Part shown: in pieces, positions 1 to 64,000 of the stretch | Layout of the letters: each line of letters starts with the position of its first letter | Numbering within the stretch: the stretch's first letter is position 1 | NCBI GenBank assembly: GCA_903813345.2 | Contig: CAIIXF020000003.1 | Location: 32,425,151 to 32,489,150, forward strand | DNA from: Owenia fusiformis | Taxonomy: Eukaryota; Annelida; Polychaeta; Sabellida; Oweniidae | DNA length: 64,000 nt | Direction of reading: 5' to 3' | Notes under the pieces: generated by a model | What the model was told of the DNA's origin: nothing | Database searches by the model: none | The model's input: the letters and a program-made list of their open reading frames with translations, nothing else | Position numbers and translations under genes: made by a program

Positions 1-861
1 GCCCATGGGCTAAATATTGAAAATCCTCATTGAAGTAATTTTGTAATGACCATAATATAAGTTTTATATTTTGAGGGAAATTATGGGTATGCAACAAGAT
101 AGCTTGAGAAAAACACTTATAACAAAACCACTATTTAGTCTGCTATATGAAGTTCTTAAAAGTAGCAAATGTAATCTGAATTTAATCTCTGAACTATTAG
201 AATTCAGTTTTCAAATAAATGCCCAGTGGGCTTATAATTAAGGGAAAGAGAGAAATTTAACAAAAATTAGACCTTACTTTAAATTAAATGCCCAGGGCCT
301 TATTACGAGAAAATCTAATACAAAAAAGTTTTGTGTAATTTTATTCATGCCTTTGTTAGAGTAGAACCAGGTGGATGTGATGAGTGAAAGTGATTTTTTT
401 GAATATTAAATAAAACATGATAAATAAAAAAATGAATGTGATTTGAAGCAAAAATTACTGTAAAATAAGAATTCTTCCATTATAGATTTCTGTGGTAATA
501 GATTTTTTCTGATTTTCAACAAATTATAGTTACACCCAAAAATGTCTTGATTTACAGTATCATTTATTTTGAAAAAACAAAATCTGAATTTGATCATAAA
601 ATGTATATCTATTAATATAATCGAAATTGACATTGTTGAGATGTAATTTTGATTGGGTCCTACATCAAAGATGAATCAACCAAACATCAATTTATGAGAG
701 ATTTTATTTCAACAAATGTTGATATGTTTGATATTTTAGTTATTTATTTTTATAGCCACAAATTATGAATGTGAAATATGATGAAAAACAATAAATGATG
801 TAACTTGAATATATTTTATGAATAATTAGCTTTAGTTTCAATTGCTCTTGCTTGATTTCAG
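1..861 (+). other. Probable intron upstream of the first terminal exon
   Basis: AT-rich sequence with no convincing exon. It ends in a pyrimidine-rich tract and cag acceptor immediately before the coding exon at 862, so it is most simply the last intron of that gene. A 75-codon minus-strand frame here has low-complexity Phe/Ile/Ser composition and no splice context, so it is not called. Confidence 0.5.
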
Positions 862-1132
862 ATCCAGAGAGGCTGAAGAGAATGAGCTATCATACGAAAC
901 ATGGTTGAAAGAAACCAAAAAACAAGAACGAAAATTATCTCGTCAAGAAACCAGAGCCAAAATAAAATTTGAAAGTCAAAAGGTGGACCGAATTAGCGAG
1001 AATACTAAAACCGCAATAAAAAATTGGGCAAAAAGGAGTAAAGATGTTGAAGAGGCAAAGGTTGTGCCATTGGCGGTAGAACAAATCAAGAAGGGTGGTA
1101 GAATTAGAAAACCTGAGATAGTGGCGAGTTGA
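862..1132 (+). CDS. Terminal exon of an unrecognised gene with a charged, basic C-terminus
   Basis: The exon opens after a good acceptor (gcttgatttcag at 850-861). It reads with one base completing a split codon and ends at a TGA at 1130-1132. The roughly 90 residues are rich in Lys, Glu and Arg (SYETWLKETKKQERKL, then ISENTKTAIKNWAKRSKD) and predict a long helix or coiled coil, followed by a short basic tail ending PEIVAS. The rest of the gene lies left of the window. The composition resembles C-termini of cytoskeletal or microtubule-associated coiled-coil proteins, but I recognise no family signature and assign no function. A polyadenylation signal follows at 1518. The exon is likely real because of its acceptor, open frame and biased composition. 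The gene identity is unknown. Confidence 0.6.
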
Positions 1133-1540
1133 TCAGGGAACAATCAAAGGAAGACATCCAATTGATTTGCTGTTTGTCTGAGATTGAAGGAGTTATACAT
1201 CTTTGCACAATTGGTTGTCACTTTGACCGACGGGAGCCGAGTGAACAAAGATGGGAGGTAAAATGGATCCATCCAATCACTTGCTGTTTATCATTGGTGT
1301 TGTATGATGATGTTTTGTTCACCATGGTAACGAGTCCACTGTGCCTACATTGTGTGCTTGCAATGGAGTAAAACAGACCAGATGATTCATTCCCTTCACT
1401 GGGGTATTATTGCTTATTATGAATACCAATCATGGCGTTTAATTCACCTTAAGCCATTGTACGCTTATGATGGTGTGCTTATGGGTTCACACATTGGAGG
1501 AAGTGTGTTAATTTTTGAATAAAATATACAAAATATGTGA
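1133..1540 (+). other. 3' untranslated region of the first gene
   Basis: Sequence between the TGA at 1130-1132 and an AATAAA at 1518-1523. An 80-codon frame beginning at 1129 has no coding character and overlaps the stop, so it is treated as UTR. Confidence 0.5.
1518..1523 (+). terminator. Polyadenylation signal AATAAA
   Basis: Canonical hexamer 386 bases after the stop of the first gene, in an A/T-rich setting. It is the first canonical hexamer after the stop. Confidence 0.4.
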
Positions 1541-3185
1541 ACTTTTATAAAAATGAGAGTTTTAGAAAGAAAATCATGTATAATCATAAATGGATAGCAA
1601 TCGATTTGCAAGTTCTTGCGCCTTTCACATTGTACTCAAATTGTAGTCAGGGGAACTGAATGGATATATCCAAAATTAAGAAACATGTTGCAGGGATAGA
1701 AAACCCATAGAGAACCCAACCACCAAGAGCATGCCTAGATCATGCAATATCATGGGATACACTATTGTAAGAAAGCAGACCTTATGTGTGCTGTATGTGC
1801 TGTCATGCTACAGGTTCCTGGTTCTTGTCATTTTGATACTCATCATATCTTTCTGTTTCACTGGAAAAACATTACATGAAGAAGAAATGATATGATGTGG
1901 TGTATTTAAGCATGATTGGTTGATTTTCCAATCCAAAATGTTCTCTTAAATTATATACCAATGAGATTATGGAATAGAGTATTAAATGTAATTGAAGAAT
2001 TATGACTTCCTGATGAGATTTTAGTAGTGAGATTTTTACAAAAAAGAATAAATTTGTTGTTCTTATTTATATTATTCTAAAAATTAATATGTATTTATTC
2101 TTCTATATTTACAATGCTACTAAAAGTAGTAATAAAATTTAATATATATTTTTTTGTGTAAAAATAATAAAAAATAAATGATAAAAAAAAAACATTACAT
2201 TTTTATTATGTCCATTTGATTATTGAATTGACATTATTGCAGAATTGAATAAGGGAATTATTTTGAAATAAAGCCAGAACATGGTAGGCTTTTTAGAAAA
2301 TAGGCATGATATATGGTAAAATTTAATATCAACCATCCAATAAAGTTCCATCATTTAATTAATTTATTTATTTAGACATACACCTTTAACAGTAACAATA
2401 AGGTGCATCTAATGGAAAGACAATCAAAGTGACAAATTGGTTAAAAATTATTTTCTCATCAGAAACTCTTTATTAGTAATAATTTCCACCTTCATGTATT
2501 TCACAGTTGCTGATATCTGTGAATTTGTGTGCAGCATCTAGTATGCTAGTGGTGGACTAATTTTACTGTTCAGCTCCAGATCTCCATCCTTTAAATTCAG
2601 TTCCTTCCTTTTTCCAAAAAGAATGAGGTACAAGTTCTGGAGACCTGTCTTCGGAGGATGCAGATCTCAAAAATATGAAAATGCTGTTAATCATAAAATG
2701 TTCACATTTATTTTCATAAAATCAGGGCATTCAGATTCTCCTTCATCTGTAAAACTATTTGCACTATTGTAATTCAACACTCATTTATCTCGAGTTTGGT
2801 TTTATTTTGTTTTTTCTTAATCTACAAAAAAGCCAATGGACTTTGATTCTATGTTTACTGTCTACTGTTAGCATAATGTAGATTGTGACTTGATGTGTTC
2901 TAAATATTCAGCATCTTTGAAATTCTTTGGTGATCTTTTTTCTTCCCTGCTTGTAACACAATTTCCTTTTTAGCATAGTAAAACAAATAATGACGTATGT
3001 TTGCCATATGATAATCCTTGAAATTCTTTAACCAATAAAAACAACAAATACATCTGTAGCCTAATTGTACATGTACAAGTCATTTGAAACAAAACTCTGT
3101 TTTAGTCAAATAATTCATTTTAAACTTTATTCAGTATGTCATTTATAATACGTACATGTTATATATCAATAGATCACATTTGTTA
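1541..3185. other. Intergenic AT-rich stretch without a visible gene
   Basis: No exon-like segment with splice sites was seen. It contains one copy (1824-1870) of a short dispersed repeat also present near 27767, and an extremely A/T-rich patch around 2040-2190. Confidence 0.4.
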
Positions 3186-3372
3186 ATACACACACATGTT
3201 TTCAAACTGTGACAAATATTATTTGCATTATTTTCAAACTTTGCATGAGGCCTTTAATACCAGAATACTGGTTTGCATGTATTTCAAACTGGATGCATAT
3301 TTTTTCCAATATTTTTTTCAAACTTTGCATGGGGCCTTTAATACACATACATGTATTCCAACTGTGATATAT
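3186..3372 (+). repeat. Imperfect tandem repeat, about 80-bp unit
   Basis: The phrase tttcaaactttgcatg followed by gGcctttaatac occurs twice about 80-90 bases apart, flanked by further partial copies (ttcaaactg, tccaactgtga). The 77-codon frame crossing it is a product of the repeat. Confidence 0.6.
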
Positions 3373-3812
3373 TATACTGTTTTATACTGTTTTTATACTG
3401 TTTTACGATACACAATAGTGATAAAGTGAAAATAACAATGGATAGATGTGATTTTGAGCTATGATGTGCTACAAGTTACTTAAACATCCCAAACTCCTGA
3501 ACATCTTTCCATCATTATGTTAAAAACGTTTTTGTGTTTTACAATAATATTGGTCATAATTGCTTTAAAGGGGCCTGTTTTTCATACATGTAAAGTCATG
3601 CAAAAAGCATAAAAATAGTTCAGTTTTACACCACCAAGACCCTTTAAGATGAGCATACAGCATTGATATGTTGTGTTATAAGTGTCTTAACATGGCAAGA
3701 AACTTTTGTCTATCAGAATAAGAATGAACATTTTTTACTTAACATACCAAGTCAGAGACGCAAATTATTTCATCATTTCACATTCAGCGATGCGCACCTT
3801 ATGTGGGTTGTA

Positions 3813-3883
3813 TACAGTAAACCTTGAATTTGTGAACAATTTATTTTTCACATATAAAATGTTCACATTGAGGTTTTACTGTA
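3813..3883. mobile_element. Short palindromic MITE of the CAGTAAAACC family
   Basis: About 71 bases with inverted ends: acagtaaaccttgaa on the left and ttgaggttttactgt on the right, plus internal gtgaac/gttcac. The same terminal words recur near 7885, 24955, 52623-52969, 57472 and 61108, which defines a dispersed family. Confidence 0.55.
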
Positions 3884-5060
3884 CAACATTAGAGACACTA
3901 GTTACTTGAAATGTGAGCAAATATTTGGACAGATTTGTTACATGAGCTTAACTTTATTATTCTAAAAATATAGGAACATCGCCATTGATAAGGTTACTAG
4001 TATCCATCATTTTACACCAATCTACCCTATAATTTACTCTCTATCTACCCCCACCCCATATCCCATTTTGCTAACACAGCCAACAGTCATCAGCTATCAA
4101 GTCACCTAATTGAGAACAACATTAATGTAAAAAAAGGTATCACTATTTGTAAAAATCCAGGCATCAATTTTTCCTTATCCTTTACTTGATACAAGTATAT
4201 GTACATGTAATTAAAAATGCTTTAAAATCAGGGGTGATTTGAATCCAAACAACATCTTATAGTTTTGCTTCAAGTTCCGATTAATCCCCGCTCCAAAACT
4301 ATTTCCTATTTTGCAATTAAACTGGAAATTAATTTAAAGTAGGGTGGGTACATTTAAATATGGCAAGTTCTGACTGTCTATAGCCAAGTAGAATTTTTAT
4401 TTACAAACATTAAAATCTACAATAATTTTGAATTGGCCTACCCCATAACATTACGAACATAAAATTGTTATTTACAGGCTCCAAAATTCTGTGTATGATA
4501 CCACGTTTTAATTTTCAATGTAGTTAAATTCAAAGAGGTAGAAAGATGGTCACAATGTCTGCTAAAAGTACCAAGAAATATGGACGTCTTGTCAAAATAA
4601 AGCATTTATTTCTTGTACACAAAATACAATGAAACTGTATCTTAATGTTTAGCAGAAAATATGAGATGAACAACACTTTTTGAAAGGCCTCAAGACTCTT
4701 ATAAGATAGGAGGTTTACAGTATTTATAAAACAATTACATCGCCTATATTTATATAACTTTTGTAAAAAATAATTGTACAGTTCAATAACATTATTGTAA
4801 ACAATCACCTTGATCAAATTGTTATATTAAGATCTAAACTGAAACCTTGCCCAAAAATACAGATCCACATAATTGTTAAACCAGTGCGTACAACACATAA
4901 ATTCAAATGGATATTCTATATCAATAAAATCTTGAATGTAAAATAATTTTTACATTTTACTAAAACATTTCCATTTGAATTAAATTGACATTAGAAATGG
5001 ACTAGCCAAAAATCCAGGCAGACATTTCTTGGCTAGGGAGGGGTTAAGCATTTGGAGTTA
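3884..5060. other. Intergenic stretch without a visible gene
   Basis: A 95-codon minus-strand frame at 4530-4817 is low-complexity (Ile/Leu/Tyr/Asn) and has no supporting splice or start context. I see nothing else in this stretch. Confidence 0.4.
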
Positions 5061-5480
5061 ATCTCATGCATTTTGTATGAATATATACAGGTACATAATC
5101 AATGCACTGTGTATGTATATGCATGTATATAATTCATGCATTTTGTATGAATATATGCATGTACATAATCAATGCACTGTGTATGTATATGCATGTATAT
5201 AATTCATGCATTTTTTATGAATATATACATGTACATAATCAATGCACTGTGTATGTATATGGATGTATATAATTCATGCATTCTTTATGAATATATACAT
5301 GTACATAATCAATGCACTGTGTATGTATATGGATGTATATAATTCATGCATTTTGTATGAATATATGCATGTACATAATCCACACATTGTTATGAATCTA
5401 CACATGTACATTTAATGCATTGTGTATGAACATATGCACGTGTACATGTGCATTACACAAGCATTATGTATGGATGGATA
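5061..5480 (+). repeat. 70-bp minisatellite, about six units
   Basis: Units begin at 5061, 5131, 5201, 5271 and 5341 with exact 70-base spacing, each opening with a(a)ttcatgcatt. The first four are nearly identical. The fifth decays into a degenerate sixth by about 5480. Each unit is itself two diverged 35-base halves (catgcattttgtatgaata / atgcactgtgtatgtatat). Confidence 0.9.
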
Positions 5481-6392
5481 TATGCATGTACATATTATTA
5501 TCTGTATTGCTATCAAATATATTGCTCGTTACATATGTTAAATTCAGTTTTTGATAAATGTCTGTCGTCATATTTTGTACAAGTTCAACATTCAATTAAA
5601 TGATCAATCTCTTAGGAGAAAGTAAATTAACCATTTATTGACCATCTATTTTTGAACTTTCATTTATAATTTTTATTATATTTGTAAAAATTATCATGGA
5701 CAAATCTTTAACAATCAAAATCTACTAAAATGCTGACATATCTTAATATTGATGAACAACTTTTTTGTTTTTGTTTGTCTTTCTCTAAAATGCGCTTATA
5801 GATGTATGCCATTATTCGACAACATCAGAATAATGTTATTATTACATAATGTCATTAATAAATGCCATTACTATGCGATGTCAGCAATAAAAGCCATAAT
5901 TCTATGATGTCATCAATAAATGCCTTTACTCTATGACATCATCAATTAATGTGTATCCATATTTCAATAGACGGTCAACAAAGGGTTAATAAATAAATGA
6001 AGGTGCTAGTATTACATCATGTACAATGTTAATCTGACATGCACTTATGTGCAGGGGACACCCACATTCTATTGGCCTCAATACATTATAATACATACAT
6101 TTACTTTATATACAAAATAGTTTACAATCCTCATATATTGGAGGACGTTCAATCATTTCTGATAAAATATCAAATGTATAAAATTATTCATAAATTCAAT
6201 TTTTTATAATACATGTACTTCTCTTCTTGTGCTTTAATATATTCAATAATTTTATGATATCATAAAATTCGAATTCCGATATTTAAAATATAATATCAAC
6301 TTATTCAATGATGCCAAATTTTCTTTGATGCTTAAAATAACAGTACAATGTCTCTAAAATATTGATCTATGAAAATTATTTTGAATTCCGTT
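5481..6392 (-). other. par-6 3' untranslated and downstream region
   Basis: Region beyond the par-6 stop on the minus strand. Minus-strand polyadenylation candidates include an ATTAAA near 6234 and an AATAAA at 5634-5639, and neither is decisive. It also contains a 29-bp tandem repeat at 5849-5952. Confidence 0.4.
5849..5952 (+). repeat. 29-bp tandem repeat, 3.5 units
   Basis: Units start at 5849, 5878, 5907 and 5936. The consensus opens atgtcatcaataaatgcc and ends near ctatg. Divergence between units is modest. Confidence 0.75.
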
Positions 6393-7345
6393 CTAAAGTG
6401 TTACCAGCTCTTTATCTTCCTTTACTTCTGGCGTTTCCAATGCAATCAATGCTTTTTTATCTTCGACTTCCACATTGTCATTTTTATCACTTTTTATAAT
6501 TTCAGTTTTAGTGATAATTTTTGTATCATTGTCAGTGTTCTTTGTTGTTGTTGTTGTTACTGTTGTCTCAGTTGTCTTGACAACTGTATTGTTAGGTGAT
6601 GATGATGTCACAATGACAACATCACTGGTCTCTGATTTGGTTGGTGAATTTAGTGAAGGTGAACTTTGTGAACTGGGTGACTTTGAAGAGGGTGGGGGTG
6701 AAGTGTTAGTAGACCCCTCCCCTGTTTTTATCAAGTCTTTTACTTCATCTTCCTCTTCCTCTCCCTCATTGGTCGTGTGATAAGCTTTCACTTCATCTGA
6801 ATCCATAGATTTTCCAGAACGTGCGGACTGATATGAACTTAAAGAGGTATTAGACGTGCGACCAACCCCACCCCTGTGTGGCTGGTTCCTTTGATTAACT
6901 GGCTTTACTGTAATGATCAAATTCGAGGAATTAGCAACCATCATGTCAGTCACCTGATCTAGTGTTTTACCATTCACTTCAATCCCATTCACCTCTAACA
7001 CTTCATCATTAACAGCCAACAATCCCGTACTTTCCGCCAATCCTCCCGGCACTAACCGTGATATAAAAATCCCTGGTACTTTTTCTAATCCTTCAGGCGT
7101 GACACGTACACTAGTACCGTCACGGATGTAAAATCCCAATGGCTTATCTGTGCCATTTTTCATAAGTTTAACACGTCTATGAGTCTCGGGAATAAGATCA
7201 ACATCAATAATTGCCGAAACTCTCCGGAAATCCTCCGGTAAACTTATGTTAAAATGAGGCTTTAGGGGTTGGTCGCCACTGAATAGTTTGGTGAGGGGGC
7301 GGGGCTTCTTGCGCAGTATAACATTGTTTAGGTCAACATAGTCAC
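6393..7345 (-). CDS. par-6: par-6 coding exon 3: semi-CRIB, PDZ and C-terminal tail
   Basis: The 953-nt terminal coding exon begins after a minus-strand ttccag acceptor and completes the Gly codon split with exon 2. It carries the semi-CRIB, the whole PDZ domain and a low-complexity tail of about 165 residues with an acidic EGEEEEDE block and a Thr run ([12 protein letters not shown]). It ends with TAG at 6393-6395. Plus-strand frames over this region are antisense shadows. Confidence 0.95.
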
Positions 7346-10300
7346 CTGGAAATACATTAATAAATAGTTTAGGTTCATTCAAATTAGTTTGCATAAATGT
7401 TATTATATTGAGGCCTGGTTCTTAACATACATATTTTCTAAATGTATGTGGCACACACCATGATACCACCTTTAACACATACATTTTCTTTACTAATGCA
7501 ACATACACCTACCATAACATACACATTTTCTACCTTAGCCTTTGCATGAAAATATGAACAAACATAATGTTGTCCTTGACTTCTATAAATGCATCTACCA
7601 TATGGAAGAGACCATATACGGAATTTTTATAATAGGAATTCAACTGGAATGCAAAATACATGTATAGTAAATAACAACACTTGACTTAGAAGAACATCTT
7701 TAATCAAGTTAATATATTGGGTGAGGATACCATAATCTAATTGGCAAACCATCCTTATTTCAACTTATGGGATACTATTAAACCACAAAAGGATTGGCAA
7801 CATCCTCATATGACCTCTTCCTGTCCTTGAATAGTAAACACCTAGAATACTGTTGACCATGGAATAAGAAACACATTGTGATAACAGTAAAACCTGTATG
7901 AACACCTCTCAATATGAACACCTCTCAAAGTTCATACCTTGTTAAGAAAAAAACACAGGAAAATCACTATAATGTGGGTTCCATATTAGATATGAGATGA
8001 TGGAAACTGATATGTGTTGACGAAATCTATACATCATTTACATGAAATATATTTTTTCTGGCAAACATCTTGTTAACTGAATCATCACTGTAAGAATCAA
8101 AACACTTGTGATTGAAATACTTCTATGATTTCAACAACTATTTTGTCATTTACATGCATTTAAAGGACTCTGTCAGTTGAACAGCACAACTCCATGATAG
8201 TTTAATTTACATAGCAGATACATACAGCATAAAGATTATACTGTGAATGTATTTCAAAGGTTGAAACTTGTAAACTTTGCTCTATGACTAACATCAATTT
8301 ATGCAGGCAATCATGATAAACACACAAAATCAGGTGGTAAAACATAAAGTAAATATTGATATTTGGTCAAATAAACAGTGAATTGACCACCATGTAGGAT
8401 GTGGGTGGAGAAGTAACACTTAAAACTAGAGCTGATACAATTCCCAAGGACATTTCATTGTTTCTTATAACCAATCGCCTCCAGGTAATATGTAAAAAGT
8501 TGAAACAATCAATGTCATTTGTCTAGTTATATTTTTGAGGTTTTCCTGATCTCAGAAAAGCACTTCCTTGTTCCTTGTGGGCTACTATAGATCATCCCTT
8601 TATGGATTCAGCTATGTAAATAGAGGGAGGGGGAGTTTGGGCGGATTTAATTAAGAAGGTTAATGGATGGGCTTACACTTACACGGATTAAATTAGAATA
8701 TTTTTTAACAGGCAAAATGGTTGTAAACAACAAGCAATTGAAAATTCTAACTTTTCAACATGAAAACAATTGCAAAATTCTTCAAAACAATGGGCAATTG
8801 AGAAAATTAGAGAAAATCGCCTGCTGCTAATTATTTAAACCACTTTGACTTAATAATAATATACCAATACATGTATATACTCTATGTACCTAGTTCTTTC
8901 TGATAATTTTCAAATTCATGGATTCCTAAAACTGAAATGTGGTGAACACGTTAACACTTTGAATATCAGAGCCTAGTACATAAGGTAGATGAAGCTCTTT
9001 TTTAGAAAAGAAAAATCATTTTTTGGGGAAATGGCATCAACAAAGTATATTCAGTGGGTAAAGATAATACTAGAAATCTAGGGTATTACCAAATATTGAA
9101 TTAATAATTAACACTAAAATATGTTAGATATCATATATCCACCCACAGGTATAAAGTTCAAGGTAATTTGTGCTTTATTTTGATATATTAGAACTTGGCA
9201 AGGTAAAACAGTACAGAAAGTAAAGGAGGTCAGCACCCAGAAATCAAACACACATAGATGACCAATCAGCATTAAGCTTTTTACATAGAGATGAAGCAGG
9301 AGTCCAGAGAATCATGGGTATATGAATGATTTCTTGTAATCCAAACTTCAAGAATGCAATTAACTTAAGGTTTTATCTGCAACTTCTCAAGACCTGTGGC
9401 ATCTTCAGAGATGACCTTTATGCTAACATGATACTTAAACAAAATACCAAGATTATCTTTTATGAAAAAGTGAACGGATATCAGAAGAAAAAACAGGCTT
9501 GTTATTCATGGGAAAAATTATTTTACATCCTCTAACTAATATGGTAACATCAAAAAAGATGCATCTTCTCTTTACTTTATGGTTACAGGAGTGGTCGTTA
9601 TTAAGAGCAATGAAAAATAAGCAATGAAACATCAGGAGCTTTTATCATAAGCAATTATAATGTAATGTAGGTCAATTATCAAATTTATCAGGAATGGGAA
9701 ATAATTTTTATTTCCAGACAATGTATGGCTAGGACTCTAAAACTCCTCATAGTTAACAGAAGTGTTCAGTTTCAAAATCTGAACTCCACCATTTGTATTT
9801 CCTCATTGTTCAATGCCATTTCTAATGAATACATGTACCTATATATATACTTGTTTGGCTGATGATGTTAAAGACATAAAAAACATTGTTTTATAAACTG
9901 GAGGTCTTTGGCTCTTTGGTACTTTGAACTGGATGAAATGAGTTAACCTTGGAGAAAAAAACATCTCTCACACAAATTATATTCTTTTGTTATGACTGAT
10001 ATATGGGTTGAGTTTATTGCTTGATTATGTTTACCTCATAACGGCTAATGGGTAGTGTTTTAATATGGGTCTGGTATAATGCACATCATACTCCACCCAT
10101 TGCCAAGATGTACTATAAAGAAAATGAGGAGGCTGAGGAATGTAGCAGATGAGAGTTGGAAATGGAAACCATTTCAATTCATTTGCTTGACTACTAGATT
10201 AAACACAGCAGCTTTTTCGTATTTTATGAGCATTCAATATATTTTTAGTCTCACTTTAAGCATTTATGACCCCTTCCCTCCCATAATACACATAATCTCT

Positions 10301-13300
10301 ACAAGAAGGTAAACAGGTAGGGACTTAATACAGAACTATAGCTTACCAGGCTTAAGCCTGTGCAATCGAGAATGAAAAAATGTTAGCTTTAATAAAAACG
10401 TTCAGATTATTGCACAGTAAGGAACTTAGTACATGGTATATATTGGATTCTGCAATTTAAGAAGCAAGTCGTAAAAATACCAGAGTAAGATTTCAATGCT
10501 ACTTAACAAGACTCCATAGAAGAAATACTATTATACACATGTTTCAGTGAACTTTGTGAAAATATGTTTTTGTAGTATATCATAGAAACATTATGTTTGG
10601 TTCAACAGTAGGTATTCTAGATACAAGTAAATCTACATTGTTCATAAAACATTCTCTTACACAAGTATGTTTATACTAGGTTAAAAATTCTCATTTGAGT
10701 TATGATAACAAAATATCCAAATACTGTAATGATTGTTAGTATAGTGGTGATATATGCTGCTACATACTGGGGGATTTATGCTGGATGTTACATACTGGGT
10801 GATTTATGCTGGGTGCTATAAGCTGGATGCTACATACTGGGTACTTAATGCTGGGTACTTTATGGTGGGTGCTACATCTTTGGTGCTATGCTGGGTGCTA
10901 CATGTTGGGTGCTATATGCTAGATGCTGGGTGCTATATGCTGGGTATAATGATTTTCTGACTGAATACTTTTTCTGATTTCAGGCTATAGTCTAGATCAA
11001 GGTAATTTATGCAGATTATGGGAAAGTTCTTGTGAACGATAGTGTAAGTGTGACATATAACCTGAGGGCCAGGATGCCATAGAATAAGATATCTCAAATT
11101 CCAAAACAATGAAGTTAAAAATGTAAATGATGCTACAACCTGCGTAAATTGATGTAAACATGTCAAAACACAGTTGCTCAAAACTGTACATCTTTGCTTT
11201 CCTGCCAAAAACTACTACAACAAAATATTGTTGATTTACTGGTTTTATGTAATATACAGTACATTATTTGATTTCAATGTTGTTCCATTGTTTCAAATAT
11301 GGTACTTGTACTCATGAAGATATTACACTGGTGTTGCAATGTGATTCATACTTTCAGCTCCATATTATCACCCAGTGTCTTTAAAATGATTTCAGCTTCC
11401 AAAAGTCAACTATTTTCCTGAATTATTTGCAGCAATGTTTTTTGAAATACTTTCCCAAATTGGCATCATAAATAAATTTCACAAATAAATGTTTAAGAGA
11501 TCACTGTCAAACGGTTACCCTGAGTATAGGAGCCTCGTACTTTAGGTAGGTGAAGCTGTCTTTTAAAGAAGTAAAATAAAACCAATCGGAAGGGATATCT
11601 GCTGATAGTGGACTAACGCTGAAAACAGTATCACAACTCCCATCCTTTCATATAAGTGTCACCCCTATGGTAGTGCACCAAGTACATTCACATAGTCACA
11701 CATACATGTATATCTAAATGGTTGACTTAATGAGAAATGACATTGATGACTTGATGTGGATTCCACAAGTCAAGTATATGTCATCACATGTTATCAACAT
11801 ATAAATAAGAGATAGCCCATGATGACATTTAAATCAACCACTGTGACAACATTTCAATGTAGAGCTACACATATATGATTTATGAACTGCTGATGTTCAC
11901 ACTTAGCAAGAGTTTTGCAACTAGACCAGATTTCTTTGAATTTAGTCATACATACAATGTACAAGCCTTAAAGAGGCTCAGGCTTCTTACCTCTAGAATA
12001 TAGTGATGAAGCATGCGAACAACAATGTTAAGAGAGTAATAAATATAATGGCATTTCTAGTCTAGCTTCAAGCACTCGTGACCTCCCCAACTAATGTGTT
12101 ATGTCGGTGAAGTACATAGTGGGAGGGGGAGGGGGGTTAGAGTCTTGAAGCAAGAATGTGACTTTGGTTTTTCAGGTTTGTATGCAAGACTAGTTTATTA
12201 TCATGGCTCAAATCATTATGGACTGCACAGTCTCTACCATTCTGATATTAATACCATCTCTGCAATGCACAAGAATTCTAGAAGGAAACTGAGAGAAGGC
12301 TGTGATATCTCACGATGAGTCTCTACCATCTCTCACAAGCTTTATAGTTTATTAGATAAATGGGGATCAGAATGAACCCAAGTGGAAAACTGAAAAATTC
12401 AATAAAAAGCAATTGCAAATATGGATCACATAAAAAAGGAATCTCATATCTCAAAGATAATTTTCATATTTTTATTATCTCTCATCAATATGACCTAGAT
12501 ATATATGAGCAAACACTAATATTGATAAGCAAATATGAGTGTGCTCTAATTATTAATTAATGCGACTATAATTCAAACAAGATATAATTAATTAATTAAT
12601 GAGACTACAATTCTAACAAGATCTCGCCAATACATGCTAATGTATACAGCCCAGGTTTGGTTAATCAAAAGTTAATTAGCCACAAGATGGGCATAGCTGG
12701 CAAAATACTGGAAATCACTATCAAGAGGATAACATTTAGTGTAAACCTACACACATTTTAGATTGTAGCTTTTAACAGGTGAAAGCAGTAAATCAGTCTG
12801 AGAGGAATTATTTGATACCACAACCATGACCAGGTGAAATTGGATCAAATGTAAAAGTTTCATTATCTACTTATTTGCATGTTGGTGTTAGCTTACATAG
12901 TACAGCAACATAATTATCAAAGCATGGGAAAGTGCATGACTTGGAAAAAAAGTTGTCAAGCATTATATTCTTCAAAAAATTGACAAGGAAATCCCAATAT
13001 ACAAAACATATTTGATCAAATCACCCATCATTTTCAATATAACATGATCAATATATCATATCCCTTTCAACTTCATTCAGTGGGAAACAAAAACATGATA
13101 CAGGAATAAAAGTTATTGCATGAATCATCCAAAATGTCAATTCATGATGTGTGATTGTGAATTCATGAAATGTTAAATGCATGCATGATGAATGCTTGAT
13201 AAAGCTGCAGGGATAAATAACACAAAACAATACATGTTCATACATTAAAACACTTCAGATAAGTAAGAGCATATGTAAAAGACCCAACTAAAGAACCATG

Positions 13301-16300
13301 CTTTTCAAGCTTAGTCTAATATTAATCCTACTGAATATCATCAAGGAAAGTTTTGAGCGTAAGAGTAACTCAACGAGTCCATTCTCAACAAGACGGATGA
13401 GACTGGTAGGTGGTGCTTCTAAGAGAGAGGGCAGATTAGAAGTGGAAGTGTGCGGCACCTTGGGCTCGGTTAATTTGGGCGATATAAGGGGATCACATTT
13501 GCCTTCTGATCAACAGATAAATGATTACATATGTAGGAAGTTGGGATTTTCAGCCTCAGCAAACGCAAGTTTCCAAATGAATGTGCATGGTGCTGACAGG
13601 GGTCCTATATATAGCATGCAAGGATATGGCAGGAGAAATGGATTCTTTAAGCTTTGGTTGGAAAAATGTAGTAATCAAACAAACAATTTGGGGTGCTCTC
13701 ACAGTCGCGATCTTAGTTTCACATGTGTCCCACCAAAGGAACCAAAGTGGGATATATTGGGAGAAATATTCACCAATTACCTAAACCTCCGGGTAACATG
13801 TAAGACATTTTGGCCTGAAACAGATGATGCGAGGAGCATGGATAATGAAAACCAAATATATGCTGTAGCACATGAACCAAGTGACTTTCCTCAAAATTGG
13901 CCAGATTACATTTGTTCTGATCAATTCAAAATAGTGGAAAATAAAGACTGTTCTATTAGTATTTCAAAGAGGCCGCGTTTCAAAATTCCAAACTATAGAA
14001 CAACTGTGAAATTAGAATGTGATAGAAAAACTCCAGGAAGAATAATCCAAAAAGAGCTCAAACAATGCGTCATGATGAAAAAAGATAACATATTCCAAAT
14101 ATTCCGAGAGATGCACTTAACCTGTCTACTTAAATACAAAATAGAAAATATTGCAGTAAAGCATGGTACAGATAAAGAAATATTTGGATTTTCACATGTT
14201 TGTTCGGATAGTTACAACAAGTACTGCTTTGATAATGATTCTTTAGATAAACTCAATAGTACATGTGAGAGAAAGTCAGTACGTAGAAAATGTAATATTA
14301 GGGAAGGTAACTCATACACACCATGTAATGGTAGAAAATGTTATATTTTTAATTATGGCCTAGCATACAAACCGTGTAATGAAACTGAGCCACTAGCACG
14401 CCTCATCACGTATGACTGTGTCCCCTTGCCTAGTACAAAGTGGACACAAACTGTGGACTTTTACGGCTTTCAAGCAGTTGGAAAAATGCATATATTTTTT
14501 CAGGTAGATTTTTCTGATTCATATTTAGATTTGGAGACTTCTGTCATTTAATTGAGGGTAATTTCAAACAAATAAATGATGTTTACTCAGTATATGCAGC
14601 ATTTACAATAAGAGGAATGAATTGGAAAAACAATGCCCTTAATCAATGACTTCAAAGAATACTACAAACTTCATTCTTGGGCGGCTCGACCCCTCTCCCA
14701 ATAATCGTTTACAATTGATGCTGATAAGCCTTCAGAAATGTGAGTTAGCCAAAGTATGCACACAAAAGAACAATTTGATGACCCTTTTCGTAATATTTAG
14801 GATTTATGCGATTTAGTTAGATAATTACAGTTATTTATGTGGTCTAACACCTCCAAAACACAATAAAAAATACTGCTTTAGTAAGTATACATAATTTATA
14901 AGAAATGTCCCTTCACTCTTAGAGTAATACATTAATAGTGACATTGGAAACAAAATACTCAGTGTAGACATATAAGTTACAATTTCTCATTTTTAGTGGC
15001 TCGGTCATCCGTGGCGGAGAGGATATACTTGGGGAATCGCAACAGCTCATGGTGACCCAATAGAAGAAGTAACAAGACAAATTGCATGCGATAAACTCTC
15101 ATTAAGCCTTGGTTTACAGAGAAATGAGATATCTGTTTTTGCTAACCCTGAGCATTGGGATTTGAAATGCAGTCCAATAGCAAAACATGTACATGATTGT
15201 AAAATAAGAGATAAGAAGGGAGGAAATTACTGGTCAGATATTAAACATCAAAGAATACAATGTAATAAAAGCAATTCTGCTGTTGATGACAGGTTTGGGC
15301 CTTGTCGTCGCATTCATCCCGATCGCAACAGTAATTATATATATAGTATTTTATACTTTACTAATTTAAAAGTTATGGCTAAATCTTTCTTTAACCTTGG
15401 CATTCGTTTGACTTCACTTCTCAAAAGAGAGCTTCATCTTCACTTTTTCAGATCTCAATAAATCTCTGAGATAACCGACTAGCTATCTAAATCAGAATGA
15501 TCTTACCAAGAGTTTTGCAAAATTCAAAATGACCATTTCTTTTATTGAAGGTAACCCTTCTTTTTAAATGCTTTAGAAGAACACACTGTGTGTGGTTATG
15601 GTCAAAAGGACCCTGACCCGCCCGTGGATTTATGCTGTCGCTGTTGGATGTTTTTTGAAGATCCATTCTCATATGAAATTATGCCTTTGGGATCTATGTC
15701 AAAGGCTGCAAGAACTGCATGTGGATTCAAGGACAATAGAACAAAATGTATATGTGATCCATAACTTCAATGTTATATACTGAATAAATTCCCAAATAAA
15801 TAAAAGATAAAGAATTAGGCAAAGAATTGTTTTTTATTGTGATTTATCTCCTGTTCGTTATCATTTGATTTTATAGATCTATTCATAACAATGAAAGTAG
15901 ACAAAACATGACAATACTACACCCTGGTTGAAAAGTATTTGTAGAGTATCCTCAATGCGGTTCAGGATGTTGCAATTATCCTAAGGCCAATACTAGAAAA
16001 GAGCAACTTCACGTAGTAGCAAACCCCATTGAACAAAACATATTTTAACAAATACCTTGTCATTTTAGACATCACATGATAGAAATAACCAGGAAAGTTG
16101 AACACTATTATCTCATGTTTGATATGAGTTACATGATAATGCACAAGATGATATTTCACAGCAACATCAGGTAATAAGCGGCACTGAGTACATAGAAATA
16201 CAGTTAAACCATCTAATCATTTCTCCATACGAAGGCTTTTTAATCCCATATTTTAATTTGCCATTGACTCCCATGTTATAAATCCTTAAAAAGTGAACAC

Positions 16301-19300
16301 TTGCCAATCTTAACACTTTTGATTAACTCAGTGACATTCTGATTGAACAGGTTTAATTGTATGGCATATTCATTTAAGCATTTATGAGGGATATAAAATC
16401 TATTATTTGTGATAACATAGCAATCCCAAACCGATACAATAACATGCTGACTGTGCATGTTAAAGCCTCATGTTTATCATCCATAACATGCTGACTGCAC
16501 ATGTAAAAGCCTCATATTTATCATGCACAACATGTTGACTGTGAATGTTAAAGCCTCATGTTTATCATGCACAACATGCTGATGACTGTACATGTTAAGG
16601 CCTCATGTTCATCATCCATAACATGCTGACTGTACATGTAAAAGCCTCATATTTATCATGCACAACATGCTGACTGTGAATGTTAAAGCCTCATGTTCAT
16701 TACGCACAACATGCTGACTGTACATGTTAAAGCCTCATGTTCATCAGGCACAGCATCCTGACTGTACATGTTAAAGCCTCATGTTCATCAGGCACAGCAT
16801 CCTGACTGTACATGTTAAAGCCCCGTGATCATCACACAAAACATGCAGACTGTACATGTTAAAGCTCATAATTATCATGCTTACATAACTATCATATAAA
16901 GCATTCATAAGCAAACATTATTTAAGTAAAAACATCAACAAAAAGCAGCAACAATCTAACTGGAAATAAACATAATTCTGGGAGATTAAGTGAAGAGGAA
17001 AGATATGATATCCTGCCCCTTATGTTACATCATGGTAGGCTGAAGGTAGGGAATAACAGGGGATAACTCCTAGGTGAACTACAACTGTCTTCCAACTCTT
17101 GGATGGCTGTTTGTTAAAAAGCTTGTAATGAAGTTTGGTTTAATTTTTCTTATAAAGCAACAAATTAATTTTTACTTTCTATTCAGGTTTGCACATCAAA
17201 TATTTTGAATAATTTTGTCTGTCATGACATGACATGTCATGATTTTAAAGAGTTAAGTTTCTTGTCACTAACAACCAATCAGAGTTCTTTGACAGTGTGA
17301 ACATGGCCATACCTATTGGACCTCTATGTTGCAATATCATCACAAATACCTTTACAAGTATTTGACACGAACTTTGATAGGACGGGGCTCTTTTTTGCTT
17401 GATCGTTTTTTGCTGGGTTTTTGCTGAATTTCAGCCACTGTAAAATATAGCATGTGAGAGAATGTTAGACAGACAGTCAGTGAAGCAAAAAAGAGCAGAA
17501 TGAGTGACAGCCAAATAAGCTAAAGTAGCAAAGTTTTAAAGGTAAGAAGAAACAGAAATATTTTTTTACATAAAACAGTCAAATACGCAGCCATGTCGGT
17601 ACATTCTAGCTACAGATCGGTGCATACACATTACAAAATACATTACGACATATAATGTGCATAGTTCTCAGAAAATGTTACAACAAATATATCTGGGGTA
17701 GCCCAGCGATCATGAGTAGAATTACTGATCATATCAGTGTTGTAGCCTAGTGAGAATTTTAAAAAAAACACAGTTTAAAATCCCAATCTAGATTTCAGAA
17801 AACCACATAGTTATAGATTTAATGGCTGTGCACGAGAGAAAATCCCAGGGAGAACACTACACGAGGTCTTAAACTGAGAACAGAAGCACAGTGTGTTTAT
17901 TACAATAAAAACATTTAACATTGCTAAGGGTGATGAAACATAGAATGTTGTTTTCCTGTAGATTAAACATGAAAAATATTTTCTAATCTAATCTAGCAAT
18001 ATCACAGCACTTGACTTGCTGAAGATTAATTCCTATGTTGCTTGTTGTTTCTGTTCCTCCTGTTAATGGAGGTATCCTGTTTCACAAATATTTTGTTAGA
18101 ATGACATGGAAATGGCTAGACATTCTAGACATGACAGCTCTTACATGAAATGTAGTATGGTATTTACTGTTGTATATAGAGGGTCATTCTCCATTTATCC
18201 TACCAATACACTGGTGATCCACTCGATTACGCTGGTTACCAAAACGAACCGTTTTGGTAACAAAATGTCGGAACGTCGAAGGCACGATTTTTCTTTTTTC
18301 CTTATTTCACGCGTTGTAGGCAGAATCCCCACGACGTTTTTTCTCACAACGTGCATCAGTATCATATGTTTTAGAAAATGTACATGTTTGCGATAAAATA
18401 GCTCAGAGGACAACAGAATCGTCGATTTACTTCCTCACTTAAGTTACATAAACGGTTTTTCGAAAAACAGTTAAGATCTGCACTTTTAAACCAAACCGTT
18501 TATGTAACTTAAGTGAGGAAGTAAATCGACGATTCTGTTGTCTTCTGAACTATTTGTTCGCAAATATGTACACTTTCTTAAACATATGATACTGATACAC
18601 GTTTGTGTTAAAAAATATCGTGGGAATTATGCCTACAACGTGTAAAATAAGGAAACGGGAAAATTGTACCTTCCGGATGTTCCAACATTTTGTTAACGTT
18701 TGGTAACGTTTTGGTAACCAGCGTAATCGAGTGGATCACCAGTGCAATAGAGAGGGCATTTCCCATTACTGCAGGTCAGTGTCTGATATAAGGTTCACCA
18801 GTGATCTCTGAGGCAAAGTTGTGAAAATGGAATAAAGTTTTGAAAAATAATTTTGAGTAAAAATTTTGACAAAATTTTGTTCAGAATTGACCAAAATTGT
18901 CGTCAATCCCCTACTTTATATTTTTTGCAGATAAATATTTCAAATATGTATTGTGGGAGGGGGGAAGAGTTTCATACAAGATGAAAAACCATGGGTGAGT
19001 TTGAAAAGTATAGATGTGAAAATAAGATTTTAGATGTGTCATACATGAAGTCCACATCACAAGTAAAACTATATCTTGTTATCTGTGACTAATTCATACC
19101 TGCCCCCCCCCTCCTTCCCATATGATAATACACAGAAATATCAAATATGAAGTCAGACTTAACACTTAAAAAATACTTAATCATCAACCTGCCTGATAGA
19201 CCACACTAAATTACAAAACAGAAAGTTTAAAGTGCCTACGCTTAAATAGAAGAACAAATTATACATACTTTTAGTTCATGTTTTCACCTTTGGCTAGGTA

Positions 19301-22300
19301 AAGAAATAAATTAGGTTTCATGGCCATTCAAAAAGGTGGATTCAAAAACTAGTGAATTTCAAGTGTACTTTTATGTGACATGAAGTGTATGACTTTCATA
19401 TATTCTGCATATAGTTTTGTATCATATCCTGCCCCCATTCTGAATATTCTCTGAGGGAAGGTTATGGGGGTATAATGAGATGCCTGACTGTAAATATTAA
19501 GGTCCTTCACCCAGTTCTTCAAGCAAACATTTAAATAAATATAATTTTAATTGAGTCTTATTATGATTGGTCCCATATACCCTTCCAAACATTAATGTTG
19601 ATACAAGACTAGTTTCAGGTAATATAGGTACAGATATAGAAGGGGGGAGGACAAAGACCCGATACATGACTACAAACAATCATACCTGTTTTATATATGC
19701 TTGGATTCACTTGAAAATGCATCCATATTAATATGTTGTTTCATTAGAATGAATTATTAGACTCCAGATTGAAAATCTGGAGTCTATTGTTTTCGTCAGT
19801 TTTCTTATTCTTCTTCTTCTTCTTTTTCTAAACCAGTTTTCTCAATAACCATAAGGTCTTCAGTAAAGTCAATCATTTGGTCAATTTAGGTCCAGTATCT
19901 AGTTCCTCGGAAATTGGGTCAAATTTTTATCTAGGTCAAAGGTCAAGAACTAGGTCAAATCCAGTACTTTGTCACTTTTTTCGATTTTCTCGGTCGTCCT
20001 TCAATATTTTCGATCCGGTTTTTTTTCATTGTGTTCCTCATAAAAAAGTAGGAAATCTAGGGTCGATTTAGTTTTTTGATATCTCAAACCGATTTCGAGA
20101 TATCAGTGTCCGAAAACGAGGTCCAAAAAAAAGTTCTCCGAATCAAATGTCTAGGATATTAGTCTTATAGAATATTTTCTCAGGATTCCGAATCTGAAAA
20201 CCAAATTTGGATCGGACTTCCGGTTCGGAAGTTATGGCGTTTTGAAAGCTCAAAAATCGCTAAATTTGGTGCCCATGTTAAGTCAATGGGAAAAAAGATT
20301 TTTTTGAAGTGAAAAATACGAAATATAGACTGAGTTCAGCTAAATATAATGAAAGCTTTTAAAAGAATGGGACCTCAAAAGCCATCTAGCTTCAAAATTT
20401 GGACACCAAAATGCCTAGGTCAAAATCTAGGTCAAATTCAAAGTTTTTCCTTATTTTTGCTATTCTGACACTACAGATTAATTATATTCTTCGAAATTTT
20501 GTATACATGTAGCCAAGAGTGCGCTAATAGTGTTAGCCTTTTGCCGTCACAAAGTATTTTGCCCCACTTTTGAGATATGGTGTCCGAAAAGTAGGTCAAA
20601 ATAAAAAATTCTCCAAATTTAAAGTGTGAGTTATGAACTAAGTATAAATTTGGTGCCCCATGTTATGTCAATGGGAAAAAAAGATTTTTTTGAAGTGTAA
20701 AATACGAGATATAGACTAAGTATAGCTTAAAATAATGAAAGCCTATGAAAGAAGGGAACCTCGAAGGCTACCTAACTTCAAAATTTGGACACCAAAATCC
20801 CTAGGTCAAAATCTAGGTCAAATTCATAGTTTATCCTTATTTTTGCGATTCTGACACTACACTTTAATTATATTCCTCGCAATTGTGTATACATGTAGCC
20901 AAGAGTGTGCTTATAGCGTTAGCCTTTTGCCGTCAGAAAGTCTTTTGACCCACTTTTGAGATATGGTGTCCGAAAAGTAGGTCAAAATAGAAAGTTCTCC
21001 AAATTTAACGTTTGAGTTATGAATTAAGAATAGAATTTTCTCAGAAATCCGAATCTGCAAACCAAATTTCGATTCGACTTCCAGTTGCGAAGTTATGGCG
21101 TGTCCGAAAAGTAGGTCAAAATAAAAATTCACCAAATTTAACGTATGAGTTATGAATTAGGGGTAGAATTTTGTCAGGAATCCGAATTTGCAAATCAAAT
21201 TTCGATCCGATGGCGTTTTGAAATTTCAAGAAAATCGATCTGATGGTATCCTGATAGAAAGTCAAGAGTAGAGAAGAAAATATTGAAAAATGCATCCATC
21301 CTTTCTTTCTGATCCTATCCTATCCTTCCTATCTACCCTTGCTTCGTATCCTCTCCTTCCTATCCTTCCTATTCTATCCCTTCTTCCTATTCTATTCTAT
21401 CCTTCTTTTCTATTCTATCCTATCGTTCCTTCCTATTCTATCCTATCCTTCCTTCCTTTTTCATCCATCCATCCATCTTTTGCTGGATGATTTAGCTTAT
21501 TTTGGATGACTTGGCTTATTCTGGATGACTCGGCTAAAAAAAAGTCTAGATCTGGAGTCTGAAATTGAACTCGTTCAATTTCCAAAATCTAGTTATATGT
21601 AACAATCACATAACCATACAAGATATTTATTTTTCATAGTTACTGCAATAAGCGATGTGAAAAAAGCAATTTTTTACATATTAAGGGAAATATTTGATGA
21701 AAACTGTTACAGATGTGAATAACTATAGAGATATTTGAGCAAATAAGAATGCTAATAATTCAGTTCTTATATGGTAATACAGTGTATGTTCTAACCAGCT
21801 TACATATTTCACATCCACATGTTTAATGTTAAGGCAAAATATCACCTGTTATGAAAATTATAAAAAATGTCAAGAAAGTTGATTGCCACAATGACTCATG
21901 AAACAAAACAAAAAGTAAAATATTAAAAGTAGAATATAATTACTCCTGTATTGCAATCTCCTACATCATTTATAGAAAGGTCAGCTTATATATTATAATG
22001 TCAATATAAACTTGGCAGTAACATATATTTTTGCCTATCCCACATACCAGGCATTGCTATGGTAACAGGTTGTTGTGTTTCATCATCCATTGATAATATG
22101 AAGCTGAATATTCCACAATCACAAAGTCTCTCCACAAAACACAAGTACAAGTTACAAGAAAAATAAAGCATTAATTAATGTGACAAAAATGTCAGATGCG
22201 ATTGCCAATAATGCATAACAGCAATCACAAAATATGAAATCATCAAAATTAGTCCTACATACAGGGATTGTGCTAAGGTTTTGAGAGCAGCTTGTCAAAA

Positions 22301-25300
22301 TGGCATTATGGACCAGTTGCCATGTTATTCTCCTATACCTAGTGAAAAACCTTCAAAAGTAACCTAGAAATGACCAGTAGACCAGCCCTCGGCTAAAACC
22401 CTGCCTTCATCAGGTCTCAGGAGCCCTCTACTCGTAGATCTACTAGAGGTATGAGGAAGAGAGAGGTCACAAGTGAATACTATGATCCTATAGATGACAC
22501 CAGTTGTTTTAAGTATCTGGCTAGTAAGTAGGTATGAATGTATTTATTTTCACTGGAGTACTTTGAGAAATTAAGATACAAATTGAGGTGAAAAGTGAAA
22601 AGTTCATCATGGACCTAAGGGCAGAACCAACATCTCTTGCTACAATATCTATCTGGGACCATCCACAGGTGGATTATGGGAATTTGATAACCCCTTTGGG
22701 CAGAATGTCTGAATCTAGATCACTATGGACATGAAGGATAAAATAAGGTCATATCAGAACATGGAAATATAAATCTTTCACTCTGAACAGCAAACATTAA
22801 CTCAAGTATAAGACCAGTTAATGATTCTTCCTCCGATCGATCGTCCACATATTCTCTAACAGTTCGGTGATCTTAAGTTAACACATGGGAGGGGGCATAG
22901 CCTGACCCTACTATCATCCTATAATGCATATTAAGCCACTACCCAACCAAATCATAAAGAACAGAAAGGGAAGATGTACCCTTTATCAGAGCCAAGTAAA
23001 TAAAGTTATTGGAAAGGGTATGGCAATAGAGTCCAAGACAAAGCCAAGCATTTCCAAGAGCATTGAAAGTATTTCCACGAGACCTTGCACTTTCCCTCAA
23101 CATGTCTGGTGAAGCCAAACAACCATGCAACTCAAACAACAATCAAATCCAAGGCAACCACAGCCCACAAGTACTAGAAACACCCAGTTAGTAAACCTCA
23201 ATAGCATCATATATCACCCTAAGTATTCTACTGTATCATTAAATTTTACAGACACTTGGCATTAACTAGCAAAACTCCTTCTTAAGGTTTCATATTTTCA
23301 CCAAAATTCACTAAATTCCAAAACGCTCATTTTGTCATCTAGGCGAATGGTGTATTTAATACAAGGGTAAATGCTTATACAAGCACAGGGGTTCCAATGT
23401 AAGGGTGAATTGCTTATATAAGCTTGAGGGTATGCACTTGATTCTTACCACAGTCGAAGAAATAATAAACCAAGTCTAATCTGTTACTCTCAGTTCTGTT
23501 ATTTCTATGAACGTAGACATATTACTGCAAGACCATTGTACTTGGCCTTGGCCAATATAATATATCTACCCTCGGGACCTACGGCCCTCGGGCAGATATA
23601 TTATATTGGCCTCGGGATAATCCCAATATCCTGAACCTCGTATAGGATAATCTCTATGTATTTTGCTCGGATATACCCTGTATCAAAAACCTCCTATTAA
23701 ATAACCTCTATATATTGACCCAGAGAGTACTGAGCTTATTTAGAGGGCACATGCTTGACAAAATCCCAATGGTTTTCTTACTTAGAACTATACATTATAA
23801 AGAACTATACTATGTATAGAGTAACAGCAAGCAAGGGCTACAGCTAGCATAACCCAACTGAGAACCAGAGAAATAATATTTTGACATGAAGCCACAAGTT
23901 TTTCATTACATTGCTATAAATTTCAGCACTGTCCAACACCCTTGAACACATCAGCATCTAAGTTTTAAGTTACTCTCATTAATTTGTGTCACAAACAGCG
24001 TTAATTAGATTTTGACAGTGTTGAAATGGATATCTGTAAGTGAAATTGCAAGTTTATAAGATATATGGAGCAAGGTACCTTTGGTATCTTTGATTTGGGA
24101 ACATTACTTTAACTTCTAGTATACTCTCCCAAATATCACTACTTTTAATACCAATTGGTGAGGCACCCTGTTGAGAATTTCAAAATCACCTTGCACCCAT
24201 TTGAAAATTTACTTGCACCAATTTGAGAAACTGGAAAATAAAGCTGTTCTTATGTGTTCCCATTTTTAACAGTTCTTAAAATTCTGTTGAGAGCAAGTGC
24301 AAAATGAAAAATCATAATCCAAAAACTGAATTGATGCTAGAGTGTTATAAATAACTTGAGCTACTTTAACTTCTGTAGACAAATTAAACAAACATTCTTA
24401 TGATTTCCGCAAAATATATTAACAAGATACTATCTCCTACTTTATCCACTTATAGCAGAAGTACTTGAATCTCCTCCAAGGCATAGTGCCAAGTACTTCA
24501 GAATTGAAAAACTTGTCTTCATGTTTTGAATTAAGATTACCCTTTTCAATATTCTAAAATGTGTTTCTAAGAGTTTCTTCTAAGTTTTAGTTATTACTTG
24601 GTGTTTCAGGGTATATAAGACTAGGCATTAACATGCAAAATATCACCACCTGCCATTTAGTACAGCCACCAAACTGCCATCCACCAAATGCTGACCACCA
24701 CAACACTGTCCACAAAAAGTGGAAGTAGAATTTGTAGGACTATATTTGACCTTAATCATGGTATGAAGTCCAACATATTTAGAGGTTATGTCATTTCCAT
24801 ACATTTGTACATATATTGCCAAATATAAATGCATTCAGCTGTTAAATTGAACTTAACATGAAGGTGGTCATTTATGCATATGAAAGGGGAAATATATGTT
24901 TAATGCAAAGTACATATCAAAATGTGAGCATTTACATTTGATCCTCTCACAAGTACAGTAAAACATGTATATTTGAACACCTCTCAATTTGAATACATTT
25001 TCCAGTCTAAATTCTTTTTAATCTGCTAATTACATTTCCATCACCTATTTTATAATTATAGGTAATTGTGGTAGGAAAATAAAAAAAATGATTGTCAAGC
25101 AGATTTACTTAAGTTTCAAATGAATAATCTAATTGACTCACAATTTCGAAAACCTTAACATGAACACCTGTCATTCTGAGCATCCCCTTATTAATTCTTG
25201 AGAATTTTCAAATGACATGTATAGAACATGTACTTGGTAAATCAATCTCATATTACATAAGATGTTACAACATGTGACAACTACTTACATTGTAACAACT

Positions 25301-28300
25301 GGCATGCAAAACAACATACTGTTAAACCACTGTATTCCTCCATTCATATATACTAAGTCCTTTATAGTAGGCTCTTTATAGTCTTGCTCCAAACCCTTGT
25401 TGTTCCCTCCTCAGGATTTTTTCTCAAGTGGGTGCACATTTCTCACTTTCACAATGCAGACCAAAATTGATAAAAAATATGCCCATTTTTCATGATTTTT
25501 CTCATTTTCAAGTGGGTGCAAATGGACTTTCAGGTGGGTGCAAGCCTATTTTCAAAATCCCAGGTGGGTGCTGCGCCCACTTGCTTTAATGCTGGGGAGA
25601 TCACTGCTCCTTTATCAGGGCCCTAATGGGGGGGGGGGGGTATAGGTTTTTGCCTTGATGAGCACTTTTCCAGTGATTCTGGGCCAGAATTGTCAAATCT
25701 GAACCACCCCTGTAATTTTTATAAAAATGAGCCCCTTTTGGCAAAACCTGGCGATGGGCCTGTTTATTAGAGATATTCCCAATCTCCCACTCCTTTTTTA
25801 ACTTTCTGTCCTCTTCTAGAGATAGTCAAGGCTGTGGAACAATCACAATGTATCTTCCAAATAGGACATAATACCACAGAAAACGATTTGTGAATAATTT
25901 TGGGTGGTATCTAAGGTACTACATGTTGCAAATTGCTTGTTTCCTTAGTTCCTGGTCGCCTGGCATACCAGACTGTTGAAAAATTACTGACTTATTCTTT
26001 GAGGTGAAATCCAAGCACCCTGTCTGGACAATGTTTATGATATACACTAATCTCCTGCAGTAAAATTACAATGTTGGTTGATATTTTAGCTGTTGAAAGT
26101 AATTAAAAGATATCTGGCACACCAGGCGTATTTATAATACAATTTCTTTTATGACCTCCCTACAGAAAAGACCTTGTTGCACGAAAGCAGTGTAATACAA
26201 TTTGAATGCTGTGAGCCTTGCCACAGATCTGTTTTTACACTACTACCCCGCTCATTTGTTGTATGTTAGACAATGCATTAATTATTTTCAGATATTTGGG
26301 TCTGGGATTCAGATTTGGCTACATTTGGAAGATTAACTTAATTTTACCCTACCCTCTTGATGTTTCTTGATCATTGTTTCTAAGGTTTGTGAGTAAATAG
26401 TGTGATCAAATATTGTTGAAATACCAGTGGTATCAAGGGCGAACGTAATACCTGAAACGTTCTAATGAAGACCAAACAAAGCCCCGGATGTTGTGCCGTT
26501 TCTCGTTTCGTTTGGTACACAACTAAGCCCCGGGTATTAAATAAGCCCTTGTTGGTATCTTGTCAGTTCTCTTCTCTTCAAGCACAGTTTAGGAGGAATA
26601 CAAACATGTACAGTAGAACTTTTTCCCAAGAATTTCACATTCTTCATCTGCACATCTCTGGTAATTCTAAGTACATGCATCTTTAATTGAAACCTTCCTA
26701 GCAACTAAGAAAAGTCATTTGAGTAATATTATCATCATGTATCATTTGAACTATCTATGATATGGCTTGAGTATATCTCTTATCTGTACAGTCCACACAT
26801 GTACCTTACTATCTATTAAGAGTAGAAGAGTTAGAGCTTTGATCTTCTTAGCATTAAAAGACCAGTTTTGCATCCTAAATCTTTGAAGTTGGAATATCAG
26901 ATAGATTTGACAAGTAGATTATGTAGAAATTGAGGAATGAAATTGAAACTCTTCAATAAGTTTGAATGATAAAGATTAAATGGTCATTTCTTTATAAGAT
27001 CAAAAATTCTTGGTTTCAACTCTCAAGATAAAAATCCAAAGGGATAAGAAGGGGCAAATCTGGAAAAAATCCTTGGATTTAATAATAAAAATTGCAACTT
27101 GAGTTGTTAATTAGTTCATATATACTTCATAATCAATATGTTTGATTTATGACACCTACCCCCTTTCTCTCCCCCAAGGATGAATTGAATATCTAAGTTT
27201 ACAAAGTGGACCAGAAAACAGTGAAGATGATGAGACAGATCAGGCCATCCCAGAGCAGATAATCCTTCAGTGTATAAGAGTTAAAGAAGAGCACTTGAAT
27301 TATCTATATGACCTTACCAATAAGTCACTGATCATACAGACCTCAAACAACAACAGATGACATGATTAATATACACCAATGTCATCCACATACCCATCAC
27401 AAGGATACAACTGATAAACATTCATGTACTAATATAAATGCAAGGAGAATTGCTTTCCAACATACTTTTGTTTCTTCTTTTGACTGGTTTGGGCCAATTT
27501 GGTTATAATATGGTGAGGATGTTCATCTTCCAACTAAAAACTTGGTCAAGATATGAACATTTCAGTAACATTATTTCTATATTGGTCCATGCCAGTCAAA
27601 AGAAGATTGGGAAAGAATGCTGGAAGTCAATCTTCCTTGCATAAATGTTATCATAGAGCACAACATCAGATATCAATATTGCATAGTGCTATGTAACAAC
27701 TATAATTACACGTACCTGTATTTTAAAAACCTTAATTGGAATTTGAGAGGTCAAAATGACACAAAATGTCATTCTGATACTCATAGCATCTTTCTGTTTC
27801 ACTTGAAACATGCTCTGATATTATGAAGCATATTCTGTGATCTGAGCACATCAGATGGGAAGAGTTATAACTGTCAATAAGTGTGATAGTTATCATGTAA
27901 TCATTTACCTAATGTCAATACATTACATAATAGGCATTGTATTTAACAGCAGATATTAGCACAGGTACGTGTACACAAGTTTAATGACCCCAATTAAATG
28001 AAATATGAGCTGGGATGAAAGATCTCAAAAATCCTCAATTTTGGGCTCTCCTGGATCGCCAAATCAAGCTCATTATATCATGGCATCTCAGGGCTGAGAA
28101 GAAATGAGATGACATGGTATATCATGATGCAAAATGTTGTCAACAAATTTCCTGATCAGGCACTGAAATACTCTATTCAGTAGACAATAGACATAACAAT
28201 ATTAGTCTCATTTCATAGTATAAACCCCTGACCCCTCCATTCACAACCATATAAACTAATTTCAACAATAACTTTCCTTTCAAATTGTTTGATCTTGCTT

Positions 28301-31300
28301 CTCAAAAGAGAGCTTCATCTATGATCAACTAATACATTAAACCCCACCCTGATATAGGCACATCACCAACAACAGACTTGCAGGTCTTAAGATTCTTATG
28401 TTATATGTAGTTTTTGAGGCCACCATCCCTCTATACTGAACCAACCTCAACCAGAACACCAGACTTGACAGGTGATGCGGCTAGATGGTTGAGATGTTCA
28501 ACTCCCAGATAAGACATTGATGAGGTTGGGCCATCTTTCTCAAGAATGATTAATGGAAGTAATAAAGATACCAAGGTATCTGGCTATTTGATACAGGTAT
28601 CCTAACTTCAAAGACTCACTCTCACTCCAGTTCTAGAGCAGATATTCTGCCATCATCCTGCCAGTGATCTGACAGGCATGCATTAACCAAAGCAGTACCC
28701 ACTTGAGATTTTAAAATTTGCACCTACTTGAAATGTGAGAAATCATGAATATTTTGACTAACTTCAGTCAAAATTGTAAAAATGAGAACTTATCACGATC
28801 TTCAGTTAAATCCTGAATAGGACACTACGTGTACATAAAAGTATCTATCTCCCTAAGACAAAAACCATTTCCAAATATTTGATATTGCTTTATTAAAAGT
28901 GGCCTTCATTTACTACAACAGCCTCTGATACTCAGGGTGAAGGTCTGCAGGACCAAGCAAATCTGGCACAAGGAGTAACCTCTTATTCTGAAAAAGGGAC
29001 AGAGTTAGGATCTGAACCTGAAGTCTTGCATCAAAACTCTGTACATGACCCAAAATTAGAGGGACAGAGATGAAATAGAGGTTTGCAAAGGGCTTTGAGA
29101 GACTAGAGACTAGAAACTGGATAAAGAGTTCAAGTTGGATGATATGAAGTTGTACATTTGCCAACATTTTCACCCATGAAATGCATGAATGATAGAGATT
29201 ATGAATTCTTCAATGAGTTCACATAAAGATTCTTTTTATTTGCTTGGTGATGTTGAATACTAAGTTATTTCTACTATGTACGAAGCAAACTGCCTCAAGG
29301 AATGGCAGATTCACGAAGTACATTAGTATGTCTCTTTCCCCATCCATTGTCAGCTCCACCATCGTTTCCAGTTAAAATAACAGTCAACATAAGTTGGATG
29401 CAATAGTCAGAACTTGACTAAATACACTATGAAGTGTCAAAGAAATGATACCATGTTAAAGGAATGAAATAAAAAAGAGCCACGAAATGTTCATTTATCA
29501 ATGGTCTTGCTCAAGACGATGGACCCCCACAGCTTCCCTCTCAATTATGCTGTGGGGAGGAAGTAATCAGAAGGGGGGGGGTGTACATTTGAGTAGTGTT
29601 CAGCCAGGTGCTTCCCGAGAGGTGGGGTTTCATAATTTACTCACCAGAACATCAAAGATAAGACATTAACCTGGAAAGCTTACTGGAATCATTAGAAGTT
29701 CTGTTTTAGTCATTTTCACCTGTCTAACATACATCTTGTAATTAGACCCTAAGGACCATGTTGAAAGTTACTCATGCTCTCAGAAATTCAAAACAAGAAC
29801 GTTTTTTTTACATATGGAGCTATGCAGTATAGGGTCTATATAGTTTTCAAATCAAGATTCCATTCATAGTTTAACCTGCTATATTGAAAAAGTCATACTT
29901 TTGTGAAACATTTCACATTCACTTGCATGTAAATATAAAACCCTTGAATGTAGCCACTTGAGAGCTACTCTTTTCAAGAGTTTGATGATTTTGCCTCTTT
30001 GAAAGAGAGCTTCAACCTAATCTTACTAGGCTGTTCCCTTGGGGTAATATTTACCATAATCAATTATAAATTATAACATGAAATAATGTCTTAAAATCAT
30101 CATCTATGGCTACCTTAAACTCATATGAATAACATGTTTCCCAAAGCTCATATGCAAAAGATCATATTCCAAAAGGACATACAGATGTTTGACAAGGATA
30201 TGATTTCAGGTAGGACATGACTAACCCTTTAACCCAAGGGTCAGAGCTTAAGTACAATATGTAGACGAAGCTCCTTTTAAAAATGCAAAATCAAAATATT
30301 AGCAAGGTTAGCCCTGTAAGAAGTCTAGCTCTGTGACCTCCTCCTCTACGAGACTACACACCTTCTCACACAGAGGGAGGTGTTTAGGGGGCTGGGGGGG
30401 GGGGCACAAGGGCTTGTAGCTAGACTACCCCTAGGGCCTATCCAGTGATCTACATTTGAAGAGGCCATGCTTTACATTAAGGCATCAAATTGAAGTATCA
30501 TTCTCTTTGTAGAGAAGCTGAAGTGTTTATAATGCCCCCCCCCCCTCAATTTGTGAAAAATCTTATTTCTAATTTTAAAAATTACAGAATTAGATCATTT
30601 TGATTTTTCAGTGAGAGTGCCTCTTTAATAGTCTTTATCTAGTGCTTGTCTGGTCTCTTCCTGTGAGAGAGTAGATACTGAAGAACCAACAATAGAATGA
30701 AAATCATAAGAATGGAACGTTCAAATCTAGCAAAACTTGTCCAACATGCTTCGATGGTTTCTCACAATGTATTTTCAACCAGGTGAGGAAATATACCTGC
30801 ACCAATTTTCAAATTTTTGACCTAGAGTTTGGAGGTCTCATACCATGCTTGCTAATATGTGATTTGTGGTAGTAACTGTGTTCAAAAAAGTGAAGAGTTG
30901 ATTCAATCGTGACAGCTTTAGAGACAAGAATTATTCTCCATTGCGTGATAACACCTTAACCAATGCACCGAATCTTAAAGCATTCCATTCAAAATTGTCC
31001 CAGATCCATCAACAGAAAAATATGCACTAGAGAGAGTTGTTCACTAAGACAGTTTTGACTATAGCATATTTGAGTTACTATTCATGTATTATAAAAATTT
31101 GTCACATAAATGCCACACTATCATGTTCGCTTTTGAGCAATGTTTGTTTTGAACTTTGCAGAATACAATATTTCAGGAACTACATTTCTTAACAATCATA
31201 AGTGTTTCGATCTAGGACTTTTTAACCTGGGACATTTTAACCTGAAGTGTTTGACATACCAGTCAGTAAATAAATAAATCAACAAACGAGCTGTTTTCTA

Positions 31301-32474
31301 AATGACCATTTATAACCATTAACAAGTCTACTATGTAACTGAATTACAAAGTATTCCCATTAGATTGAAAAATTAAATACCAAGGAGGTTTGGCTCCCAG
31401 GATCGAAACTCGAAATGTTTCTATTTTCTGAAATTAAACCGACTATGAATTCAAAATAAACAGTCCAAAAGATTGGAACCAATATCTCGATCATTTCTGA
31501 GAGTTTTGAAATTTTTTCGTTTAGAAATAAGACCAAAATTCACGTTCAAATGTTGAAGTGAACAAAATGGCAACTGTCTGAATTCAAATTTTGTATCACA
31601 ACATGCCCATATATGGAACAGAATATCGATGTTGCACTCTGGGAGCCAATCCACCTTGGTAAAATACCATAAAATGACAAATGCAGTAACAGTAGGAATT
31701 TAGTTTAGGCAACAATGTCACAGAAACCTGGAATCTTCGCATATTCCATATTTGGAAAGAATCTTGAAACCAGCTATTTAGGCATGTCTATTACCATGGT
31801 GATTTGGTTGAAGTATCAATCTTCAACTTAACTGTCATCTAACTCTTATGTTCAGATTCATGCTTTTTTAGGTAAGAAATATGAAAAACTGGCAAAGTCT
31901 GAACAAAATTGGCAAACAACAGCTACAAGTCAATTTTCGTGTAAAAGTTCTCAACTTACCTTTCTTTTGCACATGTATTTTCAGTATAGGTTTTGCTATA
32001 GATAATGCTTTTTCGTAGTTATTGTCATTGTTGATCGGTAACAAGTCGCCATCTCTGACGTCTGTGTACGCTACTGTGAATGGAATGTGTGAGATGTTGT
32101 GCAAACCCTCCACTAATTTCAAGAAATCGTCACATTTCGTATGCTTCTTTCTGTCGATTGAGAATCTTCTGAACTCTGCATCAAACTGAAAGAAGTAAAT
32201 GATTTGTTATTTCATACCCCAAATATAAGGCTTATTTAAAATACTCATATTCATAAATTTCCTATCGATTTACCATTATGACATCATCCAAAACACCTAC
32301 AATGCATTGCAATCTAAAATGCAAAAATGATCAACCAATCAGGATCATGAGGTACTAACAAAGAGCATGATGGGTTATAGAAAGAGGCATTGATAAACAT
32401 AATTGTTAAAAGTTTCTAATGAATATGCTGGGATTTATATTATGATATTTTTATGAAGCAATAAATATTTCTTA

Positions 32475-32511
<37 letters not shown>

Positions 32512-35300
32512 GCTGGGAATTTCTTATAACATGTATGAATTATTGTAAAGTCACAAATTCACATTGATACAAAAAGTTGAAGTTTGATTGGCAGTTGACC
32601 TCTGACCTCTGAGTGTTCTTAAATAGTAGATACACGAAGTATAATGATACGTGTTAAGATAAAATATAATTTCATGTTCAAAAATAAAAAACTACACATT
32701 CCACTTCACATATTTTTGAAATAAATATGCAATGACTCACAACATTTAAACACTTCTTTAGAATATAGAGCTGTCAATCGTATACTAGCATTGTCATAGT
32801 TAACATCCAGATAAGTAAAGTGACAAAAATGTTATTTGACCTCTCAAAAAGGTACTCGCTGGGTTTTCAAGTAAAATTTCAAATGATTTTTTTTGGTAGA
32901 TAATTACAAGCTATGTCAATCTAATATTCCACTTTCATTCTCCAGTTACATATTTCAATATTAATGTTACATATATTTGAATAACTAGATACTGTATTCG
33001 TATTATTACAAGGTACATAGTTAACACCTTGAGGTATGCTATTTGCACATGTTAATAATGGCTGCTTACCCTCGTAAAAAAACAAAAAATGTTTCAAATG
33101 AGTTGATATATTCCACAAATTTCACAGAATTCCCAAATAAAAATGCATTTGCCTCATACCAGTCTTCACTTTTTTAAACTGTTTATTTCTGCAGTTTGAC
33201 ATTTGACACATGAGATTTTTTGTAAGGGTATCCATTAATTACTGTTATTAGCGATGTAATGATGACATAAATAACAACATCACATGACTCATACATGTTC
33301 CAAATATACATAGCATACTTTGCTATATTAATTTATGTACATCATAATAGTCTTACATTAAGCCCTGAGATAAGCCTCTTGTCCAAATCTTTAACAGAAA
33401 CAAAATTGGAAAATAGATATAGTAAGAGTATGAGGGGGGGGGGCAGAAACTTGAATTGTGCATACGAAAGAGTAGACTAGTTACTAGTCCATATATTTTT
33501 GTGAGAGGAGCAATATGTATTTGACATTTTCTTTTACACCCTTTTTGCATGCATACTGAAGAGATTAATAAATAATTATGAGCCCCTGGATCTTTATATA
33601 CAGCATTTACAGATTAATTGTTTTGGTAAACACCCAGTAGAAGATAGATATTGTTTTTACAAAATTTAGGTAAACAACTCTTAATCAATGCTAATCAAAT
33701 GAGAACATTCAAACATTCTCCCACTAACTCTATAATGAATAACATTTACAATGAATAATGTAAAGACACTACTAGTTCTCAATTTCATTCAGTGCCATGG
33801 TACTATTATGCCTTTGATCTCAAATTTCAGGTATGCTTTCACAGGAAATAAAGATGAAATCAGATCAACATTTAATTATATTGTCAAAGTTGTGATTTAT
33901 CATATTTTGGATACAAGCACATAGATTATATTCGCAAATTATTTACAAAAATTATGTTCTGTCATGTTTATAATTAAGTTCCTGTAGATAACGATAGTAA
34001 TTTTCTTATCTTTAATTTTAAAAAGTAGCAAAATATAAATCATAAATAATTTTGTCGTTTTTAATTATTAATTTGTGTCATTTAGTACAGTTAAAAATAT
34101 CATTCTATTCCCTTTTCAAAAGCTTGATTTTGCTTCTAGACTTCATGTACTTCTTTAAAAGATAGCTTCACGTACTAAAGCAGTAAATACTGCAATCCCC
34201 TGGAGAGTAAGAGATGCATTCTAAATGAGCCTGACCTAATTTAAACAAAATAAAAAATCTAATAATACCCATACATGAAGGAGTGGGTGGGACATTAAAT
34301 AACTCCCTATTGTCAACTTTGAGGAAGTAGTTTGTTGAATCAATGGCAGATTTCAATGAGAATAGCCGATCATTCACTCCAATGTGACAGTCATGACTCA
34401 TTCATTGAAAATTTATGAATGATATTCTTGAATTGTAAACAGAACCTGTTGCATTATTCAGAAGCAAGGAATTCATATTTACTTGACTAGAATGTTGGAA
34501 CTTGAATCATGGTCCCACAATGCAAGTAATTAATAACAATTAATAACGTGGAATTTGTTTCTTTGGAAATGACAATCTTTGATAATCTTAAATTCTAAAT
34601 TCTGCTTCCATCTCATATAAAAATAAATTATATGTCCCAGTTCAAGTCTATTTTCGTAATACATCACATCACGGACTGGTGATTTCAACATTCATTCTAA
34701 AAGCTGCTAATTGTAATAGCTGGACTAGAGTTACACCATTGATTAGTTTAAAATAGTGTACAGGTGTCAAATCGAGATGAATACCAAGTGTCAATAAAAG
34801 GTGAACGATACATGTACCTCCAATACAAAAGTTATTAGAAGTCACAAAATACTGATCAGATTAGGGATATGCATAATTTTGATGTTTAGCGTAATCCATT
34901 ATTAATTCTATTTTACCAAACCAGGTAAGGTTTAAGGTAAGGTAAGCACACCTGTGGAACAAAACTAGACTGTAACTTGAAAATGCAATGTTCGACTGAG
35001 AGCACATTCAAGACATTGAATTGAAATTTTCAAATAAAAGTGTAAAACTATCATGTACAGTCTTTTAGATATGATGTTATTTATTTGTATTATTTATAGT
35101 TCTTCGGATATGACCCGTTAATAAAAGGATCAGAGTAGAAATGTGCCTGGAAAAATGAAAAGAATAAAATTGAACTGTTTTGAAAAAGGGTGTGGAAAGT
35201 CCTCACTTTTCAACAATTTATCCGTCTTATTACTGACCTTGCTTTTGATTTCAATGACGTCACTCCCTGCCGGAATGGCTACTTTACCGTTCTTTGACAT
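6393..35300 (-). CDS. par-6: Par-6 cell polarity protein, whole coding span (3 coding exons)
   Basis: Scaffold of the Par complex that links aPKC, Cdc42 and Par-3 at the cell cortex and sets apical-basal polarity. Exons on the minus strand are 35238-35300, 31960-32185 and 6393-7345. They total 1242 nt (413 residues plus TAG), with phases 0 and 1 matching exactly. Residues about 16-95 form the PB1 domain with the acidic OPCA motif (GDLLPINND), which in this family binds aPKC. Residues 131-147 are the semi-CRIB ([16 protein letters not shown]). Residues 153-246 are the PDZ domain (loop PLGFYI, then [19 protein letters not shown]). The 247-413 tail is Ser/Thr/acid-rich and ends ELVTL, resembling the conserved C-terminal PDZ ligand of Par-6. 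Length is slightly above the usual 345-376 of human paralogs because of this tail. Intron 2 is about 24.6 kb and contains a whole gene on the opposite strand. Confidence 0.96.
7885..7945 (+). repeat. Partial CAGTAAAACC-family repeat
   Basis: Opens cagtaaaacctgtatgaaca and continues with two copies of the phrase aacacctctcaa. The matching opposite end is not visible nearby, so this looks like a one-ended or decayed copy. Confidence 0.45.
10753..10948 (+). repeat. Minisatellite of GCTGGGTGCTACAT-type units
   Basis: About a dozen imperfect copies of 15-17 bases (tgctgggtgctacatac, tgctggatgctacat, and variants). The 68-codon plus frame made of Leu/Gly/Cys/Tyr repeats is a translation of this array, not a gene. 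Confidence 0.8.
13298..14503 (+). CDS. SRCR-like gene, exon 1
   Basis: 1206 nt, 402 codons, from the ATG with signal peptide to a phase-0 donor (ttttttcag|gtagat). The frame stays open a further 48 bases past the donor. The spliced continuation at 14997 is preferred because it restores the SRCR-like pattern. Confidence 0.8.
13298..15764 (+). CDS. Secreted SRCR-like cysteine-rich protein, whole coding span (3 exons)
   Basis: Exons 13298-14503, 14997-15330 and 15577-15764 total 1728 nt (575 residues plus TAA) with phases 0 and 1 agreeing. Residues 1-20 form a hydrophobic signal peptide ([15 protein letters not shown]). Residues 35-140 resemble a scavenger-receptor cysteine-rich domain: [20 protein letters not shown] opens like SRCR, and ICRKLGFS matches its VCRQLGF core, though several usual cysteines and the WGTVC motif are lost. 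A second degenerate SRCR-like segment spans the exon 1/2 junction ([19 protein letters not shown], then [12 protein letters not shown]). Cys-rich stretches lie between and after, with potential N-glycosylation sites (NQT, NKS). The last exon adds eight cysteines in about 60 residues (DLCCRCW, TKCICDP). Family members usually bind microbial or host surface ligands, so a role in recognition is inference. The gene lies inside par-6 intron 2, antisense to it. Confidence 0.75.
14997..15330 (+). CDS. SRCR-like gene, exon 2
   Basis: Acceptor ctcatttttag at 14986-14996. Encodes a Trp/Cys-containing segment ([34 protein letters not shown]). The donor aaca|gtaatt at 15330/15331 leaves one base, exactly what exon 3 needs. 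If unspliced, the frame would run to 15461 with a low-complexity tail overlapping a dispersed repeat. Confidence 0.65.
15577..15764 (+). CDS. SRCR-like gene, terminal exon 3
   Basis: Acceptor tttaaatgctttag at 15563-15576. It is read in the frame set by exon 2 and gives a compact Cys-rich module ([33 protein letters not shown]) ending in TAA at 15762-15764. AATAAA signals follow within 20-40 bases. The CCRCW pair faintly recalls disulphide-rich secreted folds, but I assign no family. Confidence 0.65.
15783..15804 (+). terminator. Clustered AATAAA polyadenylation signals
   Basis: Three overlapping or adjacent AATAAA hexamers at 15783, 15795 and 15799, 19-35 bases beyond the TAA of the SRCR-like gene. 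This supports the exon 3 model. Confidence 0.65.
15805..18208 (-). other. par-6 intron 2 between the nested gene and a foldback element
   Basis: Intronic to par-6. It contains the 44-bp minisatellite at 16441-16880. No exon-like segment was seen elsewhere. Confidence 0.45.
16441..16880 (+). repeat. 44-bp minisatellite, ten units
   Basis: Ten consecutive units of 44 bases (one has a 3-base insertion) with consensus opening aacatgctgactgtacatgt and continuing taaagcctcatgttcatca. Two nearly identical units (16741-16830) carry the same agcatcctgac variant, a mark of recent local duplication. Confidence 0.92.
18209..18744. mobile_element. 536-bp foldback DNA element with 5-bp target duplication
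   Basis: The whole element is one inverted repeat. Its ends are CACTGGTGATCCACTCGATT and the exact complement at 18725-18744, the arms are about 240 bases each, and a short loop sits near 18470-18490. The arms agree over almost their full length. The inner 50 bases (around 18410-18460 and 18495-18545) are near-perfect. CAATA flanks both sides (18204-18208 and 18745-18749). There is no transposase, so it is non-autonomous. CAC-type termini with a 5-bp duplication would fit the Transib/ProtoRAG superfamily, but the assignment is inference. Confidence 0.85.
20270..21030 (+). repeat. Tandem duplication of about 370 bp inside the Helitron2-like element
   Basis: Two copies (about 20270-20645 and 20647-21025) share gtcaatgggaaaaaaga, acttcaaaatttggacacca, cctaggtcaaaatctaggtc, tgtatacatgtagccaagag and gatatggtgtccgaaaagta in the same order. 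A third partial copy follows at about 21098-21200. Confidence 0.85.
21296..21480 (+). repeat. Pyrimidine-rich microsatellite (TCCTATCCTTCC-type)
   Basis: Irregular runs of tcctatcc, ttcctattcta and catccatccatc. The 66-codon Pro/Leu/Ser frame across it is not a gene. Confidence 0.85.
23550..23611. repeat. Short hairpin with 27-bp arms
   Basis: ggccaatataatatatct followed by accctcggg pairs with its near-complement at 23585-23611, with two mismatches and an 8-base loop. Likely a minimal foldback or MITE remnant. The cctcggg word recurs just outside. Confidence 0.7.
24640..24735 (-). repeat. Copy of a dispersed GTGGACAGTG/TTTGGTGG repeat
   Basis: On the minus strand this reads cactttttgtggacagtgtt, then ggtcagcatttggtggat and ggcaggtggtgatattttgc. 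Similar words in the same order occur on the plus strand at about 40700-40860 and 57545-57660, with weaker similarity at 45120-45230. Confidence 0.5.
31380..31659. mobile_element. 280-bp MITE with TA target duplication
   Basis: Terminal inverted repeats of about 21 bp: CCAAGGAGGTTTGGCTCCCAG on the left against the complement of CTGGGAGCCAATCCACCTTGG on the right, with two mismatches. TA flanks both sides (31378-31379 and 31660-31661), as for Tc1/mariner-type insertions. The 67-codon minus frame within it has no transposase features. Confidence 0.8.
31960..32185 (-). CDS. par-6: par-6 coding exon 2: PB1 domain
   Basis: 226 nt between a minus-strand acceptor (acttctttcag) and donor (aaag|gtaag). 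It encodes [14 protein letters not shown] through HVQKK, including the OPCA-type motif GDLLPINND. It ends with one base of the split Gly codon. The longer frame running on to 31868 reads into intron and is not coding past the donor. Confidence 0.95.
32186..35237 (-). other. par-6 intron 1
   Basis: About 3 kb without a supported exon. It contains a short retroposed tail insertion (32434-32506) and one copy of the GAAGCTCTTT-type repeat (34112-34180). Confidence 0.6.
32434..32506 (+). mobile_element. Extremely 5'-truncated retroposed 3' end with poly(A) tail
   Basis: A 43-base segment containing AATAAA (32460-32465) is followed about 11 bases later by a run of about 30 A. The insert is bounded by a 12-bp direct repeat, aatatgctggga (32422-32433 and 32507-32518). 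A signal hexamer, untemplated-looking poly(A) and target duplication together are the mark of target-primed reverse transcription. The source transcript is not identifiable from so short a piece. Confidence 0.8.
35238..35300 (-). CDS. par-6: par-6 coding exon 1
   Basis: 63 nt from the ATG at 35300 to a phase-0 donor (aag|gtcagt). It encodes [21 protein letters not shown], whose EIKSK joins directly to exon 2 (FDAEFRRF), the conserved first strand and basic residue of the PB1 domain. A TGACGTCA motif lies inside the exon at 35255-35262. Confidence 0.92.
35255..35262. promoter_or_regulatory. TGACGTCA (CRE-type) motif in par-6 exon 1
   Basis: Perfect palindromic CREB/ATF consensus, overlapping coding sequence. 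A second copy lies upstream at 35399-35406. Confidence 0.3.
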
Positions 35301-35398
35301 CGTTTCTAAAATCCGACTTCATTTGATGTTATAAATCCTAAAATAATAACTCTACTTCAGTAAAACTTCTCCCGATTTGTGATTAGGGCTAATACCGA

Positions 35399-35406
35399 TG
35401 ACGTCA
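35399..35406. promoter_or_regulatory. TGACGTCA (CRE-type) motif upstream of par-6
   Basis: Perfect 8-bp CREB/ATF palindrome about 100 bases 5' of the par-6 ATG. Binding is inferred from consensus only. Confidence 0.4.
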
Positions 35407-35761
35407 GATATACCTGTGTAGGTGGGAAAATGGAATTCAAAATGACTGCCATATAGCAATCACGAAATTTGAATGAATAAAGGTACAGCATGATTTTTTG
35501 AAAACTGAACCCCCGGATTGAAACTAAATTGCATTGTTATTCATTTCTCCTAATTTCCATCATATGGATTTGAATTTCTCCTTATCGTACATTATGCATG
35601 ATGTACATACTCTATTTAACAGTTTCTTTCTTAAGCTGTTCAAAATATTAGCATCTACTTTCTTGTCAAGAGTCGATATAAGCATTTGGTGACTGTAGTG
35701 TAAATAGTGTAAAAGACCATCAGTCAGAGACACGTATGATATGTACAAATGTGGGCCAGTG

Positions 35762-35905
35762 CAGGCCCGTAGCCAGGATTTGCCAAGGGGGGGGGGGGGT
35801 CAGTTTTCAAAAATTTCCAGGGGGATTCACATTTGACAATAATTTGGCCAAATATGGCTAAAATCACTCGAGAAGTGCTCAAAATGGTAAAAAACTGCAT
35901 GATTT
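35762..35905 (+). mobile_element. Partial copy of a CAGGCCCGTAGCCAGG repeat
   Basis: Opens caggcccgtagccaggattt, passes a long G run, then matches the copy at 50188-50317 (aagtgctcaaaatggtaaa, gcatgattttg). The opposite end is missing here. Confidence 0.6.
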
Positions 35906-35954
35906 TGTGTAACAAGCCAGATAAAGAAATTGAAAGAAAATGTGCTAAATTCAA

Positions 35955-36036
35955 TGCCCTGTGTGAGAATCGAAGCTAGGAGCCTTGGATCCGAAGTCTC
36001 ATGCTCTACCGAGTACCGACTGAGCTATAAAGGCTT
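35955..36036 (-). repeat. tRNA-like sequence, probable SINE head or tRNA pseudogene
   Basis: On the minus strand it reads TAGCTCAGTCGGTACTCGG then TAGAGCA, a good A box and D arm. A region resembling an anticodon arm (GAGACTTCGGATCC) and a B-box-like AGCTTCGATTCTC follow. The D loop is too long and the anticodon and acceptor stems do not pair, so it is not called a functional tRNA. Flanking mobile-element pieces suggest a tRNA-derived SINE. Confidence 0.55.
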
Positions 36037-36076
36037 AAGCCACTACAGCTGGACTGTACTACAGTACTACACAGTT

Positions 36077-36760
36077 TAGTTTAATAATAGTTTATTTCTG
36101 TGTCACAGGTTTACTAAAATATTACAAGTAAAATACATGTATTAAAAAACCCAACAGCCGACATCGGCTTACGAGACACCATATAAATATACAAAGATAG
36201 TCAATAGAAAAATATAGCATCGGTATGTCGAATAATATCACAGAGGATGTAGAGTAAGTTTGCAGAGTGTGAACAATACACAGACAAAATGACTAGAGTT
36301 AAATAACATACAATATAAACATGTGATTTCAAAATGCAATAAATGAGAATACAGTAATTATGACTGGTTGATAATATTGCACATATTTAATATCACAAAC
36401 GTTCCAGGTTAAATAAACGTTTTGAGAACATTTTGTAAAGAGTAGCAACAAGGCAGCTTTGAATGTTCTTTGAATGTAGTAATGTGATCATAATTAAGGT
36501 TGGATTGGCACTTGAAGTATTTAAATAAGGTACTTTAACTTTGGCTTCCTGATACAACATGTCTCTTAATTCTGTATAATGTGAACATTTAACAAGAAAA
36601 TGTAATTCATCTTCAACTTCATTTGAGTCACACAGTTTACACTTCCTTTCCAATAAAGGAGTGTTATAAGGGACCCAGTTCTAAAGCTAGCTAGAATTTT
36701 CTTTTGATGTCTTGGCATGTAAAGTTATACTGGGACTGAGAGAGTAGGCTACAATTCAAT
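36077..36760 (-). pseudogene. Broken 3' end of a CR1/jockey-type LINE reverse transcriptase
   Basis: The minus strand encodes MPRHQKKILASFRTGS and then, after a disruption near 36660, ERKCKLCDSNEVEDELHFLV followed by KCSHYTELRDML. The CxxC...EDExHFLxxC pattern is the zinc-knuckle-like region after the reverse transcriptase domain of many non-LTR elements. The frame ends at 36393. The 3' UTR below it contains gtaagccgatgtcggctg and aaataaactattatt, typical of LINE tails. Upstream catalytic domains are absent, so the element is 5'-truncated and dead. Confidence 0.75.
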
Positions 36761-37073
36761 TTCAATGCAAGATGTGACAATTTTTGTCAATTTTTCCCCT
36801 TCACATTTTTCTGAGCCTCATGTAAGCACTGGTAAGGTGTAGGGTTATCTAGATAATTACAAACCAACCATCGAGTTAGACATCATTTTGAAGATTTATT
36901 ATAAAAAAATATAATAAATAGTAAGGTTTATGTCAAATTGAATTCACTGATATCATTGCATTTTCAAAATATTTTGCAATATATTGATATAAATGTTCTG
37001 TCTAATTTCAACTTGTCTTGTCAGTCTTTATAGAGACTGCATCTTTAATATTCAAATTTCGTGATAAGTACAG

Positions 37074-37081
37074 TGACGTCA
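37074..37081. promoter_or_regulatory. TGACGTCA (CRE-type) motif 24 bp before an ATG
   Basis: Perfect CREB/ATF palindrome just 5' of the ATG at 37105. It matches the copies on the par-6 side of the same divergent region. Confidence 0.4.
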
Positions 37082-37104
37082 TCGTTTTATGTGTATGTAC
37101 AAAA

Positions 37105-38753
37105 ATGGCGGTCGTATTAAATTTTGAAAATCTTGATATTTATATAGATTCCTCTGCATCTGTGCAGGTAAATATAACTTAAATCATCTATAATTGCACT
37201 CATATATGTTGTTCATACAACTGTTATCCGATGGTACAGCCTCATGTCGTAAGTACTTTGAAATCAAGAATCTAAAATAGACGGCCTTCGGATCACGTCG
37301 AAAATCCAATAGAGTCAGTACGTCTATTTCCAAACACCCCCATCAAAAAATGTAGTTAGCTTGGATGTACTGCACATCTATGCTATGATTCTCTATATAT
37401 ATTATGTGTATTATCCACTGTAGAATGCATTTGCAGAAAAAATTACGAAAAATTGTAAAAAATATCTGGGTTATTCCATTTTTACTACAAGGTATTTTAG
37501 GGGGGTAATTCCGAACAGGAGTTTTTTTGGGGGGTAAATCCGAACACTTGCATGGGGGTAATTCCAAACACTTAACTTAAACTTAATTGTTTTAATTATT
37601 AGATTGATGGTATATCATTATATGATACCCTTAACTTATGATACTTGATCCTGTCACCCCTGCATATCAAGAAACCCAAATTTAAATCATTTATTACTGA
37701 CATCTATTTATTTAAACGCACAGAGTTTGTGGGGGTAATTCCAAACACTAGCATGGGGGTAATTCCGAACACCTAAATCATCATAATTGATTATTTTATT
37801 GTAAGATTGTTGGTATACATCATTATATTGTATCTTTCAGGCTATAAATATTATGTAGAGGTAGTAGAGGTACTATTATTCAATTTAATGATCAACTTGC
37901 CATTATTTGGAACCCGTTCGTGTTTACCCCCCTGTTTGGATTTGGACGTATTGACTCTAGCAACAAAACAGATGAATGAAATTTTCAATATTCATCTGTT
38001 TTGTTTTGTTAGGCTTAGCTTTACCTTCTTCCAAGGCCTTCGTCCAAAGATAAATCCCTGTATGTTATTTTACTGCTGTATACAGGTTATGTCGTAATCA
38101 TAAAATTTGAAATCAAATATTCGCATAGAGTCTATTGCCAATGTGACAATATTCACGAAGATCGTCAACGTAACAAAAGTGAGGGACCAAGCTTAAATAT
38201 GTGAATTGCGCCTTCGTTAATATACCAAACATAGAATCACCTGCATATTTTCAAACTAAACTATCTTCCTAACTAACTTTGAGCCAAAGTATTGTCCACT
38301 ACTTGCTTATAAGTGGTGTTACTAAGAATCTAGAAATAGAAATATCTTACCGAATATGAAGCCCGGAAGTTCTTCCATCTTGTTACGCTGACGTATCGTA
38401 TTCAAGATAACACCAAAACTTATATATTTATCTAATACTTTTTGAAATATTATCATAAAAAGGGAAGCATGGCACTGCTCATTTGAAGTTCTCATGTTTA
38501 TAACACAGAGTTGTATACTCTTCTCTTGAAAGCCCATGGTCTAATTTAGAATATTTTTGAGACAGGTTTGGAAAAATTTGGTTCAGGTTGCAGTTATTTC
38601 AAAATCTTCTTTTAAAACCATATATATAATAATAGGGATGCTTATTTGGGCATCTTTTATGGATCTATCATATTTGTTTACTGATTGCAGGTTGTACCAT
38701 ATACAAGACCTGACAACATTGATGCACTCACGATAGACTTGGAATATTTGTAA
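37105..38753 (+). CDS. Two-exon 41-codon ORF directly upstream of MRPL58
   Basis: Exon 37105-37167 (MAVVLNFENLDIYIDSSASV plus Q) ends at a phase-0 donor (cag|gtaaat). Exon 2 starts after a cag acceptor at 38691 and reads VVPYTRPDNIDALTIDLEYL to a TAA at 38751-38753. The MRPL58 ATG begins six bases later, so both would lie on one transcript. The first exon sits 24 bases after a CRE motif in a promoter-like spot. Both halves have a plausible acidic/hydrophobic composition and the splice phase fits, but the product is very short and I recognise no family. It may be a conserved microprotein, a regulatory upstream ORF, or just the 5' UTR of MRPL58. Confidence 0.45.
37168..38690 (+). other. Intron in the 5' region of the MRPL58 transcript
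   Basis: 1.5 kb without a supported exon. It contains two copies of a GGGGGTAATTCCGAACAC-type repeat. Frames at 37343, 37807 and 38322 derive from repeats or lack coding features. Confidence 0.45.
37498..37834 (+). repeat. Duplicated GGGGGTAATTCCGAACAC block
   Basis: Two copies (about 37498-37631 and 37726-37834) each contain two gggggtaattcc(g/a)aacac phrases followed by a related tail (attattagattgatggtata / tattgtaagattgttggtat). Confidence 0.75.
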
Positions 38754-38759
38754 AGTAGG

Positions 38760-39272
38760 ATGAGTTTTCTAATAAGAGCTACAAACAGAATCATATCCAC
38801 AACTTGCTCCCCTAATAAACCACCTAGTTTCCTGCTAAGGAACTTGTACAGTAGTGATAAATATTCAGGTTCTGTTCCCATTGATAAAGTCAAGATATCA
38901 TTCTCAAGGAGTAGCGGACCTGGTGGACAACATGTGAATACAACAAATTCTAAAGTTGAAGTACGGTTTCATATTCAATCAGCTGATTGGTTAACCGATG
39001 ACTTAAAATTGAAATTGATGAAGCAAGAATCGGGTCGTATAACCAAAGATGGTTTCATTATTGTAACGTCACAGATATCGAGAAAACAAAATATAAATCA
39101 GACGGATTGTTTGAACAAAATTGAGAACATGATCAAAAATGCTGCCGTAGAAGAAAAGGAGCCAGATGAACTAACAAAAGAGCGTCACAGGAAAAGAAAG
39201 GAGAAAATCAAACAAGAAACCTTGAGGAAAAAGAGAGAAATTTCGATGAAAAAACAATGGAGAAGAATGTAA
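38760..39272 (+). CDS. MRPL58: Mitochondrial peptidyl-tRNA hydrolase / large-subunit protein mL62 (ICT1)
   Basis: A 170-residue single-exon ORF. ICT1 is a class I release-factor homologue built into the mitochondrial large subunit. It hydrolyses peptidyl-tRNA on stalled ribosomes. The signature SSGPGGQHVNTTNSKVEVRF contains the catalytic GGQ at residues 55-57. The preceding KVKISFSR and following NKIENMI segments match the family. Residues 1-35 are basic and Ser/Thr-rich with few acids, as for a mitochondrial targeting peptide. The tail from about 138 is strongly basic (RHRKRKEKIKQ...MKKQWRRM), corresponding to the ribosome-entry-channel helix of ICT1/YaeJ. Length is close to the human protein (206). 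It begins six bases after the upstream short ORF and is followed 128 bases later by the next gene. Confidence 0.95.
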   Translation: MSFLIRATNRIISTTCSPNKPPSFLLRNLYSSDKYSGSVPIDKVKISFSRSSGPGGQHVNTTNSKVEVRFHIQSADWLTDDLKLKLMKQESGRITKDGFIIVTSQISRKQNINQTDCLNKIENMIKNAAVEEKEPDELTKERHRKRKEKIKQETLRKKREISMKKQWRRM

Positions 39273-39280
39273 ACAATGTT

Positions 39281-39286
39281 AATAAA
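39281..39286 (+). terminator. Polyadenylation signal AATAAA after MRPL58
   Basis: Canonical hexamer nine bases beyond the MRPL58 stop, implying an extremely short 3' UTR if used. It lies within the 128-base gap to the next start. Confidence 0.55.
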
Positions 39287-39400
39287 AGACAACATTCATA
39301 TTGTGACTGTGTATATGAACATATTAGATTATTAAAAGTATAAATTCAATTTACCTTTTAAAAGACATGATTTAGATATCGCTATAGACTATTTACAAGT

Positions 39401-39514
39401 ATGTCTCACATCATAAGACGACAAAAGAATGTGTGGAAAAATGAGCAGTCACTGGTACAGCTAATTAAAGATGGCAAGAAAGATGGATCGGGGATGAAGT
39501 TGGATGTTCTTGAG
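39401..39514 (+). CDS. Large disordered protein, exon 1
   Basis: 38 codons from MSHIIRRQKNVW to LDVLE, with a phase-0 donor (gag|gtaggt). It is the first ATG after the MRPL58 polyadenylation signal. Confidence 0.7.
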
Positions 39515-42500
39515 GTAGGTTGAGTTTGGTCTTCATGGTGGATAGAGGTGATACGGTTCAGCCACGAATGCCTTTATTGCGTTACAGCCTTGTTTTGGAT
39601 TGGCATGCATGGCTAGACTGTGTCACCTATATCTACTGTGGCCTTGAGAATATATTGTATTGTATTGTAAAACTTTGATTTGTTCATGTACTTGTAAAAT
39701 AATATGTGGAAATATGTTTGTCGGGCCAATATGGGAATTCGTCATTATTGAACACATCTCTTCACATTGTATGAAAGTATAATTTGAACATGATTATTGT
39801 AGTATTAACAATATGACAGCTCCAGTTCTGTTAATTAACGCACTGTATAGATTTTATTACATAATTATAAGACTTCTTCTCAAAGGCAGAACACTCATGC
39901 AAATAATTTATGAATGACGCAGATTTTATGTATAAACTGTTTTCACCTTTATTTAAGAGAACTTACCAATTTTTTGATAAATATCACCTTTTCCAGCATC
40001 TATCAGGTCCAACAGATAATGGTGAAGTTACAAAGTTATTAACTGAGATAGATGGCAGGCCGAGTCATTATATTAAGGCAGTGTTTACTTCAGATGCCAT
40101 GGAAGAATTTTCACAGTAAGTGGCATATTCTAGGAATTAAAATAGATCATCTGTCTTTACTTTTTGGGGATTGGGTTTGCAGAATGATATGTCTGAAGAT
40201 CTTGTAAGTTATGAAGATTTGGTGATTTGTGCTACTTTAGTTTTTATGCATAGTGACCCCTGTTGACCTTTCTTTGTTTTCCCTTTTCTCTGATTTGTTG
40301 TTTCTTCTTCATAAATGTAACAGAAATAAGCAAATATTTCGACTTATGCATCAAATAAGGAAACTAAGAAACTGTAAAATTTCAATCTAGTCAATACAGT
40401 ATTTTTCTACTTATGATGTCCAGTGATATCAAAACATCATGTTTATGTATTCAGAAAATGTTTTCATTTTCATTGTTTTCACATTGAATATAATTTTTAT
40501 TTCTAGGGACCAAGAGAGTCAGCCTGATTGGGACAGTGCACGCATCATACTGAAGAATTTTGAGTTGAATCACAGGCCATTGGCTAACCAGGTACATATT
40601 AAAGTAAACCTGTCTCATCCAAATGTCACTGGGACTGGCAATACATGTACATGGTCATTTTTGCAAGTGTTTTTGCAACACTTTCTTCAGTTTTTATGTC
40701 ACTGCCAAAAGTGGTGACATATTGTTATTATTGTCTTCAACATTTTTGTGGACAGTGTTCGACATTTGGTGGTCGGAGTCTGTAACATAATCTCATTACT
40801 TCCAATAACCATTTGTGGATGGTGACATTTTGTCATGTTAATGCCTTGTTTAATATAAAGTCTATGGCATATTAAAAATGGGACTGGAACTTTCAATGCT
40901 TTAGATTATTTGAATTAAATTGAAAATTGTTTACATTATAAAGTGTATCAAGAATATTAATATTAATTAAGTTACATTTAGAAAAAAGGATATTTTCTCC
41001 TGGCAAAATGTAGCATGTGTTAAAATACCTACGTTGAATTTTTCCAGAATCAGGTGGAGTTTTTCCTGACAGTTAAAGCATTCACAGTCTGGGCTCTTCA
41101 GGAGAATCATCGGAGATCGACATCCACCTTCGATTGGTCAGTTTTTGGTTGACTTTGAATATTGTTTACCGCTTATGTAATTTAATAGACATGCAAATTT
41201 TAAATTACTTCTCCTTTGGTATTTACACTCTCAAAAAGATGTGTGAATTACTTCGACTGATCAATCAGCGAATGCTATATCTAAAAACCTATTAATGAAT
41301 GAAATAAAAACCGTTATAGTGAGAGTGTATGCATTAACAAATATTTCAAAAATGTGTCCCTATGAATTATCTGTGGCACTTTTTAAATGAAAATTATATT
41401 TTGATATTTCAGCATGGAGAATAAAGATGTGAAATCCAAAGCTGTAGAAGTCTGGGCCAAGTGGAAGTAAGTTTAATTGTTAAAGTACATTTATTTAATA
41501 CATCATACCTATAAGAAAAGGTGTGATGTCGGTGTGTTGGTGGGTGCAACCTGTTTCTTTCGTATGTAAATCTAGAAGTTCCCAGAGTCAAAATTACATC
41601 TACATGAATAGTAAAAATATACTGTACGCCCGGTATTATTCGCGAGATTTAATTTCGCGAATTTTGTGAAAACACGATTTCGCGGCTATTAAATTTCGCG
41701 AATTTCACAAGTTTGAAATTCATTACTATTCCAGGAATTACCTGATGTTATATTTGGATGAGATTTACAATAACTGGGATCTTTATCATCGGCAAGCTGC
41801 ATATCAACCTCTATTGCATCGTCATTTTTAATATTAAAGCAAAAGTGCGTGGCTCCCATAATAACTTTACCGTACTTCATAGTGTATTTTATCGTATTCA
41901 GGGATTCCCCAGTATATGATGTCCAATCAAATTGCGCATGCGCATAGTAAAGTCATGGAGTTGCACAGTACTATTGAAGTACTATAACTCGATCCAAACT
42001 AGTAGAGAAAACTCATAAAGCAACAGCGAACATTGGGATACAGTACTAGTATCCATTTCAATGGCAAATGAGGTCAGTTTATAAAATTGGTTATCGAACG
42101 TGCCAATAGCAAAGGTCAAAAAATCTATGGGAAATGCCCCCTGGTATAAAGCAAAGAGTACTAGTAGTACACAAAACGAAATGCATCAGAGCCCCGGGTA
42201 AAAACAAATTCCCGGGGATTTAATTGGCAATTTCGCGACGATAATTTTTCGCGATTTTAACACCCTCGCGAAAAGCGCGAAACTAAATCGCACGCGAATA
42301 ATACCGGGCGTACAGTATACTTTACAAGTTTGATAACTGTATGCCATTTTTGAAATCTGGGGTGTTTCCCCCTCTTATAGTGAAAATAATAATAGAATAT
42401 GCTCATGTGTCTTTAAAGTCTAATGTATGAAAGATACTATAGTTTATAATGGGGCCCACTTTAAATATATGACCCGAAAAACCTACCGAACCGAAAGGCA

Positions 42501-45500
42501 AAAAATGAGCATCCTGCTGGATCATCTTGACCCTACTCTAGCAAACATCTAATGATAAATTACAAGATTGCCTCAATAATGGTGATACATATTGTATTTA
42601 TATTGTATTTTTTTCACAATACATCATTTGAGTTTCTTAGTTTTCAGTTTATATTGATCTCTAAATGCAATGATTTCAGGGCTGAACAACAAGAGGAGTC
42701 AACATGTGGTACAGAGCCATCTATATCTGACCTACTTGCTGAAATGGCTGCCCAATCACAAGATGATTTGGGTAAGTGAATTTTTTTAAAAAAATAGTTT
42801 AAAAAAACACAGCAACTAATTTGATGTAAAGAATTTGCATAAGTAATTGTGATAGGTATATTGATATTTTAATATCCAAGGGGGTAGATCAAATGTTTAA
42901 AACTGACAAGCTAGAAACATAACAGCCTTTTATATTTACCATATTTTAGTTTCCCAAAAAATGTTTAGATAACAAGATTTATAAAAATTGTATCCATATA
43001 TGTTATCTTTGAAGCATAGTTATAAATGAATAAACTCAGAAAACCTGGAAAAATTGATATGTTTAGTTGTCCGATAATGAACTGTATAATTGTATCTCTA
43101 GCCCCTGCTGAGAATCTCCTGGACAGAGAGGTGTCAGGGCTAACAAATATTGGCCTCTCTAGTGTTTCTGCTCCAACTATAGATAACATCTTCACGAAAC
43201 AAGATATTTTCATTAGTGCCCAAGATCAGAACACCTTGAAGGCAATAGAAGGTAAGTTTTTACAATAATACATGTTTTAAAAAGATTATCGACTTATATG
43301 TATATGTTATATGTTATGTTACATATATGTTACTCGATCAAATACAGTGGAGATATTTTCTTGGTTTGCCCTTAATGGGATAAAGTTCTGAATTTTGGAA
43401 TTTCCTCAGAAATGGCTAAAATAGTCAGGGGATTATTTTAAAATAGAGGAAAAGAAGAAAATGAACCACAAACTAAAATATTACAAAACAAAATGATAAC
43501 TACTAACTAGTCCAGGTTTGGAAAATGTGCAGATTGGAATGACACACTATAGTATCTGTACTATATCTAGTATACTACATGCAATTTACCAATCCTGTAA
43601 GCAACATTCTTAGTGACATACATAGTCGATTTCTCTTACTATAGACATATCTTCGCTATTCTGTGTTTCAGTGTGGCATGGTGACAGCCCACCTGAAGGT
43701 GATCTTTCAGTTGAGAATATAGCACAACAGAATGACTCCCAACACAACCAAGGTTTGCAATTTTGCATAGAATAAGTAAATCCCTGAAGAGTTGATGGTT
43801 CAGAAAAAGTACATTTGCGTATGTTTTGGTTTGAGATGGTATTGTGCAAGTGTGATTTTTTATCTGAACCCAATAGCAAATGAGGGAGTCATTTTCTCTC
43901 AAATATATTTTCATAGTATCATAAAAAACATTGGATACATCCCATCTGGGATGGCAACTTCGTGAACAGTCACATGACTGAAATTGACATATTACACCAA
44001 AAGCAGCTGTAAAATTCCAACAGATATTAAATCTTCATAACAATTATATCTGTATTTTAAAATAACTGTTCCAGCATTTTGTATAAATTTCTTGAATTTT
44101 CCAGATTCCTTTGTGGCTTCCGTTCAAGGGATACTAACACCCACCCTGAAGTCCTCTGCTGAAAAACTGAAAAAACAATCGAGCAAATCTCATTCCGAGA
44201 TCTCAGGTGTGGAAAAACCATTAAATTCGAAAGTGTCTGATACTCGACCAGTTCATAAACAAACTATCATGTGCCAAGTGGGTGATTCATTGAATAATGA
44301 CCTTGAACTTGGGCTACAAGGTCAATGTAATGTCAGCACTGAGATTGGCGAATCATTGATGGGTTCACAATATAACAGAGACAGATTACAAGAGCTGAAT
44401 AACAAAAGAAACACTGACCACAAAAATCAACACACTTCTAACATAACCTCTAAATGTGCTGCAAAAAATCAAAACCAAAATAAAGTTATACCAGGACCAT
44501 CAAGTTCTTGTGATTCTCATAGTGTGCCAAATGAAGATTTGGAGCTGAGTTGTGGGTCCATACCAGACACACAAGACTCTCAGTCTCAGGACCCTCATTC
44601 TCAGGACCCTCAATCCCGGAACCCTCAAACTGGGGACCCTGAAAGCCCTTATGCAAATGCTCAAAGTGGTTTAATTAAACATTGTAAACAAGGTAACAAC
44701 GACCATGCTGAAATTAACATTGCCTCTCAATCTACTGATGAATACATACGTCTAGAAATTAATGATTCAGACCTTGAATCAATCGGAAAGGAAAAAGATG
44801 ATCACCCAAGTGTCTGTAATCAAGAAAATGATACCAAGAACCTAAAAGCACCGTCCAGTATTAACCCAATCTCATCTTCAGATCACATATCAAAGCCAAA
44901 TCCTCAGACAATATGTGAGAATTCACAAGAGAATGGAGCCAAATCAAACAGTGAAGGAAATTATGAGTGTAAAAACAGAGTGAATAAGAGCTTGTCTCCA
45001 ATGGAGATGTCTTGTTCCCATAGAGACAGTCCTAATAAGGATGTTATACAATCAACTCAGATACCATGTGGTGATGAGGAATGCTTTGCAAGACCTCACT
45101 TTCAGGTTTGTTTCATTCTTATTATTTCACTGCAAAGAAATGGTGACATGTTGTCTCGAGACTCTGTCATTTTTTTGTGACTGCTACCTTGTTGGATTTG
45201 GTGTCTGTTTGATGAACCAATGGAAAATGTTATGAAGTCATTTGATATACTAGTATACTTGAAAAATAGTACATGTATAATCATTACTATTTAATGACGG
45301 GTTAATCTAAAAGAAATTGATTGATTTTAATCTATACTTGTCATGTTTATTTTTTCCAGATTTCACCAATCAGGTCCAGTCCCTCAGAATGCTCTGAGAG
45401 TTCTCACTACCACACTCCTACTAGGGGATCCCCACAACAGACAGACACTCCAGGCCATCTGTCCACCCCTTCTCTAGAACAACCTACCACCCCTTTAAGT

Positions 45501-48500
45501 TCTTCTAAAAGGCAACCTTCCACCCCTATAAGCCTGGACTCATTGAAATGCAAGGTCAAACTCATAGGCACGACCTCGCCTCCTCCAACTCTAACTTCAG
45601 ACTTTGATCATAGAGATCTCTTTTATAATGATGAAGAAATGAGATCTGTTCACCTCAGGTATATTGATAGTAACAGAGATAATAGTGTTGAAGAAGAACG
45701 GCTTAAGAATTTACTCAGTAGATCTCTGTCTCCGGGACAAGCTGAACTTTACATGAAAGTTCTAAAAAGCCCAAGGGCACAGAGCCCTAGGAGTAACACT
45801 TCCAGAACAAATAGTCCTCGAACGTTACGTCGATCACCATCAAATAAAATCAAATACCCTGATTTGGGCAACATAAACAAAGACTCTCCAGAGAGTGTCC
45901 GATTGGACGATTTAAAGAAACCAAATAAACGCCCATTAGAGACAGACTCTTTATATGGTAGTGGCAGGTCAACTCCAAGTAGGAAGAGACGAAGATTATT
46001 TAACAAACACATTCAAGGAGTACTCTCCGACTCTCCAGATGAAGATGATGATATTCAAGCAAAGACTAAAGCGTTTAAGAATGCGACTGCACTATATACA
46101 GCCGAGCAACTCCAAGAGAATAACAACAGGGAACGTATGGAAGAGTTGCAACGTAAACTTAAAGAAGAAAAACGTCGCCATGAATTGGAAAATGAAAGTG
46201 CCTTATCATCTGATACTGATGGTCCAAAAATAAAAGCTAGTCCAAGTGATGCCTTATTTGGTCGGAAAATAAGTAGAGCAGACATAAAATCAATGGAGAA
46301 ATGTGCCAGTGCTCCTGAGCTTCAGCGAACACCGCAACGATCAAAAAAGAAACTATTTAGCAGTCAAGCAAGTGGTGTGTTAATGCCAAAGGAGGACGAT
46401 ATTCCCCTCAGTATTGAACCTCCTGTTAAACATAGACATCAATCTGAGGCTAAAAAAACACTGAATAAAGATGAACAGGGAAAACTATGTAAGAAACTCG
46501 AAGGTTTTGTACGTGTCTCTAAAGCCAGGAGCATCTCAAGCTGTTCAAGTGGAAGTTCCCCGAGAAGTAATTCATCGCGCAGCTTATCAACTGAGAGCTT
46601 TGAACGAGATAGTGAAAAATCAAGAAGTGACATTTCAGAAGATATTTCTGAAAGAAGCTTTGGGGATTCTGTTTTTGATAAACCTGCCATGAATTCTCCA
46701 AAAATCAAACGGAGAGTCACTATTAATGAAGTACCAGTTGAAATTGATCAAGTTAAACCTTCCAGTTCAAAACAATATAATGCATCTGATGATCTTATAG
46801 TGACATCTAGTGACTCATCACATGAGAAGTCTGAGATTTCTGGAGTGGATGATTCAAACTTATCCAACAAAACAGATTGTAAAACAGATATCTCAATAAA
46901 AATTAAAAGAGATATCTCAAAGTCTGATAAACCTATTGATGTCAAATCAGATGCCAACAAAATAGATCAAAATACTACCTCAATTGAACAAACTGCTGCT
47001 GAATCTGACCAAAAACAGAATAAACATATTGAGACAATTGTGATATCATCTGGTGAAGCCAATGATCTCGATATTACACCCTCACAAATAAATATTTCTG
47101 ATGGCATTGTCCATTCAGTTTCCCAAAACAGAGTGGATGACTCGTTGTCGACTAGTGGCCTTCATGGTGATAAAACATGTCGTCCTGATAAAGATAACTC
47201 ACATACAATAAGTGACACAAACAATGAAATGGTCTCTGCATCTAAGGTTGATACCCTAAAAACAAATGATATAAACACCAGCCATATGGACAGTGAGATG
47301 GTAAAGAATAAGCCTGGTAAACAAAATTCTGGGCATGTTGATAATGACTCAATTCCAAGTGATGAGAAGGATAACACAAGTCAAGCACATCGCAATACAA
47401 CAAAGCATCAAAGTGACAATAAATCCAGCAAGCACCAACAACATAGTAACGAAAAGATTACTAAAACCAAGAAGATCTCCATGGTAACTTTTCTCAGTGA
47501 ATCTGACGATTGTGACAATAACATCATCTCTCCATCAAGTGACGAGAACACACAACATTCCTTGCTGAAAATATCTACCAGATCTCAATCCACGAAAGAT
47601 GGAGCCACTGGTACTAGGATGACAAGATCTCGGGGAAATCCTGCGATTAACTCTAAATCAACAAATACAAAATTTCAACCTATCAAAGTTGAAAACAAAG
47701 TTGCCAAAACAGAAATCAGCAAAAAATCAAATTCAAAAAGCAATCGTTCCAATAAAAGAAAGAAAACAGATAATAGTGAAGAAACTATGAGAAATGAAAC
47801 AAATGAACAACAACAAAGTAAAGCTAAAGAGTTAGACAATGAATCAGATTCTGGTTGTGTTAAAAGAACCAGAAGAGCTACTGTTAAAGAATCTGAAGCT
47901 CATGATGCAGGAACTACTTCGATCACTAGCGTTAATACTTCCCGGAGGTTGAGGAATCGGGGGAAATATGAGGAACATGACAATGATGATCAGAAGCAAA
48001 GTGAAATGTCAAAGATTAACACAGAAGATGTCATTGGAGACAGCCGAAAAACAAGATCTTCAAAATGTTTAGAAATCAAACACAATTCAGAAAAATCTGT
48101 CTCTATGGATCATAGCAAACAGGATCACAGAGGAAAGAAACCACGTACAAGCAAATCTGAGGAAAGTTTCAATGCACTTCAAACATCAAGTGTCATTGAA
48201 GATGTTTCTTTGGTAAATAGTGGTAACTTCCTGTATAAAAGCACAACCACGCCAATCCACTCACTGGAATCATATCAGCCCCAGAATACAGAACATGCAT
48301 CCAAACCAGATAAACAGCATTCACAAAATTCATCTGATTCTTCAGTTAACTCATTCAATGAGAATATTCGATTGACAAGGAGCAGTCGAGGGAAAAGTTT
48401 CTTGACTGCAGGCAATGTATCAGAACAATCTAGAAATAGTCCACAAAAGAATATATCTACTGATTCTAAAGAAAAGTCATCAAATGAACAGAAGGAGAAT

Positions 48501-49954
48501 AGTGCCGTAACAATGAGATCTTCAAGTAGCTTAGTTGATTCAAGTGGTCACAAAATAAAATCAAGGGAATCTCGAAACTCCTCTCCTCCTACACCAGAAT
48601 TAAAAACAAAAACTAAAAACAGTTCACAATCAAGAAACCAGTTGGATAACTCGTTATCTGATTTGCCTAAACCAAGAAAAATTCTGAAAAAGAACACTCA
48701 AACAAGGGGATCTAGAACCAGTAAGGATATTTCAGCCTCTGATAATTATGAAACTGAAATGGGTACAAGCAGTAGAGAATCTAGAAACTGTACATCAACA
48801 AGGGCATCTAGAAACTACATTAATGATTCCTCTGAATCTGATACAGAACCTTACTCTAGTAACATCTTAAAACATAATGAATCTTGTAAACCTAACACAG
48901 ATTGTGTGGATAGAATATCTAGAAACAATACCAAAACAAGGGCATCTAGAAACCTCTTAGACTCCTCAAGTTCTGAAGAGCCAAATACCAGAAAACTTAG
49001 AAAAGTTTCAAAAACCCATACATCCAGTACATTCAATAAAGACCTTGTCATTAAAGAGTCTAGAAACCCCACCCAAACAAGGATATCTAGAAACTACTCC
49101 TCTGATTCTGATAAAGAACTGAATAAAAGAAAAACTAGAAACTGCTCAAAACTCCAAGAACATTATAGAGAATCTAAAAACTGTACCAAGACAAGAACAT
49201 CAAATAACTGCAAAAATGATTCTGATTCTGATACAGGGTCAAATACAAGAAAAAACCAAAAGAACTCAAAACTTCAAGACCCTAGTGAATCTAATAACGA
49301 AACTGCCTTTAAAGAATCTAGAGACTTTACCCAAACGAGAGCATCTAGAAACCGAATGGAGAACATGTCAGATTCTGAGTCTAATACAATGTCCAGGGAA
49401 ACAGTCTCAAAACTTGGAAAACCTTGCAAATCCAACGTGGATAGTGCCATCAGAGAATCTATACACTCTACTCGAACAAGGTCATCTAAAAATCGCATCG
49501 CTGACTCATCCTCGGATTCTGACAATGAACCCAATACCAGAACAACTAGAAACATTTCGAAGCTTCAAGAATCAAGTAGATTCATCAAAGAATCTAGAAA
49601 CCCTACTGAAACAAGAGCATCTAGACACCATAAGGCAGACAATAGGAGCGACTTAAAGGAAATGCAGGTGCGTATTTGCATGAGATAATAATGAAAGATT
49701 GATAGTGGATACAGACTCCTACTGCTCTATAGAAATAATTCAGACTACCTGTCCAGTTTTGATAAATTCTCTGTTCGTTTATGCATTTTTACAATCTGAA
49801 ATATCAATTTGAAAAATATGTTTATTCAAGTTTTGTATTTATGTATTTCTAGACACAGCTTAAGAGTCGTCTAACCAGACAACAGAGAGCGCTACTGGAG
49901 CTTAAATTTCCAATTCAACTTGCCAACAAAATGAAGAAATATTTATCAAACTGA
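39401..49954 (+). CDS. Large disordered Ser/Arg/Asp-rich protein with C-terminal TRxSRN modules (11 exons)
   Basis: Eleven exons (39401-39514, 39997-40115, 40507-40591, 41048-41136, 41413-41466, 42680-42771, 43102-43251, 43672-43752, 44105-45105, 45360-49667, 49853-49954) join without a phase break into 6195 nt (2064 residues plus TGA). Residues 1-155, spread over five exons, look folded and Trp-containing. They end SKAVEVWAKWK, faintly like a TFIIS-N/LW domain end. From about 160 on the chain is almost wholly low-complexity and polar, with SP/TP sites (residues about 595-780), basic patches (SRKRRRLF), a short helical segment (ERMEELQRKLKEEKRRHELE) and a modular tail (about 1710-2028). The last 33 residues are again ordered-looking (RLTRQQRALLELKFP). 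This suggests a phosphorylated nuclear or chromatin-associated scaffold, which is inference. I do not recognise the family. Confidence 0.8.
39997..40115 (+). CDS. Large disordered protein, exon 2
   Basis: Acceptor accttttccag. Encodes HLSGPTDNGEVTKLLTEI to AMEEFS, with donor tcaca|gtaag leaving two bases. Confidence 0.8.
40507..40591 (+). CDS. Large disordered protein, exon 3
   Basis: Acceptor ttatttctag. Encodes DQESQPDWDSARIILKNF to RPLANQ and ends at a phase-0 donor cag|gtacat. Confidence 0.8.
41048..41136 (+). CDS. Large disordered protein, exon 4
   Basis: Acceptor gaatttttccag. Encodes NQVEFFLTVKAFTVWALQ to STFD plus two bases. Donor gattg|gtcagt. Confidence 0.75.
41413..41466 (+). CDS. 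Large disordered protein, exon 5
   Basis: 54-nt micro-exon between ttgatatttcag and gtaagt, encoding MENKDVKSKAVEVWAKW and completing split codons at both sides. Confidence 0.75.
41620..42317. mobile_element. 698-bp MITE with long inverted ends and TA flanks
   Basis: Lies in the intron between exons 5 and 6. The left end TACTGTACGCCCGGTATTAT continues TCGCG. The right end is its complement (CGCGAATAATACCGGGCGTA then CAGTA). TA duplications are at 41618-41619 and 42318-42319. Subterminal TTTCGCGAA/TTCGCG words repeat on both sides and make it locally CpG-rich in an AT-rich intron. No transposase frame. Tc1/mariner-type mobilisation is inferred from the TA. Confidence 0.8.
42680..42771 (+). 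CDS. Large disordered protein, exon 6
   Basis: Acceptor caatgatttcag. Encodes AEQQEESTCGTEPSISDLL to QSQDDL. Strong donor G|gtaagt. Confidence 0.8.
43102..43251 (+). CDS. Large disordered protein, exon 7
   Basis: Acceptor attgtatctctag. Encodes PAENLLDREVSGLTNIG to NTLKAIE. Donor aag|gtaagt. Antisense frame 42965-43213 is a shadow. Confidence 0.8.
43672..43752 (+). CDS. Large disordered protein, exon 8
   Basis: Acceptor ctgtgtttcag. Encodes VWHGDSPPEGDLSVENIA to QHNQ, with donor aag|gtttgc. Two antisense frames here are shadows. Confidence 0.75.
44105..45105 (+). CDS. Large disordered protein, exon 9
   Basis: 1001 nt after acceptor tgaattttccag, ending at phase-0 donor cag|gtttgt. Encodes a polar segment with a short Q-D-P repeat (SQDPHSQDPQSRNPQTGDP) around residue 430 and SP sites at the end (SLSPMEMSCSHRDSP). 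Confidence 0.85.
45360..49667 (+). CDS. Large disordered protein, giant exon 10
   Basis: 4308 nt, 1436 codons in one frame between acceptor tttttttccag and donor cag|gtgcgt. Contains the SP/TP-rich stretch (SPRAQSPRSNTSRTNSPRT), a basic nuclear-localisation-like patch (RKRRRLF), a Glu/Arg helix, Ser clusters and, at the end, the TRxSRN modules. An uninterrupted frame this long in AT-rich DNA is very strong evidence of coding. All minus-strand and other-frame ORFs over it are shadows. Confidence 0.95.
48690..49640 (+). repeat. Coding repeat: about eight TRxSRN modules of 37-47 residues
   Basis: Successive units each begin TRASRN or a variant (TRISRN, TRTSNN, TRSSKN, TRASRH). Each passes a Ser/Asp run (DSSSDSD, NDSDSDT), then an NTRKxRxxSKLQ stretch, and ends ESRNPTQ or ESKNCTK. 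Identity between units is partial at DNA level, so the array is old but in-frame throughout. Confidence 0.85.
49853..49954 (+). CDS. Large disordered protein, terminal exon 11
   Basis: Acceptor tttatgtatttctag, phase 0. Encodes TQLKSRLTRQQRALLELKF to MKKYLSN and TGA at 49952-49954. The basic, helical look suggests a conserved C-terminal motif. Confidence 0.8.
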   Translation, partial: TQLKSRLTRQQRALLELKFPIQLANKMKKYLSN

Positions 49955-50187
49955 CTAAACTAGAATAGTACATCACACAAACAATTAAGGATGGTGTTTT
50001 CAGTTATTCCCAAGGTTAGGCTGCACCGCATGGTGTTCCAGTAGAATGTGCAGACAATCATCAATGGGACATTTTGTTACTCATGAGCTGAGATTGCTCC
50101 TACACTACCTGAGTATAGATGTCTACTGGTATAGAAGAGAGATGTTCATGAGGAGTGTCCACTCATTGAATGTTGAGTGTTTGGTTT

Positions 50188-50317
50188 CAGGCCCATAGCC
50201 AGCTTTTGCCAAGGGGGTTGACAATTTGGCCCAAAAACACTTGAAAAGTACTCAAAATGGTGAAATAGTAGCATGGTTTTGAAAGTACTTGAACCCCCAC
50301 CCCTGGCTGTAGGTCTG
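50188..50317 (+). mobile_element. 130-bp hairpin-ended repeat (CAGGCCC family)
   Basis: The left end caggcccatagccag pairs with the right end ctggctgtaggtctg (12 of 15 bases). The interior matches the copy at 35762. Likely a tiny non-autonomous DNA element, sitting in the 3' UTR of the preceding gene. Confidence 0.65.
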
Positions 50318-50798
50318 AGTTCGATTTGATTTGATTTGAAAACGTTAATGTACCAGAAGTCATTTTCACAACATTCCTGACATCTATATGCACTGTATAC
50401 TGAAGCACATAAATGAGTGGTTTATTTTCTTTTACATTTAAATGATAAATACCGATGACATGAAATGTGACATAAAAATGATACTAATATTTTTGAATTG
50501 CAACCTGATGTTTATTTGATGAAATTATTTTTGCCATTATCTGTTATCCTAGTCGTAAAGTACAGGCAAATAATTTTTATTACTAGCTTTGGATGTAGGG
50601 ATCTTAGTTTGGTTTTCTCCTTGCACATTTTAGTATTTGTTGTATTGCAGTTTACACCAGAGATGTTTTTATATTGTGTCATTTTGAGCTTGTATTTTTC
50701 CATACTGTATGTAAGGAACTATATGCAATCGGGGAATAGGAATGATTATATTTACAGTTGTTAGAAGCATTTTGATATGTGGATCATAACGCTGTTTT

Positions 50799-50804
50799 AA
50801 TAAA
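50799..50804 (+). terminator. Polyadenylation signal AATAAA
   Basis: Canonical hexamer about 845 bases after the stop of the large-protein gene. It is the first convincing one downstream. Confidence 0.55.
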
Positions 50805-52622
50805 GTTATAAACATGGCTTGTTTGGTACAAAACTATGCATGATAAAAAATTTTAAAAAAAAAGATTGTAATTACAAAAAAAGTAAAAGTGGTCCGCGGG
50901 TCAGCAAATTGTGACTGATGTTAATCTGAAAATTTCCTGCCAAAACATATTCATCTTGCCTAGATGGTTGCTTCAAACTACTTGTACTAGAGGCAGAACA
51001 ATACTCTTGAAGTCATTTATCCAGAAGTATTCTTCATTGCTGAGAGGATCATTTCATTTATAATTGTTTCCATTAGCCTGGACGCACATGCGTTGATGAC
51101 AAACTTAGTCCATAAAGATGTATTCCATTCCTCCCTTTGGTATCCCTTGAAGATTTGCTGAAGCCGTTGAAATCAGTCCCTTATCGGAATCAAACTTATG
51201 ACCTCTCATATAATGCTTTAGCACCCAAAATGTAGCGAAGCCTAAAGGTGCTTCATCTGGTGAATATTGTCTGGTGAATATGGGGCAGTAAAAGCTTGTA
51301 TGAACCCTAATTCGTCAACAGTACTATGGGCAGCTTGAGTAATGGGAAGGAGTATGGTCATAAAAGAAGATAACTCCCCGCTATTTTGAGTCATGATTTT
51401 GACTTTGAGAGTCTGACGAATAATAAGAAAATAGAGCAAAGTACACTATTATATATCACAATACAGGTGTTACTTTAGAAACTAAAGCAAGAAGTATTTG
51501 AAAATATGAAAAATCACAGAAATATGTCCACCAAATAGGTATTTATAAACCATATTTTTGGATCAAGCAAAATTTGAATTCATTTTTATTTTACTTGACC
51601 CGCTACGCCATTTGTCATGTTGCTATAGTAACGACAATTATCCATTGTGACATCAGATGACAATGAGACTGATTTATCCCACCCAAAATTACATTCCCTA
51701 TTTACCTTGAAGATTTCAAGTAAATTGGTTGAAAACTAATGAAATGACATATTACATATGCTCCTGATTGTATTTATTATAAATAGTGTACTTTAAGATA
51801 GAAGCCAGTTACTAAATACGGGTATTGACTATTTGGATTCTAGTTAATTAGTACAGTAGTAGTGTATTTACTTTGACTTTATACAAATCTGTAGAAGAAA
51901 AATGTTGGGTGTAAAGTCTGTTTTGGGGTATTTAAAAGTATATTTTTAGTACAACCTATTGACAATTTATATCATGTAGTATAAATCAAGAACCATCAGT
52001 CATTCTGACATTCTATTTCTAGCCATATCCCACAGGATGGTTAAATTAGCTGATAAGCTTTCAAGTTTGTGAGTAAATAAATGAGGCATGTGGGTGTATC
52101 ATTATCAGATGATTGCCAAATTTTGCTTAACAGATTCACTTGACAGGGTTGCCACTTGTTGAATGTTTAAATGGTCATTGAATTTTTGAGTTGAGGAAAT
52201 TTGAGTGACATTTTGAAAAGTTTAAAACTAAACCACAAGCTGAAGTTGTATAGTACTATGAAATGCGAAATCATAATAATGTTATCAGTGGACATGTATG
52301 TTGCCTCTTTTAATCAAGAAAAAAATATTTTGTTAGGGAACTTCACGCTTGAACTAAGGAAAAGTCAGGGAATTTTGATTGGACAATGTGGGAACCCTTT
52401 TATTTAGAACTAAACAATTCAAGCTTGCCCTGGTAGTAAAAGTTATGGACGAAACATGCTAAAAAAACATCAACTTCTGTATATAATGTACATATGTACA
52501 TATACATGTAGGTCATTTAGGTTAATTTATTATATGTATATGTGGTGATTATTGTAATAAACAGAGGTTTTTGTAGCTTAAATAAATTGCATTTCTGTTG
52601 ATTTTTTATTTCAATGCATATG

Positions 52623-52969
52623 CAGTAAAACCTGTCCAACTTGAATGCTTATGGGACCAGCCAAAAGTGTGCCGATTATGATAGGTGTAGAAGGGTAGGT
52701 GGTTCTATCAAATTTTGGTCCTACTCTCTATTGAATTATATGGTGACCTAATTACAATTATTTTCCTCATTATTCATACACAGTCAGGGCCAGTAAGGGC
52801 CGCAAGGAAAGGGGACCATAATCCCCAGGGGACCATAATTTCTTTTACAGGGGTTCACGTTTCAAGGTTTTATAAATGTGTAAGTCAATGAGTATCTCTG
52901 GGACTGAGAAAGTGTTCACATTGAGAGGTGTTTGGATAAGAGAGGTATTTGGATATACAGGTTTCACTG
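52623..52969. mobile_element. 347-bp MITE of the CAGTAAAACC family
   Basis: Ends CAGTAAAACCTGT and ACAGGTTTCACTG, with subterminal gtgttcacattgagaggtg near the right end. This is the longest two-ended copy of the family in the window. The target duplication is not clean. Confidence 0.7.
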
Positions 52970-53864
52970 TATATGAGAATACCAATGTGCTGCATGCTTC
53001 ACATCTATAATGTTCCCACTTGTTCAGATTCAATGGGAGTCAATATGACTTTCTATATCTGGCCGCACTTGACGTAATGACCTTGTATGACTATTATTGT
53101 AGGTGAGATAGACGGTTGCAACAGAAGCATTGTGACCTGATTCAAAAACAACAGGCAATCAGTAAAACTGAGTTGAAAATATTTGGTTTAAAATTGTATT
53201 TTTGTATAAAAACGATATATTATAGCACTGTCCGTTTATGTGACCTTTAACTTTCAGACATTAAAATGTGACCTTTAGAGCTTTAAAGACTCAATTTGGT
53301 ACATCTATTATATAATGGCCTTGATATTTAAATTCAATATCCATATTTAACTGACATAATACATCATTGGTCCAATGTTCTTTTACCTCTTTTGAGACAA
53401 ATAAGGTTTTTACCCTCAAAACATTTTTTACAATATACAAATCAGTATAATTTATAGTGTTCCCAAATCAGATAATATATGTTGCAATTGATGTTGAGAA
53501 GCAACAGTGTCAGTTCCAGCTTCCCTTGCTGACCCCATTGCTTGAGATCTTATGAAATTTTTTAAAGCAATTCTTATGCAATGACCTTTTACCACAATAT
53601 TTGCCGACTTGAAATACTATACATATGTTTAAAGATCTTGTACTTTAAAAATAAAGACAGTGTGCGTCAGCTACAAGGATTCCAGAACATATCAAACTGA
53701 GATAACAAACTTTTCACTCTGAACCACGTTCGGTAAAATTCTGTAGTATTTTGTCGTTCGGTGTTTTGATGAAACTGATAATTTGTTTTTTAACTTTTTG
53801 CAAGATCCTATTCGATTTCTAGTTTCACAAACTACCTTTGAAGTAATAATATTATATAATTTTA

Positions 53865-54146
53865 GTGACAAGCTTACTTATTCATAGATTCTACAGGATA
53901 AATGCCATAACTATTTGTGCCGCTATTTACATGGAAAAGGGTAAGCAATTTATTTTTTTCTGTTTTGGAAAACCACTTCCGGGGTTTTTAAGTTTCATTT
54001 TTTCATTTCATTTCACAGGCCCCAGTATCCCCACACTGAAAGCAAAGCAAAGCAGATCTTCTTATGTATTTAAAGGGCTTAAAGGGCTTAATCGTTCTAA
54101 TTCGACTGCTAAAAGGTGGCGATACTGGTGCCTGTGTTTCATTTGA
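53865..54146 (+). CDS. Weak candidate small protein ending KRWRYWCLCFI
   Basis: A 93-codon frame whose first residue is not ATG-encoded. A 78-nt segment within it (53941-54018) has a good donor (agg|gtaagc) and a pyrimidine-rich acceptor (catttcatttcacag). Its length is divisible by three, so the frame survives with or without splicing. From the internal ATG the spliced product would be about 45 residues (MEKGPSIPTLKAKQS...). The basic, aromatic, Cys-containing C-terminus is unusual, but there is no family support and it may be chance. Confidence 0.2.
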   Translation: MTSLLIHRFYRINAITICAAIYMEKGKQFIFFCFGKPLPGFLSFIFSFHFTGPSIPTLKAKQSRSSYVFKGLKGLNRSNSTAKRWRYWCLCFI

Positions 54147-55214
54147 GTTACAAATCTCACACAGACACATAGGGCATATACGTGTGGTAGGATTATGTAA
54201 CTTGTTATCCTAAGGTAGAAACAGCTCCCCGTATACTCTGACAGGAACTGGTATCTTTATCCTGGCTTGGACTACAAACAGTTCAAGTCAGGCCTTTTAT
54301 CGAGTTATAATATCACTCTGGTAATCAACTTCTCTCAAATGATCCCAGCGCAAGTGGGAAGTTCCCCATAATACTGTATATATTTCAATAAAACCCCGGT
54401 AATATGATGGAGAACTTCTCACCCTCCATGTCCCAGTGAAATAATCCACAGGAAATTTCAACTACAGTATTCGGAACTGATTCTGAATTATTCCCTAAAC
54501 TTGTAAAAACATACATGTAGATGTCTTCTTCTGTGTTTAACATTTCAAACTAGAGTGATTTGGATAATGATCTTTCGAACACCTGTGTGCCCACGAAGGG
54601 ATACCCTCGCACCTATCGGGATTGCTCCATTGGATTCTCGAAAAAAATTGTAGCACCCTTGAGAAAATTGTACTTCTTATTTCATGAATATTGGGAGATA
54701 TATGCTAGGAGCCTAGGATGTTACATGTATATATGAGCATGAAGCTATTGAAATATCCAAACCTTGAATTAAAAATTGAATGTACTATTATACGGAAAAG
54801 TTCATAATCGGACTCCTGTATCAACTGGTATCTGGTATTTATTGATGGCAAAACCTGGAAGGTTCGGTCACCAATCGATCGTCAGGTGTTGATACAGGTT
54901 CCTGTGAAGTAATCTAATTATAGATTTTAACTTCCACTCTACTTCTAGGTCAGCGTTTGCTGTTTATACAAGTACTGTAGATCCTATGCACTGATTATTC
55001 GTTTGCCACTGAAAAACCATGAGCCTTCAAGATGGAACTGGATCTGGATTTCCTTTATTTAATTGTAAATAAATGAAACGTTTAACTTTAGTTAACTTTA
55101 AAACTTAAGAAGCTGTCAGTCATTTACTGATGTTAATTCCAGTTTGCCATTGACATCTGCAGTCATTTACTCAAACAAGTGACTCAAGCCATCACCGAGG
55201 GTCATTACAAAATA

Positions 55215-55358
55215 ATGGCCGTTCCAGCAGGCACCAACCAATGTCTCTCCCGTGTAGAGATCAGAATCTCATGTAGCCACCTAGTGGGCAAAGATGTACT
55301 CAGTAAGTCTGACCCCTGTGCTGTGGTGATGATGGAAACAAAAGGGAAATACCATGAG
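55215..55358 (+). CDS. Copine coding exon 1 (C2A start)
   Basis: 48 codons, [20 protein letters not shown] to KGKYHE, phase-0 donor gag|gtaaag. In-frame codons upstream of the ATG have no ATG, so this is the start. Confidence 0.9.
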
Positions 55359-58300
55359 GTAAAGCGATTCATTCATCATATGCCTTTATAATAGTCTTGC
55401 ATCAAGACCTTTTGAAGCAATAATGATCATGTACATTTAGATGGGATTTTTCTTAAAATGGGACTCTGGGCATAGTGGGACTCCATCATGTCCATGGGAC
55501 TTTGGTAAATAGGTTCCGTGATCAGGTCCCAGAAAGCCATATTTTGGGACTCTTTGGGAACCCCATGGCTCAAAGCTTTATGCCATTGGAACCTGATGTC
55601 CTGCCTGATGTACAGTATATTCCATGTCGCAAGTGGAATATTCCTCATTGGTTTATGTTGGACTTTAGTAGGATAGAGGAGATTTTTCTCAAAAAGCTAT
55701 AATTGTTGATTGAAATTTTATTGAGATAATACGGTATCTTATATTTTTGTTCTACCTTTGTTATTGACTTGCAATAAAGTGCAACCTAATTTATGTTTCA
55801 GATAGGAAGAACAGAACAAATAAAAAACTGCCACGATCCTGAGTTCACTAAAACGTTTGAAGTTGATTACTTTTTTGAGGAAGTGCAGAAATTAAGGATT
55901 GCAGTTTATGATATTGACAACCAAACTTCTCGGCTGGATGATGATGATTTCCTGGGGCAACTGGACTGCACTCTGGGACAGGTATACGCTTTTAATAGTT
56001 AAATTATGCTTCTTTAAGATATATTCACATGTTCTGAACTTCTAATAACTTCCTTATTCATAGTCCTATGTCATTTTGAGGTACAAACAGCTTATTCCAT
56101 TCATGGTCTACAACTTTCAGTTTTGTACAAAGTATGCATGAATATATCAGAATATATGATAGATTATTAATTGAATGTTAATATTCTAAATGTATACTAC
56201 ATTTACAGCACATGGGATCAATATGCAAGCCTACATACATGTTATTTGTTCTACTCTGCCTACCTAAATGCTATATTTCGTATAAACTTTAATACTTTGT
56301 CACGATTTCAGGTTGTCTCCAACAGTCCATTTACCAGACCTCTACAAGTGAAACAGAAATCTGATAAGAAAAGTACAATCACAGTAAGTGACATAAAAAG
56401 GGAATTTTTTCATTTGTGTCTAAAATGTAATCAGCCATTCAAAGGTTTATATAAGTCCCACCACATACATGTACGAGTAAGAAGGGGTAGCAATTTTGAT
56501 AAATTAAAAATCAGTCTATCAAATTTCCACACCCTGGGAGCAATAATAGCTGGTCACATAAAATAAATTATATTGAGAAAGTCAATTTCAAAAGTCTATA
56601 CTCCCAGGGCGATTTACTCTGTCTAAATTCCACAACTCCAATGTCGAATTCCAAACCTTTTATATGTACAGTACTTATAGTGCTATGATATTAGTTACAA
56701 AAATACATTTATTAGTGAATTGTGGTATATGAAATACAGTACTTATAGTACTATAAGTTACAAAAATACATTTATTACTCAGTGAATTGTGGAATATGAT
56801 ATATGTATTTATTTCCAAAAACACTTCTGCCAAAAGTATAGGGTGGGTCATATAATAGGTTTTGGGGATATAAACCTGTGTATAATAAGATTTCAGTTCA
56901 GTTCACCTGTTTAATCCTCTTCATAAAATAACCTATGAACTACATGACTGCCATCTTTATATGAGATTCAAAACTAGGTGGGAAGAAACTTTGAGCTATT
57001 CTTGAGCTACTGATACATCGAGTACTATCTGGCCTTGATTTGTGCTTATGCTTGCTAAAATTTCTATATACACTTATGGAGGGGAGCATACCTCTTTGAA
57101 TAAGTACTTTACATGTTTATCGCCAGATATTTGCTGAAGAGATACAAGGGAGCAATGATGTGGTACAGCTGTCATTCCGGGCTGAAAAACTTGACAAGAA
57201 GGACTTCCTCAGCAAATCTGACCCTTACCTAGAATTCTGCCGTGAAGCTGCTAATGGGAAATGGGTGGTCGTACACAGAACTGAGGTACCATTTGTTTGT
57301 TTATTTGTTGCTATGGTATAATGCCATATAAAATGTTGAGATGTAGGAAATAGTAAATCCTGTTTTATCTGAATGTATCTGGAACAGACCCAAAGTGTAT
57401 GAATAGGCAGATGCTCACATATCAAGGATATTGAGCATGGAAGTCTCTGCCAGAGATCAAATGTGATCAAAAAGCATTCACATTGAGAAATGTTCAGAGT
57501 AGAGAAATGTTCAGATATACAGGTTTTACTGCACCATACTTAAGTCTCCAACTTTTTGTGGCAGCCGTCATCAGTTGGTGTTCGGTGTTTGGTGTCTGTA
57601 ACAAACGTTGGTGGTGACGTTTTGTGTGTAAATGCTTTGTTTTAATCTGCCATTGCCATTTAAAGTTAAAAACTTTGAAATGTAAACACTTGTACCAATC
57701 TGAGTAATTTTGGCTTGTCCCAGCAGAATTAGGATTAGACAGGATTTATTTTATGTTTTTAATCTTTAGAAAAAGTTTCAATTCTGTTTTTAGGTGGTTG
57801 ATAATAACCTTAATCCCCAATGGAAGCCATTTGAACTACCAATCAGAACGCTGTGTGGAGGCCACTATGATAAAGTAATAAAGGTTAGTAAAAGATGCTT
57901 AATGTCATTGTGCAGCATACCGTGATCTTTTAGACCAGGTTGTGTTTTAGTAAAACATCTGTGTGAGCATATTAATTGCTAGAAATGAAACATGACATCA
58001 TAGTATTGTCATGGTTATTAATCAAAGCAGATTAATGTCCTCCAAAAATGATAGTCCACCTTTTATATAACCAACCACCCCTGGTTGATTATAACCTTAT
58101 AAAGAAAATAGTTATTATTAAGTCACTATACAATTCAGTAGAGGAGGACATTAATAAATCAGAACTAAATGAATGTCCACATTGACAGTGAACTTAGACT
58201 ATGTGATATGAATAATTCATATTCAATTGCCATTGTTGAGAACTGACAATATACTTATAAATGTGCGAAAATCAATCATACATACGCACTATAGTATTGT

Positions 58301-58684
58301 TATAACCGACAAATAAAAAGACTGTTATCGTAACAATTAAATATTTATTATAGTTTTGGTTGCCTCTTTGTGGTTGTGATCTATAAGAATTCGACTTAAA
58401 GGAATTAACGTTGAATCAAAACGAGGCTGCATATTTATTACATTATTATAGGTGTCGTGTTACGACCATGACGATGATGATGAAAATGATCTGATTGGTG
58501 ATATCTCACTTCCTGTTTCTGAGCTAGCAAACTGCGAAGCCAAACAGGTATTTAATTTTTTGTTATTTAAACGTTGTTTATTCCATCCTAGGTGATTTGC
58601 TATGATTATGACGATGATGGGTCACATGACTTAATCGGGGAATTTTCGACAAAACTTAGTGAAATGATAGATTGCCCAAAATCG
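55215..58684 (+). CDS. Copine, N-terminal C2A and C2B domains (partial gene)
   Basis: Copines are cytosolic Ca2+-dependent phospholipid-binding proteins with two C2 domains and a vWA domain. Phase-0 exons 55215-55358, 55802-55981, 56312-56383, 57127-57285, 57794-57883 and a sixth position filled by either 58452-58547 or 58592-58684 give about 246 residues. C2A (residues about 8-125) has [16 protein letters not shown] and the hallmark [19 protein letters not shown] with [13 protein letters not shown]2B (about 140 on) has [35 protein letters not shown] and [16 protein letters not shown]. Candidate Ca2+ ligands D27, D33, D85, D87, D158, D164, D220, D222 and D228 are present. The start ATG is preceded by an acceptor-like site at 55142, so a 5' UTR exon lies upstream. 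The vWA domain is not in the window, so the gene must run on or be truncated. Confidence 0.92.
55802..55981 (+). CDS. Copine coding exon 2 (C2A core)
   Basis: 60 codons after acceptor atttatgtttcag. Contains the copine-typical [11 protein letters not shown] and [19 protein letters not shown] with acidic Ca2+-loop residues. Phase 0 at both ends. Confidence 0.95.
56312..56383 (+). CDS. Copine coding exon 3 (C2A-C2B linker)
   Basis: 24 codons, [20 protein letters not shown] then STIT. Acceptor cacgatttcag, donor aca|gtaagt. The frame continues past the donor without coding character. Confidence 0.85.
56667..56801 (+). repeat. Tandem duplication of about 68 bp in a copine intron
   Basis: tacagtacttatagt, gttacaaaaatacatttatta and gtgaattgtgg each occur twice in the same order. 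Confidence 0.75.
57127..57285 (+). CDS. Copine coding exon 4 (C2B start)
   Basis: 53 codons, [20 protein letters not shown] to VVVHRTE. Contains [14 protein letters not shown]. Acceptor tttatcgccag, donor gag|gtacca. Confidence 0.95.
57472..57531 (-). repeat. Partial CAGTAAAACC-family repeat
   Basis: Plus strand reads aagcattcacattgagaaat and ends gatatacaggttttactgc, the right-end signature of the family. The left end is absent. Confidence 0.5.
57794..57883 (+). CDS. Copine coding exon 5 (C2B middle)
   Basis: 30 codons, [20 protein letters not shown] to DKVIK, with the copine-conserved LNPQWKPF. Phase-0 donor aag|gttagt. Confidence 0.93.
58452..58547 (+). CDS. Copine alternative exon 6a (divergent C2B loop)
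   Basis: 32 codons, [19 protein letters not shown] to NCEAKQ. Acceptor cattattatag, donor cag|gtattt, phase 0. Homologous to exon 6b 44 bases downstream. It keeps the acidic ligands D220, D222 and D228 but replaces the canonical DGSHD by DDEND and changes the following strand and helix. The downstream 44-base intron is too short for ordinary splicing, so 6a and 6b should be alternatives. Confidence 0.88.
58592..58684 (+). CDS. Copine alternative exon 6b (canonical C2B loop)
   Basis: 31 codons, [19 protein letters not shown] to DCPKS. Acceptor tattccatcctag, donor tcg|gtaaga, phase 0. The [16 protein letters not shown] string is the copine consensus, so 6b is probably the ancestral version and 6a the derived duplicate. 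Confidence 0.9.
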
Positions 58685-60079
58685 GTAAGATAAATTTTTT
58701 TTGGATGCTTTGTATTTTACTATTAGATGTGCCTTCTCGATATTTAATCATCCCCTTTAATCATAGAGATGAATTCAAAACACCATAAAACCACTTTTTG
58801 GATAGAACACTGATATACCTTGCTTAGGGCTAAGAATTGAGGATATGAATTCCAGTATTTCTCCCAAAAAAAATAATTGCACTTGCAAATTGACCTTTTT
58901 TCGGGTATTAATTAAGAAGTTCAGGACGTCCCAAAAGGTTATACCCAAATAAACAAGAATACATCTTTCTTCCTTTTTTGAAAAAAGCTGAACTTTTCAC
59001 ATGATGAAGAGAATTCAATTTTCTAATGAACATGACAGTTAGAAATATATAGAAGTTTGTAATGATTTACTGAGCAATTTGACATTTTAGATGGCATGGC
59101 TCAAAATCAATGCAAAGTAAAATGGGCAGCAGGGAAAATGAGTGACTGTTCTGAAACAAGCTTTTCTCTATTATAGAGTTAACAGTGACACTTTCAGATG
59201 TTTATAATTGCGATATCATCAATTCATCATGTTCCCCATAAACCAGAAAAAAAGTTTGTCAAAAAATTGAAATATTCATCAATGGAAAACAAATTTATGA
59301 CCAAATTTCATCAAAATAATTCTACATTTGTCTTGGTACAATCTTTTGGGACAACCTGTACTTTATAGATAAGGAATAAAGGCACTTTTTAAGAAATACT
59401 CTAATGTTGTAGGTAGATAACCTGATCAGTGTGTGAGTTAATTTTGAAAGTCTTTTAGTGTGTTTCGAGTTTTAATATAGGGCCTGAAAGGAGGGCATTA
59501 TGAACATGGGGTAATGAATAAAGGGCCTGAAAGATAACTGTGTCCTAATAAACATTGAAAAACAAACTTAGGGTCTGCTGAATTTAGGATAATACAATCC
59601 TTGGGCCTGATGAACATTAGTTAAATGGATAAACATAGAATAGCAAACTGAATCAATGATAAACATTTGATATTAATAGGTCATGATTCATACACATCCA
59701 GTTCATGATATTCTTCCTAATTAATAATGTTTTGAAAATGTACATAAACAAGACAACCATCCTTTCTTTATAAAATATTATTTATTTAAATCTACATAGT
59801 TTACATGTGTTTAGTTAATATATGTATCTATTTACAAATCATATATTTTTTTAAAATTAATATACAATTCATGTTCACATCACGAGAAATCGATACAGGT
59901 AGTATTTTGTCAGTTGCTGTTTGAAATTGTTTACACCTATAAATCACCCGTCCCCTCCCCCAGATTATTGATTTGCAAATTGATTTTCAGCTTCCGTTGA
60001 CATTAAATTACAACAGTTCCTTTTTATAAGTGAATAATAATTATTGAATCGATGTAATGATTGTTTTTTGTGATATCAG

Positions 60080-60132
60080 AGGATAGAACTAATAGATTTG
60101 GCCAAGAATAGCTATAGTATTGATAATCAACG
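60080..60132 (+). CDS. Tentative copine exon 7
   Basis: 53 nt between a gatatcag acceptor and a good gtaaga donor, phase 0 in, two bases out. It reads RIELIDLAKNSYSIDNQ. Other copines follow C2B with an (E)F(E/K)LINPKK...KKSYKNSG stretch. IELI and KNSYS resemble it weakly. It could be a diverged exon or chance. Confidence 0.3.
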
Positions 60133-60719
60133 GTAAGAAACTTTTTGATCGGCCCTTGTAGTCACGATATGATTCGTTTTACTTCACAATACATTAGTTT
60201 TATTTAGCAAGTTTAACAATGTTACTTAGAAATGTTGAAATTTAGCATTTTTGAAGTTTTTAAGGCATTTTTTCTAGGACTCTGAGGCCTATTTCCCTGA
60301 TATTTTTGATAGTTCGAATAACTGATAAAGGCCTAGTTTTCCTAAAAGTTAGCCTTAATTGCTTGCAGTCTTAGGTTAATCGTAACATCTTCATCAGATC
60401 TAACCCCTGATCTAACCCCTGAGTATTCAATACATACAATCCCAACCCAGACATCCTAACAAAAGAAAGTAGAAGGGATGGAGACAGTTCTGAAAAAATG
60501 TCTCAATTTTATGATATTTTTTGTTTATTCATTCCTTCTATTTCATATTTCTAAAAACAATCCAACAGTTATGACAACATTTCAAGATAATCTGGTAAAA
60601 CTTTTGGTAAAGAATGTTCACTTTTTTTAATTTTCATGAATTTGGCCATTTCTGCATCTTGGATATCTTCACTGGCTTCGTTATTTCATCAGATATCTCA
60701 ATTAATTTTTCATTTTCAG

Positions 60720-60813
60720 AAATAAGATTAAGATGTTAAACATTGCTTGCAACAGTTTTTTTTCTATTCCTTCTACTTTCGTGAAAGAAGAATCAATACT
60801 GAATGAATATCAG
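60720..60813 (+). CDS. Tentative further exon, poorly supported
   Basis: Follows acceptor tttttcattttcag and continues the frame of the 60080-60132 candidate (RNKIKMLNIACNSFFSIPST ...). The donor is either cag|gttcca at 60813 or a stronger gtaagt about a dozen bases on. The sequence does not look like any copine segment. Confidence 0.15.
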
Positions 60814-61875
60814 GTTCCATGGACTCGTAAGTGCATATGTACATACAATTAAATCTTATTTAATTAAATTATGATTTGCAATAATGTAGACTATTATGTA
60901 AATATCTACTTGTGTACTCTAGTTCCAATCCATGCATATACAGTGGCATAGCTTTGCTTAAGAGATATATATTCAGACTTTTAATTGAAAAACTAAAATT
61001 CAAATTATGAAGTAATTTCCCTTTTAATTTGGCTCACTTTTTAAATTGCCTCACTTATTCTTAGATCCTCACTATGCCTCTGTACATACATCTGTGTTCT
61101 ATGATATAGAGTAAAAACCTTTTAAGTGAAACACCTCCATAAGTGGAGCACTTTTCAAAGTTCTGTTAATTTAATGAATAAAATGAGTGGACCTAAAGAA
61201 TACCAAGAATACCACTACCCTAAAGAATAACATTATTTAGAAGTATATTTTGTACTTATTGTGTTCCATTTATACATGTTTTACTTATCTTTGTAGCATG
61301 TATCAATGCATTGTACAGGCAAGTTTAATATTTGACCAGTCTATAAAAATCTAGACAGATGACTATTCTTATTACATTCCTAGAATTGTAAACAATATGA
61401 TGCATTAAATGCATGATTAACGATATATTGATTGATTTGTCTGTTTAATGAGATCATGTGACTGTGTTCAGTTTTCACATATAACATACGAGTATATCCA
61501 TACTGTCACTTAAAAATATGCTTAATGTTACATTTAGGTCATTACAAAGTAGATGCCTCTCTGGGTTAGTATCATGAATGGCTTCTTGTTTGATTGGTGA
61601 TGTCCAGCATTAATGACAAGATCCTGATGGATTCCATTTGATTCGTCAGAATTTGAAGAGTTTAGTACATCGTTCAAATGTTCTGTACCATCATGGGATG
61701 CTTCTCATCATTAAATCCAAGAAAATCTGAAGAGTCATACATTAGTTTGTTGTGAAATGAGAGATGGTTTGAAGGACATTACTATTAGAAATATAGTTGT
61801 GTCTCTGTTTTCTTTATTTTGTTAAATGATTAGTTTCTGTCGTCACATGAGTATTATGAAGTTTGGATTTCCATG

Positions 61876-61881
61876 TTTATT
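61876..61881 (-). terminator. Polyadenylation signal for the small membrane protein gene
   Basis: TTTATT on the plus strand (AATAAA on the minus), about 105 bases past the stop at 61985-61987. Confidence 0.5.
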
Positions 61882-61984
61882 TTCAAAATTGTTAATATAA
61901 AGTTGAGCACCCTTAATTATATAACATTTAGGTGTATTGTCCCGTCTTTAGTGAATGTCATGACACACCCAAACTATTTCATGA

Positions 61985-62260
61985 TCAACCACATAGTGGT
62001 TTCATTGCAATCATGTTTTCTGCACAGGTCAATGGTAGGTTGACAACTTTCAGTAGTGCTTCACAGACTCCTTTTAAAGGTTCGATACATGCACTAAATG
62101 GAAGTAGGAATATATACCACCATGCAACGAAAAATGCAATTGGCCATCCTAAGAACCATAGAATAAAGAACCATAGTATTCCCCAAAGGATCCCTGGGCA
62201 GAGTCCTCCTTTGCCTGACCCCTCTCCTTGACCTTCACCTGTGCCTTCTCCTTGACCCAT
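61985..62260 (-). CDS. Small tryptophan-rich two-helix membrane protein
   Basis: 91 residues. Residues 1-20 are Gly/Glu/Gln-rich (MGQGEGTGEGQGEGSGKGG). Two hydrophobic segments follow: ILWGILWFFILWFLGWP with AFFVAWWYIFLLPF (about 25-56), and a second amphipathic stretch (CEALLKVVNLPLTCAENM) with four or five Cys. The GWPIAFF-AWWY-LLPF-AC pattern resembles a family of short uncharacterised invertebrate membrane proteins that I recall only generally, so no symbol is given. The ATG is the first after an in-frame TGA. A minus-strand acceptor (taatttcag at 62293) gives a 32-base 5' UTR on this exon, so at least one upstream non-coding exon exists. It is antisense to the copine gene and probably nested in its intron. 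Function unknown. Confidence 0.8.
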   Translation of the reverse strand: MGQGEGTGEGQGEGSGKGGLCPGILWGILWFFILWFLGWPIAFFVAWWYIFLLPFSACIEPLKGVCEALLKVVNLPLTCAENMIAMKPLCG

Positions 62261-62292
62261 GACCTTTGATCTGATTCGTCAGTTGACTTGTT

Positions 62293-64000
62293 CTGAAATT
62301 AGAATAAAGAATACTAGACATCAAGATTGCAACTTAGGGATGCTTGGAAGCTTATTTTCTTCATAAAAATGCATCTGGTTCAAAAATATATATCCTAAAA
62401 AGCATAGATGGTTTTGGAAATAAGTCTTACAATTTGAAGCAAGTTGAAAGAATCCAGATGGCAAAAGGCTAGCACGAAAAGAAACTAATGTATAGCTGTA
62501 TTATATATATATTATATTATTATATACTGAAAAATGTTAAGAAAAAATACAGAAGTGTAGTGTCAGGGTTTGATAAATTTAAAAAACTTTGATTTGACCT
62601 AAATTTTGACTTTTGAACTTGATAAAAACTAATTTTCTCTGGTATACCATAAACGTTTGACATTTATTTGTCTTTATGCCAGGTCAATATAATTTTAAGA
62701 TATTGATCAGTAAATGATATAATAAGGAAGTTAGGCTAAATGAGAATTAGGAGAACTTGCATGTGAACGTGTAGATTATTGTTCTCTAGGGATTAAAGTT
62801 CTCCCGTTCATAATATTTACCTGTCTAATTGAGTGTAAAGGTATAATGTGAAATTTGAGAAAAATTGTTAAATAAGGTCCCTGGAAAAACTGTAAGGGGA
62901 CAGTAATCCATGAGGGTCATATATAACACATTCACTCAAAAACGTGAAGCCTAACCTATTTAATATATTTGAAATGACCCCTCAAAAAATATCAATAATG
63001 ATTAATGAATAAAAAATGAAAAGAATAAGATAAAAGATTATCGCGATTATCTCAATAATGTTAACGTTCATGGGATTTGTGTGCTTTTCTCAGTCTCCAT
63101 AATAAACAATGAATTTATTGATTCTTAACGAGTTGTCTTAGCTGTTAGTTCCTACAACGTTGCTGTGGAATAATTTATAATGTGTTTTTATGCGGTGTTA
63201 TATTTGTTAACTTGTTAACAAATTGTACTCATTCAGAAATTAAAAGCAATATTTGATAGAATATTTAAGGGACATGGCGGGGGGGGGTTGTACATAATAA
63301 TGAAGAACATTTAAATTAATCTATACATGTACAACAGTCCCGGGACAACAGTAGAATTTGAATCATTATTTTTGTAGCTAACCAAGTTCCCTCCTATAAG
63401 TGTAAAGTGATATAAATCAAGATGATATCATTGTACAGTGTTTGATTTATGTGACCCCAGGATATTATATACAATTATTACAGTAATTATACAGTGCTAT
63501 TTTATTATTATTTATAAGCAGTTTCTTTGTAATTTTCAGTTTCCATGATAAATTTCATGTACATACCTTGATCTGTAAATTTTTCAGTGTTGTTTACCCC
63601 TTTCACCTTTGTTTACTTCTTTCACCTTCGTTTACTCCTTTCCATGTATTTCCACATATGTTAACTAATTTATCTTATTTTTGTTTTAATTCCAATTTGA
63701 ACTGTTGGATTGAAAAAATCTGTTCTGTGTTTTGCTTCTGCTAATTACTGTCCTAAATTGTTAATTAATTACTTTTTAATGATCATCCTACAGTGAAAAA
63801 TTGTAAATATTCAATTAACAACTGCAGCATGTGTTTGTGATGTGATTAATAAGATTTATAAGTTGTATATGGAGTTCCTAGAGCTTGTTGCCATATAACA
63901 TATTCATACCATTGTTTTAGTTTGAAGTTGCTATAGCGATGTCCGCCATATTGGGAAATCAATTTTATTTCTTTTTTCTGTTTTATGTTTCTATTCATTG
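62293..64000. other. Right edge without a visible exon
   Basis: AT-rich. Presumably copine intron on the plus strand and upstream intron or promoter of the small membrane protein on the minus strand. A G-run lies at 63278-63287. No coding segment is supported. Confidence 0.45.

Follow-up and report, generated by a model that had tools for sequence, protein, structure and literature searches.

Mutually exclusive exons that are kept apart by steric means are already known (PMC5740500, PMC7969005). The limit for such exclusion lies at about 50 nt from the 5' splice site to the branch point (PMC5740500; PMC7969005), and 57 candidates (9%) among human clusters have been assigned to steric interference, with the branch point less than 50 bp from the donor (PMC5740500). 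In vertebrate OGDH, exons 4a and 4b yield a Ca2+-sensitive and a Ca2+-insensitive version, and the human branch points are located 25-41 nt from the 5' splice site (PMC7969005). In copines, the C2B domain is reported to be critical for Ca2+-dependent membrane association, and the human splice forms covered by a 2024 review are mostly deletions and alternative N-termini, with one long C2A insert, whose effect is not clear (PMC10968396).

Here we analysed a window of 64,000 nt from Owenia fusiformis (C3:32425151-32489150) against the genome of 498 Mb in 525 contigs; positions given without a contig refer to the window. Two tandem homologous exons, 6a and 6b, were found in the C2B domain of a copine gene. 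They are likely to be mutually exclusive alternative exons of this one gene, which would give two copines with different loops.

Structure of the copine gene

The host gene of 6a and 6b is apparently a complete copine gene that extends beyond the window end. Its modelled part lies on the plus strand, and exons 1-5 contain no stop and all end in phase 0. Exon 1 (55215-55358, open frame, donor gtaaag) starts C2A with an ATG at 55215, and exon 2 (55802-55981, phase 0) continues it, with 64% identity between its first 33 residues and the C5:28.35 Mb copine. The linker between C2A and C2B is encoded by exon 3 (56312-56383, phase 0, open frame, donor gtaagt), and the C2B strands with Ca2+ loop 1 (..SKSDPYLEF..) by exon 4 (57127-57285). 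Exon 5 (57794-57883), to which the C5 paralogs align, continues C2B and ends in phase 0 with the donor gttagt. Exon 6a (58452-58547) and exon 6b (58592-58684) follow, separated by a GT..AG spacer of 44 nt (58548-58591). A probable exon 7 (60080-60132, RIELIDLAKNSYSIDNQ.., donor gtaaga), common to both forms, starts in phase 0, and by eye it resembles FDLVHPKKKAKKKSYKNSG of the C5 copine. The putative exon after exon 7 is uncertain, and its residues were still included in the Pfam and PDB queries. The remaining six introns of the modelled part measure 330-1395 nt.

Matches to the copine vWA profile PF07002 are located at C3:32507930-32512763, on the same contig and strand, about 19-24 kb past the window end. 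Homologous copine exons were found by tblastn in order downstream of the C2 exons on the same strand, and the remainder of the protein is represented there by ..HSFLDYIFGG.., GIDFTASNGNP.., DKMFPCLGFGARVPP.., ..QLYGPTNASPV.., ..LLLITDGVITDMNETRQAIV.. and ..IIVGVGNADFTDM... A vWA domain downstream of C2 domains assigns the gene to the copine family, with the linkage into one gene predicted. The gene model holds two C2 domains, a C2B recognized by Pfam (PF00168, 56.8-59.6 bits) and a C2A of which exon 2 matches the corresponding part of the C5 copine (tblastn). Copine-type vWA genes were also seen at C12:16913523-16914122 and C1:45307698-45309259, with no C2 noticed nearby; one of them consists of a single 364-codon open frame.

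In a comparison over 25 positions, 6b agrees with the C5:28.35 Mb copine in 19 residues and with the C5:39.26 Mb copine in 15; for 6a the counts are 12 and 10, respectively, and 14 residues are common to 6a and 6b. By this measure the canonical form is 6b, and 6a is derived. A second copy of the exon 6 segment was not found in either C5 copine by tblastn. In both of them an intron splits the segment, after ..DSDG and ..NRSG, respectively, and the C3 gene is the only one of the three copines with the whole loop on a single exon; a loop swap by exchange of one exon is therefore possible there. By eye, the intron positions of the C3 copine (55215-58684) differ from those of both C5 copines at several places. 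The C3 gene has extra phase-0 introns at AG|GT sites and lacks the DG|SH intron of the C5 copines, a pattern that suggests a turnover of its introns.

Anatomy of the exon pair

An earlier note, made from the letters of this DNA, had described 6a and 6b as tandem homologous C2B exons 44 nt apart with shared phase 0. Their borders, spacing and phase proved exact, and 15 of the 28 aligned residues are identical. Exon 6a has 96 nt (32 codons) and exon 6b 93 nt (31 codons), both divisible by three, and each is bordered by ag| and |gt. As exon 5 ends and the probable exon 7 starts in phase 0, the flanking phases are compatible, and the two exons are tandem, homologous, of the same phase and exchangeable in frame, as is characteristic of mutually exclusive exons. 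The 3' end of the spacer is pyrimidine-rich; upstream of the 6a 3' splice site an A-rich tract was noted by eye. No further copy of exon 6 scored better than E 2 in a tblastn search from window position 52001 to C3:32515500. Elsewhere in the genome, the matches to exon 6 were those to the C5 copines, which do not extend beyond the loop, and a single match at chance level on C10 (E 4). A comparison of the spacer with the flanking introns for edges of the duplication gave no similarity (P 0.58 and 0.94).

When 6a is read through with the spacer kept, the frame runs on for 15 codons and then meets a stop directly beyond the spacer. This stop would allow 6a to act as an alternative last coding exon, with its donor unused and a truncated copine as the product. 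We regard this as highly improbable, as the in-phase donor CAG|gtattt is intact, and half a C2B domain without vWA would be an odd product for a constrained exon.

Completion of the C2 domain and Ca2+ loop 3

Together with its neighbours, 6a gives 59.6 bits to PF00168 and 6b gives 56.8 bits. When both exons are omitted, the match falls to 34.7 bits and covers only profile positions 8-59 of 104. By the profile, the C2 domain is completed by either exon and truncated without both. Each version also aligned across the exchanged segment to the C2B domain of BONZAI 1, a plant copine of solved structure, the 6b version with 59.3 bits (query 2-108) and the 6a version with 52.9 bits (query 2-110).

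In C2 domains the loop-3 ligands are Asp residues at positions 1, +2 and +8. Loop 3 reads D-H-D-D-D-D-E-N-D in 6a and D-Y-D-D-D-G-S-H-D in 6b, so that all three ligands are present in each, as had been proposed. The proposed difference in loop charge was also borne out, with seven acidic residues in the nine-residue loop of 6a versus five in 6b. At loop positions +5 to +7, 6b and both C5 copines carry G-S-H, and 6a carries D-E-N. As basic residues of loop 3 contact lipid in synaptotagmin-type C2 domains, the more acidic loop tip of 6a is expected, by inference only, to alter Ca2+ affinity or membrane contact.

The 44-nt gap and the introns of this genome

The earlier note had argued that introns as short as the gap can generally not be spliced. 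As a general rule this does not hold, since the spliceability of short introns depends on the species, and nematodes splice introns of about this size. A survey of the introns of this genome was therefore needed. Introns were estimated as the gaps between consecutive exon matches, corrected for profile overlap, in the myosin head, kinesin motor and tyrosine-kinase-like families. Of 394 matches listed (92, 144 and at least 158, respectively), 211 were used; those dropped by eye were the 12 matches of a myosin array, 17 of the 18 of a kinesin array, matches without neighbours and matches that run through many stops. The 95 neighbour pairs within the limits of the script, a non-random sample in which a match bridging a short intron would be missed, gave a minimum of 118 nt, a 5th percentile of 167 nt and a median of 314 nt, with none below 100 nt. 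The two shortest estimates measured 133 and 126 nt on the sequence itself, and the smallest uncorrected gap between exon matches was 94 nt. Two suspicious matches that might bridge a short intron (L018 and L019) showed no tiny intron by eye. On this point the survey supports the earlier note for the sampled introns of this species.

The gap is shorter than every sampled intron. It is also shorter than the 50 nt from 5' splice site to branch point that serve as the limit for the steric class. Splicing of 6a to 6b is unlikely, because the gap is far below the sampled introns. Yet the spacer has GT..AG ends in addition to its pyrimidine-rich 3' end, and the two exons are in frame with each other. 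The gap might then be a short working intron, with both exons always included in an enlarged C2B domain that carries two loop-3 segments. Against PF00168 the doubled protein reaches 68.9 bits, spread over two stretches, and the Pfam score carries no penalty for doubling. Pfam itself is therefore no argument against double inclusion; the case against it is based on the gap and the C2 fold, in which a second strand-loop-strand copy has no place. In view of the survey and the fold, constant inclusion of both exons is quite improbable.

Age of the duplication and constraint

Exons 6a and 6b are 56% identical at the nucleotide level (37 changes in 84) and contain no stop, and the changes are distributed as 13, 7 and 17 over codon positions 1, 2 and 3. 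Over 28 codons, the Nei-Gojobori method counts differences at 15 of 16.5 synonymous and at 22 of 67.5 nonsynonymous sites (dN about 0.43), and synonymous sites are thus saturated. At 10 of the 15 identical residues the two exons use different codons. When 6b was mutated at random up to the observed nucleotide divergence, a mean of 7.0 residues stayed identical, and 15 identical residues with no stop were obtained in 0 of 20,000 trials. The resemblance between 6a and 6b is not due to chance. Saturated synonymous change, the dN value and the differing codons indicate that the duplication is old and that the protein sequence was held; by these estimates 6a and 6b are old duplicates under protein-level selection, with constraint on both copies.

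It could be argued that only 6b is used and that 6a, left over from exon-border tandem duplications, is dead or decaying. Duplicated exon borders are present in the copine gene and in two other genes (see below), 6a has diverged further than 6b (it agrees with the C5:28.35 Mb copine in 12 of 25 residues, and 6b in 19 of 25), and an A-rich tract precedes its 3' splice site. However, over a duplication old enough for synonymous change to be saturated, 6a has kept 32 codons without a stop, the three Asp ligands, the DLIG core and both splice sites intact. Neutral drift was simulated from 6b over the 28 codons only, with independent single-base changes and an AT-rich composition set by hand. Under these settings, at least 15 of 28 residues were retained without a stop in 0.9% of 5,000 simulations at 0.5 substitutions per site and in 0.02% of 5,000 at 0.65, which makes neutral decay of 0.5 substitutions per site or more improbable. 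Drift of up to 0.2 substitutions per site is compatible with the observed retention (40% or more), and a recent loss of 6a function is possible. Taken together, a dead 6a appears unlikely.

Exon-border arrays in the copine and other genes

The vWA part of the copine gene contains two young tandem arrays, one at each border of one intron (C3:32508406-32512203, about 19-23 kb past the right end of the window). The donor-side array repeats an exon end with its donor (82 bp, 28.9 copies; positions 906-3276 of locus L007), and the acceptor-side array repeats an acceptor with an exon start (123 bp, 7.0 copies; positions 3840-4703 of L007), with an open frame of 400 codons. The genome matches listed for the 82-bp unit number 29 and all fall at the copine locus, and at the corresponding site both C5 copines (2 of 2) have no intron in their open frame. 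A similar arrangement was seen in a kinesin motor exon (profile 290-327; C2:23266359-23269174, minus strand), where the acceptor and at least the first 114 bases are repeated 18 times. The spacing in this array (L017) is mostly 159 bp, and each unit has a stop except the last, which continues into the exon. In a myosin-head exon (L021, C1:57373401-57373950, minus strand) the acceptor and the first bases are duplicated once, 61 bp apart. A different pattern occurs at C9:37986009-37994334 on the minus strand, where one myosin-head stretch (profile about 18-84) is matched twelve times in tandem at spacings of about 0.3-1.9 kb; the matches are probably a large alternative-exon cluster of a myosin gene.

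The copine vWA arrays resemble the "mirages" of amphioxus, which are arrays of near-identical units spanning an exon border; those of the globin genes have units of 150-160 bp, and splicing is reported to be undisturbed (PMC3087553). The pair 6a/6b was considered as a mirage minisatellite itself and rejected, with only two copies at 56% nucleotide identity and no array detected there by TRF. The 140-bp spacing from 6a to 6b is in the size range of the amphioxus units (PMC3087553), so the pair may share an array-type origin. Our guess is that it may have begun as a border array and then, unlike the arrays, diverged under selection.

Proposed splicing of the exon pair

One-or-other splicing, as predicted from the sequence, is the best explanation for the pair. 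In the proposed scheme, exon 5 would have two alternative partners: it would be spliced to 6a, with exon 7 following 6a, or straight to 6b. Splicing of 6a to 6b would not occur, since a 5' splice site and a branch point cannot both fit into the 44-nt gap. Either exon would supply the same part of C2B, which comprises the strand before Ca2+ loop 3, the three Asp ligands and the strand after the loop, and the cell would make two copines that differ in this loop. The ancestral-like 6b would probably be the default, and the derived 6a, with D-E-N for G-S-H at the loop tip, would be expected to alter Ca2+ or membrane binding. A division into default use (6b) and regulated use of the exons is what we infer from these features. 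Among the points against exclusive use, joint inclusion would be in frame and carries no Pfam penalty, and the exon pair is absent from both C5 copines, where an intron splits the segment.

A further point against it is that docking or selector RNA pairing beyond shuffled controls was not found with RNAduplex in this single genome. The comparison, of low power, covered five pairs among intron 5, the spacer and two parts of intron 6, each set against 40 shuffles, and even the strongest pairing was equalled by 12 of 40 shuffles. Incompatibility of U12 and U2 splice sites between 6a and 6b was also considered and rejected, as the 6a donor gtattt does not by eye follow the U12 consensus.

More tentatively, and with somewhat less than even confidence, we propose an old selected switch, in which an exon of 31-32 residues would swap the strand-loop-strand of C2B between a canonical (6b) and a more acidic (6a) version and thereby set the Ca2+ threshold or the lipid preference. 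The switch would be enforced by the 44-nt gap, as the spliceosome of this species would be unable to bridge it. If used, the pair would be a clean tool, as it offers two natural proteins identical save for one Ca2+ loop.

Comparison with known systems

The earlier note knew of no such pair in copines, and a literature search, which covered mostly journals without subscription, likewise returned none. The copine example would be new, subject to transcripts, in a class of steric exons that is itself known (PMC5740500, PMC7969005). The copine pair has the same property as the human steric clusters, with less than 50 bp from donor to branch point, and neither CPNE nor copine occurs in the main text of that study (PMC5740500). 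The splice forms in the available text of the human copine review belong to the same protein family, but no homologous exon pair is described there (PMC10968396).

If our reading is true, a C2 protein would be added to the mutually exclusive exons that act on Ca2+ binding. The nearest case in logic is OGDH exons 4a and 4b, a Ca2+-related tandem pair that is likewise kept exclusive by geometry (PMC7969005). Exclusion in OGDH depends on branch points that lie close to the 5' splice site and distant from the 3' splice site (PMC7969005), whereas in the copine the whole gap is 44 nt. One OGDH form is Ca2+-insensitive (PMC7969005), whereas the three Asp ligands are present in both copine versions, and the proteins are unrelated. 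In the exon pairs of the alpha-actinins ACTN1 and ACTN4, homologous exons are likewise substituted within a Ca2+-binding motif (PMC9741552). The alpha-actinin motif is an EF-hand of which only one version binds Ca2+ (PMC9741552), whereas the copine pair lies in a C2 domain.
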